Shown piece after piece: positions 1 through 47,477 of a DNA stretch of 47,477 nucleotides; position 1 is the stretch's first letter; every line of letters begins with the position of its first letter. Origin of the DNA: Planctomycetota bacterium. Its GTDB lineage: Bacteria > Planctomycetota > Planctomycetia > Planctomycetales > Planctomycetaceae. The stretch covers positions 1 through 47,477 of the forward strand of contig JAURQH010000097.1 in assembly GCA_030836185.1 (NCBI GenBank), written 5' to 3'. Made by a program: the position numbers and the translations under genes. The notes beneath the pieces were generated by a model. The model ran no database searches and was not told the origin of the DNA. It saw only the letters and a program-made list of their open reading frames with translations.

Positions 1-99
1 ACAATGACAAAGAGAAATTTTGAAATGATTTGTTTGTACTTCTCGGGTTGGGCCGATGAAGATGAACTGTTGGAATCACTCGGTCAACGACCTCCATAA
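1..99 (+). CDS. Possible 3' end of a gene cut by the window edge
   Basis: Frame 1 is open from the first base to a TAA at 97-99 and encodes about 32 residues ending in ESLGQRPP. It is acidic in its second half ([11 protein letters not shown]). No family is recognisable from so short a piece. It may be the C-terminus of a gene lying to the left, or a chance open frame. The stretch from 100 to 323 holds a REP-like hairpin and no other convincing gene. Confidence 0.2.
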
Positions 100-178
100 A
101 TGGTGCAAACAAAGTGCCGAACATCATTGGGCTCCCGCCTGCCTTCCTCGGGTCGAACAATGTGTAATATAGATTGTT

Positions 179-198
179 GGCAGGGAGACCCTGCCCTA
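179..198. repeat. REP-like hairpin, same family as the RAYT-flanking repeats
   Basis: The sequence GGCAGGG, three bases, CCCTGCC forms a 7-bp stem and is followed by CTACA. The same GGCAGGG...CCCTGCCCTA unit, with a 4-base loop, frames the transposase at 31853-32535. A half copy (CCTGCCCTACA) lies at 3204-3214. It is extragenic, upstream of a sulfatase, as expected for a REP element mobilised by a RAYT. Confidence 0.7.
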
Positions 199-323
199 CA
201 TTTCTATTTTGCGTCGATTGACCCAAATTCTTCCTAATTTATCGGTCAACGAGTTCCATCTTGCAATCGCTTCCTTCGGCAATTCCAATGGTGGTAACAA
301 TTACTTGACGAAAGAAGAATCCT

Positions 324-1658
324 ATGTCGCTCGTGATTCGCTGTTTTATTGGCCTGCTCCTCTTTCCTGTTTTGCTCTTCGCCGCCGACCGCCCCAACAT
401 CGTCATCATTATGGCCGATGACCTCGGTTATGGGGACATCAGTCCCTACGATGGCTGGATCAAAACCCCTCATTTGGAACAGATGGCTGCCGAAGGGACA
501 AGGTTCACCGATTATCATTCCGCCGGCAATGTTTGCAGTCCCACTCGGGCCGCTCTGATGACGGGCCGCTATCAACAGCGAGCCGGGATTCCCGGCGTTG
601 TCTTTGCCGACCCGAAGCGGGAACAGCATGAACATGGCTTGCAGAAAGTGGAATATACGATTGCCGAAGCCTTCCGTGACCGTGGATATGCAACAGGCAT
701 GTTCGGTAAATGGCACTTGGGTTATTACCCAAAGTATAATCCCGTTCGCAATGGTTTCGACCTCTTCAAAGGGTATGTCAGTGGAAACATCGATTTCATT
801 TCCCACTACGATCAATCGGGCAATTACGACTGGTGGCATCAAGACCAACAAGCCGTCGAAGAAGGATATGTGACACACCTGATTGACAAACACTCTTTGG
901 AATTTATCCGCGACAATAAAGACAAACCCTTCTTTCTCTATCTCCCACACGAAGCGCCCCATTACCCGTTTCAACGTCCTGGTGATCCGGGAGTGCGTCA
1001 AGAAGGCGTGGGCGCATCGGCAGATTGGGCTCGTCAGAAAGGCGTCAAACCCGCAGAGATTCGTGAGCGTTACAAAGTGATGGTCGAAGAAATGGATAAA
1101 AATGTGGGCAATGTAATCGCGTTACTTAAAGAACTCCACCTTAATGAAAAGACGTTCGTTTTCTTCTGTTCGGACAATGGTGCTGCTGGCAAGTGGGGAG
1201 ACAACTCTCCCCTTCGTGGGTCGAAAGGGAGTAATTGGGAAGGCGGACATCGAGTTCCCGCGATAGCCTGGTGGCCGGGAACAATCCCCGCTGGAAAAAC
1301 GACCGATCAACTCGCCATCACCTTTGATCTCATGCCAACGATGCTGGCCGCTGCGGGACTCAAACTACCAACCGCACGCAAACTCGACGGCATCAACCTG
1401 TTGCCGATTTTGAAAGGAGAGCATTCGACCATTGAACGAACGCTTGTCTGGAACGGAAAAGCCGTCCGTCAAGGTGACTGGAAATTGATGCTTAACGGCA
1501 AGGGAGGCGACAAAGTCGCGCTCTTTAATCTGGAGAAAGATCTTGCCGAGACAGCCAATCTCGCCGACCAACATCCTGACAAAGTGAAACAGATGCAGTC
1601 GGTGCTGAAAGAGTGGCAAATCGATATTGATGCCACGATGACGCCACAGCCCAAATAA
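324..1658 (+). CDS. Secreted sulfatase (arylsulfatase A family)
   Basis: This 444-residue protein hydrolyses sulfate esters, most likely on polysaccharides, outside the cytoplasm. Residues 1-20 are a Sec signal peptide (hydrophobic core FIGLLLFPVLLFA). The metal-binding pair follows at ADDLGYGD (D32, D33). The formylglycine signature CSPTR sits at 71-75 with C71 as the residue to be oxidised, followed by the usual MTGR. GKWHLG, the PHEAPHYPF histidine region and CSDNGAAG supply the remaining active-site elements. Length is normal for the family. The start is preceded by an AAGAAG stretch. A sulfatase of this type needs a formylglycine-generating enzyme, which is not encoded in the window. The substrate cannot be told from sequence. 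The next gene, a rhomboid, is co-directional after 80 bp but need not be co-transcribed. Confidence 0.93.
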   Translation: MSLVIRCFIGLLLFPVLLFAADRPNIVIIMADDLGYGDISPYDGWIKTPHLEQMAAEGTRFTDYHSAGNVCSPTRAALMTGRYQQRAGIPGVVFADPKREQHEHGLQKVEYTIAEAFRDRGYATGMFGKWHLGYYPKYNPVRNGFDLFKGYVSGNIDFISHYDQSGNYDWWHQDQQAVEEGYVTHLIDKHSLEFIRDNKDKPFFLYLPHEAPHYPFQRPGDPGVRQEGVGASADWARQKGVKPAEIRERYKVMVEEMDKNVGNVIALLKELHLNEKTFVFFCSDNGAAGKWGDNSPLRGSKGSNWEGGHRVPAIAWWPGTIPAGKTTDQLAITFDLMPTMLAAAGLKLPTARKLDGINLLPILKGEHSTIERTLVWNGKAVRQGDWKLMLNGKGGDKVALFNLEKDLAETANLADQHPDKVKQMQSVLKEWQIDIDATMTPQPK

Positions 1659-1738
1659 TATTTGATTTTTGAAGATCCAAAGGCGTCCCATCTTCGTACT
1701 CCCTACGGAAGCCAACCTTTGTCTGGGAGACAACGCTG

Positions 1739-2920
1739 ATGTTCTTCATCCCCATCGGGACCGATGCGCCCATTTATTACCGCCCTATCGGCACAGTACT
1801 GCTGATTCTGGCGAACATCGGCTGCTTTATCATGACCGGTGGTGGTGAGGGAGCTTGGACGGACACATTCATGCTGGAGTATGCCAGTGGGCTACATCCT
1901 CTCCAATGGATTCTTCATAGTTTTCTGCATTTCGGTCCCCTCCATTTGATTGGCAACATGATCTTTCTTTGGATCTTTGGCTTGATCATCGAAGGGAAAA
2001 TCGGGACGTTCCGTTTTCTGGCGTTATATCTTCTGATCGGTGTGGCGGGTGGATTCATCGAGCAAGTGCTGATGCTTGGGTATGATGGTATTTCTCAAGG
2101 TTCGGGAGGTGCTTCATTGGCCATCTTCGGCTTAATGTCTCTCGCTCTCATTTGGGCACCACGCAATGAAATCAGCTTTGTCGGAGTGGTTGTCTTCATG
2201 TTCATCGTGCGGACATTCACCTTTGAAGTCACCATCATGACCGTGTCAGGTTGGTATCTTGGCACAAATTTATTGTTTGCCTGGCTGGGGAATTTTGCGG
2301 TCAGTAGCGAGATGTTGCATCTGCTGGGAGCCGCCGTTGGAGGAAGTATCGGCTGGGGGATGTTGAAACAAAACTGGGTTGATTGTGAAGGGTGGGACAT
2401 TGTGAGTGTTTGGAACGGCAAACCAGAATCTCAAGGCTATTTTGAATCCTACATGGACAGACAAAACCCCGCCAAGACCGATGCTGCTGACCGGCTTATC
2501 TCGACTGAGAAACGCAACAAGACTCAAAAACTGGCCAGGAAGTTCCGCAAGTTGTTAGCAGAGGGGGATCTCGCCGGAGCTTTGGACCGACGACGTAAGT
2601 TATCGCTCTTGCAAGCTGACGACTTACTCACTCGTGAAGATCTCCACAACTTGGTCAAACAACTCGTCGCCGATAATCAGACAGCATCCGCGATTCCGAT
2701 CCTCGAAGAATTTCTCATCCGATTCCCCGAGAACTCCACTCGTCATCGATTGAAGTTGGTTGAACTCCACCTCAAACGACCTTACCGCCCTCGAGAAGCA
2801 CAACAACTGTTAACCGGACTATCAGCAGACTCTCTGACTGATACCGAACGGCAACATGCTGAGAAACTGGCGCAACGTGTGAATCAAATGATCGCCGATG
2901 GCGTATACGAAATTGCCTGA
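1739..2920 (+). CDS. Rhomboid-family intramembrane serine protease with soluble C-terminal tail
   Basis: Residues 1-220 are a polytopic rhomboid core. The TM2 signature is clear: H64, H69 and N73 in HFGPLHLIGNM, followed by FLWIFG. The nucleophile region reads GGASLAIFGL, giving S126, and the TM6 base is H194 in HLLGAAVGG, so the Ser-His dyad appears intact. The motif is GASL rather than the common GxSG, which may affect the oxyanion site. Residues about 220-393 form a hydrophilic, charged, helical tail with leucine/alanine-rich repeats resembling degenerate TPRs, which is additional to a minimal rhomboid. Family knowledge predicts cleavage of transmembrane substrates in the inner membrane; the substrate is unknown. 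A GGGAG site lies about 10 nt before the ATG. Confidence 0.88.
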   Translation: MFFIPIGTDAPIYYRPIGTVLLILANIGCFIMTGGGEGAWTDTFMLEYASGLHPLQWILHSFLHFGPLHLIGNMIFLWIFGLIIEGKIGTFRFLALYLLIGVAGGFIEQVLMLGYDGISQGSGGASLAIFGLMSLALIWAPRNEISFVGVVVFMFIVRTFTFEVTIMTVSGWYLGTNLLFAWLGNFAVSSEMLHLLGAAVGGSIGWGMLKQNWVDCEGWDIVSVWNGKPESQGYFESYMDRQNPAKTDAADRLISTEKRNKTQKLARKFRKLLAEGDLAGALDRRRKLSLLQADDLLTREDLHNLVKQLVADNQTASAIPILEEFLIRFPENSTRHRLKLVELHLKRPYRPREAQQLLTGLSADSLTDTERQHAEKLAQRVNQMIADGVYEIA

Positions 2921-2990
2921 TTTCTTTCTCTGTCGGCAAGACCAACCAAACACGAATAGTGAACCTCTATTTCCAAACACTCAACGCCCG

Positions 2991-3053
2991 ATTCAAGAGT
3001 TCAAGAGTCTGAGATTCGGGGACACACTTGGTCATACTCTTGAAAACTCTTGA
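2991..3053. repeat. Imperfect inverted repeat between convergent genes
   Basis: A left arm with two TTCAAGAGT units (2992-3008) faces a right arm with two ACTCTTGA units (3036-3053), separated by about 27 nt. It lies in a 338-bp gap (2921-3258) between the rhomboid and SET genes, whose 3' ends face each other. A bidirectional transcription terminator is possible, though there is no clear T tract. The rest of the gap holds only a half REP (3204-3214). Confidence 0.45.
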
Positions 3054-3258
3054 GCAAGTTATTGGCGTTCATCGGTTTACATTGATGTCCTCGTTTTGGT
3101 GAGTGGTCACTTTTTCGGGGTGCGCATTTTCCACGTCACGCGAGAATTTGTGCAATTTCGCGGTAAGCGGCCGTCATTCGTGAACAGGTTATTTGGTTTT
3201 GAGCCTGCCCTACAGTATTCCATGTAATCATCGTTGGTTCGCCAAATTCGCGGAGTCG

Positions 3259-3636
3259 CTACTCTCGTACGTCAAACCCAACTGGTGAGCGGTCATTGGG
3301 TGTGCCATTGTAATTGATGGTGATCTCTTCGCCCGCAGCGATGTCGCGGACGGCTCGATAGACCTTTGTTTGCGGGGTCCGGTCGAGGTACTCGGCGTTC
3401 GGGTCGTAAGAATGGTTATAGAGTGCGCCGTAACCGAGAGGCAGGCCGACTTTTCCTTCTGACCATAAGAAACAATGGCCGGCGAGTTCGGTGGTCTCCA
3501 TATCGTCTTCGGGAACGACCAGTACCGGAGCGATCTCGATCACCATCCCAGCGGGAATCAGTTGCCTCGCGAAGACACCACGTCCTTTGCCGGAAATTCG
3601 CCTCACTTCAATCAATTCAGAAGGAACGATGGGCAT
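3259..3636 (-). CDS. Small SET-domain protein (putative lysine methyltransferase)
   Basis: The 125-residue protein is almost entirely a SET domain. GKGRGVFA (16-23) is the N-terminal SAM-binding signature, YNHSYDPNA (73-81) is the NHS-type SAM-binding motif, and GEEITINY (102-109) supplies the C-terminal tyrosine motif. Stand-alone SET proteins of this size occur in bacteria and are presumed to methylate protein lysines; the target is unknown. An in-frame start at 3717 would overlap the upstream gene. I chose the ATG at 3636 because an AGGA site lies 6 nt before it and it leaves a 28-bp gap. The gene directly follows the degenerate PilB/GspE-like gene on the same strand, so the two are probably co-transcribed. 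Confidence 0.85.
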   Translation of the reverse strand: MPIVPSELIEVRRISGKGRGVFARQLIPAGMVIEIAPVLVVPEDDMETTELAGHCFLWSEGKVGLPLGYGALYNHSYDPNAEYLDRTPQTKVYRAVRDIAAGEEITINYNGTPNDRSPVGFDVRE

Positions 3637-3664
3637 AGAAGTCCTACGGAAATCGACAACTGTC

Positions 3665-4972
3665 TCAGGATTTGAAGGTTCGTTGTAACTCTTCGAGCGA
3701 TGTGATGCCTTCCGCAACCAGACGCAAGCCGTCTTTTTGCAAAGTCAATGCGTCATCTTTTTTCATCTGAGTGCGAATGGCGTCAGGAGTGAGTTTGGAA
3801 CGGACCACCTCTTGCATCCCCTCAGTCATTTCCAGAAGTTCGAACATGGCGACCTGTCCTTGGTATCCAACGTCCTGACACTTAGGACACGAATCCCAGG
3901 TCTCGCCTTTCTGCAACTCTTGCGGTTGTACGCGATGACGATAGAGAGCCTTGGTTTCTTTGGAGAGGCCGATCTTTGCCAACAGTTTGGGGTTCGGAGC
4001 ATAAGCCTGCTTACAACTCGGGCAAAGTTTACGAATCAGCTTGGAAGTGATGATCGCTTTGAGGTTGGACGCCAAAAGTTCCTGATTACCAACCCACTTA
4101 TTAAGTTGCAACAAACCACTGACGGCATCTTTCGCAGGAAACTCGCCAATGATCACCGACTTGGAGGCTCGCTCGATGATCACTTTGGCTTCTTCTTCTG
4201 ATGTGATCGGAGGAACGTAAATCACGTCTGCTTCAGCACGCTGAGCACGAGTGACGGTGGTTTCGAGGTCGTGACCTTCTTCGCGTTCAAAGTCGGTCAC
4301 ATACGGAATATCCCAAGTCCCCGTGTCGAAAACCTTATAGACGCCATATACATAGGCATCCACCGAGCGAACCACACCGACTGTGGAGGTCGTCAATCCA
4401 CTTCGTGATCCACCGCAAACTCCGATATAACCTTCCCTCGTCGCGGCCATCTCACGGATTTTCTCTTTCAAAGTTTCAGAAATTCCGATTTCTTCCGGCT
4501 TATTAGGGCGAGTTTTCAGATTGGCAATATAGATGTTAAGACGTTCGCCTTCGGGAGTCGGAGTGATATCGATGGCGATATCGTACGGCTGACCTTCATA
4601 ATCAGCCTTGATGGAGCCACGTTGAGGTTTCTTGCGCTCCTGAATACTGAGCCCGGCCATCATTTTCAGAATCTGCGTGATTGCCGTTCCCTGCTGTTTT
4701 TGCAAACGCGGACCGGGATACTTCATGCCGTCAACCATCATCATCCCAATGTAACCGGCCCCTTTCGGATCGAGCCGCAACATGGAGGCATCACGCGAGA
4801 CCGCATCGGAAACAATCTCTTTGGCGGGGATCAGCCCCGCGCGAACAAGTCCCGGGTTCTCGTTGAGATTCGGAGGTGGCCCACTAACGGGCCCTTGAAA
4901 ACTGATCAATTCGAGTTCTTCATCGTGATCGTCTTCTTCTTGCTGCTTCTTTTTTCCAAACCCGAATATCAC
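3665..4972 (-). CDS. PilB/GspE-like protein with degenerate nucleotide-binding motifs
   Basis: The 435-residue protein has the layout of type II secretion/type IV pilus assembly ATPases: a charged N-terminal tail (FGKKKQQEEDDHDEE), an N2-like domain, a RecA-like domain and a late tetracysteine zinc site (CPSC and CPKC) followed by GYQGQVAMFELLEMTEGM, a close match to GspE. The P-loop reads GGSRSGLTT (about residues 187-195): leucine replaces the essential lysine. The Walker B region reads ADVIYVPPITSEEEA where active members have DPDVIMIGEIRD. ATP hydrolysis therefore looks lost. I place the start at the GTG at 4972, with GAGGAG 7 nt upstream, rather than the GTG at 4987. No other pilus or secretion gene is nearby. 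It may be a regulatory or structural paralogue; its role is unknown. Confidence 0.85.
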   Translation of the reverse strand: MIFGFGKKKQQEEDDHDEELELISFQGPVSGPPPNLNENPGLVRAGLIPAKEIVSDAVSRDASMLRLDPKGAGYIGMMMVDGMKYPGPRLQKQQGTAITQILKMMAGLSIQERKKPQRGSIKADYEGQPYDIAIDITPTPEGERLNIYIANLKTRPNKPEEIGISETLKEKIREMAATREGYIGVCGGSRSGLTTSTVGVVRSVDAYVYGVYKVFDTGTWDIPYVTDFEREEGHDLETTVTRAQRAEADVIYVPPITSEEEAKVIIERASKSVIIGEFPAKDAVSGLLQLNKWVGNQELLASNLKAIITSKLIRKLCPSCKQAYAPNPKLLAKIGLSKETKALYRHRVQPQELQKGETWDSCPKCQDVGYQGQVAMFELLEMTEGMQEVVRSKLTPDAIRTQMKKDDALTLQKDGLRLVAEGITSLEELQRTFKS

Positions 4973-5104
4973 GTGTCGGCTCCTCACCAGCGGTCGATAA
5001 GACCAAGGTCGTCTGAATGTTTCAGATCGGGGCCGTCATCCTTGCCGTCACCCGACGCGACGTTTGTTAAAGACTCATACCATCCAAAAATAGACAGCCA
5101 AAAA

Positions 5105-5995
5105 TTACAACAATCCGTAATCGGTCAGCGTCTGCTTCAGTTGATTTTCCTGCTCACTCGAAAGTGCCGTCATCGGCAGCCGTAAATCTCCCGTATCCCG
5201 ACCAAGCAATTTCATCGCTGCTTTGATCGGAATCGGATTCGTGGAGAGACCCAGCAAACTTCGACACATACGGAACAGTCGATAATGTCGCTCTTGTGCT
5301 TCGGCCAAGTTACCCGCGTTGAACGCATCGATCATGTCAATCACATCTTTGGGGACAATATTCCCGACGACCGAAACCGATCCTTTACCACCTAACGCCA
5401 TCAAAGGCAGTGTGAGGGAATCGTCGCCCGAGAGGACAGTCAAGTTCGTATCGGCGATAATGGACGATGCTTGGTCCATCGATCCGGTCGCCTCTTTCAC
5501 GGCCACAATTTGTGGATGCTCGGCCATGCGAACAATCGTTTCCGGTTCGATATTTTTCGCGGAGCGTCCGGGAATGTTGTAGACGACTACGGGAAGGTCG
5601 GCCGCATCGGCAATGGAGATGTAATGCTGATAGAAACCTTCTTGTGTTGGTTTGTTGTAATAAGGGGCAACAATCAACACGCCATCCGCGCCGGCCGCTT
5701 TCGCATGTTTCGACAGACGCACGGCTTCCTTTGTGCTATTGCTTCCCGCACCGGCCATCACTTTGATTTTTCCGGCCGCTTGTTCGCAGACGATCTCGAC
5801 GACACGTTCGTGTTCCGCGTGTGATAAAGTCGGGCTTTCACCCGTGGTTCCGACCGGTGCCAAACAATGCGTTCCCTGTTCCGCGTGCCAGTCAACCAGA
5901 TTGCGGAGGGCCGTCTCGTCGACTTCACCCTCTTTGAAGGGTGTGATAATCGCCACGGTCAGACCGGCAAACATTTCACCTTTGGTCTCAGACAT
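5105..5995 (-). CDS. dapA: 4-hydroxy-tetrahydrodipicolinate synthase
   Basis: DapA condenses pyruvate with aspartate semialdehyde, the first committed step of lysine and diaminopimelate synthesis, in the cytoplasm. The protein has 296 residues, the usual length, and is a TIM barrel. GTTGES (49-54), the catalytic tyrosine Y139 in VVVYNIPGR and the Schiff-base lysine K167 in IVAVKEATG are all present. A GAGGAA site lies 8 nt before the ATG. The related N-acetylneuraminate lyase family shares these residues, but the match to DapA is better across GTTGES and the C-terminus. It lies 69 bp downstream of a beta-hydroxyacid dehydrogenase on the same strand, so a two-gene operon is possible. Confidence 0.93.
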
Positions 5996-6064
5996 TCTCT
6001 TAATTCCTCTATGCCCACAAGGGGCTGATTAATAGTGATTCAATGATTCGTTAGATCGCAACAA

Positions 6065-6988
6065 CTACTGATCTCGGTTTTCCCAATCGACTCCCGACAT
6101 ATTGGCGAATACGTGCTGCAATGCATGTGTGCCATCGCGACCGTGTCCCTGAGCTTGCAAGGCGAGATACAGTTGATGGGAAAGCGCCAAGCCGGGCAAT
6201 GACAATCCGAGATTTTTTCCTTCGGAGAGGGCAATTCCCATATCTTTGATGAAGTGTTCGACAAAGAAACCGGGATCGAAGTTGTTGTCCATGATCCGCG
6301 GACCCAAATTCGACAGCGACCAGCTTCCCGCCGCCCCACTGCTGACCGATTGCATCACGGTCGGCAAATCTAGCCCGGCTTTGTGTGCATATAAGAGCGC
6401 TTCGCAGACACCGATCATGTTCGTCGCGATCAAAGTTTGATTGACCATTTTCGTGTGCTGACCGGCTCCCGCGCCACCTTGATGGACGATGGTTTGCCCC
6501 ATCGCATCCCAACAAGGAGCCAGGGCATCGACAACCTCTTTCTCTCCGCCAATCATGATCGACAAAGTGCCGTTCTTCGCTCCGACATCGCCTCCCGAAA
6601 CAGGAGCATCAACCGATGCCACCCCTTTCTCTTGGGCGGCTTCAGAAATCTCGATCGCCAGTGACGGTTCGCTGGTCGTCATATCGACAAGAATATTACC
6701 TGCCTTACAACCGGCCAAGGCACCCTCTTCCCCCAGCATGACTTCCCGAACATCGGCGGGAAAGCCGACAATGGTGAAAATCACATCCGAGGCTTCAGCG
6801 ACGGCTTTCGGAGAATCAGCCCAAGTGGCTCCCTTTTCGAGTAACCCTTCGGCTTTGGATTTGGTTCGACTGTAAACAGTCGCTTCAAAGCCGGCGTCCA
6901 TCAAATGGCCCACCATGCTTTGTCCCATCACGCCGGTGCCAATCCAACCGATTTTCGTCTCTCCCGGTTTGATCTCAGGAGCTGCCAT
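6065..6988 (-). CDS. NAD(P)-dependent beta-hydroxyacid dehydrogenase (3-hydroxyisobutyrate / tartronate semialdehyde reductase family)
   Basis: The 307-residue protein begins with a Rossmann fold, GTGVMG at 17-22, followed by VYSRTKSKA, which suggests NADP(H) preference because of the arginine after the second strand. [16 protein letters not shown] (127-142) is the substrate-binding signature. The catalytic lysine is K180 in [11 protein letters not shown]; the K-x-x-N-Q arrangement resembles tartronate semialdehyde reductases. The physiological substrate (3-hydroxyisobutyrate, tartronate semialdehyde or another hydroxyacid) cannot be fixed. An AAGGA site 7 nt upstream supports the start. It is divergent from the ygfA gene across a 212-bp gap. 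Confidence 0.9.
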
Positions 6989-7200
6989 AGCGAATCCTTC
7001 TCTGTATTAAGTCGATGGTTGTGTGGTGAAATTTGGAGTCTTGAGTACAAAGACCCGAGTCGAGCAGTATATCGTACTGAAACAGCGAAGTCACACGACC
7101 GGATCGGGAATCCCCCCACCGTTTTTGATATCCAGTCGTGTTTCACGATGTTTTTTGTCAGGCTATTCCAAAATTGCATATTCCCGGTCATTGTGGACAG

Positions 7201-7791
7201 ATGAATTTTCAGACCCAGAAACAGATTCTTCGCACTGAAATCCGGCAACGCCGTGTCACATTGAGCGACAAAGAAGCACGCAACCTGAAAATCCACAGCA
7301 ATACGATCTCGTTAACAGAAATGCAGTCTGCCGAGCGGGTGATGGTTTATGTCGGCTATCGATCTGAAGTCTCGACAAAACCATTGATCAGCCAGTTGCT
7401 CAGCGCACAAAAAACGGTTTTTGTCCCCTGGTGTGACGAGGATGAGCTTCAACTGTTTCGGCTGGAATCATTGGACGATTTACAACCCGGCGCATTCAGC
7501 ATCCCCGAACCGATAGACGAATTGCGAGTCATGAAAGACAGACAGGGAAAACCGGCTGACTTAGATGTCGTCGTTTTGCCGGGTATTGCCTTTGATCGCC
7601 AGGGAGGACGATTGGGACAGGGAAAAGGTTATTACGACCGCTTGTTGGCCGATGTCTCCTCCAAATGCACCTTGATTGGCTTGGCATTCGATGTTCAACT
7701 TGTGGAAGAGGTTCCGATGGAACCACACGATGTTCGGCTGGATATTCTCATCACAGAATCAGATCTCTATCGTCGCTCCGCTTCTTCTTGA
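7201..7791 (+). CDS. ygfA: 5-formyltetrahydrofolate cyclo-ligase
   Basis: This 196-residue cytoplasmic enzyme converts 5-formyl-THF to 5,10-methenyl-THF using ATP, returning folinate to the one-carbon pool. The family signature GQGKGYYDR is at 139-147, preceded by VVVLPGIAFDRQGGRLG. The N-terminal region (KQILRTEIRQRR) and the closing DVRLDILITE are also typical. The open frame extends upstream to 7138, but the family begins near MNFQTQKQ, so I use the ATG at 7201. The next gene starts 11 nt after its stop, indicating co-transcription. Confidence 0.92.
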   Translation: MNFQTQKQILRTEIRQRRVTLSDKEARNLKIHSNTISLTEMQSAERVMVYVGYRSEVSTKPLISQLLSAQKTVFVPWCDEDELQLFRLESLDDLQPGAFSIPEPIDELRVMKDRQGKPADLDVVVLPGIAFDRQGGRLGQGKGYYDRLLADVSSKCTLIGLAFDVQLVEEVPMEPHDVRLDILITESDLYRRSASS

Positions 7792-7802
7792 AAGGTCACC
7801 GC

Positions 7803-8381
7803 ATGCCACCTTCCGTCGCTCGCCTCATTCTCACGTTGTTGGTCATCAGCATTTCAGTGCAAGCCTCTCCTCTCTCGGCACAAGAGAACCCGGCTGCGCA
7901 ACAGATCCGAAAGCTCATCACTCCGGCCGCTGCGATGCGTCGCGCTGACTTTGATCGCATTGCTCGGATGGACGAGATACCCAAACCGGATCAGTTCGAA
8001 GATTATTCGTTAACACTATTTTTATTCACCCACAAATTTGACACACAAACCGATCAGTTTCGACTTCTGGCAAACGGACCATTCCCACCGAGCAAACTGG
8101 CAGCAGAAACCAATCGAGGATTCGGGAATTATCCGCTGCGCATCGCCACAGCGCCCGTCTCGATGATTCATCAGGATCGCATCACCAACGTGACCTGCGA
8201 AGTCGATGGCAACAAAGCCACCGGCGTCGTGTCATTCAAAGTTCCCGGTATGTACGCTGGCCAAGTCAGTTACATTGCCGAAAAGAAAGAGGATCACTGG
8301 CACATCACCGACCTGATGATGTCCGATCTTGAGCTACATCTCGTCCGCGGCAACGGCGGGTTGTGGAAAGAGAAAGAGTGA
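7803..8381 (+). CDS. Small secreted protein of unknown function
   Basis: The 192-residue product has a signal peptide (hydrophobic LILTLLVISISVQ, likely cleavage after the alanine of SPLSA). The mature part has no cysteine-rich or repeat features. Its second half alternates beta-strand-like stretches (ITNVTCEVDGNKATGVVSFKV, shortened in nature to a small sandwich), suggesting a compact beta-rich or NTF2-like fold, which is inference. I do not recognise a family. The start is the ATG at 7803 with AAGG 7-8 nt upstream; longer in-frame starts would run back into ygfA. It is translated 11 nt after ygfA, but no functional link is evident. Confidence 0.75.
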   Translation: MPPSVARLILTLLVISISVQASPLSAQENPAAQQIRKLITPAAAMRRADFDRIARMDEIPKPDQFEDYSLTLFLFTHKFDTQTDQFRLLANGPFPPSKLAAETNRGFGNYPLRIATAPVSMIHQDRITNVTCEVDGNKATGVVSFKVPGMYAGQVSYIAEKKEDHWHITDLMMSDLELHLVRGNGGLWKEKE

Positions 8382-8403
8382 GCCACCGATCCGAATGCAA
8401 GTG

Positions 8404-8428
8404 TGACGCAAACCGCCGAGACGCAAAG
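8404..8428 (-). repeat. Dispersed CTTTGCG...TTTGCGTCA repeat
   Basis: On the minus strand this reads CTTTGCGTCTCGGCGG then TTTGCGTCA. It matches the tail of the two 95-bp repeats at 34988 and 35291 (CTCGGCGGCTTTGCGTCA). It lies in the 173-bp gap between a small secreted protein and a sulfatase. Confidence 0.55.
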
Positions 8429-8554
8429 AATCGCCCAGAAGGTGTTTTGGATGATTAAGGGACTGGCATACATTCGACCATTTCGGTCATCCTGATACAA
8501 AATCTGAATGCGGTCATCTCGTTCAAAAATATCACACGTTGAGGACAAACTTTT

Positions 8555-10459
8555 ATGCGCTCCATTTTTATCCTGTTGGCCCTTCTGATCACGGCCATAC
8601 CCGTTTCGGTACACGCCAAGTCGAAGCCAAACTTTGTGTTGATCTTTATTGACGACATGGGGTATGGCGATATTGGACCGTTTGGATCGAAAGTCAACAA
8701 GACGCCACAACTCGATCAAATGGCGTCGGAAGGGATGAAGCTGACCAGTTTTTATGCGGCTCCCGTTTGCTCGGCGTCACGTGCCCAGTTATTGACCGGC
8801 AGTTATGCTCCTCGCGTTTCCGTGCCGGGAGTTTTCTTTCCCGCAGGACCGAAAGGGTTAAACCCGAATGAACTGACCATCGCCGACTATCTCAAGGAGT
8901 TGGGATACGCGACCACTTGTATTGGAAAATGGCATTTAGGTGATCAGCGAGAATTTCTCCCGACTCGTCAAGGATTCGACCATTATTTCGGCATCCCTTA
9001 TTCCAACGACATGGGGCGAACGTCCGTGAAGGATGGTCGGAGTGTGCATCCCTTGATGCGCGATGAAACAGTCGCTGCCGAGATTGAGAATGAAGATCAA
9101 CGGCAGGTCACTCGTCAGTACACAGAAGAAGCCGTCAAGTTTATTGAGTCCAATAAAGAGCAACCATTCTTTCTTTATATGCCTCACACGGCAATGCACG
9201 TTCCGATCTATCCTCACCCCGAATTTGCAGGAACCACCAAAAATGGTCGCTACGGAGATTGGGTGGCTGAGGTTGATTGGAGTGTTGGTCAGATTCTCAA
9301 AACGCTTCGCAAGCATGAATTGGATGAGAATACGTTGGTTGTCTTTACGAGCGATAATGGTCCCTGGATGTCAAAAGGCGCAGATGGCGGTGTGGCCACT
9401 CCGCTACGAGGCAGTAAAGGGGGGACTCTCGAAGGGGGTGTGCGCGAGCCGACAATTCTGTGGTGGCCGGGACAAATTGACGCAGGGACAGTGAATGATT
9501 CCGTGGCTGGAACGACCGATTTGTTACCCACATTTGTTTCTTTGGCCGGTGGTAAACTGAATCATGACGTCAAAATTGACGGCTATGATTTGTCAAAGGT
9601 TCTGACAGGAGATGCTGAAAAGTCAGAGCGGAAAGCCTGGTATTATTATAAAGGAACGAAGTTGATGGCGGTACGATCTGGTCCGTGGAAGTTGGCACTG
9701 GAACCGCAGTCCATCGGGATGGGAATGAAGGAGCAACCCAACGACATTCGTTCCAGTCTGCGATTGTACAATCTCGACAACGACATTCGGGAGATGAACG
9801 ATGTTGCGGCACAGAATTCCCAAGTCGTTGCCAGTCTTCAAAAACTGGCTGACAATATGATTGCCGATATTGGTAGTGGCAAGCCTGGCCCCGGTGTTCG
9901 TCCTGCGGGAACAGTCGAGAATCCTGTGACATTGTTTCCATCTGTTCCGAGGAACAGGCCTTCGAGGGCCAAAGGAAAACCGATCAACTGGAAAAAAGTT
10001 GAAGCGGGCAAAAGTTACCCATCAGTTTCCGCGCCGGCGATTGCCGGAAAACCATTTTCGATTGAGGCAACGATTGAAGCAGAGTCTCCTGAAGGTGTGA
10101 TTATCTCTCATGGCGGTTCTGCGGTTGGTTATTCGCTATATGCCCATGATGGCGAGATGATTTTTGCTGTGCGAGTTTCAACTGAAGAAGTCCGTCGCGT
10201 TTCGATTCCCTGGCAACAGTCAGGACTGACGGTGACTGCTCATGTGACCAAGAATGGTATCATGAAACTGACCGTCCCTGCGGTTCCCCGCAAGGGAATT
10301 GCCGGTACGATCTCTGCTTCAGGAAGGTTAATTACGAAGCATCCGCAAGAAGACTTATGTGTCGGCTATGATGCTCAGAATCCGGTTGATTCCCAAAGTC
10401 CCAAAGGGCTATTTGAAGGAAAGATTTTATCTGTTCGTGTTTCTGTGGAAGCAAAGTAA
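8555..10459 (+). CDS. Secreted sulfatase with C-terminal beta-rich extension
   Basis: The 634-residue protein starts with a signal peptide (MRSIFILLALLITAIPVSVHA). Metal ligands are in IDDMGYGDIG (D33, D34). The formylglycine motif is CSASR at 72-76, the C-x-A-x-R form, so serine-independent maturation of C72 by formylglycine-generating enzyme is expected. GKWHLG, MPHTAMHVP and TSDNGPWMSKG complete the active site. The sulfatase domain ends near residue 480. Residues about 495-634 (PFSIEATIEAESPEGVIISH onward) form an added domain of alternating strands with a laminin-G/concanavalin-like look, possibly carbohydrate binding; that assignment is inference. The substrate is unknown. The extension makes it longer than the other two sulfatases here (444 and 474 residues). 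Confidence 0.92.
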   Translation: MRSIFILLALLITAIPVSVHAKSKPNFVLIFIDDMGYGDIGPFGSKVNKTPQLDQMASEGMKLTSFYAAPVCSASRAQLLTGSYAPRVSVPGVFFPAGPKGLNPNELTIADYLKELGYATTCIGKWHLGDQREFLPTRQGFDHYFGIPYSNDMGRTSVKDGRSVHPLMRDETVAAEIENEDQRQVTRQYTEEAVKFIESNKEQPFFLYMPHTAMHVPIYPHPEFAGTTKNGRYGDWVAEVDWSVGQILKTLRKHELDENTLVVFTSDNGPWMSKGADGGVATPLRGSKGGTLEGGVREPTILWWPGQIDAGTVNDSVAGTTDLLPTFVSLAGGKLNHDVKIDGYDLSKVLTGDAEKSERKAWYYYKGTKLMAVRSGPWKLALEPQSIGMGMKEQPNDIRSSLRLYNLDNDIREMNDVAAQNSQVVASLQKLADNMIADIGSGKPGPGVRPAGTVENPVTLFPSVPRNRPSRAKGKPINWKKVEAGKSYPSVSAPAIAGKPFSIEATIEAESPEGVIISHGGSAVGYSLYAHDGEMIFAVRVSTEEVRRVSIPWQQSGLTVTAHVTKNGIMKLTVPAVPRKGIAGTISASGRLITKHPQEDLCVGYDAQNPVDSQSPKGLFEGKILSVRVSVEAK

Positions 10460-10573
10460 GTGTAACTTCAGGTTGAGGTTGTGCAATTCTCTTCTGGCGA
10501 ACTAAACTTTGAGCAATCTGATGGTAGTCCGCGCAGGGACGCTTTTCAGAGACGAAACCTTGTGCAGGAGTGA

Positions 10574-12388
10574 ATGCCGCATATGTCATGGAAGACACAC
10601 TTGGCCGCTATCTCGCTGATTGCGGGAGTGGTGATGTTCACAAATCTCGGCGGCCCCAAACTCTGGGATCGAGACGAGCCTCGAAATGCGGGTTGCGCCA
10701 AAGAGATGTTGGAACGTGGTGACTGGGTGACGCCGGTCTTCAATGGGGAATTACGATCCCATAAACCGGTCTTGTTGTACTGGTTCATGATCTCTGCCTA
10801 TCAAGTGTTCGGTGTGAATGAATTTTCTGCCAGGCTTTGGTCGGCCATTTTCGCACTGGGAACTTGTTACTGCACGTATGGGATAGGGCGTCGGCTTTTC
10901 AATCCGCAGGCTGGATTGTGGGGGGCTGTCATTTTAACGACGACTCTTATGTTTGGTGTGGCGGGACGTGCGGCGACCCCCGATTCTGTCCTGATCTTTT
11001 TTAATACGCTGGCCTTGGCTTGGTACGTTCATTTTGCCTTTCCTAACTCACATGAAACTGATCGCCTTCAAGCACATGGCTTTCCCCAGTCAATTTTGTT
11101 TGCGGTGGTTCTGTATGGAATTATGGGAATAGCCGTGCTCGCCAAAGGCCCGATTGGTGTGGTGCTGCCCTGTGCCGTGATTGGTTTATACTTGCTCATT
11201 CGCAATGCTTCGAGTCGGTATGGATCACCGGCGGGCTGGAAGCGGGTCGTCCGTCCGGTGTCGTATTTTCTGGAAACCTGTTGGCAAATGCGGGTTTTGT
11301 CTGCGTCATTGATTGTCTTGGCGGTCGCTGCGCCTTGGTACATTTGGGTCGGCTATCGAACTGATGGAGCCTGGCTCAGAAAATTCTTTCTCGAACATAA
11401 CATTGGTCGAGCCATGCAGCCGATGGAAGGACATGGTGGCCCGGGAATATTTTTCTATCTTGCAGCACTGCTGATCGGCTTTACCCCGTGGTCTTTCTTC
11501 TTTTTTCCGACCATAGCCGATGCTTGGAAACGCTATCGGGCCAATGATGGACAGCGGAATGGGATTTTATTTTTGGCGTGTTGGGTGGTTGTCTATTTGG
11601 GCATGTTCTCATTTGCCGGTACGAAACTTCCCAGTTACATCACACCTTGCTACCCCGCTGTGGCATTGTTGGTGGCTGCGTTTATGCATCGATGGTCGGA
11701 AGGCAAAGAACTCAGTTGGTGCCATTGGCCGAAAGTTTCCTTCATACTTTGGGGGCTCACCGGCATTGGCCTTGTGATTGGTTTACCCATTGTGGCTGAG
11801 ATGTTTTTGCCGGGCATGGAATGGTTGGGGCTTCTCGGACTCATTCCACTCATCGTCGGAATCTCTGGGTACTTGGCTCTCACTCGTAAACGCCAAGATT
11901 GCGCCGCTTTGATATTTGCGAACGGTGCGTTTCTATTTGTTTGGATCTCGTTCGGGTTCTTGGCGGACAAAGTCGATGACTATCAGAAAATTGACCATCT
12001 CGTGGCAGAACTACAGCTTCGTAGCGAGTCACCCCAAATAGCGCAATTCCAAACTTTAGAACCAACCTGGGTTTTCTATTCCTCAACTACGGTTCGTCCG
12101 GTTTCTTTTGAGAGTCGCAAACCCCTCGACAAAGGGGAACGAGGTGGCGTGGTTTGGGTGAAACACCCGGAGATGGACGGTTTTCAATTTTTGGAAGAGA
12201 GTTCCAATCATTATGTCTTGATGACGAAAGAAAACTTTGAATCCATTGAGCAACTACTTCCCGAGAATGTCGGTATCGTTGTGGAGATCCCCTACTTTTT
12301 TCGTAGACGATCCCTCGTAGCAGTGGGGCAGGTGACATCTCAAGCAAGCAGTGAACCTGACCGTCCTGAATCAACCCTATTGCAGTGA
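10574..12388 (+). CDS. ArnT/PMT-like membrane glycosyltransferase (GT39/GT83 type)
   Basis: The 604-residue polytopic membrane protein belongs to the dolichyl/undecaprenyl-phosphate-sugar glycosyltransferases. The first periplasmic loop has LWDRDEPRNA (D32, D34, E35), the catalytic acidic motif of ArnT-like enzymes, followed by GDWVTPVFNGELRSHKP with H63-K64-P65. At least ten hydrophobic segments follow, then a soluble C-terminal region from about residue 480. Family members transfer a sugar from a polyprenyl phosphate to lipid A or other acceptors outside the inner membrane; the donor and acceptor here are unknown. The ATG at 10574 lies 3 nt after AGGAG, while M4 at 10583 has a 12-nt spacing, so either may be used. 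Its 3' end overlaps the convergent dipeptidase by 12 bp. Confidence 0.88.
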   Translation: MPHMSWKTHLAAISLIAGVVMFTNLGGPKLWDRDEPRNAGCAKEMLERGDWVTPVFNGELRSHKPVLLYWFMISAYQVFGVNEFSARLWSAIFALGTCYCTYGIGRRLFNPQAGLWGAVILTTTLMFGVAGRAATPDSVLIFFNTLALAWYVHFAFPNSHETDRLQAHGFPQSILFAVVLYGIMGIAVLAKGPIGVVLPCAVIGLYLLIRNASSRYGSPAGWKRVVRPVSYFLETCWQMRVLSASLIVLAVAAPWYIWVGYRTDGAWLRKFFLEHNIGRAMQPMEGHGGPGIFFYLAALLIGFTPWSFFFFPTIADAWKRYRANDGQRNGILFLACWVVVYLGMFSFAGTKLPSYITPCYPAVALLVAAFMHRWSEGKELSWCHWPKVSFILWGLTGIGLVIGLPIVAEMFLPGMEWLGLLGLIPLIVGISGYLALTRKRQDCAALIFANGAFLFVWISFGFLADKVDDYQKIDHLVAELQLRSESPQIAQFQTLEPTWVFYSSTTVRPVSFESRKPLDKGERGGVVWVKHPEMDGFQFLEESSNHYVLMTKENFESIEQLLPENVGIVVEIPYFFRRRSLVAVGQVTSQASSEPDRPESTLLQ

Positions 12389-13702
12389 TTCCTGGCAGAC
12401 TCGCAGCATGTTACCTCCGATCAATTTGCGGATGTCGTGATCCGAGTAACCTCGTTGGACCAAGCCGACGGTGAAGAGTGGCCAGTTTGTCCACGCGATA
12501 CTGCGAGTCATTTCGGAGGTCGTTTTGTAGTCGTCGTTAGGCCAGAGCGAGCGGAAGTCGTCTCGCTTTTTCCCGCGTGAGGGGACTTTCTTTCTCTCAG
12601 CCGACGATTGTTGTGAATTGTACGCGACATCGGTTCCGATGCCGACATGGTCAACGCCGACTAACTTGACCGCGTAATCGATGTGATCGAGCAGCGCGGT
12701 GATATCACCTTTTCCTCGCAAATATCGTGGAATGCAGCAGATACCAATCATGCCACCAGTATCGGCAATCGCTTTGATCACTTCGTCGGGCTTGCTGCGA
12801 ATGTGTGGATAGATGCCACCACAGGTTGAGTGTGAGGCAACAAGAGGTTTCTCCGAAAGTTGGGCGGCTTCCAGAGACGTTTGCCAACCGGAGTGGGCGC
12901 AATCGGGGATGACGCCGACGCGATTCATCTCGCGAATGACGGCTCGACCAAAATCGCTCAGTCCCGCGTTGGCCGGTTCACCGCTACCATCACCAATCAT
13001 GTTGCGTCGCTGATAGGTCAAGTGCATCATGCGGATGCCGAGCTGAAAATAGACTTGCAGATAACGCAGTTCATCTTCCACCGAGACCCACTGTTGAGTC
13101 AGCGGGACTCCATTTCCGGTGAAGTAAAGGCAATGTCGTCCTTCTTCTTTCGCGGCGGCAATGTCATCGGGAACGGCGGCTTTGGCGACATAGTCTTTCA
13201 GCATGTCGGTGGCGTAAGTGAAATTCGATAACCGCTTGAGGAGACGCAGGGGGTCTTGTCCTTCTTCGCCCGCGTTTTGGAAAATACACGTGACACCCGA
13301 AGATCGCCAGGCGGCGAGATATTCGGCTTGTTCGATGGGGTCGGTCACGTAGCGTGTCATCGTCATCTGTTCGCTCAGATCTTTGACCTCGATGTCCGAC
13401 GCGCCGGCTTCGACAAGTTTCTTCATTCGGTCGCCATCAATGGCCGCGCGGGGAGAGAAGCCATAAGTATCGAAGACCAATGAATCGGCGTGCAATTCGA
13501 GGCCGCGTTGTAACTCTTTCTCGCTCGGTTTCAAGATCGCAAGGGCCACGTTGCGGGCATCCTGAATCGTGGGGTTGAGTTGCTCGGTGAGGGCGGCTTT
13601 CCCCGCCAAACCTTGATTTTTGGGCTGAGCCTGAGCCGAAGAGCCGGTGGCTGATGCCAGAGATAATGCGGCGGTTGATTGCAGAAAATGTCGTCGATCC
13701 AT
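12377..13702 (-). CDS. Tat-exported M19-family (membrane) dipeptidase
   Basis: The 441-residue protein begins with a twin-arginine signal (MDRRHFLQSTAALSLAS) and a short secretory core ending near AQA. The rest is a renal-dipeptidase-like amidohydrolase barrel: H71 and D73 in ELHADSLVFDTYG, then HLTYQRRNMIGDG, DCAHSG, ASHST and DHVGIGTD, which hold the zinc ligands and catalytic aspartate. IGGNMLRV near the end is the usual family terminus. It probably cleaves dipeptides or D-amino-acid-containing or N-acyl substrates in the periplasm. AGGTGA 8 nt before the ATG supports the start. It converges with the glycosyltransferase and is divergent from the PSD1 gene to its right. Confidence 0.88.
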   Translation of the reverse strand: MDRRHFLQSTAALSLASATGSSAQAQPKNQGLAGKAALTEQLNPTIQDARNVALAILKPSEKELQRGLELHADSLVFDTYGFSPRAAIDGDRMKKLVEAGASDIEVKDLSEQMTMTRYVTDPIEQAEYLAAWRSSGVTCIFQNAGEEGQDPLRLLKRLSNFTYATDMLKDYVAKAAVPDDIAAAKEEGRHCLYFTGNGVPLTQQWVSVEDELRYLQVYFQLGIRMMHLTYQRRNMIGDGSGEPANAGLSDFGRAVIREMNRVGVIPDCAHSGWQTSLEAAQLSEKPLVASHSTCGGIYPHIRSKPDEVIKAIADTGGMIGICCIPRYLRGKGDITALLDHIDYAVKLVGVDHVGIGTDVAYNSQQSSAERKKVPSRGKKRDDFRSLWPNDDYKTTSEMTRSIAWTNWPLFTVGLVQRGYSDHDIRKLIGGNMLRVCQESLQ

Positions 13703-13871
13703 GAGAATTCACCTATGGAAAAAATTGTGTTCGGATTCTGAGGACATTATGTGATGGGCAGAGTCGCAATGCCAGAAATGTTTGAAAACGCGGAAATTGG
13801 GCTCAACCATCAAAATTCTTTTATGAATACTGTCGATGTCGGGTTATAATTTGGAAAGTCGAGAATGTTCG

Positions 13872-13902
13872 ACTTCCCACCTGTTACAACTTCCCACCTG
13901 TT
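13872..13902 (+). promoter_or_regulatory. 14-bp direct repeat upstream of a PSD1/DUF1501 operon
   Basis: ACTTCCCACCTGTT occurs at 13872-13885 and again at 13889-13902, with a 17-bp period. It lies in the 253-bp gap between divergent genes, 54 bp before the likely PSD1 start. It could be a regulator-binding site or a local duplication. No known operator is recognised. Confidence 0.4.
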
Positions 13903-13955
13903 GTATATCGCTCGCTGACGACAGTTGTGGATTCCTCAATGACGACGTCGGTCTC

Positions 13956-16442
13956 ATGAACCAATTATTGCCTACTCTCAAATTTTTGTTGACTGTCCTG
14001 CCGTTTTTTTGCTCGGCGGGCGTCATCGCGGCGGCTGATTCTGCGGAGTCAAAAAGTTCCGAGCCGACCGCAGAGCAGATTCGGTTCTTTGAAAACAAAA
14101 TCCGACCGCTCTTGGCCAACTCCTGCTACGACTGTCACAACGAGGATTTGCAGGAGTCCGACTTACGTCTCGATACGCTCGCGGGAATGCTCACGGGAGG
14201 AAAGGCCGGGCCTGCTTTACTGCCGGGCAATTCGAAAGGCAGTTTGATTGTCACTGCGGTGAGCTACCGCGATAACGATCTGAAAATGCCTCCCGAAGAA
14301 AAATTGAGTGACGCCCAAATCGCCGATCTCACCAAATGGGTCGAGGTGGGGGCACCGCATCCCGACACTGGTAAGGTCAAAGTTCAACATGCGAGTGGCA
14401 TCGATCTTAAAAAAGGACGCCAACATTGGGCCTTCCAGCCATTTGTCAAACATGAAGTCCCGGCCGTCTCGGATTCTGCAGTGTCGAATTCTGCTCAGGT
14501 CAATAATCCCATCGATGCGTTTCTGTTAGCGCAGCTTGACGAGAAAAACATCACACCGGTTCCGACTGCCGACAAACGGACTCTTATCAGACGTGCCACG
14601 TTTGATCTAATTGGTTTGCCACCCACTCCGCATGAAGTTGACGTCTTTCTCGCGGACACTTCTGCGGACGCATTTCGAAAAGTGATTGATCGATTATTGG
14701 CTTCACCCCATTACGGCGAACGCTGGGGGCGACATTGGCTCGATGTGGTCCGCTATGCCGACTCCAACGGTCTCGATGAAAACATCGCTCATGGCAATGC
14801 CTGGCGTTACCGCGATTATGTGGTGAATTCTTTGAATGCCGACAAACCGTACAACCAGTTTCTGACGGAGCAACTCGCGGGAGATTTGATCGATGCGGGA
14901 GATGATTTCTCAGCAAGACGAGACAATCTGATTGCGACCGGCTACTTGGTGCTCGGTCCGAAAGTTCTTGCGGAAGTCGATGAATCCAAAATGGAGATGG
15001 ACATCGTCGACGAACAACTCGACACCATCGGGCGTGGATTGATCGGGCTGACGATGGGGTGTGCCCGTTGTCATGATCATAAATTCGATCCTATCGCACA
15101 AAAAGATTATTACGCTCTCGCGGGAATCTTCAAAAGCACGCGGGCTATGGAGTCGTTCACCAAGATTGCCAAGTGGAATGAGAACCTCATTGCCACTGCG
15201 GAAGAAATCCGGCAAAAGGAAAAACACGATCAGGAAATCAAAGAGCAGAAAGAGACAATCCAGAACCTGATTGCGATGGCGAAAAAAGAACTTCCCGCAC
15301 CGGCTGGAGAAACAGTCCCGAAGGATATTGAAAAACGATTTCCTGAAAAGACACAGGCAGAACTCAAAAAACTGCGTCAGGATCTGAAACAACTCGAAGA
15401 GACTCTTCCCGAACTGCCCACCGCGATGGGTGTGAAAGAAGGTGACATTGCCAATACGCAAGTTCATGTTCGCGGCAGTCACCTCACCTTGGGAGACAAT
15501 GTCCCCCGACGATTTCCACTGGTGCTCGCCGGGACAGAGCAAGAGCCTATTCCCAAAGACGAAAGTGGCCGTTTGCAATTTGCCAAATGGCTGACAGCCG
15601 ACGATCATCCGCTCACTTCGCGTGTCATCGTCAATCGTGTCTGGCGTTGGCATTTTGGTAAAGGTCTCGTGCCGACGGTCGATAACTTCGGTCTCCGTGG
15701 ACAACCACCCACTCATCCTGAATTACTCGATTGGCTGGCCACTGAATTTGTGGAACAAGGTTGGTCACTCAAAGCTCTGCATCGCACAATCATGCTCTCT
15801 GCCGCCTATCAACGGCAAAGCGGGCTCGATGAACGGGACGCCTCGGTCGATCCCGATAACAGGCTCTATTGGCGCTACGATTTACATCGTCTGGATGCCG
15901 AGTCGATTCGCGATGCTTTGCTCGCAGTCAGCGGGACACTCGACACGACGATGGGAGGAAGTTTGGTTCCGGTGAAAAACCGTGAATTCTTTTTTAATCA
16001 CACCTCAGAAGACAAAGCGAGCTACGAGGACATTCGCCGACGTTCCATTTATGTTCCCGTTGTTCGGAATCACTTATACGATGTGTTCCAACTGTTCGAC
16101 TATACCGATGCGAGTGTAATCAATGGGAATCGAGAAAGTAGCACAATTGCTCCGCAGGCACTCATGCTGATGAATTCCGATCTGATGACCAAATTGTCAT
16201 CAGCGACTGCCGACCGTCTCCTTGAGACAGATCGATCAAGTGCGGAACGCATCAACCAACTGTTTGAGCTGGCCTATAGTCGACCAGCTTCAATGGCAGA
16301 ATCAGATCAGATCGTCAACTATTTGAGACAATTGGAAGTTCTCGCCGCTCGCGATGAGACCGATACCGAGCCGACTCACAAAGCCTGGCAGATGATTTGC
16401 CAATCGGTGCTTTCGTCGAGCGAGTTTCTGTATGTGCGATAA
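13956..16442 (+). CDS. PSCyt1-DUF1549-DUF1553 (PSD1) secreted cytochrome-like protein
   Basis: The 828-residue protein is typical of planctomycetes. A signal peptide (LLPTLKFLLTVLPFFCSAGVIAA) is followed by the PSCyt1 heme motif C57-Y-D-C60-H61, then DUF1549 (DKRTLIRRATFDLIGLPPTP, HYGERWGRHWLD) with a second CxxCH at 369-373 in CARCHDHKFDPI. A charged coiled-coil-like insert covers about 416-490. DUF1553 closes the protein (SRVIVNRVWRWHFGKGLV, DAESIRDALLAVSG). These proteins are thought to be extracytoplasmic c-type cytochromes linked to polysaccharide breakdown; the reaction is not established. The open frame extends upstream to 13836, but the ATG at 13956 places the signal peptide at the N-terminus. 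The DUF1501 partner starts 31 bp after the stop, the usual pairing. Confidence 0.9.
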   Translation: MNQLLPTLKFLLTVLPFFCSAGVIAAADSAESKSSEPTAEQIRFFENKIRPLLANSCYDCHNEDLQESDLRLDTLAGMLTGGKAGPALLPGNSKGSLIVTAVSYRDNDLKMPPEEKLSDAQIADLTKWVEVGAPHPDTGKVKVQHASGIDLKKGRQHWAFQPFVKHEVPAVSDSAVSNSAQVNNPIDAFLLAQLDEKNITPVPTADKRTLIRRATFDLIGLPPTPHEVDVFLADTSADAFRKVIDRLLASPHYGERWGRHWLDVVRYADSNGLDENIAHGNAWRYRDYVVNSLNADKPYNQFLTEQLAGDLIDAGDDFSARRDNLIATGYLVLGPKVLAEVDESKMEMDIVDEQLDTIGRGLIGLTMGCARCHDHKFDPIAQKDYYALAGIFKSTRAMESFTKIAKWNENLIATAEEIRQKEKHDQEIKEQKETIQNLIAMAKKELPAPAGETVPKDIEKRFPEKTQAELKKLRQDLKQLEETLPELPTAMGVKEGDIANTQVHVRGSHLTLGDNVPRRFPLVLAGTEQEPIPKDESGRLQFAKWLTADDHPLTSRVIVNRVWRWHFGKGLVPTVDNFGLRGQPPTHPELLDWLATEFVEQGWSLKALHRTIMLSAAYQRQSGLDERDASVDPDNRLYWRYDLHRLDAESIRDALLAVSGTLDTTMGGSLVPVKNREFFFNHTSEDKASYEDIRRRSIYVPVVRNHLYDVFQLFDYTDASVINGNRESSTIAPQALMLMNSDLMTKLSSATADRLLETDRSSAERINQLFELAYSRPASMAESDQIVNYLRQLEVLAARDETDTEPTHKAWQMICQSVLSSSEFLYVR

Positions 16443-16473
16443 GAGATTGATCCTTGAAGAGATTCGATGACCT

Positions 16474-17868
16474 ATGTGGAATTTGACCCGACGAGAAATG
16501 TTACAGCGTTCGAGTGCCGGCTTCGGCAGCTTGGCACTGGCATCGTTATTGGCTGAAACCGGGCAGGGGAGTGAGGTTGGCTTTCAATCTCATCATACTC
16601 CCAAAGCGAAACGAGTCATCTTTCTGTTCATGAAGGGTGGCCCCTCGCAAGTTGATACGTTCGACTATAAGCCGCTGCTACAACGTGACGACAATAAAGA
16701 ATTTCCGTTTGAAAAGCCCCGCGTTCAATTTGCACCGACGGGTGAGTTATTAGCTTCCCCGTGGAAGTTCAAGAAGTATGGCGAGAGTGGCATCGAAGTC
16801 AGTGAGCTATTCCCGCATGTGGCCGAATGCGTTGACGATATGTGCTTTATCAATTCGTGTCACGGCACGAATCCCGCTCATGGGGGTGCCAGTCTGAAGT
16901 TACACACCGGTAGCGATACTTTCGTTCGACCCAGTATGGGTTCCTGGGTGACGTATGGTTTGGGGACAGAGAACAACAATCTGCCCGGCTTCATTACCAT
17001 CTGTCCCACATTGGCACATGGAGGAACCAAGAATTGGAGTTCTGCATTTCTTCCCGCCGAACACACGGGGACACCTTTGGGTGTCGCCAGCCAATCTTCA
17101 GAAATGGCTCGCGTCAAATACATTCAGAACACGCAGCTCAACCAGAAAGAACAGCGGCTGCAACTCGATCTGACACAGATGCTCAACCGCAATCTACAAA
17201 CTTCAACCGGACCAGACGCAGAACTCGAAGCCCGCATTCAATCGTTCGAACTTGCCTTCCGCATGCAGACGGAAATGCCCGAAGCACTCGAACTGGAATC
17301 AGAATCCGACGCCACTCACAAACTGTACGGCATCGACGAAGAGAAAACGGCCGATTTTGGACGCCAATGTTTGATGGCCCGTCGATTCGCTGAACGAGGT
17401 GTCCGTTTTGTCCAAGTGACACACAGCAACACCGAAGTGCAATGGGATCAGCATGGCAACCTGAGAAAGGGTCACGAACAAAATTCCAAAGAAGTCGATA
17501 AACCGATCGCCGGGCTGCTTAAAGATCTCAAACAACGTGGGCTCCTCAAAGATACGCTCGTTGTTTGGGGGGGAGAATTCGGACGCACGCCAACCTGCCA
17601 AGGGAAGGGACACGACGGACGCGATCACAACCCGGAAGGTTTCACAATGTGGATGGCGGGTGGAGGTGTGAAGACCGGCATCAAATACGGTGCGACGGAT
17701 GACTACGGCTATTACGCCGCGGTGGATAAAGTCCACATTCACGATGTCCACGCGACGCTTTTACATCTGTTGGGTCTGGAACACAAACGACTCACGTACC
17801 GTCATGCCGGTCGCGACTTCAGGTTGACCGATGTCGCCGGTCATGTCGTTCACGATATTATTGCGTGA
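16474..17868 (+). CDS. DUF1501 protein with Tat signal, partner of the upstream PSD1 protein
   Basis: The 464-residue DUF1501 protein has an N-terminal twin-arginine signal (LTRREMLQRSSAGFG) and hydrophobic core (LALASLLAE). RVIFLFMKGGPSQVDTFDYKP is the family hallmark and the fold is related to the alkaline phosphatase/sulfatase superfamily. Later family motifs include GQCLMARRFAERGVRFVQV-type sequence, GGEFGRTP, GRDHNPEGF and a histidine-rich close (HIHDVHATLLHLLGL). The enzymatic activity of DUF1501 proteins is not established. It is almost always encoded beside a PSCyt1-DUF1549-DUF1553 protein, as here, and the two probably act together in the periplasm. The stop lies 23 bp from the end of the convergent sulfatase. 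Confidence 0.92.
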   Translation: MWNLTRREMLQRSSAGFGSLALASLLAETGQGSEVGFQSHHTPKAKRVIFLFMKGGPSQVDTFDYKPLLQRDDNKEFPFEKPRVQFAPTGELLASPWKFKKYGESGIEVSELFPHVAECVDDMCFINSCHGTNPAHGGASLKLHTGSDTFVRPSMGSWVTYGLGTENNNLPGFITICPTLAHGGTKNWSSAFLPAEHTGTPLGVASQSSEMARVKYIQNTQLNQKEQRLQLDLTQMLNRNLQTSTGPDAELEARIQSFELAFRMQTEMPEALELESESDATHKLYGIDEEKTADFGRQCLMARRFAERGVRFVQVTHSNTEVQWDQHGNLRKGHEQNSKEVDKPIAGLLKDLKQRGLLKDTLVVWGGEFGRTPTCQGKGHDGRDHNPEGFTMWMAGGGVKTGIKYGATDDYGYYAAVDKVHIHDVHATLLHLLGLEHKRLTYRHAGRDFRLTDVAGHVVHDIIA

Positions 17869-17891
17869 GTGTCGCATTATTGATGTAAACT

Positions 17892-19316
17892 CTAGTAGTC
17901 TTCCCCGTTTAAACTGCGAATGACCGATGTCTGCCATGTTTCGAGGGACTCCCTCATCGCCTTCACCCGATCGGGATGATCGTCGACAAGATTGGTTTCT
18001 TCGTTGCGATCTTTCTCCAAATTGAACAGATAATATTCAAACGAAGTACTGTTCTTCTTTTTTTGAGGTAGACGTAACAGCTTCCACGGTCCCTCCATCC
18101 AAGCGGAGGAGCCTGCATAGTCGTCGAGTGCATACTGTTTGGTGATCGTTCCCTCTTTCGTGACATCCGCGCCCGGCTTGGCACCGGTTTCCTGTTCTTT
18201 CTTCAGGGCGGCCAGCAAGTTGTCTGCTCTACGAGGTGTTCCCCCGGCTGCGTAATCCCAGAACCCCAGCGGTTTGTTACGCTCGAATGGTTTGCCTTCA
18301 ATCAGAGGCAAAATCGAAACGCCGTCAAGAATGGGTTGATCCTTCATTTTCAGACCAAGAAGATCGAGGACTGTGGGGTAGATATCGACCGTATTACAGG
18401 GGACATTCGTGATACGGTTTTTGGAAATCACGCTAGGCCATTCAATGATGGTCGGCACACGTACGCCACCTTCCCACAATGTTCCTTTCTTGCCTCGTAA
18501 TCCACCCGATGACCCGCGGACTCCTTCCGGCCCCTGAGCGCCATTATCGCTCGTGTACCACAACAAAGTGGAGTCGGCGACGCCGAGATGTCCGAGTTCT
18601 TTGCGAAGTTTTCCCATCGCGGTATCGATGCCGGTCACTTCGCCGAGATAGTTGGCACGTTGCTTGGTTTCGTTCGGGTAGAGTGCCCGGTTTTGTTCGC
18701 TGGCAATATGAGGAGAGTGTGGCGAGCCGAACCAGATGACGGCCAAGAACGGCTTGTCCTCTTTGACTTGCGAGCCGATGAAGTCGAGCGCCGCATCGAC
18801 GGTGACCATCGAACTTTCTCCGGTGTACTGTTTCACAATTCCGTTATGACTCAGTAGCGGGTCGTTTTCATAAAAGTTGGGAGCCGACGCCCATTCATCA
18901 AACCCGCTATTTCCGGGAGACGCCGGGCTCTCCGCGCGACAGGCTCCCAGATGCCATTTACCGAAGTGGCCGGTCGAGTAGCCGGCTTTCTTAACCGCCT
19001 CGGCAATCGTGATTTCTTGGGGGCGTAAAGTGTTGCCCCATTTGAAACAGCCGAAGCGATTCGGATGCCGACCGGTCATCACGCTGCCCCGTGTGGGCGA
19101 ACAGACGGGAGCCGCCGCATAAAAGCGATCAAACCGCAGGCCACTTTTAGACATCGCATCGAGAACCGGCGTCTTGATCAATTCATTGCCGTTATAGCCG
19201 ACATCGCCATAACCTTGATCGTCGGCCATGCAGAGAATGATGTTGGGTTTGTCGGCTGCCGAGAGGGTGAGCGCGGTGGTGAGAACTACGAGAGTGGTGA
19301 GTAAAAAACGTATCAC
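17892..19316 (-). CDS. Secreted sulfatase, last gene of a four-gene catabolic cluster
   Basis: The protein has 474 residues from the GTG at 19316. A signal peptide (IRFLLTTLVVLTTALTLSAA) is followed by MADDQGYGDVG (D32, D33) and the formylglycine motif C72-S-P-T-R76 with MTGRHPNRFG. GKWHLGACRAE and TSDNGAQGPEGVRGSSGG complete the active site. The open frame extends to 19616, but that would overlap the upstream DUF1501 gene, and an ATG at 19406 buries the signal peptide. The GTG has GGAG 7 nt upstream and puts the signal peptide first. It closes the minus-strand series Gfo/Idh, PSD1-LamG, DUF1501, sulfatase, which suggests desulfation of the polysaccharide handled by that cluster. The substrate is unknown. 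Confidence 0.9.
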   Translation of the reverse strand: MIRFLLTTLVVLTTALTLSAADKPNIILCMADDQGYGDVGYNGNELIKTPVLDAMSKSGLRFDRFYAAAPVCSPTRGSVMTGRHPNRFGCFKWGNTLRPQEITIAEAVKKAGYSTGHFGKWHLGACRAESPASPGNSGFDEWASAPNFYENDPLLSHNGIVKQYTGESSMVTVDAALDFIGSQVKEDKPFLAVIWFGSPHSPHIASEQNRALYPNETKQRANYLGEVTGIDTAMGKLRKELGHLGVADSTLLWYTSDNGAQGPEGVRGSSGGLRGKKGTLWEGGVRVPTIIEWPSVISKNRITNVPCNTVDIYPTVLDLLGLKMKDQPILDGVSILPLIEGKPFERNKPLGFWDYAAGGTPRRADNLLAALKKEQETGAKPGADVTKEGTITKQYALDDYAGSSAWMEGPWKLLRLPQKKKNSTSFEYYLFNLEKDRNEETNLVDDHPDRVKAMRESLETWQTSVIRSLNGEDY

Positions 19317-19456
19317 TGTTTGGCTCCAAAATGTTGATGTCTCTTCACACTTTGGCGCAGCGGTCTGCCCTATGCAAGAAGAATTGGGATCAGAAAGAAT
19401 CTTCATCACGAATCTGCGCTGAAAGAGAGCCCGAGCCACACTTTCTAAATCGTGAT

Positions 19457-20911
19457 TCACACGATGATGTCGTGGATCAGTTCGCCGTGGACGTTCGTAA
19501 GGCGGCGTTCGATGCCGTTGTGATAATAGGTGAGGCGTTCGTGATCGATCCCCAATAGATGCAGAACAGTGGCGTGGAAGTCGTGCCAGTGGACGCGGTC
19601 TTCCACCGCCTTCCAACCAATCTCATCGCTCTCGCCGTACGATATTCCCGGTTTCAAACCGGCTCCCGCCATCCAAACGCTGAAGCCGTATTGATTATGA
19701 TCACGGCCCGTGCCGAGAACATTGGAACCTGATTGCGTGAACGGCGTACGTCCGAATTCGCTAGTGAAGAGAACCAGCGTGTCGTCGAGCATGCCCCGTT
19801 GTCGCAGGTCTTTCAGAAGCCCGGCAATCGGTTTGTCGATACGTCCCGCTTCGCGGCCGTGATTCTTGACGACATCTTCGTGGCCGTCCCAATTGATGCG
19901 GGGTGAGCCGAACGCGCCTCCCGAGAATAATTGGACGAACCGGACACCCTGTTCGAGCAGACGGCGTGCGAGCAGGCAACTGCGACCGAAATCGCGAGTC
20001 TCTTTACCATTGGTGCCGTACTGTTCGTGAATGGCTGCTGTTTCACCATCGAGGTTGGTGACTTCGGGGACTGCCAACTGCATGCGGGCGGCCAGTTCGT
20101 AACTTTTAATGCGGGCGGAGAGAGCGTCTTCTGCGCCTCGTTGTTCGAGATGCTGTTGGTTAAGTTGATTCAGTAATGTTCGGCTTGCCTTTTCGGTGTT
20201 CGCGGCGATCTCGCGTTCGGGGAACAGGTCGTCAATGGCGGTCCCTTGCGAGCGAATGACGACTCCCTGGTGTTGGGCGGGCAGAAAGCCGTTGCTCCAG
20301 TTGATTGATCCACCGGCGGGCAATCCTCGTGGATCGGGAATGACCACAAACGCAGGCAGCGAATCGGTCTCAGCCCCCATGCCGTACGACATCCACGATC
20401 CCGCGACGGGAAAACCATTCAATCGAAAACCGGTATTCTCCTGAAAAGTGGCCGGCGTATGATTAGAAGTTTCGGCAAACATCGACTTGATAACGGTCAA
20501 CTCATCGGCGACCTCGGCGAGATGTGGAAACAGTTCACTGACCCATAATCCGCTTTCCCCACGCTGACGAAACTCCCAATCACTCTTTCTCAGCAGTCCA
20601 ATTTGACCAAAGAAGACATCGGCCCCATCGATGTTGCCGTACTTCTTGCCGTGATGTTTATCAAGCGTCGGTTTATGGTCGAACGAATCAACCTGACTCA
20701 ATCCGCCACATAAACAAATATGAATGACACGCTTTGCGGACGCGGAATGATGGGGCCAGGGATCGGTCGCCTGAGGTGGAATACTCTCGGCGTGGGTAGC
20801 TGTGCCGTCTGCAAGCATGAGTGAAGCTAACGCTGCGGAGCCGAGACCATGACCGGTCCACGACATAAAGTCGCGTCGGTGCAAATTCGCTGTATTGGAG
20901 GTGTCGAACAT
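19457..20911 (-). CDS. DUF1501 protein with Tat signal, second copy
   Basis: The 484-residue protein has a Tat-type N-terminus (HRRDFMSWTGHGLGSAALASLML). VIHICLCGGLSQVDSFDHKP replaces the MKGGPSQVDTF motif of the other copy; GRSCLLARRLLEQGVRFVQL-type sequence, TSEFGRTPF, GRDHNQYGF and WHDFHATVLHLLG follow the family pattern. It differs strongly in sequence from the DUF1501 at 16474, so it is not a recent duplicate. The ATG at 20911 lies 5 bp after the stop codon of the PSD1 gene, with GGAA about 9 nt upstream; the extended frame to 21043 would overlap PSD1. Tight spacing indicates one operon. Confidence 0.92.
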   Translation of the reverse strand: MFDTSNTANLHRRDFMSWTGHGLGSAALASLMLADGTATHAESIPPQATDPWPHHSASAKRVIHICLCGGLSQVDSFDHKPTLDKHHGKKYGNIDGADVFFGQIGLLRKSDWEFRQRGESGLWVSELFPHLAEVADELTVIKSMFAETSNHTPATFQENTGFRLNGFPVAGSWMSYGMGAETDSLPAFVVIPDPRGLPAGGSINWSNGFLPAQHQGVVIRSQGTAIDDLFPEREIAANTEKASRTLLNQLNQQHLEQRGAEDALSARIKSYELAARMQLAVPEVTNLDGETAAIHEQYGTNGKETRDFGRSCLLARRLLEQGVRFVQLFSGGAFGSPRINWDGHEDVVKNHGREAGRIDKPIAGLLKDLRQRGMLDDTLVLFTSEFGRTPFTQSGSNVLGTGRDHNQYGFSVWMAGAGLKPGISYGESDEIGWKAVEDRVHWHDFHATVLHLLGIDHERLTYYHNGIERRLTNVHGELIHDIIV

Positions 20912-20916
20912 CGATA

Positions 20917-23900
20917 TTATTCCGCGAACAGAAATTCGTTGGTGTTGAATAAGATTCGGCCTAACGCCGGTAAGCCATGTTCTTCGACAAAGGGGACGGC
21001 CAGTGTCATCTCTTTCGTCTTCGGTTTTCGCTGCAAGACCCATAGATAGGCGGCTGAAACATTGGCCGCAGTTGTGGGGTGTTGTTCGTTTTCGATCCGG
21101 GTGGCCAACTCATCCGCCATGCGCAACACGAACGAGTTATTCAGCAAACTGAGCGATTGCGTCGGCGTGGTGGTCACGGCTCGGTCGGGTGTTGTCGTTG
21201 ATGGATCGGGACAATCGAGGGCGTCCAGTAACTGGTTGCGTCCCGAGCGAACCCACATCCGGTAAATGGTGCGGCGGTGGTATTCGGGACCGGTCTTGTC
21301 TTTCATTACATAAAACTGCGAATTGCGATTGAAGGTTTCGAAGTTGCGATAAGAGGGCCCACCCAATTGAGGGTTGAGCGTTCCCGTCACCCGCAACATG
21401 GCATCTCGGACGACTTCCGCTTCCAGTCGCTGGGGAGAGTATCGCCAGAACCATTGATTACCGGCGTCAACCTTCATCATGTCGGGTCTCGGCTTCGAAG
21501 ATTGCCGATATGTGTCGGAAGTGACAATCATTTTGTGAACCGCTTTGAGGCTCCAGTTATGATCGATGAGGTACTGAGCCAAAAAATCGAGCAGTTGAGG
21601 GTGTGTCGGTCGGGCACCGTTGAAGCCGAAGTCGTTGGGTGAAGTAACCAGACCACGACCGAAATGATAGTGCCAAAGACGATTGACGATGACCCGCGCG
21701 AAGAGCGGGTTTTTGTAAGAGGTGATCCATTCGGCGAGTTCTTTGCGACGTTCGGCTTCGGGGGCATCGGCAGAAAGTTCAAACTCGGCAGAGACCGTTT
21801 GCAACGAAGCGATGCCTCCGGGAGTGACCACTTCTGCAGGTGTGCCGGGGTTACCGCGTAGCAGAAGGTGAGAGACTGCCGGTTGACGCGGCGTCACCGC
21901 ATAAACTCGACGGCTGCTGAGACTTTTGATTTGTTCGGTGAATTGAACGGCGGCGGCTTCCCATTTCGTCAATTGTTGTTTTTGAGTGTCAGACAACTTG
22001 GCCAAAAGTTGAGGACGTGTGAGGATGTTGAATAATCCTGCTGTCTGGGCGATTTCTTCGGTTGAGAGAGCCCGGTCATAGAGTTGTGCCTGTTCGATCT
22101 TTCCGGCCAACATGCGATTCCCACCAGCCGAAGTGCCGTGTCGCAAGCCGAACACAATTTGTGATTGTCCGGCTGAAAAAGTGATCGGTCCGCTGCTTTT
22201 GTAGGGTTTTCCGTAGGGGACGCCATTGCGATAGCCGTGAATATTTCCTTCCTTATCGTAGACAATGGCAACGTGGACCAATTGTTTGCCGGCCTCTTGA
22301 TCGGGATGCCCGCTGAATGTTTTTGTTCTCGCAAAACTGTTACTCCCCGCCATCCAATGGCCGGGTGTTTTCTCCCCAAACACAATCGCATCGAATAGAT
22401 TGCCGGCACTGTCTTGCAGGCTGATGACTCCACCGCCACGTTGAGTGAGGTTGTCGAGTTGTACCCAGGCTTCGAGAGTTTTTGCCGTCAAGGAAACGGG
22501 TAATGTTGCCGTGGAAACATAGGCATCGGTTCCATTCAAAATCAGCTTGCCATCATCGAGTTTCGCACCACCATGAGTCGTGCCGTGAAGAGTTCCCACT
22601 TCGTCGCGAAAATCGTTCTCGAATGTCCAGCGAGAAATTGGTTTCGGCAGGTTCTTCAGTTTGACAGCCGATTTACGTTCGGACAGAATCTGTTCGCGGA
22701 CGGGATCGAGTAATCCACTGATGGAACTGCGGATCTGTTTGAGTTCTTGTTGGGCGACCTGAATCTGCTGCTGCATCTCTTTGGTTTTGAGCGGTCGTTC
22801 TCCGTGACGAATTCCTGAAAGTGCGGAAGCCAACCGGTAATATTCCACCTGCGTGATCGGGTCGAACTTGTGATCGTGACAGCGGGCACAGTTGATCGTG
22901 AGCCCGAGAAACGTCTGCCCGACCGTACCGATGTAATCTTCGAGTTCGTCCTGTCTCACGACGGCTCGCATCGCGGCCGATTGCTGGCTCTGGCCGACTT
23001 CGTCGTAGGCACCCGCGACGAGAAAACCGGTGGCAGTGATCGCGTCGGCATCACCTGGATGCAAGACATCCCCGGCCAATTGCAGGCGGGCGAATTGGTC
23101 GTAAGGCATGTCGCCGTTGAGGGCGTTGATGACCCAGTCTCGGTAAGGCCACGCATTGTCGCGGAGTTTATCTCGTTCAAATCCCTGGCTTTCACCAAAT
23201 CGGGCCAGATCAAGCCAGTGTCGCGCCCAACGCTCTCCATAATGGGGAGAAGCAAGCAGACGGTTGATCAGTTTTTCATACGCATCGGGTGAGTTATCGT
23301 TTACAAATGCTTTGACCTCATCAGGCGTGGGTGGCAAGCCGATGAGATCGAACGATAGCCGACGAATGAGCGTGCGTTTGTCGGCGGGAGATGATTGTGT
23401 GATGCCGTGAGATTTCATTCTCTCATGGACAAACGCATCAATGGGATGCCCTTTGACGGGGGGAGCTTGTTGTCGTTGGAGAGATTGCAACGCCCACCAA
23501 TCGTAGCCAGCTCGCGAATCAGTCGTGAAGGCGAAGGGATCAATCGGATCAGTGCCCCATTTGGCACCTTCGGCGATCCATTGTTTGAGAATCTGTTTTT
23601 CGTCGACAGACAACGGGTGCTTGGGTGGCATCTCATTATTGGCAACACGATCCCAAAGATAGCTTTCATCGATCTTCCCAGCAGTCAAAATGATTCCCGA
23701 ATCACCTCCTGAATACGCATTTTTTTTTGTCGAGAGATCGAGGTGACCTTTCGGCTCGCGAGAGTTATGACAATCGAGACATTTCGACGCGAACAGTGGT
23801 GCGATTTGTTGGTCGAAATTGATCTCGGCTGCGGAGAGCGAACCGATCAGAGGCAGAAACACCAGGTAGACGAAAAGTTGTAGGGCAACTCTTTTGCGCA

Positions 23901-23928
23901 ATGAAGTAGGGGCCGCTGTGCGGACCAT
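20917..23928 (-). CDS. PSCyt1-DUF1549-LamG-DUF1553 (PSD1) secreted cytochrome-like protein
   Basis: The protein has about 1003 residues. After a signal peptide (VALQLFVYLVFLPLIGSLSAA) comes a heme motif C50-L-D-C53-H54, then DUF1549 (DKRTLIRRLSFDLIGLPPTP, HYGERWARHWLD, CARCHDHKFDPI). A LamG/concanavalin-like domain occupies about 430-625 (ISRWTFENDFRDEVGTLHG to LYDRALSTEE), inserted before DUF1553 (FARVIVNRLWHYHFGRGLV, EAEVVRDAMLRVTGTL). The LamG insert probably binds carbohydrate; its absence in the other PSD1 protein here is the main difference. A TTG at 23976, with GGAAGAG upstream, is an alternative start. The gene lies 95 bp downstream of the Gfo/Idh gene and directly before DUF1501. Confidence 0.9.
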   Translation of the reverse strand: MVRTAAPTSLRKRVALQLFVYLVFLPLIGSLSAAEINFDQQIAPLFASKCLDCHNSREPKGHLDLSTKKNAYSGGDSGIILTAGKIDESYLWDRVANNEMPPKHPLSVDEKQILKQWIAEGAKWGTDPIDPFAFTTDSRAGYDWWALQSLQRQQAPPVKGHPIDAFVHERMKSHGITQSSPADKRTLIRRLSFDLIGLPPTPDEVKAFVNDNSPDAYEKLINRLLASPHYGERWARHWLDLARFGESQGFERDKLRDNAWPYRDWVINALNGDMPYDQFARLQLAGDVLHPGDADAITATGFLVAGAYDEVGQSQQSAAMRAVVRQDELEDYIGTVGQTFLGLTINCARCHDHKFDPITQVEYYRLASALSGIRHGERPLKTKEMQQQIQVAQQELKQIRSSISGLLDPVREQILSERKSAVKLKNLPKPISRWTFENDFRDEVGTLHGTTHGGAKLDDGKLILNGTDAYVSTATLPVSLTAKTLEAWVQLDNLTQRGGGVISLQDSAGNLFDAIVFGEKTPGHWMAGSNSFARTKTFSGHPDQEAGKQLVHVAIVYDKEGNIHGYRNGVPYGKPYKSSGPITFSAGQSQIVFGLRHGTSAGGNRMLAGKIEQAQLYDRALSTEEIAQTAGLFNILTRPQLLAKLSDTQKQQLTKWEAAAVQFTEQIKSLSSRRVYAVTPRQPAVSHLLLRGNPGTPAEVVTPGGIASLQTVSAEFELSADAPEAERRKELAEWITSYKNPLFARVIVNRLWHYHFGRGLVTSPNDFGFNGARPTHPQLLDFLAQYLIDHNWSLKAVHKMIVTSDTYRQSSKPRPDMMKVDAGNQWFWRYSPQRLEAEVVRDAMLRVTGTLNPQLGGPSYRNFETFNRNSQFYVMKDKTGPEYHRRTIYRMWVRSGRNQLLDALDCPDPSTTTPDRAVTTTPTQSLSLLNNSFVLRMADELATRIENEQHPTTAANVSAAYLWVLQRKPKTKEMTLAVPFVEEHGLPALGRILFNTNEFLFAE

Positions 23929-24023
23929 TGTTTCATCGTGGAACTGTTGAAAAAAATTGTGAGCGCGTCTCTTCAATGTTTCTCTTCCATTGGATCAAGA
24001 TGATCTACTACGATTCAATCTCC

Positions 24024-25328
24024 CTACAACGTCCAACCTTTGCGATACTCTTTGTGGATCAACGATTGGGCGGCGGGAGAGTTCTTCACTTTCAGATGGG
24101 CGGCGTCCCACTCCAATGTTTCACCACTACGATAGGCGACCGTTCCGAGCAACACCGCTTCGGTTAACGCACCGGAGTAATCGAAGTTACAGGTGGTGGC
24201 TCCGCCGGTTTTGATCGCGTTAATCCATTCCTGATGATGGCCGATGGAATTTGGGATCGACTCTTCGGGAGCAGTGAAGTCGACAAATTTGTCGGTGGGT
24301 AATAATGTGTGCTTGCTATAATCGGAAAGAATCATCCCTTTGTCGCCAATAAAGAGTTGACCCGAACGGGGATCAATCGGTTTTCCATTTTTGTCTTTGA
24401 GGGTTTTCAGAATCTCGGGTTTTTTGCCGCCGTCATACCAAGTGAGGTGGACGGGAGGTTTCTTGCCCCGTGAGGGATAGTGATAGTCGGCGACGACATA
24501 ATCGGGGCAGCTAATCGGATCGACGGGAGAACCCGATGCGGCTATCTTTTCGGGGCCGCGTAAGTCGAGCGCCCAATGAACGAGATCCATGTAATGACAG
24601 CCAAAGTCACCCAGGCCACCGGTCCCGAAGTCCCAGAAGTTACGCCATTTGAACGGATGAACGTCGGAGGAGTAAGAGCGTTTGGGAGCCGGGCCGAGCC
24701 ACAAATCCCAATCGACATTGGCTGGTTTTTCGGCGGGTTTGAAGACACCCTGATTGTAGACGGCGGGTACCCAGACATGAACACGTTTCACATCGCCGAT
24801 GGCACCCGATTGAACGAGTTCCACAACACGACGGTAATTATTGCCAGCATGAATTTGCGTTCCCATCTGAGTGACGAGATTGTTTTCTTTGGCGAGGTTG
24901 GCAAGCGTTCGCGCTTCGTAGACCGTGTGAGTTAACGGCTTCTCACAATAAACGTGTTTCTTCATTCGCAAGGCCATTGCGGCAGCCGGAGCGTGACAAT
25001 GATCGGGAGTCCCGACGAGGACGGCATCGATCTTGCCTTCTTCTTTTTCGAGCATGACGCGGAAGTCGCGATACTTCCGGGCATTGGGGTAATCTTTGCC
25101 GGTGATGTCGAGGAAGTCGGAATCGATATCGCATAACGCGACAATGCTTTCGGTCTTGCAGCCGTTGATGTTAGCGAGGGCTCGATTCTTGGTTCCGACG
25201 GCGGCGATATTCAGCTTTTCATTCGCCGAGCGGCTTGCTTTGACCGCGCCTGGATTGACAAACAGAGCTGTTGCCCCGAAGGCAGCCGAAGTCGAAAGAA
25301 AATCGCGACGTGTTTGTTGGTTGGTCAT
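24024..25328 (-). CDS. Tat-exported Gfo/Idh/MocA-family oxidoreductase
   Basis: The 434-residue protein has a twin-arginine signal (MTNQQTRRDFLSTSAAFGATALFV). The Rossmann region reads IAAVGTKNRA, a variant of GxGxxG, and the family lysine is in YCEKPLTH (E129-K130-P131). DFGCHYMDLVHWALD is the usual substrate-side histidine/aspartate motif. These enzymes oxidise or epimerise sugars with a tightly bound nicotinamide cofactor; export with cofactor is consistent with Tat. AGGAAG 7 nt before the ATG supports the start. It is the first gene of the minus-strand cluster leading to PSD1-LamG, DUF1501 and sulfatase, and is divergent from the SMP-30-like gene across 159 bp. Confidence 0.92.
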   Translation of the reverse strand: MTNQQTRRDFLSTSAAFGATALFVNPGAVKASRSANEKLNIAAVGTKNRALANINGCKTESIVALCDIDSDFLDITGKDYPNARKYRDFRVMLEKEEGKIDAVLVGTPDHCHAPAAAMALRMKKHVYCEKPLTHTVYEARTLANLAKENNLVTQMGTQIHAGNNYRRVVELVQSGAIGDVKRVHVWVPAVYNQGVFKPAEKPANVDWDLWLGPAPKRSYSSDVHPFKWRNFWDFGTGGLGDFGCHYMDLVHWALDLRGPEKIAASGSPVDPISCPDYVVADYHYPSRGKKPPVHLTWYDGGKKPEILKTLKDKNGKPIDPRSGQLFIGDKGMILSDYSKHTLLPTDKFVDFTAPEESIPNSIGHHQEWINAIKTGGATTCNFDYSGALTEAVLLGTVAYRSGETLEWDAAHLKVKNSPAAQSLIHKEYRKGWTL

Positions 25329-25487
25329 GACGGGCTTCCTGAAAAGTGAAGATGGCAGGCGAGTCGGCGGCTAAGACGATCTCAGGAGGGAAGTTTGTGG
25401 TGCAAATGCAAGATTTTCCCGCATTTGTTATTATCCTTTGTACTACGACTTATCGACGATCACAAATATTTTCCCGAAGGACTTTCT

Positions 25488-26441
25488 GTGAAGACCATTA
25501 CTGCCGAAGTGCTGCTTACTCCTGAATCCGACGAACTCAAGTTTTTGCCGGAAGGACCGATTGATTTGGGAGCGGGGAAATTTAGTTGGGTGGCCATTGC
25601 TCATGGGCCTGATTCCACCACCGGATCGCTGAATGTTTACGATTTGAACACCGGTACAAACGGTTGTTTCCCGCTTGATGGTCGTCCGGGATTTGCGCTG
25701 CCGACCGAACAACCAGGAAAATTTGTTGTTGGTCTCGAACGTCGCGTCGAATTATTTGATATTCACGGAGGCAAACCTGTCGTGATTTGTGAGGGAGTCG
25801 ATGCGAAGATTGAAAACACAACGATCAACGACGGCGTTGCCTGTTCACAGGGAGTGATCTTCGGAACGAAGCATCTGGAGTTTTCTCAAAAGATTGCCGG
25901 CTTGTATTTTCTGCGATCCAGTGATCAGAAATTGTTCCCGTTGTGTGGCGGACAGATCTGCTCTAACGGCAAGGTCATTCTTGAAGACTCCGCAGAACGA
26001 GTGACCTTTCTTGATATCGACACGCCGACGAAAACGGTGGTGAAGTACACACTCGATCCACAGCAGGGAACTCTTTCAGGGACAGAAGTTGTCCTCGATC
26101 TGAACGATGTTGACGCGTTCCCTGATGGAATGGTCGGTACCGCGGATGGCAAAGGAATCATCATTTCGTTTTATAACCCGGAACCTGCCGAAGCGGGCGA
26201 AACGCGGTATTACTCACTCGAATCGCAAGAGTGCGAAATCATTTGGGAGACTCCCAAGTCCCCTCAGAATACATGCCCCTTGTTGATGGAACGTGAAGGC
26301 CAGATTCAATTGGTGATCACGACGGCAGTTGAGCATATGTCGGCAGAACGACAAGCTGAAGCGACCAACGCCGGGGCGTTGTTTATTGCCGAGACGCCGT
26401 TTGATGTGGCACCGGCAACGACATTAGTGCCGTTGGGGTGA
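25488..26441 (+). CDS. SMP-30/gluconolactonase-like beta-propeller protein
   Basis: The 317-residue cytoplasmic protein shows the three SMP-30/gluconolactonase/LRE signatures that carry the metal ligands: PEGP at 21-24 (E22), TINDGVACSQGVIFGT with N114 and D115, and FPDGMVGTADGKGI with D213. Family members hydrolyse sugar lactones or related esters. The spacing of the motifs is normal, but the overall match to characterised lactonases is moderate, so the substrate is unassigned. The start is the GTG at 25488, with AGGA 6 nt upstream; the open frame to 25395 has no such site. It ends 7 bp before the 3' end of convergent trpE. Confidence 0.78.
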   Translation: MKTITAEVLLTPESDELKFLPEGPIDLGAGKFSWVAIAHGPDSTTGSLNVYDLNTGTNGCFPLDGRPGFALPTEQPGKFVVGLERRVELFDIHGGKPVVICEGVDAKIENTTINDGVACSQGVIFGTKHLEFSQKIAGLYFLRSSDQKLFPLCGGQICSNGKVILEDSAERVTFLDIDTPTKTVVKYTLDPQQGTLSGTEVVLDLNDVDAFPDGMVGTADGKGIIISFYNPEPAEAGETRYYSLESQECEIIWETPKSPQNTCPLLMEREGQIQLVITTAVEHMSAERQAEATNAGALFIAETPFDVAPATTLVPLG

Positions 26442-26448
26442 GGGGGAA

Positions 26449-27963
26449 TCAGGATTGCGAAGCCGCTTCGCGGGCCGGGCGCATTTGTTTTTCTGCGATG
26501 TCGATCGCCTTGAGTAACCCGCGGGCCTTACTGAGGGTTTCTTCGTACTCGGTACGAGGGACACTATCGGCAACGAGTCCTGCACCTGCCTGCACGTAAG
26601 CTTTATTGCCCTGCATGACGAGAGTCCGCAGCGCGATGCAGGTATCCATGTTGCCGGTGAAGTCGAGATAGCCGACGGCTCCCGCATACGGGCCACGTTT
26701 GTGCGGTTCGAATTCGTCAATAATTTCCATCGCGCGAACTTTGGGCGCTCCCGAGACCGTTCCGGCGGGAAGGCCGGCACGCAGTGCGTCGAGAGCCGAT
26801 TGTCCCGGCAGTAATTGCCCCATCACGTTCGAGGTGATGTGCATGACGTGGGAATATTTTTCGACGACCATCACATCAGACAGTTTCACACTACCAAATT
26901 GGCTGACACGGCCGACATCATTCCGGGCAAGATCGATCAGCATGACATGCTCGGCTCGTTCTTTCGGGTCGGCCAACAAATCGGCAGCGAGCGCATCGTC
27001 TTCTTCTTTGTTCTGTCCCCGAGGACGAGTTCCCGCGAGTGGTCTGATGGTCGTTTCGCCATCTTCAACACGCACCATGATTTCGGGAGAGCTGCCGACC
27101 AGTGTGCCGTCGGGAGTTTCCAGGAGAAACATGAAGGGGCTCGGATTGACGACTCGCAAAGCTCGGTAAACATCAAGAGGAGTGGCTGTCGTTTCCAGTT
27201 CCAGCCGTTGGCTGAGAACGACCTGAAAAATGTCTCCCGCCTGAATGTACTCTTTGCACTTTTCAACAGCCCGTTCGAAGCCCGGTTGAGTGAAGTTCGA
27301 TTCCCACTTCATGTCGGGGGTTTGCGATAAATCAATATCGGTGATTTGCAGTTCTTCGGTTGGCGATGCCAATTGGTCACATAGTTCGTCGATGCGGGCA
27401 CACGCCGCGTCATACTCGGCGCGTTTGTCTTCGACTTTTCCATCAGCCAACGCGACCACGCGAATCGTTTTGTTGATCTGATCGAACAGGACCATGCTGT
27501 CGTAAAAGGCGAATGACAGGTCAGGCAGGTTGCGATCATCTTCGGGAACATTGGGGAGATGTTCGGAATAACGGATGATGTCGTAGCCCGCGTATCCGAC
27601 GGCACCGCCGCAAAAACGAGGCAAGCCGGGGACATCCACGGCCTGATATTGTGAAAGAAGACTTTCCAGATCCCGAAGTGGGTCTTCCGCAGTTTCTGTC
27701 TTCACCGTCTCGCCGCTACGAAGGGTGACTTCATTCCCTTTCGCGGAGAGATACAGAAAAGGCCGTGTGCCGACAAAACTGTAGCGACCGATTTGTTCTC
27801 CACCCACCACCGATTCAAACAGAAAGGAGTGTCCTTCTTCCCGAATTTTGCACCACGCCGTCAAAGGTGTCAGCGTGTCTGACAGCAATTGACGCGAAAT
27901 GGGAACCAGCTTGCCTTCTTCGGCGAGTCGGCAGTAGGTGGCAAAGTCGGGTGAGTAATTCAT
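26449..27963 (-). CDS. trpE: Anthranilate synthase component I
   Basis: The 504-residue protein makes anthranilate from chorismate with ammonia or glutamine-derived ammonia from TrpG. The N-terminal domain has [17 protein letters not shown] (residues 47-63), the tryptophan feedback-binding region (usual LLES). The C-terminal chorismate-binding domain has [39 protein letters not shown] and [12 protein letters not shown]. The motifs favour TrpE over PabB. No trpG or other trp gene is adjacent, so the pathway is dispersed as is common in planctomycetes. It is transcribed divergently from mcsA. No convincing Shine-Dalgarno precedes the ATG. Confidence 0.94.
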
Positions 27964-28070
27964 GATTTTGGTATTGGGGGTGATGTTTTAATCGCATCGC
28001 TGTGGATTGCCTGCGTTCGCATCTATAATAACTTCAAACTGTTACGGCGAGAAGGGTCAAATGCAATCGC

Positions 28071-28098
28071 TTGACAGTGATTCTGACGGGGATAGAAT
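28071..28098 (+). promoter_or_regulatory. Sigma70-type promoter for mcsAB
   Basis: TTGACA at 28071-28076 and TAGAAT at 28093-28098 are separated by 16 bp, a near-consensus housekeeping promoter. Transcription would start near 28105, giving a leader of about 55 nt before mcsA at 28161. No complete CtsR heptad repeat is visible; only a single GGTCAAA half site at 28055-28061. Confidence 0.6.
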
Positions 28099-28160
28099 GA
28101 GCCCGGCTGATCTGTCATCATGACAATGAGTCTTCACTGCGGGTTCAATCGAGGAGTGTT

Positions 28161-28655
28161 ATGAAAAAGTGTCGTCGCTGTTCCAAGCCGGCAACGCTGC
28201 ATATTACGGAAATTCACGACAGTACCGTGCAGAAAATTCATCTCTGCGAGAACTGTGCCAGTGAATATCTGGAAACTTCCGCTCCGCCCGATGAGGATGA
28301 GATGGAAGCCTTGCTGGAAGAAGCCGGGCTCGGCGAACTGGAAGACGAGCAAGATGAGTTAACGTGTCCGAATTGTGGAATTACCTATCGTGAGTTCCGC
28401 AAACAGGGCCGTCTTGGTTGTCCTCACGATTACGTGGTTTTCAAAGAGCGATTAGTTCCACTTCTCGAAAATATTCACGAGAGCACTCATCACGCGGGAA
28501 AATTTCCCAAACGGGCTCCCGATGCCAGCCACAAACAGTATGAATTGATCAAGATGCGAAACGACTTACGGATTGCCGTTGAAAAGGAAGACTACGAAGC
28601 CGCCGCCCAATTGCGGGACGACATCAGGCAGTTAGAAGAGCGGCAATCCGAATAG
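28161..28655 (+). CDS. mcsA: McsA-like zinc-binding UvrB/UvrC-motif protein
   Basis: The 164-residue protein has McsA architecture: zinc-binding cysteine pairs C4/C7, C29/C32 and C69/C72 plus C87, an acidic linker (PPDEDEMEALLEEAGLGEL) and a C-terminal UVR motif (about 127-160, MRNDLRIAVEKEDYEAAAQL). In Firmicutes McsA activates the arginine kinase McsB, which marks proteins for ClpCP. The neighbour downstream is mcsB, 67 bp away, supporting the same role here. AGGAG 4 nt before the ATG sets the start. ctsR and clpC, which accompany this pair in Bacillus, are not present in the window. Confidence 0.92.
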   Translation: MKKCRRCSKPATLHITEIHDSTVQKIHLCENCASEYLETSAPPDEDEMEALLEEAGLGELEDEQDELTCPNCGITYREFRKQGRLGCPHDYVVFKERLVPLLENIHESTHHAGKFPKRAPDASHKQYELIKMRNDLRIAVEKEDYEAAAQLRDDIRQLEERQSE

Positions 28656-28722
28656 CTTCGCGATCAGATCACGAGACACTTACAAAACGACTTACTCAGA
28701 ATTTACGACGGGAACCTCCACG

Positions 28723-29775
28723 GTGGATATCGAGACGCTCATGCAAACCGGATGCGAATGGCTTCGCGGCACCGGTCCCGATGCGGAGATTGTCGTTTCG
28801 AGTCGCATCCGTCTGGCTCGTAACTTGGCTCAATTTCCATTCATCTCTCGTGCCGACGAACCGACACGCAATGATCTCGAAAAATTATTGTACGAGAAGT
28901 TACAGGATTTACCGGCGGGACCACGACTGAGTTATTTTGACGTCCGTAACTTGTCCGATCTTGATCGTCAATTTTTAATGGAGCGTCAACTGATCTCCAA
29001 GGAACTGGCCGATGGTGAGGGAGCACGTGGAGTGGCCGTCGATCAGGGACAGTCGGTCAGTGTGATGATCAATGAAGAGGATCATCTACGCATGCAAGTA
29101 GTTCGTAGTGGATTCTCTTTGGATGAGTGCTGGAAAGACATCGATCAACTCGACGATGCCATCGAAGAAGATGTCACGTATGCTTTCAGTGAAGACTTGG
29201 GGTATCTTACGGCATGTCCGACAAATGTGGGAACAGGCATTCGAGTCAGCGTGATGTTGCACTTGCCGGCACTCCATATGACCAAAGAGATTCAGAAAGT
29301 TTTGGGAGCACTCCAGAAAATCAGCTTGGCGGTGCGTGGGCTCTATGGTGAGGGAAGTTCTGCCTCGGGCCAATTTTTCCAGGTGTCGAACCAGATTACG
29401 CTCGGGCAAAGCGAGCAGCAGATCATCGATAAGTTGCACGAAGTGGTACCGAACATCATCAGCTACGAGCGCCGAGTCCGTGAAGCTCTACTCAAAGATA
29501 ATCGTGCCAAGCTGCATGATCAAATTTCCCGAGCGACCGGTATTCTTCAGAAAGCCCAAACGATTAGCTCCGAAGAAACGATGGATTTACTTTCCAGCGT
29601 TCGGCTCGGTGTGAGTCTCGGAATGCTCGATGACCTCGATCTCCTCTCGGTGAACGAACTCTTCATCCACACGCAACCTTCCCACTTGCAGAAAATTCGC
29701 GGAGAGTCGCTCGACTCGGGAGAACGCAACGCGGCTCGCGCGGCTTACCTGAGATTGCGACTTGCCGAAGCCTGA
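28723..29775 (+). CDS. mcsB: Protein arginine kinase McsB
   Basis: The 350-residue protein is an ATP:guanido phosphotransferase. SSRIRLARN (26-34) binds nucleotide, INEEDHLRMQ (about 116-125) carries the catalytic acidic residues, and C165-PTNVGTG (165-172) is the guanidino-binding cysteine signature. It phosphorylates arginine residues of proteins, tagging them for Clp degradation. The allosteric phosphoarginine site RDxxRA of Bacillus McsB reads R335-N-A-A-R339-A here, with aspartate changed to asparagine. The start is GTG at 28723. It follows mcsA by 67 bp and the two likely form an operon. Confidence 0.93.
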   Translation: MDIETLMQTGCEWLRGTGPDAEIVVSSRIRLARNLAQFPFISRADEPTRNDLEKLLYEKLQDLPAGPRLSYFDVRNLSDLDRQFLMERQLISKELADGEGARGVAVDQGQSVSVMINEEDHLRMQVVRSGFSLDECWKDIDQLDDAIEEDVTYAFSEDLGYLTACPTNVGTGIRVSVMLHLPALHMTKEIQKVLGALQKISLAVRGLYGEGSSASGQFFQVSNQITLGQSEQQIIDKLHEVVPNIISYERRVREALLKDNRAKLHDQISRATGILQKAQTISSEETMDLLSSVRLGVSLGMLDDLDLLSVNELFIHTQPSHLQKIRGESLDSGERNAARAAYLRLRLAEA

Positions 29776-29799
29776 CGCTGTGTCAATTTTTTTGGGGTG

Positions 29800-30597
29800 T
29801 CAGTTGTTGTCTGGCAGATCTGATTGAGCTCCGTCACCCATTTCATCCAGCGTCATGGTCGTTTTGACTTCGCTGGCTTTGACGAAAGTTGAGCGAGGTT
29901 CGGTGGAGGCTTTCTTCTCACGAACCTGAGTCACTTCCCACTTCACGAGTCCGAAGGGGACATCGGTATTCTTCCAAAGCATAGCACTATTGATGATTCG
30001 TAATTCTTTGCTTTCCAGCGTTTCTTTGCCGTTCAGTTTTTCGGCAGTTTGCACGCCACCGGCTTGTACATTCTCATCACCATCAGATGTGATTTCGCGG
30101 TAGTGCATCAGCAGTGTGAGCACGGGATAGACTTGCAAAGCACCAGCCGGGAGATTTTCCACTTCGCCTGCGCCCACTTTGCGATAACCGCGAACGATGG
30201 GAATATGATTGACGAACAGGTTCTTGTCGTCGAGGACTTTACCAACCACTCCCGATTCGGGAATCAGCACTTTGTAAATAACCTCTCCAACTGGGCCGGC
30301 AACAAGTTTTGTGTCTTCGATCTTCGCGTCAATCAATTTGAATTCGACCCACCGACACGGTGTGGAGGCTCCCTGAAAATCGGCATCAGCCGTGCCGACC
30401 GATTTAATGGTCAGTTGGCGTTTCCACGATGTGGCGATGTCTTCGTTCTTGGTTCCGGTTTGGACATCATTCAGAGTGTACATTCCCGAGTAAGTGGCAA
30501 ATTTGCCATCTTCGGGAAGCGACCAGATCAATCCCTGAGCCGAAACACTCAAACAGGAAAATGAACAGATCAGTCCAGCCACGATAATGCGAAACAT
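29800..30597 (-). CDS. Secreted protein of unknown function
   Basis: The 265-residue protein has a clear signal peptide (FRIIVAGLICSFSCLSVSA, cleavage before QGLIW). The mature region contains no motif I recognise. It has a pattern of alternating hydrophobic strands (PCRWVEFKLIDAKIED, GEVIYKVLIPE) and ends with a polar, acidic tail (MGDGAQSDLPDNN). I place the start at the ATG at 30597, which has GGAG about 8 nt upstream and leads straight into the signal peptide; the open frame to 30693 lacks support. It is tail-to-tail with mcsB (24 bp apart) and about 200 bp downstream of the esterase on the same strand. Confidence 0.75.
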   Translation of the reverse strand: MFRIIVAGLICSFSCLSVSAQGLIWSLPEDGKFATYSGMYTLNDVQTGTKNEDIATSWKRQLTIKSVGTADADFQGASTPCRWVEFKLIDAKIEDTKLVAGPVGEVIYKVLIPESGVVGKVLDDKNLFVNHIPIVRGYRKVGAGEVENLPAGALQVYPVLTLLMHYREITSDGDENVQAGGVQTAEKLNGKETLESKELRIINSAMLWKNTDVPFGLVKWEVTQVREKKASTEPRSTFVKASEVKTTMTLDEMGDGAQSDLPDNN

Positions 30598-30801
30598 GAG
30601 AGCAGCTCCCAACAATCGACGAAACTCAAGGAAGGGCGACAATTTGCGATACAATTCTGTGTCCAGTCTGCCACACTGACCCCTGAGTGACAAGCGATTT
30701 TCGACTCTCGTGCCGATGCTGTCTCACAAAGTTCGACGATTGCACCGCTTGCGATCACTTCTGGAACCGGTTGCACCGGTCATAACGGTTGTGGAGAGAG
30801 G

Positions 30802-31668
30802 TCATTTCGCCGGGACATCGCTCCACAGCCACCGCAGCGCATCGGGAAGAATAGCTCCGCCATGACGACCATTATGTCCCCCATCGCCGAACACAAACTT
30901 GTATTCATACTCAGAAAACTCCAGAGCAGATGCCATCCGTTGATTGGCGATGGGCCAGCTTCCGTGCAAATTGTCGAGATCGTTTTTTCCATCTTGCAGA
31001 AAAACTTTGAGTGGCTTCTTATCAATCTTACGAATCATCGAGGGATAGGCGTGTCCTCCACGAATGTTGGTAAAGCTGCCAACATAGCTGAGGACTTTGT
31101 GGAATTGATCGGGACGTTCCCACGCGACGGTGAACGCACAAATCCCTCCCGAACTGATGCCACAAGTGGCACGGTGATCGGGATTCTTGGAAATGTTGTA
31201 TTTGTCTTCAATCCCCGGCAGCAGCTCTTCCGATAGAAAACGCGAATATTGATCAGAGAGTGTATCGTACTCGAACGAACGATTCTTTCGAGGCTTGCCT
31301 CCTTTGACGGCGACAGGAATGACACCCGGATTTATGAAGACACCAATCGTCACCGGCATTTCTTTTTTGTGAATCAAATTGTCGAAGACGGTGGGAACGC
31401 GCGAGTGTCCTTTCAGATTCACGTAGCCGCCCCCATCCTGGAAGACCATCAGGCAAGCAGGTTTGCTGGCATCGTATTGTTGTGGCACGTAAACCCAATA
31501 ATCGCGAACGGTTCCCGGATAGACGGTTTTGCTGGTAAATTGTCCTTGCTCGACTTTGCCTTGAGGGACGCCGTCTTGAGGCATCGAGTCGGGGCCTAAT
31601 TTGTAATCATCGGCTGCAAACAGTGTGAGGGGAACCAGCAGGAAACAAGCAGTAATCAAAGAACGCAT
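30802..31668 (-). CDS. Secreted alpha/beta-hydrolase, putative esterase (esterase D / feruloyl-esterase type)
   Basis: The 288-residue protein has a signal peptide ([18 protein letters not shown]). [18 protein letters not shown] is the typical opening of PF00756-type esterases. The nucleophile elbow is GISSG at 170-174, with S172; an acid is probably in [15 protein letters not shown] and the histidine in [11 protein letters not shown] near the C-terminus. Such proteins cleave ester-linked acyl or feruloyl groups from polysaccharides, in keeping with the sulfatases in this window, but the substrate is unproven. GGGAG about 6 nt before the ATG supports the start. Confidence 0.87.
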
Positions 31669-31852
31669 TTCAAACTCCCGAGTGATTGATATCTTTTCGA
31701 ACGATACTCGGAATACGATTCAGTTCTCAAGCAGATTTCTGGAGGAATTCAGAAGTCTATAGTTCTTTTGCGGAATTTGACGTGGAGTTGTTCTTTGAGA
31801 ATTTGATAATATCTTGGAAGAGTTTGAGTCAAATTGACGCCGAATAAGTCTG

Positions 31853-31873
31853 TAGGGCAGGGGCCTCCCTGCC
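31853..31873. repeat. Left REP of the RAYT unit
   Basis: Exact reverse complement of the right repeat over 21 bp. It begins TAGGGCAGGGGC and folds into a 7-bp stem with a 4-nt loop. Confidence 0.85.
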
Positions 31874-31880
31874 GAGAGTT

Positions 31881-32450
31881 TCATTCGGGTTCGCCACAGC
31901 TCTTTTCGATCATCGTGAAATCCCACTGAGGTGATTCACCACAAGCCCAATTTTCATCATAAACTTCCTGTCTCACCCAACGATGGAAGCTGGATGGTCC
32001 CCAATCCTGCGGACATTTCACATAGCCATGTTTTACGGGATTAAAATGAATGTAGTCGAAGTGTTTTTCAAAATCCTTCTCGTCTTCGAGGGTGTGCTCC
32101 CAGAATCTTGGTTGCCAATAACCCGCTCGACCTTCTCTTTGCTGTGCAACGGTGATGGTTGCTTCCTTGCCACGAACGCCTCGAAATCTGTTCGTGAAAC
32201 CTTTTTTGATGAGACTCCAGCGAGCTGAAAAACGATCATCGCCTTCAGGGAGAGTCCAAATAGCGTGCAAATGGTCTGGTAGAAGGACGATTGCATTAAT
32301 CTCGAACGGCCAATTTTGTTGGCATTCGCGGATCGCGTCTCCGAGAAGTTGCTGTGCGAGTGAATGCTGAAACAACGGACGCCGATTGTAGGTGACGACA
32401 GTAAAGAAAAATGTGCCACCGGGGATGTGGGCACGTTTGAATTTGGGCAT
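31881..32450 (-). CDS. REP-associated tyrosine transposase (RAYT, Y1/HUH family)
   Basis: The 189-residue protein belongs to the IS200/IS605-like Y1 transposases. It opens with RAHIPGGTFFFTVVTYNRRP, the usual RAYT start. The HUH motif is H60-L-H62 in LLPDHLHAIWTLPEGD. The catalytic tyrosine is Y133 in FDYIHFNPVKHGYV, and WQPRFWEHTL precedes it. All active-site residues are present, so it may be functional. RAYTs nick and join at REP hairpins, and the flanking repeats are plausible substrates. The start is the ATG at 32450. Length is normal, not truncated. Confidence 0.93.
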   Translation of the reverse strand: MPKFKRAHIPGGTFFFTVVTYNRRPLFQHSLAQQLLGDAIRECQQNWPFEINAIVLLPDHLHAIWTLPEGDDRFSARWSLIKKGFTNRFRGVRGKEATITVAQQREGRAGYWQPRFWEHTLEDEKDFEKHFDYIHFNPVKHGYVKCPQDWGPSSFHRWVRQEVYDENWACGESPQWDFTMIEKSCGEPE

Positions 32451-32512
32451 CCGAACATTGTAACTGTTCGTTCAAGGAGATGCCGTAGGAATTTGGCGTT
32501 GTCCCTGAATCC

Positions 32513-32794
32513 ATGGCAGGGAGGCCCCTGCCCTACTCCTATGGCCAACCTGTGATCTACCCAGAACCTTACACATTCATGAAAGTGGCTGGTCTCGATG
32601 TTGAGATTAAAGTGCCCGCCGGCACGTTCAAATGTGTCAAATATGAACAGTACATCAAAGAACCAGAAACTCTGGAAGTTGTGCAATATGTTTGTCCGGG
32701 TGTGGGTCTGATCAAGTCCGAACTCTACCAAGAAGAGAAATTGATTTCTGTCAGTCTGTTAAAGAAATACAAAATCGCAGCAGAGAACGAATAA
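32513..32794 (+). pseudogene. C-terminal remnant of a secreted-type protein next to the RAYT unit
   Basis: The 93-codon open frame starts inside the right REP; its first eight codons are REP sequence, so the ATG is unlikely to be the ancestral start. The body (FMKVAGLDVEIKVPAGTFKC, then YVCPGVGLIKSELY) resembles the C-terminal end of envelope proteins of the VPAGTF / PGVGLVK type. No N-terminal part is found upstream. It looks like the 3' remnant of a larger gene, truncated at or by the RAYT/REP unit. It could alternatively be translated from a later ATG at 32579 as a small protein. Confidence 0.55.
32515..32535. repeat. Right REP of the RAYT unit
   Basis: Exact reverse complement of 31853-31873. 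It overlaps the first codons of the downstream open frame at 32513. Confidence 0.85.
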
Positions 32795-32966
32795 TCGCCC
32801 TTTTTGGCAGATCTACGTCTCCATTGCGACCCTCTGTCGGGTTTCTATAATGGCGACTTCCCGCGAATTGCAGATTGGTTAATGTTCCCTCGCTGAACAT
32901 CCCCGCTGTACGCCGTGTCTTTGAAAACATGGTCGCGTTTTGAGTCGCAAACCAAGGTACTGTCAA

Positions 32967-34736
32967 TTGTTACGTTCACACAACTGCGGAGAACTCCGCA
33001 AATCCGATGTCGGCCAAGCCGTTCAACTTTGCGGTTGGGTCGATTCCTACCGCGATCATGGTGGCGTGGTTTTCATCGATTTACGCGACCGCTACGGAAA
33101 AACTCAAGTCGTCTTTCGACCGGAAGAGGGCTCGGAAGTTCATGTGGAAGGTCGTCAATTACGCAGCGAAGACGTGATTCAGGTCATGGGAGAAGTCGTC
33201 CCGCGGACCGATAAAGACATCAATCCCAAGATGGTGACCGGCGAAATTGATATTCGCGTTCAGGAGTTGAAAGTCTTCAGTAAGTCAAAAACGCCGCCGT
33301 TCGAACCGCGGACTCAAGACCTGCCGAACGAAGAACTCCGCTTGAAATATCGCTTTGTCGACCTTCGTCGTGAAGAACTACAGAAGGCAATGTTCTTACG
33401 TCACAAATTGACGAAGTTGGCGCGTGACTATTTTGACGAGCAGGGCTTCCTTGATATTGAAACCCCCATTTTGGGACGTAGCACGCCGGAAGGTGCTCGC
33501 GATTATTTGGTTCCCAGCCGTGTGCATGAGGGCGCGTTTTACGCGCTGCCTCAATCACCCCAATTGTTCAAGCAAATATTGATGGTCTCCGGCTACGACC
33601 GTTACGTGCAAATTGCCAAATGCTTTCGTGATGAAGACCTGCGTGCCGACCGTCAGCCGGAGTTCACTCAGATCGATGTCGAGATGTCGTTCGTTGAACA
33701 GGATGATGTCCTCTCGATGATCGAAGGGTTGTTGGCTCTCTGGACCAAAGAAGTTCGCGGCACCGAACTGCAACTTCCTTTACCTCGCTTGACCTATGCC
33801 GACGCGATGGAACGGTTCGGTACCGACAAACCCGACTTGCGATTCGACATGGAACTGATTGAGATCAGCGATCTCGTCACCGATTGTGAGTTTGGCGTCT
33901 TTAAGAACGTCGTGGGGTCGGGAGGCCGAGTCCGTGGTTTGAATGTCAAAGGAGTTGGCGACCGTTATTCACGTCGAGTCCTTGATAACGACATGAAGGG
34001 ATTGGTCGGAGAATATGGAGCCAAAGGGCTGGCTTACTTCAAAGTGGTCGGAGGCAAGTTAGAATCCTCCATTGCCAAGTTCTTCAACGATGAACAACAA
34101 CAGGCGATTATCGAGCGGATGCAAGGTGAAGATGGTGACTTATTGTTGTACGTCGCCGATCAACCTTCGGTCACATCTGCAGCATTAGCGGCTTTAAGAA
34201 ATCACTTGGGTCGCGATCTCGAACTCTACAACCCCGAAGATATGGCCATCGCCTGGGTGTTGGAGTTTCCGCTGGTGACTTGGAACGAAGACGAAAATCG
34301 CTGGAATGCCGAGCATCACATGTTCTGCAACCCGTTTGAAGAAGACACCGAGTACTTCGAGTCCGATCCGGGCAAGATTCGCGCCCGCTCTTATGACCTG
34401 GTATGTAATGGCTACGAAGGAGCCTCGGGAAGCATTCGTATTCACGATACCAAAATTCAACAACAGGTCTTCGATTTACTGGCGATCAGTCCCGAGGAAG
34501 CCGAAGAACGATTCGGCTTCCTGTTGGAAGCACTTCGTTACGGTGCCCCTCCTCACGGGGGTGTCGCTTTGGGTCTCGACCGCTGGGTGATGCTGTTTGC
34601 GATGTACGACAACATTCGCGACGTGATCGCGTTCCCGAAGACACAAAAAGCGAGCGACTTACTCAGTGGAGCGCCCGCCGAAGTCGATCCCAAACAACTC
34701 CGCGATCTGAACATCAAACTCGATGTGAAGAAGTGA
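32967..34736 (+). CDS. aspS: Aspartyl-tRNA synthetase
   Basis: The 589-residue bacterial-type class II synthetase charges tRNA-Asp. It has an OB-fold anticodon domain ([24 protein letters not shown]), motif 2 ([23 protein letters not shown], split here as [14 protein letters not shown] and TQIDVEMSF), a bacterial GAD insertion domain around 300-420, and motif 3 ([12 protein letters not shown]). The open frame starts at a TTG at 32940, but the TTG at 32967 yields [10 protein letters not shown], which matches the usual AspRS N-terminus (MLRTHTCGEL), so I use it. Whether it is discriminating or also charges tRNA-Asn cannot be decided here. Confidence 0.95.
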
Positions 34737-34987
34737 GATTTCGGTTTCTTAATTGTCTGGGAGTGGCCCGGTCAGTTTCAAATGAATGAACCATGTACGT
34801 CACCTGTTGCGCTCCCGTATGATGATTCATCTTGCTGCTTCGCAGCATGCCCTGTTCATGACGTGCCACCCAAAGTTGTCAGTCTCATTTTCTTATCCGT
34901 GACATCCGCGGTTCTTCTCATCTCCCCAGCGATCTGATGGCCGCGGCTACAATCCTTCAACCATCACACTCATACTTCTCTTTTTCC

Positions 34988-35082
34988 CTTTGCGTTGCTT
35001 TGCCTCTTGGCGACTTTGCGTCAAAAAACTTATCTTGCCAAGTGACTCTTACCAGAGTTAGCGTTTATCGATTTTGGATTTT
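34988..35082 (+). repeat. 95-bp direct repeat, copy 1
   Basis: It begins CTTTGCGTTGCTTTG and continues with GCGTCAAAAAACTTATC and GTTAGCGTTTATCG. It matches copy 2 at 92 of 95 positions, offset 303 bp. The first 40 bp belong to the dispersed TTTGCG family also seen at 8404-8428; the remaining 55 bp are shared only by these two copies. Confidence 0.85.
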
Positions 35083-35182
35083 GGAGTGCTTCGGCTTGGC
35101 GAAGCTTTCTTTCTCAATCCGCGTTGTGCGCCCTCTTGCTGACGGAATGAAAAGAAAGCGGTGCCAGGACGCCGCACTCCAT
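35081..35182. repeat. Imperfect inverted repeat with GGAGTGC arms
   Basis: A left arm (35081-35114, TTGGAGTGCTTCGGC then AAGCTTTCTTTC) faces a right arm (35149-35182, GAAAAGAAAGCGG then GCCGCACTCC) with about 34 nt between. The arms each also contain a small internal hairpin (GCTTCG/CGAAGC on the left). It looks like a REP-type element of another family. Confidence 0.55.
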
Positions 35183-35290
35183 AAGCCCAGCTACACTTTG
35201 TCTGCTCTTTATGGGCTTCCGATTCACGGAGCGATTCCGCCACACAACGCTATGAATTTCTCTACGTTCTTGCGAACGCAGCGACAACCT

Positions 35291-35385
35291 CTTTGCGTTT
35301 CTTTGCCTCTCGGCGGCTTTGCGTCAAAAAACTTATCTTGCCAAGTGACTCTTACCAGAGTTAGCGTTTATCGATTTTGGATTTT
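35291..35385 (+). repeat. 95-bp direct repeat, copy 2
   Basis: Same orientation as copy 1 with three substitutions, all in the first 35 bp. It carries the CTCGGCGGCTTTGCGTCA form that is closest to the element at 8404-8428. Confidence 0.85.
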
Positions 35386-35596
35386 TGATTTCCGATGTTG
35401 GAAGCCGTGAATCCAGAACGCTCGATCTTTGGCAATTTGAACGTCATTTGAAACCGGTAACTTGTTTACTAATGACGACCTCTGCAACGTGAAATCGGAG
35501 GCAATTTCGCGTGGCGTGGAAAATGCGCACTCACATCGAGGTCATTTTTCGCTCCTCACACGATATGACGCAAACCTCACTAGGCCAACGAGTTGC

Positions 35597-35697
35597 TCAA
35601 GATTCGGGAAGATTTGGAATCAAGATTTGGGAAGATTTGATTTCAAGATTCGGAAATGGCACCCCCCCAAATCATCGAATCTTCAAATCTTGAAATG
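35597..35697. repeat. 23-bp tandem repeat with an inverted copy
   Basis: Units starting TCAAGATT(C/T)GGGAAGATT occur at 35597-35619 and 35620-35642, with a partial third from 35643. An inverted unit (AATCTTCAAATCTTGA) lies at about 35675-35690 after a run of seven C. The array sits just beyond the 3' end of the orphan gene at 35729 and could form a transcript-terminating structure. Confidence 0.65.
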
Positions 35698-35728
35698 GGG
35701 ATTAAGTGTTTATGTCTGAGCGGCACAC

Positions 35729-36541
35729 TTAAAGCCTGGTGGTCATCAATCGACCTGACCGCTGATTCAGTTCTGACTGGCGTCCGAGATATTCCAGATA
35801 ATGGGAACCTCGCTGGCGACCCGATCGATCGGCTGTTAAGCGTATCTCGACTTGGGGATCGGTCAAGCTCTGGGAAAAGTCCTTTTCGATTTTGATCTCT
35901 TCCTTGTTGGGGAGGATGAATCGAGTGGTGATGACTTTGTACTCTTCACCATTTTCGGGAGAGGTTCGTTTGATTGTGGATCGCAGCAATCGATATCCGT
36001 CAATCGGATGAGATTCTGTGGTCACGATTTGAAAAGACTCCGGATCTTCGATCCCGAGCGTGTGTCGGGATCGTGACAGCAGTGTCGTAAAATTGAAGAT
36101 CACGATCTCAATTCCTCGCAGCAACGAGATTATGATGAGCCTTTCCCGATCATCGGCCACCTCTAATGCATTGCAGACCGCGGGGCGGTCGGGGAGCCAA
36201 ACAAGAGGCGTCTTATTCATCATCAGAGCTTCTTGGGCAGAAAACAGGTCTCGTTGACGGGCTTCCCAATATCGATTTCGGTTCAATTTTTGTCGTGTCT
36301 GAATAAATTCCCAAAATGGTCGCAGAAATCGCATTTCACGATCAATAACTGCCGGGTCATCGAATTGTTGAATGCTCGCAGTAGCAAGCGTCACACGCTT
36401 GCGAACGGTTAACATTAAAGATTTCAGTGATCCTTGGAATTTCAGTCCATCATCTGGTGACATCGGGAAATCAGTTCTTTCAGCGTGTTCTTTCATGCGC
36501 GTGTCAAGAATGATCATAAACTTACACAATTGACTCCTCAC
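35729..36541 (-). CDS. Hypothetical protein of unknown family
   Basis: The 270-residue protein has no signal peptide or membrane segment and I do not recognise it. It is rich in arginine and charged residues. Residues about 40-110 look helical (LKSLMLTVRKRVTLATAS to NRNRYWEARQRDLF), the middle contains a hydrophobic stretch (RLIIISLLRGIEIVIFNF) and the second half looks strand-rich (YKVITTRFILPNKEEIKIE). Start choice is uncertain: GTG at 36541, a TTG at 36529 that follows AGGAG by 4 nt, or ATG at 36517. It is flanked by repeat-rich DNA on both sides and has no operon partner. Confidence 0.6.
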   Translation of the reverse strand: MRSQLCKFMIILDTRMKEHAERTDFPMSPDDGLKFQGSLKSLMLTVRKRVTLATASIQQFDDPAVIDREMRFLRPFWEFIQTRQKLNRNRYWEARQRDLFSAQEALMMNKTPLVWLPDRPAVCNALEVADDRERLIIISLLRGIEIVIFNFTTLLSRSRHTLGIEDPESFQIVTTESHPIDGYRLLRSTIKRTSPENGEEYKVITTRFILPNKEEIKIEKDFSQSLTDPQVEIRLTADRSGRQRGSHYLEYLGRQSELNQRSGRLMTTRL

Positions 36542-36608
36542 TCGTCGAATTTGTTCTTCATCAATTCTTCATTTTAAGAGTGAGGCTGGATTCACTGAGA
36601 CCAGCCAA

Positions 36609-36633
36609 GTAGATTCCGCTCAGCGGACCCTAC
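36609..36633. repeat. Extragenic imperfect palindrome
   Basis: GTAG, three bases, CCGC, TCA, GCGG, three bases, CTAC: two nested stems around a 3-nt loop, in the 192-bp gap between the orphan gene and the XylR-type regulator. It resembles a REP element of a family different from the RAYT-flanking one. Confidence 0.5.
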
Positions 36634-36733
36634 AAAGAGATTGCTCTTGCCAACCCCCTTCTTTAAGAGTTGCCTCCAAGAGTCATTCACCACGCCGCAA
36701 CATCAGCGTGATCTACGCAATAAACCGAGTTGA

Positions 36734-37936
36734 TCACAGGCCAATATCCCGTTCGTTCTGGGCGCGTTTGCGGAAGCGACCGGGAGTTTCATCGGTCTCG
36801 CGTTTGAACACCACATTCATATATTCCGGGTGCTCGAAGCCGGTGAGTTCGGCAATCCGGTCGAGCGCCAAATCGGTCTCCATCAGCAGTTCTTTAATGC
36901 GTTTGATCTGCTGGTTACGAATTTCACTTTGTGGCGAGCGTTTGATGTACTTGCGAAAACGTCGTTCCAACACGCTGCGTGAGAGGGGTATCTCGCGTAA
37001 CAAATCTTTGACCGTGATGCCGTGACACGCATGTTGTCGAATGAAGCGAACCGCCGAGGCAATTTGAGGATCTTCAATCGCCAGTACATCGGTGGATTGC
37101 CGAGTTGTGATACCGAGGGGAGGAATGATTTGTTCGTACGGCAACGCGGCCCCACCTTGCATCTGACGGTCGAGCAGCGCGGCCGCTTCGTAACCGATTT
37201 TGCGAGGGTTCGGCATCACTGAAGATAAGGGAGGTTCGCACATCCCACAGACGAGATCGTCATCGTCCACACCAATGACGGCAATTTCTTCCGGGACCGA
37301 GGCATTAATTCGTCGGCAGGCATCGAGGACATGCTGACCGCGCATGTCGTTACAAGTGAAGACACCCAACGGGCGCGGCAACCGGGAAAGCCATTCGGTG
37401 ATGGTACGCTGCTGATCTTCCCACGATTCCGTTTGTGTCGCCTCCCAAGGAGATTCCAAAACATCGACCGTGCAATCGGCTTCTCGTAATGCCTCACGAA
37501 ATCCCACGAGCCGACGCGCGGCCCAATCGTGACCGGTGAAACTGCAATATCCAAAATGGCGAAAGCCACGTTCGAGCAAATGGGTGGCGCCCAGTTCTCC
37601 CACTTTATGATTATCGGTCCAGATATGAGGAAGACCCACGTCGCCATAGATATCAGTGAGGTCAACCGTCGGGATTTTCAGCTTCTGTAATCGCTCAGCC
37701 AGTTCGGGAGTGGTGGAACGGCTGATGATGCCATCCCCTTTCCACTGATCAATCCATTTTGGTGGTTCAATAATGAGTTCCCTTAAATCGACGTACATCG
37801 ACCACGGATGATGTTCGACGACATAATCAGAGATTCCCCGCAGCACCTCTCGCCCGTAAGCCAAAGAGGTCTCGACGATGAGCATGACATGGGGAGGTGA
37901 TGAATTCCGTGATTCCACCGTGGAAGTCTTTCGCAA
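36734..37936 (-). CDS. XylR-type transcriptional regulator (sugar-binding domain plus AraC HTH)
   Basis: The protein has up to 400 residues. Residues about 15-280 form a LacI/periplasmic-binding-like sensor (VMLIVETSLAYGREVLRGI, VFTCNDMRGQHVLDACRR, VIGVDDDDLVCGMCEPPLSSV). Residues about 290-390 form an AraC-type double HTH (ITVKDLLREIPLSRSVLERR, ELTGFEHPEYMNVVFKRE). This is the XylR architecture of Proteobacteria and Planctomycetes, in which sugar binding controls an adjacent catabolic operon. The longest frame starts with TTG at 37936; GTG at 37918 and ATG at 37885 are alternatives. It is divergent from an SDR and a CUT2 sugar transporter, which it probably regulates. Confidence 0.9.
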   Translation of the reverse strand: MRKTSTVESRNSSPPHVMLIVETSLAYGREVLRGISDYVVEHHPWSMYVDLRELIIEPPKWIDQWKGDGIISRSTTPELAERLQKLKIPTVDLTDIYGDVGLPHIWTDNHKVGELGATHLLERGFRHFGYCSFTGHDWAARRLVGFREALREADCTVDVLESPWEATQTESWEDQQRTITEWLSRLPRPLGVFTCNDMRGQHVLDACRRINASVPEEIAVIGVDDDDLVCGMCEPPLSSVMPNPRKIGYEAAALLDRQMQGGAALPYEQIIPPLGITTRQSTDVLAIEDPQIASAVRFIRQHACHGITVKDLLREIPLSRSVLERRFRKYIKRSPQSEIRNQQIKRIKELLMETDLALDRIAELTGFEHPEYMNVVFKRETDETPGRFRKRAQNERDIGL

Positions 37937-37959
37937 TATTTCTCAGGGACAGAATTTAG

Positions 37960-37994
37960 AATGCACGAACATTGCATCATATAATGCACGAACA
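37960..37994. promoter_or_regulatory. Candidate operator of the XylR-type regulator
   Basis: AATGCACGAACA occurs at 37960-37971 and again at 37983-37994, a 12-bp perfect direct repeat with a 23-bp period, about two helical turns. Each copy is followed by an inverted arm (TGCAT after the first, GCATT after the second). A TATAAT box at 37980-37985 overlaps the second copy. It lies 24 bp from the regulator's longest start, within the 296-bp gap to the SDR gene. XylR proteins of this type bind direct repeats. Confidence 0.6.
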
Positions 37995-38232
37995 GAGCAT
38001 TGCCAGCGAAATATATCTCAAGAGATGTGCATTCCGGCCCCTTGTTTGAGGAGACTTGGAAAGTCACAATTGTCGTAAATCATGGCAAATTGCGCAGGTC
38101 ACACCGCTGGAAACAGTCGGAATACCGGGCGATTTTCGATTCCCGTCAATCGATGGTTCCAGTTGGCGTTCGGTCCGCGTAAACTGATGCCACGTCAAGA
38201 GAACGACCGATTCCACACCTCGGGAGACAAAC

Positions 38233-38985
38233 GTGTTTTCATTAGACGGCCGGGTGGCCCTGGTCACCGGAAGTAGCACAGGCCTGGGCAAAGCCATCGC
38301 CATCGCACTCGGTAAAGCGGGCGCGACGGTCGCGATGAACTATTACAATAACGACGAACGCGCGGCCGACGCCTTGCAAGAGTTCCGTGACGCAGGCGGT
38401 CAGGGTGACATGTTCCGAGGCAATGTCATTGATCCTGACGATGTGAATCGGCTCTACGACGAGATTAAAGAGAAGCTCGGGCCGATTGATATTCTGGTTT
38501 GCAATGCGACTCCCGACCAGCCGCAAAAACCGATTGAAGAATACGACTGGGACTTCTATCAATCGATGCTGGATTTCTTCATTAAAAGCCCGTATCTGTT
38601 AAGTCTGGCGTGCCTGCCGCACATGAAAAAGCAGAAGTGGGGAAGGATCATCAACATTACGTCGGAAGTTTTTCAACAAGGCGTTTCTCCCTTCACGGCC
38701 TATGTTGCGGCTAAGGGCGGGCAAACCGGATTTTGCCGTTCATTGGCGAGAGAAGTTGCCCCATACCAAGTGACTGTCAACATGATCGCGCCGGGTTGGA
38801 TTCCCGTCGAACGACACGAAGACGACCCCCAAGAATTAAAAGATGGCTATTTCGCCAACATCCCCATGCAGCGTTGGGGAGTCCCCGCAGACATCGGCGC
38901 AGCCGTCTGTTTTTACGCCAGCGACGAAGCCGCGTTTGTCACCGGACAAACCGTCTCGGTGAATGGTGGCATGACCGTCAACTAA
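38233..38985 (+). CDS. SDR-family NAD(P)-dependent oxidoreductase
   Basis: The 250-residue classical short-chain dehydrogenase has the cofactor motif TGSSTGLG (12-19), the NxxG-like NATPDQ region where NAG usually stands, S144 in NITSE and the catalytic Y157-x-x-x-K161. The C-terminal GQTVSVNGGMTVN is typical. It probably oxidises a sugar, sugar acid or polyol in the cytoplasm. The start is GTG at 38233 with GGGAG 7 nt upstream. It precedes the substrate-binding lipoprotein by 52 bp and opens the transporter operon. NAT in place of the NNAG segment is slightly unusual. Confidence 0.92.
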   Translation: MFSLDGRVALVTGSSTGLGKAIAIALGKAGATVAMNYYNNDERAADALQEFRDAGGQGDMFRGNVIDPDDVNRLYDEIKEKLGPIDILVCNATPDQPQKPIEEYDWDFYQSMLDFFIKSPYLLSLACLPHMKKQKWGRIINITSEVFQQGVSPFTAYVAAKGGQTGFCRSLAREVAPYQVTVNMIAPGWIPVERHEDDPQELKDGYFANIPMQRWGVPADIGAAVCFYASDEAAFVTGQTVSVNGGMTVN

Positions 38986-39037
38986 AGAGACTCACAAAAC
39001 AACACACACATTGATTTCCACAACGAGGACTAAACTC

Positions 39038-40150
39038 ATGAAACACTTTCTACTGATTACCGGACTGGCCTGCCTCCTTGGTATCACTGGCTGCAATGGT
39101 GGTGGCGAAGACGGAGGGACGCAAAGTGCCGAACAAATCGACGAATACGGTCCCATAAAAACCGGCACCGTTGGGCAGGATGAAAAACCGACTGTCGCTT
39201 TCGTTACCAACGGCATTGCCTCGTTTTGGGTGGTGGCAGAAGCCGGTGCGAACGCTGCTGCGGACGATGTAAACGCGGAAGTTTTGGTCAAAATGCCTGC
39301 AGAAGGTGTGGTTGATCAAAAACGAATTCTTGAGGACTTGCTCACACAAGGAGTTGATGGAATAGCCGTTTCGGCCATTGATCCTACGGGACAACAGGAT
39401 TTGCTCAATGATGTTGCCGAAGAAACGATTTATATCACGCATGACTCAGACGCGATGTACACCAACCGCATTGGCTATATCGGCATGGACAATTACGAAG
39501 CCGGTCGAATGGCTGGGAAACTTGTGAAGGAATCACTCCCCGAGGGTGGTGAAGTCATGATCTTTGTAGGGCGATTGGAACAACTCAACGCAAAATTACG
39601 CCGCCAAGGGGTCATTGACGAGCTCATGAATCGCGAACCAGACTCCAGTCGCTACGACAAACCAGGACAACCGGTCAAGGGAGAAACGTATACGATTCTT
39701 GATACTCGCACCGATGGATTCGATTTTGCCAAAGCCAAAGCACAGGCGCAAGATGCGATCAATAAATACCCCAACCTGAAATGTATGGTGGGACTGTTTG
39801 CTTATAACCCGCCGTTGATGCTAGAAGCGGTCAAAGAAGCCGGCAAAACCGACTCCATCGAAATCGTTGCGTTCGATGAAGAAGATGGAACGCTGCAAGG
39901 GATTGTCGATGGCCATATTTATGGAACGGTCGTGCAAAACCCTTACGAGTATGGTTATCAATCTGTGAAACTTCTCTCAGAACTTGCCCGCGGAAACGAC
40001 GAAGGCGTACCTGATAAAAGATTCATTGACATCCCGGCACGCCAAATCCGTCAAGACAATGCCATCGAGTTCTGGACCGACTTGAACAAGCTTCTGGATA
40101 AAGATCCGCCCGCCAGCGCGAAGACATCGGCAGAGGAAGAAGGGAAATGA
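39038..40150 (+). CDS. CUT2 sugar ABC transporter substrate-binding lipoprotein
   Basis: The 370-residue protein has a lipoprotein signal ending in LGITGC, with C19 as the lipidated residue. The mature part is a periplasmic-binding protein of the ribose/galactose type (Peripla_BP_4): [78 protein letters not shown]. The start is the ATG at 39038, preceded by GAGGA; the earlier in-frame ATG at 39011 would extend the n-region. Its stop overlaps the ATPase start (ATGA at 40147-40150), showing translational coupling. The ligand is unknown. Confidence 0.93.
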
Positions 40151-41658
40151 ATTATCCGCTGCTGGAAGTCCGAATCGTTACCAAATACTTTCCCGGTGTC
40201 GTTGCGCTCAAACAGGTCAGTCTGACTCTCGAAGAGGGTGAAATCCTGGCACTGATTGGCGAAAACGGAGCCGGGAAAAGTACGTTGATGAAGATTTTGG
40301 CCGGCATACAGCAGCCCGATCTTGGCAAAATTTTCTGGAACGGAAAAGAAGCGAACATCGATTCGGTGGAAGCCGCCATGGACTTCGGTATCGCCCTCAT
40401 CCATCAAGAATTAAATCTCGCTGACAATCTCGATATTGGAAGTAACATATTTTTAGGCCGAGAACCCCGCAATAAACTCGGCATCATCAATCGCCGCAAG
40501 ATTCACGAGGAATCTTTGAAAGTGTTGGAACGGGTTGGTCTCGATTTTGATCCCCGTACGAACCTGTCGCGACTTTCCATCGGTCAACAGCAGCTCGTCG
40601 AAATCGCCAAAGCACTTTCGATGAATGCGAAAGTGCTGATCATGGACGAACCGACGTCGTCGCTCTCTTCCAAAGAGACCGCCCGTCTGTTTGAGGTTGT
40701 GAAGGATCTCAAAGAACAAGGTGTCAGCGTCATTTACATTTCTCACCGTCTAGGGGAAGTGAAAGAGCTGGCCGACCGAGTGGTGGTTTTTCGCGATGGT
40801 CAAAATTCGGGAGAACTGAGCAAAGAGGAAATCACGCACGAGCGCATGGTCCAATTGATGGTCGGCAGAGATGTTTCAAAGCTTTACGAACGCACGCCTC
40901 ACCAACCGGGCGACGAAGTCCTTAAAGTGACCGATTTAGTGTCACCTGTTTTTCCGAGCGAAAAAAACAGTTTTACCATCCGAGCGGGAGAAATCGTCGG
41001 TATGGCAGGACTCGTGGGAGCGGGTCGCACCGAGCTATTGCGGGTCTTGTTCGGGATTGATGACGCCATTCGCGGAACGATTGAAATCGAAGGGAAGCTC
41101 TGCGAGTTCCATCACCCGAAAGATGCTATCGACGCAGGGATGGTTCTCGTTCCCGAAGACCGCAAGGGGCAAGGATTGGTCATCGACTGGCCGCTTGATA
41201 TGAATGGATCACTACCCGGACTCGATCAGCACCTGACACAAAAAGCGTTGATTGATAAGAAAAACGAAGTTCAAACCGCCGAGACCATGATTGACAACCT
41301 CAATATCAAAACACCGAACCGGAAGCAGATTCTTCAGTTTCTTTCTGGCGGAAATCAGCAGAAAGTCGTGTTGGGGAAATGGCTGGCCTTGGGACCGAAA
41401 ATACTTCTCCTCGACGAACCGACCCGCGGGATTGATATCGGAGCAAAAGAAGAAATCTATCATCTCATGGATAAGCTCGCCGCGGACGGGCTGGCAGTCC
41501 TGTTCGTCAGTAGCGAACTCGAAGAAATCATGGGAGTCTCTGACCGGGCTCTCGTCATGCACGAGGGAAAGATTACCGGCGAGTTGCCCCGCAGCGAACT
41601 TTCGGAAGAATCCATCATGCAACTGGCAACCGGCCAAGAATTGGCCGCTGCTCACTAA
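40147..41658 (+). CDS. CUT2 sugar ABC transporter ATPase (RbsA/XylG/MglA type)
   Basis: The 503-residue protein has two fused ABC domains. The first has Walker [10 protein letters not shown] (38-46), signature [15 protein letters not shown] and Walker [13 protein letters not shown]. The second has the degenerate [13 protein letters not shown]-loop usual for this family, signature [15 protein letters not shown] and Walker [15 protein letters not shown]. It energises sugar import in concert with the lipoprotein upstream (4-bp overlap) and the permease 35 bp downstream. Confidence 0.95.
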
Positions 41659-41693
41659 AACATCTCGCGTCTCCTTGAAATCGACTTCGACTC

Positions 41694-42683
41694 ATGAAAA
41701 AACTGCTCGGCATCACCGGATTGTTCATTGTGATTTTCGCCTTCACGGCTCTTCAGCAAGAGAGCTTCATCTCGGCGCGAAACATCGAGAACCTACTAGA
41801 CAGAACAGGCCTGTTAGGAATTCTGGGAATTGGTGTGGCATTCGTGATCATCACGGGCGGTATCGATCTCTCTATTGGTTCGGTCGTCGGGCTTGTGGGT
41901 TGCTTGTTGCCGCTGTTCGTCGTCGATAAGGGGATGCCCGTCCCGGTGGCGATTCTTCTGGTGATGTTAATTTCAGCAGGCATCGGTTTGGCGCATGGTT
42001 TACTAATCACCAAGCTCAAACTCCAACCATTCATTGTGACGCTCTGTGGCCTTTTGATTTATCGTGGCATCGGTCGATTTATTACCGCCGATCAAACGAT
42101 GACGTTCGGAGGCCAGTATAAGGGCTTACGCGAATGGGCCACTGGAAATATCGATTTACCGGTGTTAACTGCGAGCAAAGGCTTTAGTTTGCCGATGCCA
42201 TTTTTGATTCTGTTTGTGTTCATGATCATCGGTTCGGTTTTTCTGAATAAAACCGTCTGGGGACGATACCTTCTGGCGCTGGGGCGAAACGAACAAGCCG
42301 CACGTTACAGCGGCATTAAAACAGAACGTCTAACGATTCTGGCATACGTCATTTGCTCAACCTTGGCAGGATTTGGCGGAATTCTGTTTATGCTCGATCT
42401 CAACTCGGTGCAGCCATCGAGTCACGGAAACTTTTACGAACTCTACGCCATCGCCGCAGCCGTGTTGGGAGGATGTTCGTTACGAGGCGGAGAAGGCTCC
42501 ATCATCGGAGTGATGATCGGTATGGGGATATTGCAAATGCTGAAAAGCGCCTCTCTCTTTCTGGAAATTCCCGACCAACTGGAATTTACGATCATTGGGA
42601 CCGTCATTCTTCTGGGGGCCATTGCCGACGAATTGGGAAAACGGATCGTCCACCGAATACGACAAGCCAAGCAGAATAGCTGA
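41694..42683 (+). CDS. CUT2 sugar ABC transporter permease (RbsC type)
   Basis: The 329-residue protein has about eight to ten transmembrane segments and the BPD_transp_2 signatures GGIDLSIGSVVGLVGC near the N-terminus and AAVLGGCSLRGGEGSIIGVMIG near the C-terminus. One permease gene is normal for CUT2 systems because it works as a homodimer. It completes the SDR, lipoprotein, ATPase and permease operon. No sugar kinase or isomerase follows; the next gene is convergent. Confidence 0.94.
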   Translation: MKKLLGITGLFIVIFAFTALQQESFISARNIENLLDRTGLLGILGIGVAFVIITGGIDLSIGSVVGLVGCLLPLFVVDKGMPVPVAILLVMLISAGIGLAHGLLITKLKLQPFIVTLCGLLIYRGIGRFITADQTMTFGGQYKGLREWATGNIDLPVLTASKGFSLPMPFLILFVFMIIGSVFLNKTVWGRYLLALGRNEQAARYSGIKTERLTILAYVICSTLAGFGGILFMLDLNSVQPSSHGNFYELYAIAAAVLGGCSLRGGEGSIIGVMIGMGILQMLKSASLFLEIPDQLEFTIIGTVILLGAIADELGKRIVHRIRQAKQNS

Positions 42684-42726
42684 TTACATTGATCGGACAA
42701 GCCAGCAGTCGCACACCCGTACGAAT

Positions 42727-43335
42727 CTACAAGAACCGTCGCCAACTGGCATATTTCTCTTGAGCGAGTTGACGGTCCAAGGCAGGATTGCGGGCGGGTT
42801 TTGAGGGACGTGAGGTCAGATTCATGTTCGCTTCGTGAGGTGTTCGCCCCCCCTTACGAACATTGCATTTCAAACATGCCGAGACAATGTTTTCCCAGCT
42901 TGTTTCACCGCCTCGACTCCGTGGCATAACATGATCGAGAGACAGGCTGCTATACGGAAAGTTTTCGCCACAATACTGACACTGATGATTGTCTCGCAGA
43001 AAGACATTCTTACGGTTGAATTTGACAATGTTACGAGGAATGCGGTCGTAGTTGGTCAACCGAACAATGCGCGGGACTTGAACAACGAAATTCACCGAGC
43101 GAACCCATTCATCGTCTTCGCTAAAGTCATTTAATTCATCGCGGATTTCACTTTGCTCGACCCAACCTTCAAAGTCATAAACGACATACGAGTCGTCTTC
43201 GACGTTCACGACTTCGGCTGCTTCTTTGCAAAGCAGACAGAACGCTTTTCGGGCAGTCAGTACGTGTATCGGACTGTAGAATTTATTAAGCACCAGAACA
43301 TTGGAGTTCAATGCTGTTCCCTGCTCCGCAATCAT
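42727..43335 (-). CDS. HNH endonuclease-family protein
   Basis: The 202-residue protein has an N-terminal domain (NVLVLNKFYSPIHVLTARKAFCLLCK) and a C-terminal HNH nuclease domain: zinc cysteines C119/C122 (CQYC) and C154/C157 (CLKC), the general-base region D134-H135 in LSLDHVMPRSRGG and N149 in ENIVSAC. This two-part layout is widespread in bacteria as a chromosomal HNH protein of undefined role, not tied to an intron or phage. The ATG at 43335 is preceded by GGGAG 5 nt away; the ATG at 43347 is an alternative. It stands alone and converges with the transporter operon. Confidence 0.88.
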   Translation of the reverse strand: MIAEQGTALNSNVLVLNKFYSPIHVLTARKAFCLLCKEAAEVVNVEDDSYVVYDFEGWVEQSEIRDELNDFSEDDEWVRSVNFVVQVPRIVRLTNYDRIPRNIVKFNRKNVFLRDNHQCQYCGENFPYSSLSLDHVMPRSRGGETSWENIVSACLKCNVRKGGRTPHEANMNLTSRPSKPARNPALDRQLAQEKYASWRRFL

Positions 43336-43527
43336 GACCTCTCCCATCGTTCGTTAAAACACGGTCAAACTCTCTCGAAAAATGTCTACTCATCCTGCCG
43401 GGATTGATTCCCTAAATCAAGATCAGTTTTACACATGCGCAATCACAGCGCAAGAATATTCCTATTTACTGAGGAACTAAGAGAGAACCGTTAAGAAGAG
43501 ACGAATTTCACGCTCAGATTTCTCAGA

Positions 43528-45168
43528 TCAAGAGTCAGACGCCATCCACGGAAGTGGAGCACCCGCAGCCGGTAATCGTACTAATTCCACGCCGGTTACT
43601 TCTGCATGGTCGGCAATCTCCTGAAGGGCTTCAGCAGAGGGTTCGGAATCGATATTCAGCACGGCAACACTGTCGCCTCCCGGTTGGTCGGAACAACGCC
43701 CCAATGCCATGTTGGCGATATTAACGCTGTACTTGCCAAGAACCGTTCCGATGAAACCAATTAAGCCCGGCACATCGCGGTGTCGGTAGATCAATAGCAT
43801 GCCATCGAGATACGCTTCCATGGGGAAGTTTTCGAGTCGTACCAGTCGCAGGAAATCATTGCCAAACATCGTACCGGACGCCGTCAATTCGCGGTCACCT
43901 GTCACCAATGTCGCAGAGATCATCGTTGAAAACGCACCATGTTCGGTCGATTTCGATTCAGTGATTTCGATGCCTCGCTCACGAGCCATCATTTCAGCAT
44001 TCACGATGTTGACGTTGTCATCCATTGCTGCGGTGAGTAGTCCTGCAGCAAAGCTGGAAGTAATCAAGCCGGTTTTCTTGGACGCGGCTTCTCCACGGTA
44101 GTGAAGTTGGGCCGATTTGAGTCCACCTTTGTGTCCCTGTTGTGCAAGAAGCAGCCCCAGGCGATAACCGAGATCGAGATACAGCTTCAAGTCTTCCATT
44201 TCAGCCCCGGAAACCGGGACCATATTGACAGCATGGCGAACTTCTTTGTTGATCAAGTAGCCAATCATAATGTCGGCGGCTTCTTCGGCCACTAACTCCT
44301 GAGCTTCATCAGTCGAGGCACCCAAGTGCGGGGTACACAAAATGTTTGGTGTTTTGAGCAGTGGAGATTCAGGGTCAAGAGGTTCATTCACATAGACATC
44401 AAGAGCAGCTCCCCCAACATGTCCAGCGTTGACCGCTTCCACCAAATCCTCTTCGTTGATAATCCCACCGCGAGCACAGTTAATGAGCCTAACGCCGGGC
44501 TTCATATTTTTCATCCGCTCGGCGTTGATCAGGTTTCGCGTTTCATCGGTCAGCGGCGTATGGACGGTTAGATAATCACAGATCGTGGTGACTTCATTGA
44601 CCGTATCGACCAGCTTGATTCCCAAATCGGACGCACGCTCGGGAGACATGAACGGATCGTACCCCACTACCTGCATTTCAAATCCCAAAGCCCGTTGAGC
44701 AACCGATTGACCGATGCGCCCCAAGCCAATGATGCCGAGTGTCTTGCCAGCCACTTGAGACCCGGTGAACTTTCCACGTTCCCATTTTCCCTGCTGCATG
44801 CTGGAATGAGCGGGACCAATATTCCGGGACAGGGACAACATCAATGTGACCGCATGTTCGGCGGTACTGATGGTGTTTCCCGCCGGGGTATTCATGACGA
44901 CGATTCCCTCGCGAGTCGCCGCGTCGCGGTCGATATTATCGACCCCCACTCCCGCTCGCACAATCGCCTTGAGCCGAGTTTGCCCTTCCAAAAGTTCAGC
45001 AGTGAGCTTTGTCCCACTGCGAATAATAATGCCGTCTGCCTCTTTCAAAGCCTCTCGGACTTCCTCTGGCGAGAGCCCCGAACGGACATCAAGTTCGATG
45101 CCTTCAGCGTCTTCGAGTATTTTGAGCCCTGCAGGGGAAAGTTTATCGGTGACAAGGACGCGCGGCAT
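43528..45168 (-). CDS. serA: D-3-phosphoglycerate dehydrogenase
   Basis: The 546-residue long-form SerA catalyses the first step of serine synthesis from 3-phosphoglycerate. The NAD-binding motif GLGRIG is at 148-153, with catalytic R233 in NCARGG, E262 in VNEPLD and H281 in PHLGAST. An intervening (ASB) domain follows from about 315, and an ACT domain ends the protein (DVPGLIGFIGTVLGKYSVNIANMALGR), implying serine feedback. The family's usual length is about 525. A GGGCGAC/GTCGCCC hairpin lies 47 bp upstream. No convincing Shine-Dalgarno precedes the ATG. Confidence 0.95.
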   Translation of the reverse strand: MPRVLVTDKLSPAGLKILEDAEGIELDVRSGLSPEEVREALKEADGIIIRSGTKLTAELLEGQTRLKAIVRAGVGVDNIDRDAATREGIVVMNTPAGNTISTAEHAVTLMLSLSRNIGPAHSSMQQGKWERGKFTGSQVAGKTLGIIGLGRIGQSVAQRALGFEMQVVGYDPFMSPERASDLGIKLVDTVNEVTTICDYLTVHTPLTDETRNLINAERMKNMKPGVRLINCARGGIINEEDLVEAVNAGHVGGAALDVYVNEPLDPESPLLKTPNILCTPHLGASTDEAQELVAEEAADIMIGYLINKEVRHAVNMVPVSGAEMEDLKLYLDLGYRLGLLLAQQGHKGGLKSAQLHYRGEAASKKTGLITSSFAAGLLTAAMDDNVNIVNAEMMARERGIEITESKSTEHGAFSTMISATLVTGDRELTASGTMFGNDFLRLVRLENFPMEAYLDGMLLIYRHRDVPGLIGFIGTVLGKYSVNIANMALGRCSDQPGGDSVAVLNIDSEPSAEALQEIADHAEVTGVELVRLPAAGAPLPWMASDS

Positions 45169-45214
45169 CGTCTTGTGCTTTCTGGACTTAGGTCATTTTC
45201 TGTGAGTGAAAAAT

Positions 45215-45235
45215 GGGCGACGAACAATGTCGCCC
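45215..45235. promoter_or_regulatory. Hairpin upstream of serA
   Basis: GGGCGAC, seven bases, GTCGCCC: a perfect 7-bp stem 47 bp before the serA start codon, probably in its leader. There is no T tract, so it is not a typical terminator. A regulatory role is conjecture. Confidence 0.4.
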
Positions 45236-45524
45236 GCGAACTCACTCGATTCGGTTGGAAGAGTCATAGCATACCGACCGCGAGAGAGGCATCAAGGCTA
45301 CCGACGGGATCTCTCTGAGCGGTATTTTCATGTGAGATCCGGTCCTGTCAGCTTCCCGGTTCCAGTTCTGTGATGCTGTGATGACATTGCCTGAGAAATC
45401 CAGGTTCATTGAAGCTCGATTCATGCTTCTATCTCGTCGGACATTCCTGATTATGTGAAGCGATCCGGTTCTACGAAACTATTTCAATCCATGCCATTCA
45501 AACCCGCCCCTCGTGGCCAGGTCA

Positions 45525-45547
45525 CCCCGTTTGGCAAGCAAACGGGG
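45525..45547. repeat. Perfect 9-5-9 hairpin, GCAAG loop
   Basis: CCCCGTTTG, GCAAG, CAAACGGGG. A 9-bp stem with a 5-nt loop in non-coding DNA. The loop recurs in the hairpin at 45661, on the other strand. Confidence 0.75.
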
Positions 45548-45660
45548 CACCAATTTCATTTAAGCCACTAACACGAGCTAGCTGGGAAATCGGCATTATT
45601 CCTCTGCGCCGCTGCGAGGGAGCAAAAAAACACGAAGAACTTCATTCTCTGATTAGGTGG

Positions 45661-45683
45661 CACTGGCGGCTTGCCCGCCAGTG
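45661..45683. repeat. Perfect 9-5-9 hairpin, CTTGC loop
   Basis: CACTGGCGG, CTTGC, CCGCCAGTG. The stem sequence is unrelated to that of 45525-45547, but the loop is its complement (GCAAG) and the stem and loop lengths are identical. Confidence 0.75.
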
Positions 45684-45742
45684 ATATGGGAGGGAACCAA
45701 ATTTAATTTACCGCAGAGTTCGCTGAGCGACTGTGTCGCTTG

Positions 45743-45865
45743 TCAAGTTGTTGGTGCCTCATTTTGTTGAAAACTGTTTTTTGCAAGTTCACTCAAGAGC
45801 GTATTCACTCGAATCAGCATCTTGCGAGCGCAGGCAATGATGGCTACCTTAAACGGCTTGCCTGT
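45743..45865 (-). pseudogene. C-terminal remnant of an IS110-family transposase
   Basis: The last 40 codons read [17 protein letters not shown] and then LIRVNTLLSELAKN to a stop at 45743. This matches the end of IS110/IS116/IS902 (Transposase_20) transposases, where GKPxKVAxxACxRKLL-x-x-LNALLRD is usual. The upstream codons in this frame are sequence from the glyoxalase-fold gene in another frame, so the transposase is cut at about 45860-45866. Nothing of its N-terminal DEDD domain is left here. It marks a past insertion followed by deletion. Confidence 0.7.
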
Positions 45866-46200
45866 TCGCCGGTCTCTCGGGCAAATCTGACGTAAGGTTC
45901 GATCACAAAATTGATCTCGGCGGCTTTGAGTTTCTCCGCCAGTTGTTCCCAATCTTCCCACGGCAAGATGACGCCGAAATGAGGAACCGGCACATCGTGC
46001 CCATCAACCGGATTGCTCTCAGGAGAGATGGCTGACGCCGAAGGAGTCACGTGCGTGACGATTTGATGACCGTAGAGATTGAAGTCGATCCAAGTGTCGG
46101 CAGAACGCCCTTCTTCGCAACCGAGCAGGTTGCCGTAAAACTCACGTGCGGCGGCAAGATCGTGGACAGGAAACGCAAGATGGAAGGGTGGAATGGTCAT
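45844..46200 (-). pseudogene. 3'-truncated VOC (glyoxalase-fold) family gene
   Basis: From the ATG at 46200 the protein has the VOC start [20 protein letters not shown] and [20 protein letters not shown], then [19 protein letters not shown]. Intact relatives continue after RETGEQA with a segment like MFFLDPSGNALEFKAF, holding a metal ligand. Here the frame leaves the family at GEQA (about 45860-45866) and stops at 45844 in IS110-derived sequence. The last strand and ligand are missing, so the product is probably inactive. An ATG at 46233 is an alternative start. Confidence 0.7.
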
Positions 46201-46339
46201 GGAGTGATTGTGTATTGGTGGCGGTTGATGCACAAGAGGTTGATGGGTAAAGAATCTTTTGTCAAAAGTTAATTGCTCCAGCTTACAGGGGAGTGTAATC
46301 TTGTATACATATTGTTTAATTCAGAGAAAGCATTCCCCC

Positions 46340-46916
46340 ATGCCAAAACTCTCACCAACCCTTCACAACCTCGATCCTTATGTCTGCGTCTCGGCATTGC
46401 AGAAGTGCATTCGGCGTGGGCTTCAGCGCGAAGCGATGGAGTTTGCGGTGGAGATGGCTCGTACGTCCACATTATTTTTCCTGGGTGTGTAACCGCATCG
46501 AAATCTGTGCTCACGAAGACATTGGTCTTGCCGATCAAGCAGCGGTCTTGTTCTCCAGTCAGGCTATCGAGCAGGCCAGACGATTTTATAAACCCGAGCG
46601 TCAAGGCGAATGTATGATCATGGTCGGAAACGCCGTGCGTTGTTTGTGTCGTGCCCACAAATCGCGTGAAGGAGATCATTATCAAGCCGTCTGCATGCTC
46701 AATTCCGAACTCAACGATTACGTTCCCGAAGTCCCCGATTTCGCATACGACAGTCATAATCTGGAGGGACGTAAACGTGGTCGAGGAGTCCAATTCTTCA
46801 AAGAGGAAGGGACACAACTGGTGCCGACTCGCGAGAAGCCCGATCTTTACGAAGAGGAAGCATTCGAACTATGGTTTCAGCAAGAACGAGAACGTCAGAA
46901 GCAAAGGTTATTTTGA
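46340..46916 (+). pseudogene. Frameshifted stand-alone MgsA/RarA C-terminal-domain gene
   Basis: The first frame (46340 onward) gives MPKLSPTLHNLDPYVCVSAL then QKCIRRGLQREAMEFAVEMARTS. The continuation is in the +1 frame from about 46470: HYFSWVCNRIEICAHEDIGL, ADQAAVLFSSQAIEQA, NAVRCLCRAHKSREGDHYQA. Together they match the C-terminal domain of MgsA/RarA (SAL-K-IR, SEDIGLAD, KS), without the AAA+ module. The lesion is at 46469, either one extra base or two missing after TCC. About 191 residues would result if it were repaired. The remainder ends with a charged tail (QQERERQKQRLF). A sequencing error cannot be excluded. Confidence 0.7.
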
Positions 46917-46943
46917 GGTTGTGAATATGCGTCACCAAGGTAG

Positions 46944-46968
46944 CCCGGCCATTTGCTGAATGGCTGGG
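46944..46968. repeat. Extragenic hairpin
   Basis: CCCGGCCATT, TGCTG, AATGGCTGGG: a 10-bp stem with one mismatch and a 5-nt loop, followed by TCGCGTAGCGAC, itself a short inverted repeat. It lies just downstream of the frameshifted MgsA-like gene. Confidence 0.6.
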
Positions 46969-47195
46969 TCGCGTAGCGACAAGAATTCCTCATCATGATC
47001 TTGCAATCAAGTGAGTCACGTCAACAACAAATCGCACCCGCATGATGTCAGATTCTTGTGCCTGCAGGCACCCGACCAAAATGAAGTTATGGACGGGCCA
47101 CCCAGAGTGATCCGCGGTTCCATGCTAGAAGACTTGTTCCTTCCTCCGCGCCTTGGCGTGAGTTATCCTTCGACTTGTCAGGCACAGTAAAGTAG

Positions 47196-47231
47196 GTTGG
47201 GTTAGCCGAGCGAAGCGAGCCGTAACCCAAC
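47196..47231. repeat. GTTGGGTTA inverted repeat
   Basis: GTTGGGTTA (47196-47204) and TAACCCAAC (47223-47231) enclose 18 bp of GC-rich sequence (CGAGCGAAGCGAG). A single further GTTGGGTTA followed by CGCTGCGCTC lies at 47322-47340 and appears to be a truncated second element. Repeats of this type are common in many environmental genomes. Confidence 0.65.
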
Positions 47232-47477
47232 AAGCCGTTCGATGTCCATCCGCAGATTGGATTTTACGAATGGATTGTCGCTTGAGAATCAGTGCTTGTG
47301 ATGCGAGTCAACCGTTTTGGTGTTGGGTTACGCTGCGCTCAATAGTGTCCGGGATTCTGTTTGTTTGCACAACCTCGAATCGAGGATTGTATTTTTTGCC
47401 AGGCTTAGACTGTCGCTGTGGTAGATTTGACAACTTCTGATTCCGTCACACTGCACGCGACAAACAACGCCAATCAA

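Follow-up and report, generated by a model that had tools for sequence, protein, structure and literature searches.

A REP-RAYT unit beside a truncated DUF3108-like gene in a planctomycete genome, and candidate ends for a possible movement of such units

The unit and its protein

The window analysed here is a stretch of 47,477 nt that makes up the whole of contig C82 in a 107-contig draft genome of a Planctomycetota bacterium (5,160,223 bases, 5.16 Mb; hereafter G000), and the neighbourhood of the unit encodes sulfatase, RoxA-like cytochrome and esterase domains, a content that, together with the R. baltica parallel described below, suggests a planctomycete. On its minus strand, at 31881..32450, lies a gene for a REP-associated tyrosine transposase (RAYT) of 189 aa with HUH and Y1 motifs. 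Two REPs frame this gene, each with its GTAG tag facing outward: one at 31852..31873 on the plus strand, which is the downstream (3') end of the unit and an iREP on the RAYT sense strand, and one at 32515..32536 on the minus strand, which is the upstream (5') end. Along the RAYT sense strand, the order is REP, spacer and then iREP-CTACAGACT. An initial annotation of this DNA had described exact inverted repeats of 21 bp; the perfect inverted pairing stands (100% complementary, 641 nt apart), while the length of each repeat is 22 nt, and the unit measures 685 bp from REP to REP.

From its outer end inward, each arm consists of GTAG, GGCAGGG, the loop GCCT and CCCTGCC, i.e. a 7-bp stem with a 4-nt loop. 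That each repeat forms a hairpin, as had been claimed, agrees with a predicted DNA fold of -8.6 kcal/mol, which none of 200 shuffles equalled; read backwards, the arm folds nearly as well (-8.2 kcal/mol), as a palindrome must. Searching the window for GGCAGGGN4CCCTGCC with up to two mismatches returned two matches against 0.05 expected, and none of 100 shuffles yielded two or more.

The open reading frame between the repeats is an intact Y1 transposase, as first proposed, and its product matches the NCBIfam equivalog model NF047646 (REP_Tyr_transpos) with 184.7 bits at a cut-off of 80. Besides, it aligns with the solved chain of Escherichia coli TnpAREP (4er8_A; E 9.2e-43), including the HxH, WQ and DYI..NPVKHG stretches.

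Directly beyond the upstream repeat, at 32537..32794 on the plus strand, is the remnant of a DUF3108-like gene that starts near the REP edge and covers only positions 141-199 of the 199 in the profile. The related hairpin that the initial annotation had placed near 179-198 is an A-type REP with a 3-nt loop at 179..199 on the minus strand, and the half copy at 3204 was likewise recovered (3204..3213, minus strand; GTAG and the left arm only). The REP at 179 is faced by a degenerate A'-type half REP at 129..143 on the plus strand, the two forming a REPIN-like doublet.

REP copies and RAYT-hairpin pairs

The pattern GGGCAGG...CCTGCCC had no match in G000, since it asks for CCC plus tag at the untagged side, which ends otherwise, and it was then relaxed. 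GGCAGGN3-14CCTGCC occurs at 17 places (reversed control, two), and the tagged form GTAGGGCAGGN6CCTGCC in 13 exact copies (reversed control, none), comprising ten of the A type, with the loop of the window repeats, and three of an A' type with the loop CTCCTG or CTCCCG. At up to three mismatches, chance dominates the genome search (55 rows versus 36 in the control). The genome-wide count of the hairpin had been set beforehand as the test that could refute its dispersal, and the 13 exact tagged copies, those elsewhere in the genome included, answer it in favour of dispersal. The predicted common flank CTACA was also recovered, in that a T precedes GTAG in 11 of 14 A and A' copies, counted over the G000 DNA looked at.

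The copies are mostly extragenic, as had been anticipated. We considered 19 REPs, namely the 18 with at most one mismatch from the search at up to three mismatches plus the one at 179-199; four of them lie mostly inside a called open reading frame, as against a coding share of 87% for the window according to a codon model trained on long open reading frames of G000. Two of these four (L038 and L041) probably reflect reading frames called from too early a start, which would leave two genic copies (L032 and L046), both of the A' type.

The doublet type seen at window positions 129-199 recurs at contig C68, with dissimilar spacers, and none of the other A copies whose sequences were inspected had a second A-type REP within 40 bp. 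These head-to-head arrangements recall REPINs (PMC3116915), from which they differ in that two hairpin types can be mixed in one doublet. Of note, window positions 105-143 and locus L038, near the start of C68, have a stretch of 39 bp in common with at least 34 identical positions; both contigs start near the similar doublet, and the upstream half of the stretch is missing from the ortholog of C68 in the sister genome G002. Exchange between doublets or an assembly effect are possible explanations for this common stretch.

G000 holds further RAYTs with hairpins of their own. RAYT-like matches amounted to 15 rows, some of which are pieces of one gene, and seven rows passed the cut-off, one of them only together with its in-frame neighbours; the window gene is the one intact A-type RAYT. 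On contig C45, a RAYT is flanked by family B hairpins (GTAG-GGCCGGT), which occur at 41 exact places (control, none), and on C67 a RAYT gene broken across two frames is flanked by family C hairpins (GTAG-GCTGGGA), found at 40 places with up to two mismatches (control, one). Hairpin families D and E are present as well, at C24 and C85, and no RAYT flanked by either was seen among the G000 loci examined. A decayed A-type RAYT lies at C43:37088-37491 (L136), 72% identical over residues 1-61 and lacking its middle; it comes after a REP with one mismatch, and nothing similar stands at the G002 site. On C24, two clusters about 2.4 kb apart (L137:2271-2439 and 4750-4860) repeat the same order of A, C and inverted D hairpins with partly conserved spacers, and both have counterparts in G002.

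In the wider comparison, RAYT matches were present in 75 of 99 genomes, G000 included, and 18 of the 99 searched (again including G000) carry the A/A' pattern in its exact tagged form, the places listed being a subset; the control was zero in all. For 37 RAYTs with simple flanking hairpins, protein distance correlated with stem distance (Mantel r 0.44, reached by none of 5000 permutations), and in 30 of the 37 the stem arm was the same as that of the nearest RAYT; about 20 more RAYT loci had no simple GTAG hairpin under the rule used. This pairing of protein and hairpin matches the pattern reported in the literature, and the correlation could stem from shared ancestry alone. In one of these genomes (G063), locus L091 has an intact RAYT, after which, from about position 2036 onwards, the final third of a RAYT is matched at least four times with a period of 221 bp; REPs recur there with this period, too.

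Taken together, the window holds a Y1 HUH transposase of the RAYT family between inverted GTAG-tagged palindromes, the palindrome is dispersed in the genome mainly outside genes, and RAYTs have hairpin families of their own. We therefore regard it as almost certain that the feature is a REP-RAYT unit, or REPtron, of the described kind. Like E. coli TnpAREP (4er8), the Stenotrophomonas maltophilia system (Sm) and groups 2 and 3, it combines an HUH-Y1 RAYT with GTAG plus hairpin, inverted REPs on both sides, mostly extragenic dispersed copies, and several families with their own RAYT per genome. It differs from them in its perfect and short stem, which lacks the mid-stem bulge of E. coli REPs, in the identity of its flanking REPs and the small size of the unit, and in that G000 has tens of copies rather than hundreds. 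R. baltica is a planctomycete as well. A study that describes REPtrons and assigns GTAG REPs to 24 families reports for this species more than one REP family, along with a "plethora" of transposase genes flanked by repeats (PMC3733652). As far as that description goes, the combination of several REP families and tyrosine transposase genes with matching flanking repeats in one genome resembles G000 (PMC3733652).

Comparison with related genomes

We compared the window site with G002, a sister genome whose AspS is 97% identical, and with the congener G001. In G001, the same pair of neighbours, an esterase gene and aspS, encloses an open frame of 457 aa with two stretches of the DUF3108-like domain, i.e. 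the gene that is truncated beside the window unit is intact there. G002 has neither the unit nor the gene remnant at the orthologous place, and the aligned blocks bounding the site are 165 bp apart in G002 as against 1,163 bp in G000. Since both the RAYT and the remnant are missing, a deletion in G002 explains the difference as easily as an insertion in G000. Local alignment to G001 and G002 did not recover the missing front of this gene to the left of the unit: the alignment to G001 scored 34, below the largest value of 100 shuffles (50.5), and that to the G002 intergenic stretch scored 40, the same as the best of its 100 shuffles. With scores within the shuffle range, a clean insertion into the DUF3108-like gene is not supported.

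Most of the A-type REPs compared predate the split between G000 and G002. At nine A-type sites, namely C24 (two), C41, C66, C68, C75, C80:3399, C85:17493 and C92, and at the A' site on C2, G002 carries a REP in the corresponding position, too; some of the G002 counterparts are damaged. No G002 REP was seen at the sites C29, C43 and C80:9013, whereas C23 was left out of the comparison as a contig end and several sites had no G002 match. The copies common to both genomes imply that most of those compared had spread before G000 and G002 split. At the nine A-type sites, the REP is exact in six cases in G000 versus two in G002, and the four discordant sites all favour G000, the sites being few. The initial reading of an active REP-generating system is thus partly supported: the complete unit with its dispersed, mostly extragenic REPs is borne out, while signs that fit recent activity are indirect, with nine A-type copies older than the split from G002 and the family C RAYT gene broken. 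Among the matches listed, no close relative of the window RAYT was found in G002; the closest is 57% identical and flanked by GGTCCGC hairpins, and another match is weak.

In G001, the A-type REP is absent at C24a, C41, C80, C92 and C85:20434, the last of which has a family D-type hairpin there, and two exact A/A'-pattern matches are found at other places. The REPs at these five sites either spread once G001 had diverged or disappeared from G001. Window positions 1-12,275 had no match, except for 109 bp, in the G002 and G001 stretches compared, and the REPs at 179 and 3204 were therefore compared by probe only. The site C80:9013 had been considered as an insertion of a lone REP and was dropped, as G002 retains CTAC at that point and loss of the hairpin is as likely.

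At the C45 site, G002 lacks a block consisting of the B-type RAYT and a neighbouring open reading frame with an AbiJ N-terminal domain (PF18863), and homology with G002 restarts just outside the outermost B repeat, a few bases past its CTAC. As a different GTAG hairpin stands at this place in G002, the site does not count as cleanly empty. In G000, the RAYT and the AbiJ-domain frame lie together between B-type REPs (L017:1337-2979), and the latter is possibly cargo carried between REPs.

Candidate unit ends and possible whole-unit movement

We analysed 113 RAYT loci. A downstream hairpin with outward-facing CTAC was counted for 49 of them, and the remaining 64 were left out because the alignment was shorter than 130 aa or there was no hairpin under the rule. 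Counting from the base right after CTAC as offset 0, the dinucleotide CT starts at offsets 0 to 12 in 4, 2, 6, 3, 19, 13, 3, 0, 4, 4, 5, 2 and 3 units, respectively. It begins at offset 3-5 in 35 of the 49 units, as compared to a shuffled mean of 10.8 and a maximum of 22 over 2000 shuffles, and the next most peaked dinucleotide reached 11 at one offset against the 19 of CT. The 38 units made up by the window unit and its relatives carry a strong signal, the other 11 a diffuse one. Outward of the upstream REP the signal is fainter, with CT at offset 4 in 13 and at offset 5 in 5 of 44 units, as it is outward of 33 REPs from the G000 DNA looked at (5 and 7 at the same offsets). In the window unit, CT starts at offset 3 (CTAC-AGA-CT), which places a predicted C/T unit end at 31847..31848 on the minus strand (CTAC-AGAC|T on the RAYT sense strand), as judged from these 35 of 49 units and from copy boundaries elsewhere.

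A CT at a fixed place past the downstream repeat is consistent with nicking of single-stranded REP DNA at C|T. According to a biochemical study, the TnpAREP proteins of E. coli and S. maltophilia cut in vitro near the REP at C|T and act on the REP and not on the iREP alone, and that of Marinomonas cuts at CT and CA (PMC8266576). If iREP alone is no substrate, cutting beyond the iREP would have to be guided by the REP at the other, upstream end of the unit.

We also compared 63 RAYT loci all against all, 14 genomes having two or more of them. Near-identical REP-RAYT-iREP units at different places and with different flanks were found in genomes other than G000. Copy pairs of at least 85% identity occurred in two of the 14 genomes. 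G088 has two such loci on one contig, about 4.2 Mb from each other, with 96.7% identity over 666 bp; this match corresponds to the unit together with 6 and 5 bp, and the 3.5-kb loci have no further match to each other at E 1e-20. In G068, identity among three loci is 87-89% over 746-764 bp. No such pair was seen in the other 12 genomes. Among 52 named loci, units of Methylomonas and Methylomicrobium share 89-96% identity over 326-706 bp. One MAG holds L182 and L188, and one M. koyamae genome holds L221 and L230, of which the latter appears internally deleted. L182, like L086, L120 and L198, is a RAYT by the curated model and over its cut-off. The downstream end of the close Methylomonas-type family is CTACNAGCT at 7 of 7 loci (CTAC[GTC]AGCT), and the bases that follow differ; six other end rows are two downstream ends of more distant units (L196, GTTCT; L200, GGGCT) and four upstream repeats. 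L185 and L222 also have the left flank in common, and their 2,565-bp alignment ends at the downstream end of the unit. In a Rhodospirillales MAG, L198 and L201 are 84% identical over 644 bp, with the ends CTACGCGGGCT and CTACGCAGGCT. For single pairs, gene conversion or contamination of the MAG is a possible cause. We did not find a clean empty site for any of the RAYT units, and probes of joined flanks matched somewhere in 11 of 18 genomes and across a junction in none.

On their left, the Methylomonas-type units L188 and L221 lead into dispersed repeats, which break off at much the same point. In Methylomonas-type genomes, the repeat seen at L188:1777-1888 is longer than 100 bp and has copies at L235, L246, L258 and others; it ends in GACC in all ten further copies inspected, with differing sequence beyond, and the RAYT unit of L188 starts where it ends. 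Besides, the sequence right after the unit of L182, from 2579, resembles by eye the interior of a RAYT gene (WTLP..FSVRW), and this unit is possibly inserted in another RAYT.

From these sequence comparisons, we lean slightly towards the view that some REP-RAYT units move whole, in some lineages. The more specific proposal has about an even chance in our estimation: that in several lineages the REP-RAYT-iREP unit still transposes whole as a single-strand element ending at the C|T past the CTAC of its iREP, and that the window unit landed in the DUF3108-like gene, whose front was lost later.

To a domesticated, immobile RAYT that is inherited vertically, with ordinary flanking REPs and with only REPs or doublets ever having moved, we assign somewhat less than an even chance. 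It is the published view: no IS-like mobility of RAYTs was found in a 2010 paper, which points to the lack of multiple copies and of changed location (PMC2817692), and two later ones, of 2018 and 2021, state that there is no evidence of mobility of tnpAREP (PMC6006769; PMC8266576). Our own literature search by title and start of abstract, with most subscription papers and all preprints outside its scope, found no report of RAYT mobility. The single intact A-type RAYT of G000, the lack of close copies among the RAYT loci compared in 12 of 14 genomes and the mostly old A REPs common to G002 fit an immobile gene, too. What such a gene does not readily account for is that units with both repeats are duplicated apart in G088, G068 and the Methylomonas-type genomes, with boundaries at CT, and that the window unit sits at the edge of a truncated gene.

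An ordinary insertion sequence of the IS200/IS605 type is very improbable. Elements of this group, such as IS608 and ISDra2, use Y1 HUH chemistry and carry hairpins near their ends, and a fixed cleavage site past an end hairpin would be analogous to what we propose here. The Pfam Y1_Tnp match of the window protein (PF01797) is just over its cut-off (25 versus 23 bits), in contrast to the score far over cut-off with the RAYT equivalog model, which assigns it to another family; this, the inverted GTAG-tagged hairpins at both ends and the hairpin copies dispersed without the gene led us to reject the plain IS200/IS605 reading. The idea that the hairpins are transcription terminators or mRNA ends resembling REPs by chance fits the REPs 12-53 bp beyond a called gene's end at 5 or more of 22 loci and is nonetheless exceedingly improbable and was rejected, given that no T-run directly follows the hairpin at the inspected sites (at L012, CTACA is followed by five Ts on one strand), the tag GTAG is one-sided, copies exceed the control and the same stem stands at both RAYT ends.

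Overall, the best explanation of the feature, which we hold to be probable, is a REP-RAYT unit whose RAYT would act on single-stranded DNA with C|T chemistry and which may sometimes move whole; C|T chemistry of the window RAYT is itself probable by analogy with relatives. As in the characterised relatives, the RAYT would bind GTAG plus hairpin (GTAGGGCAGGGGCCTCCCTGCC) on single-stranded DNA, and its tyrosine would nick at C|T and rejoin the ends; over time, such nicking and rejoining would scatter single and double REPs through the genome. In the preferred reading, the whole unit would be the moving piece as well, its sense-strand end being the C|T a few bases past the downstream iREP (31848/31847 here).

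What is new here is a unit at a truncated gene and, in G088, G068 and the Methylomonas-type genomes, the signs of mobility that the 2010 paper gave as missing (PMC2817692). Self-mobility of RAYTs and the end of the moving piece were open, or described as without evidence, in what we saw of the earlier papers. The copies with matching ends now give candidate termini for single-stranded DNA, and the several RAYT-hairpin pairs within one genome are a ready set for addressing the hairpin specificity of each RAYT.
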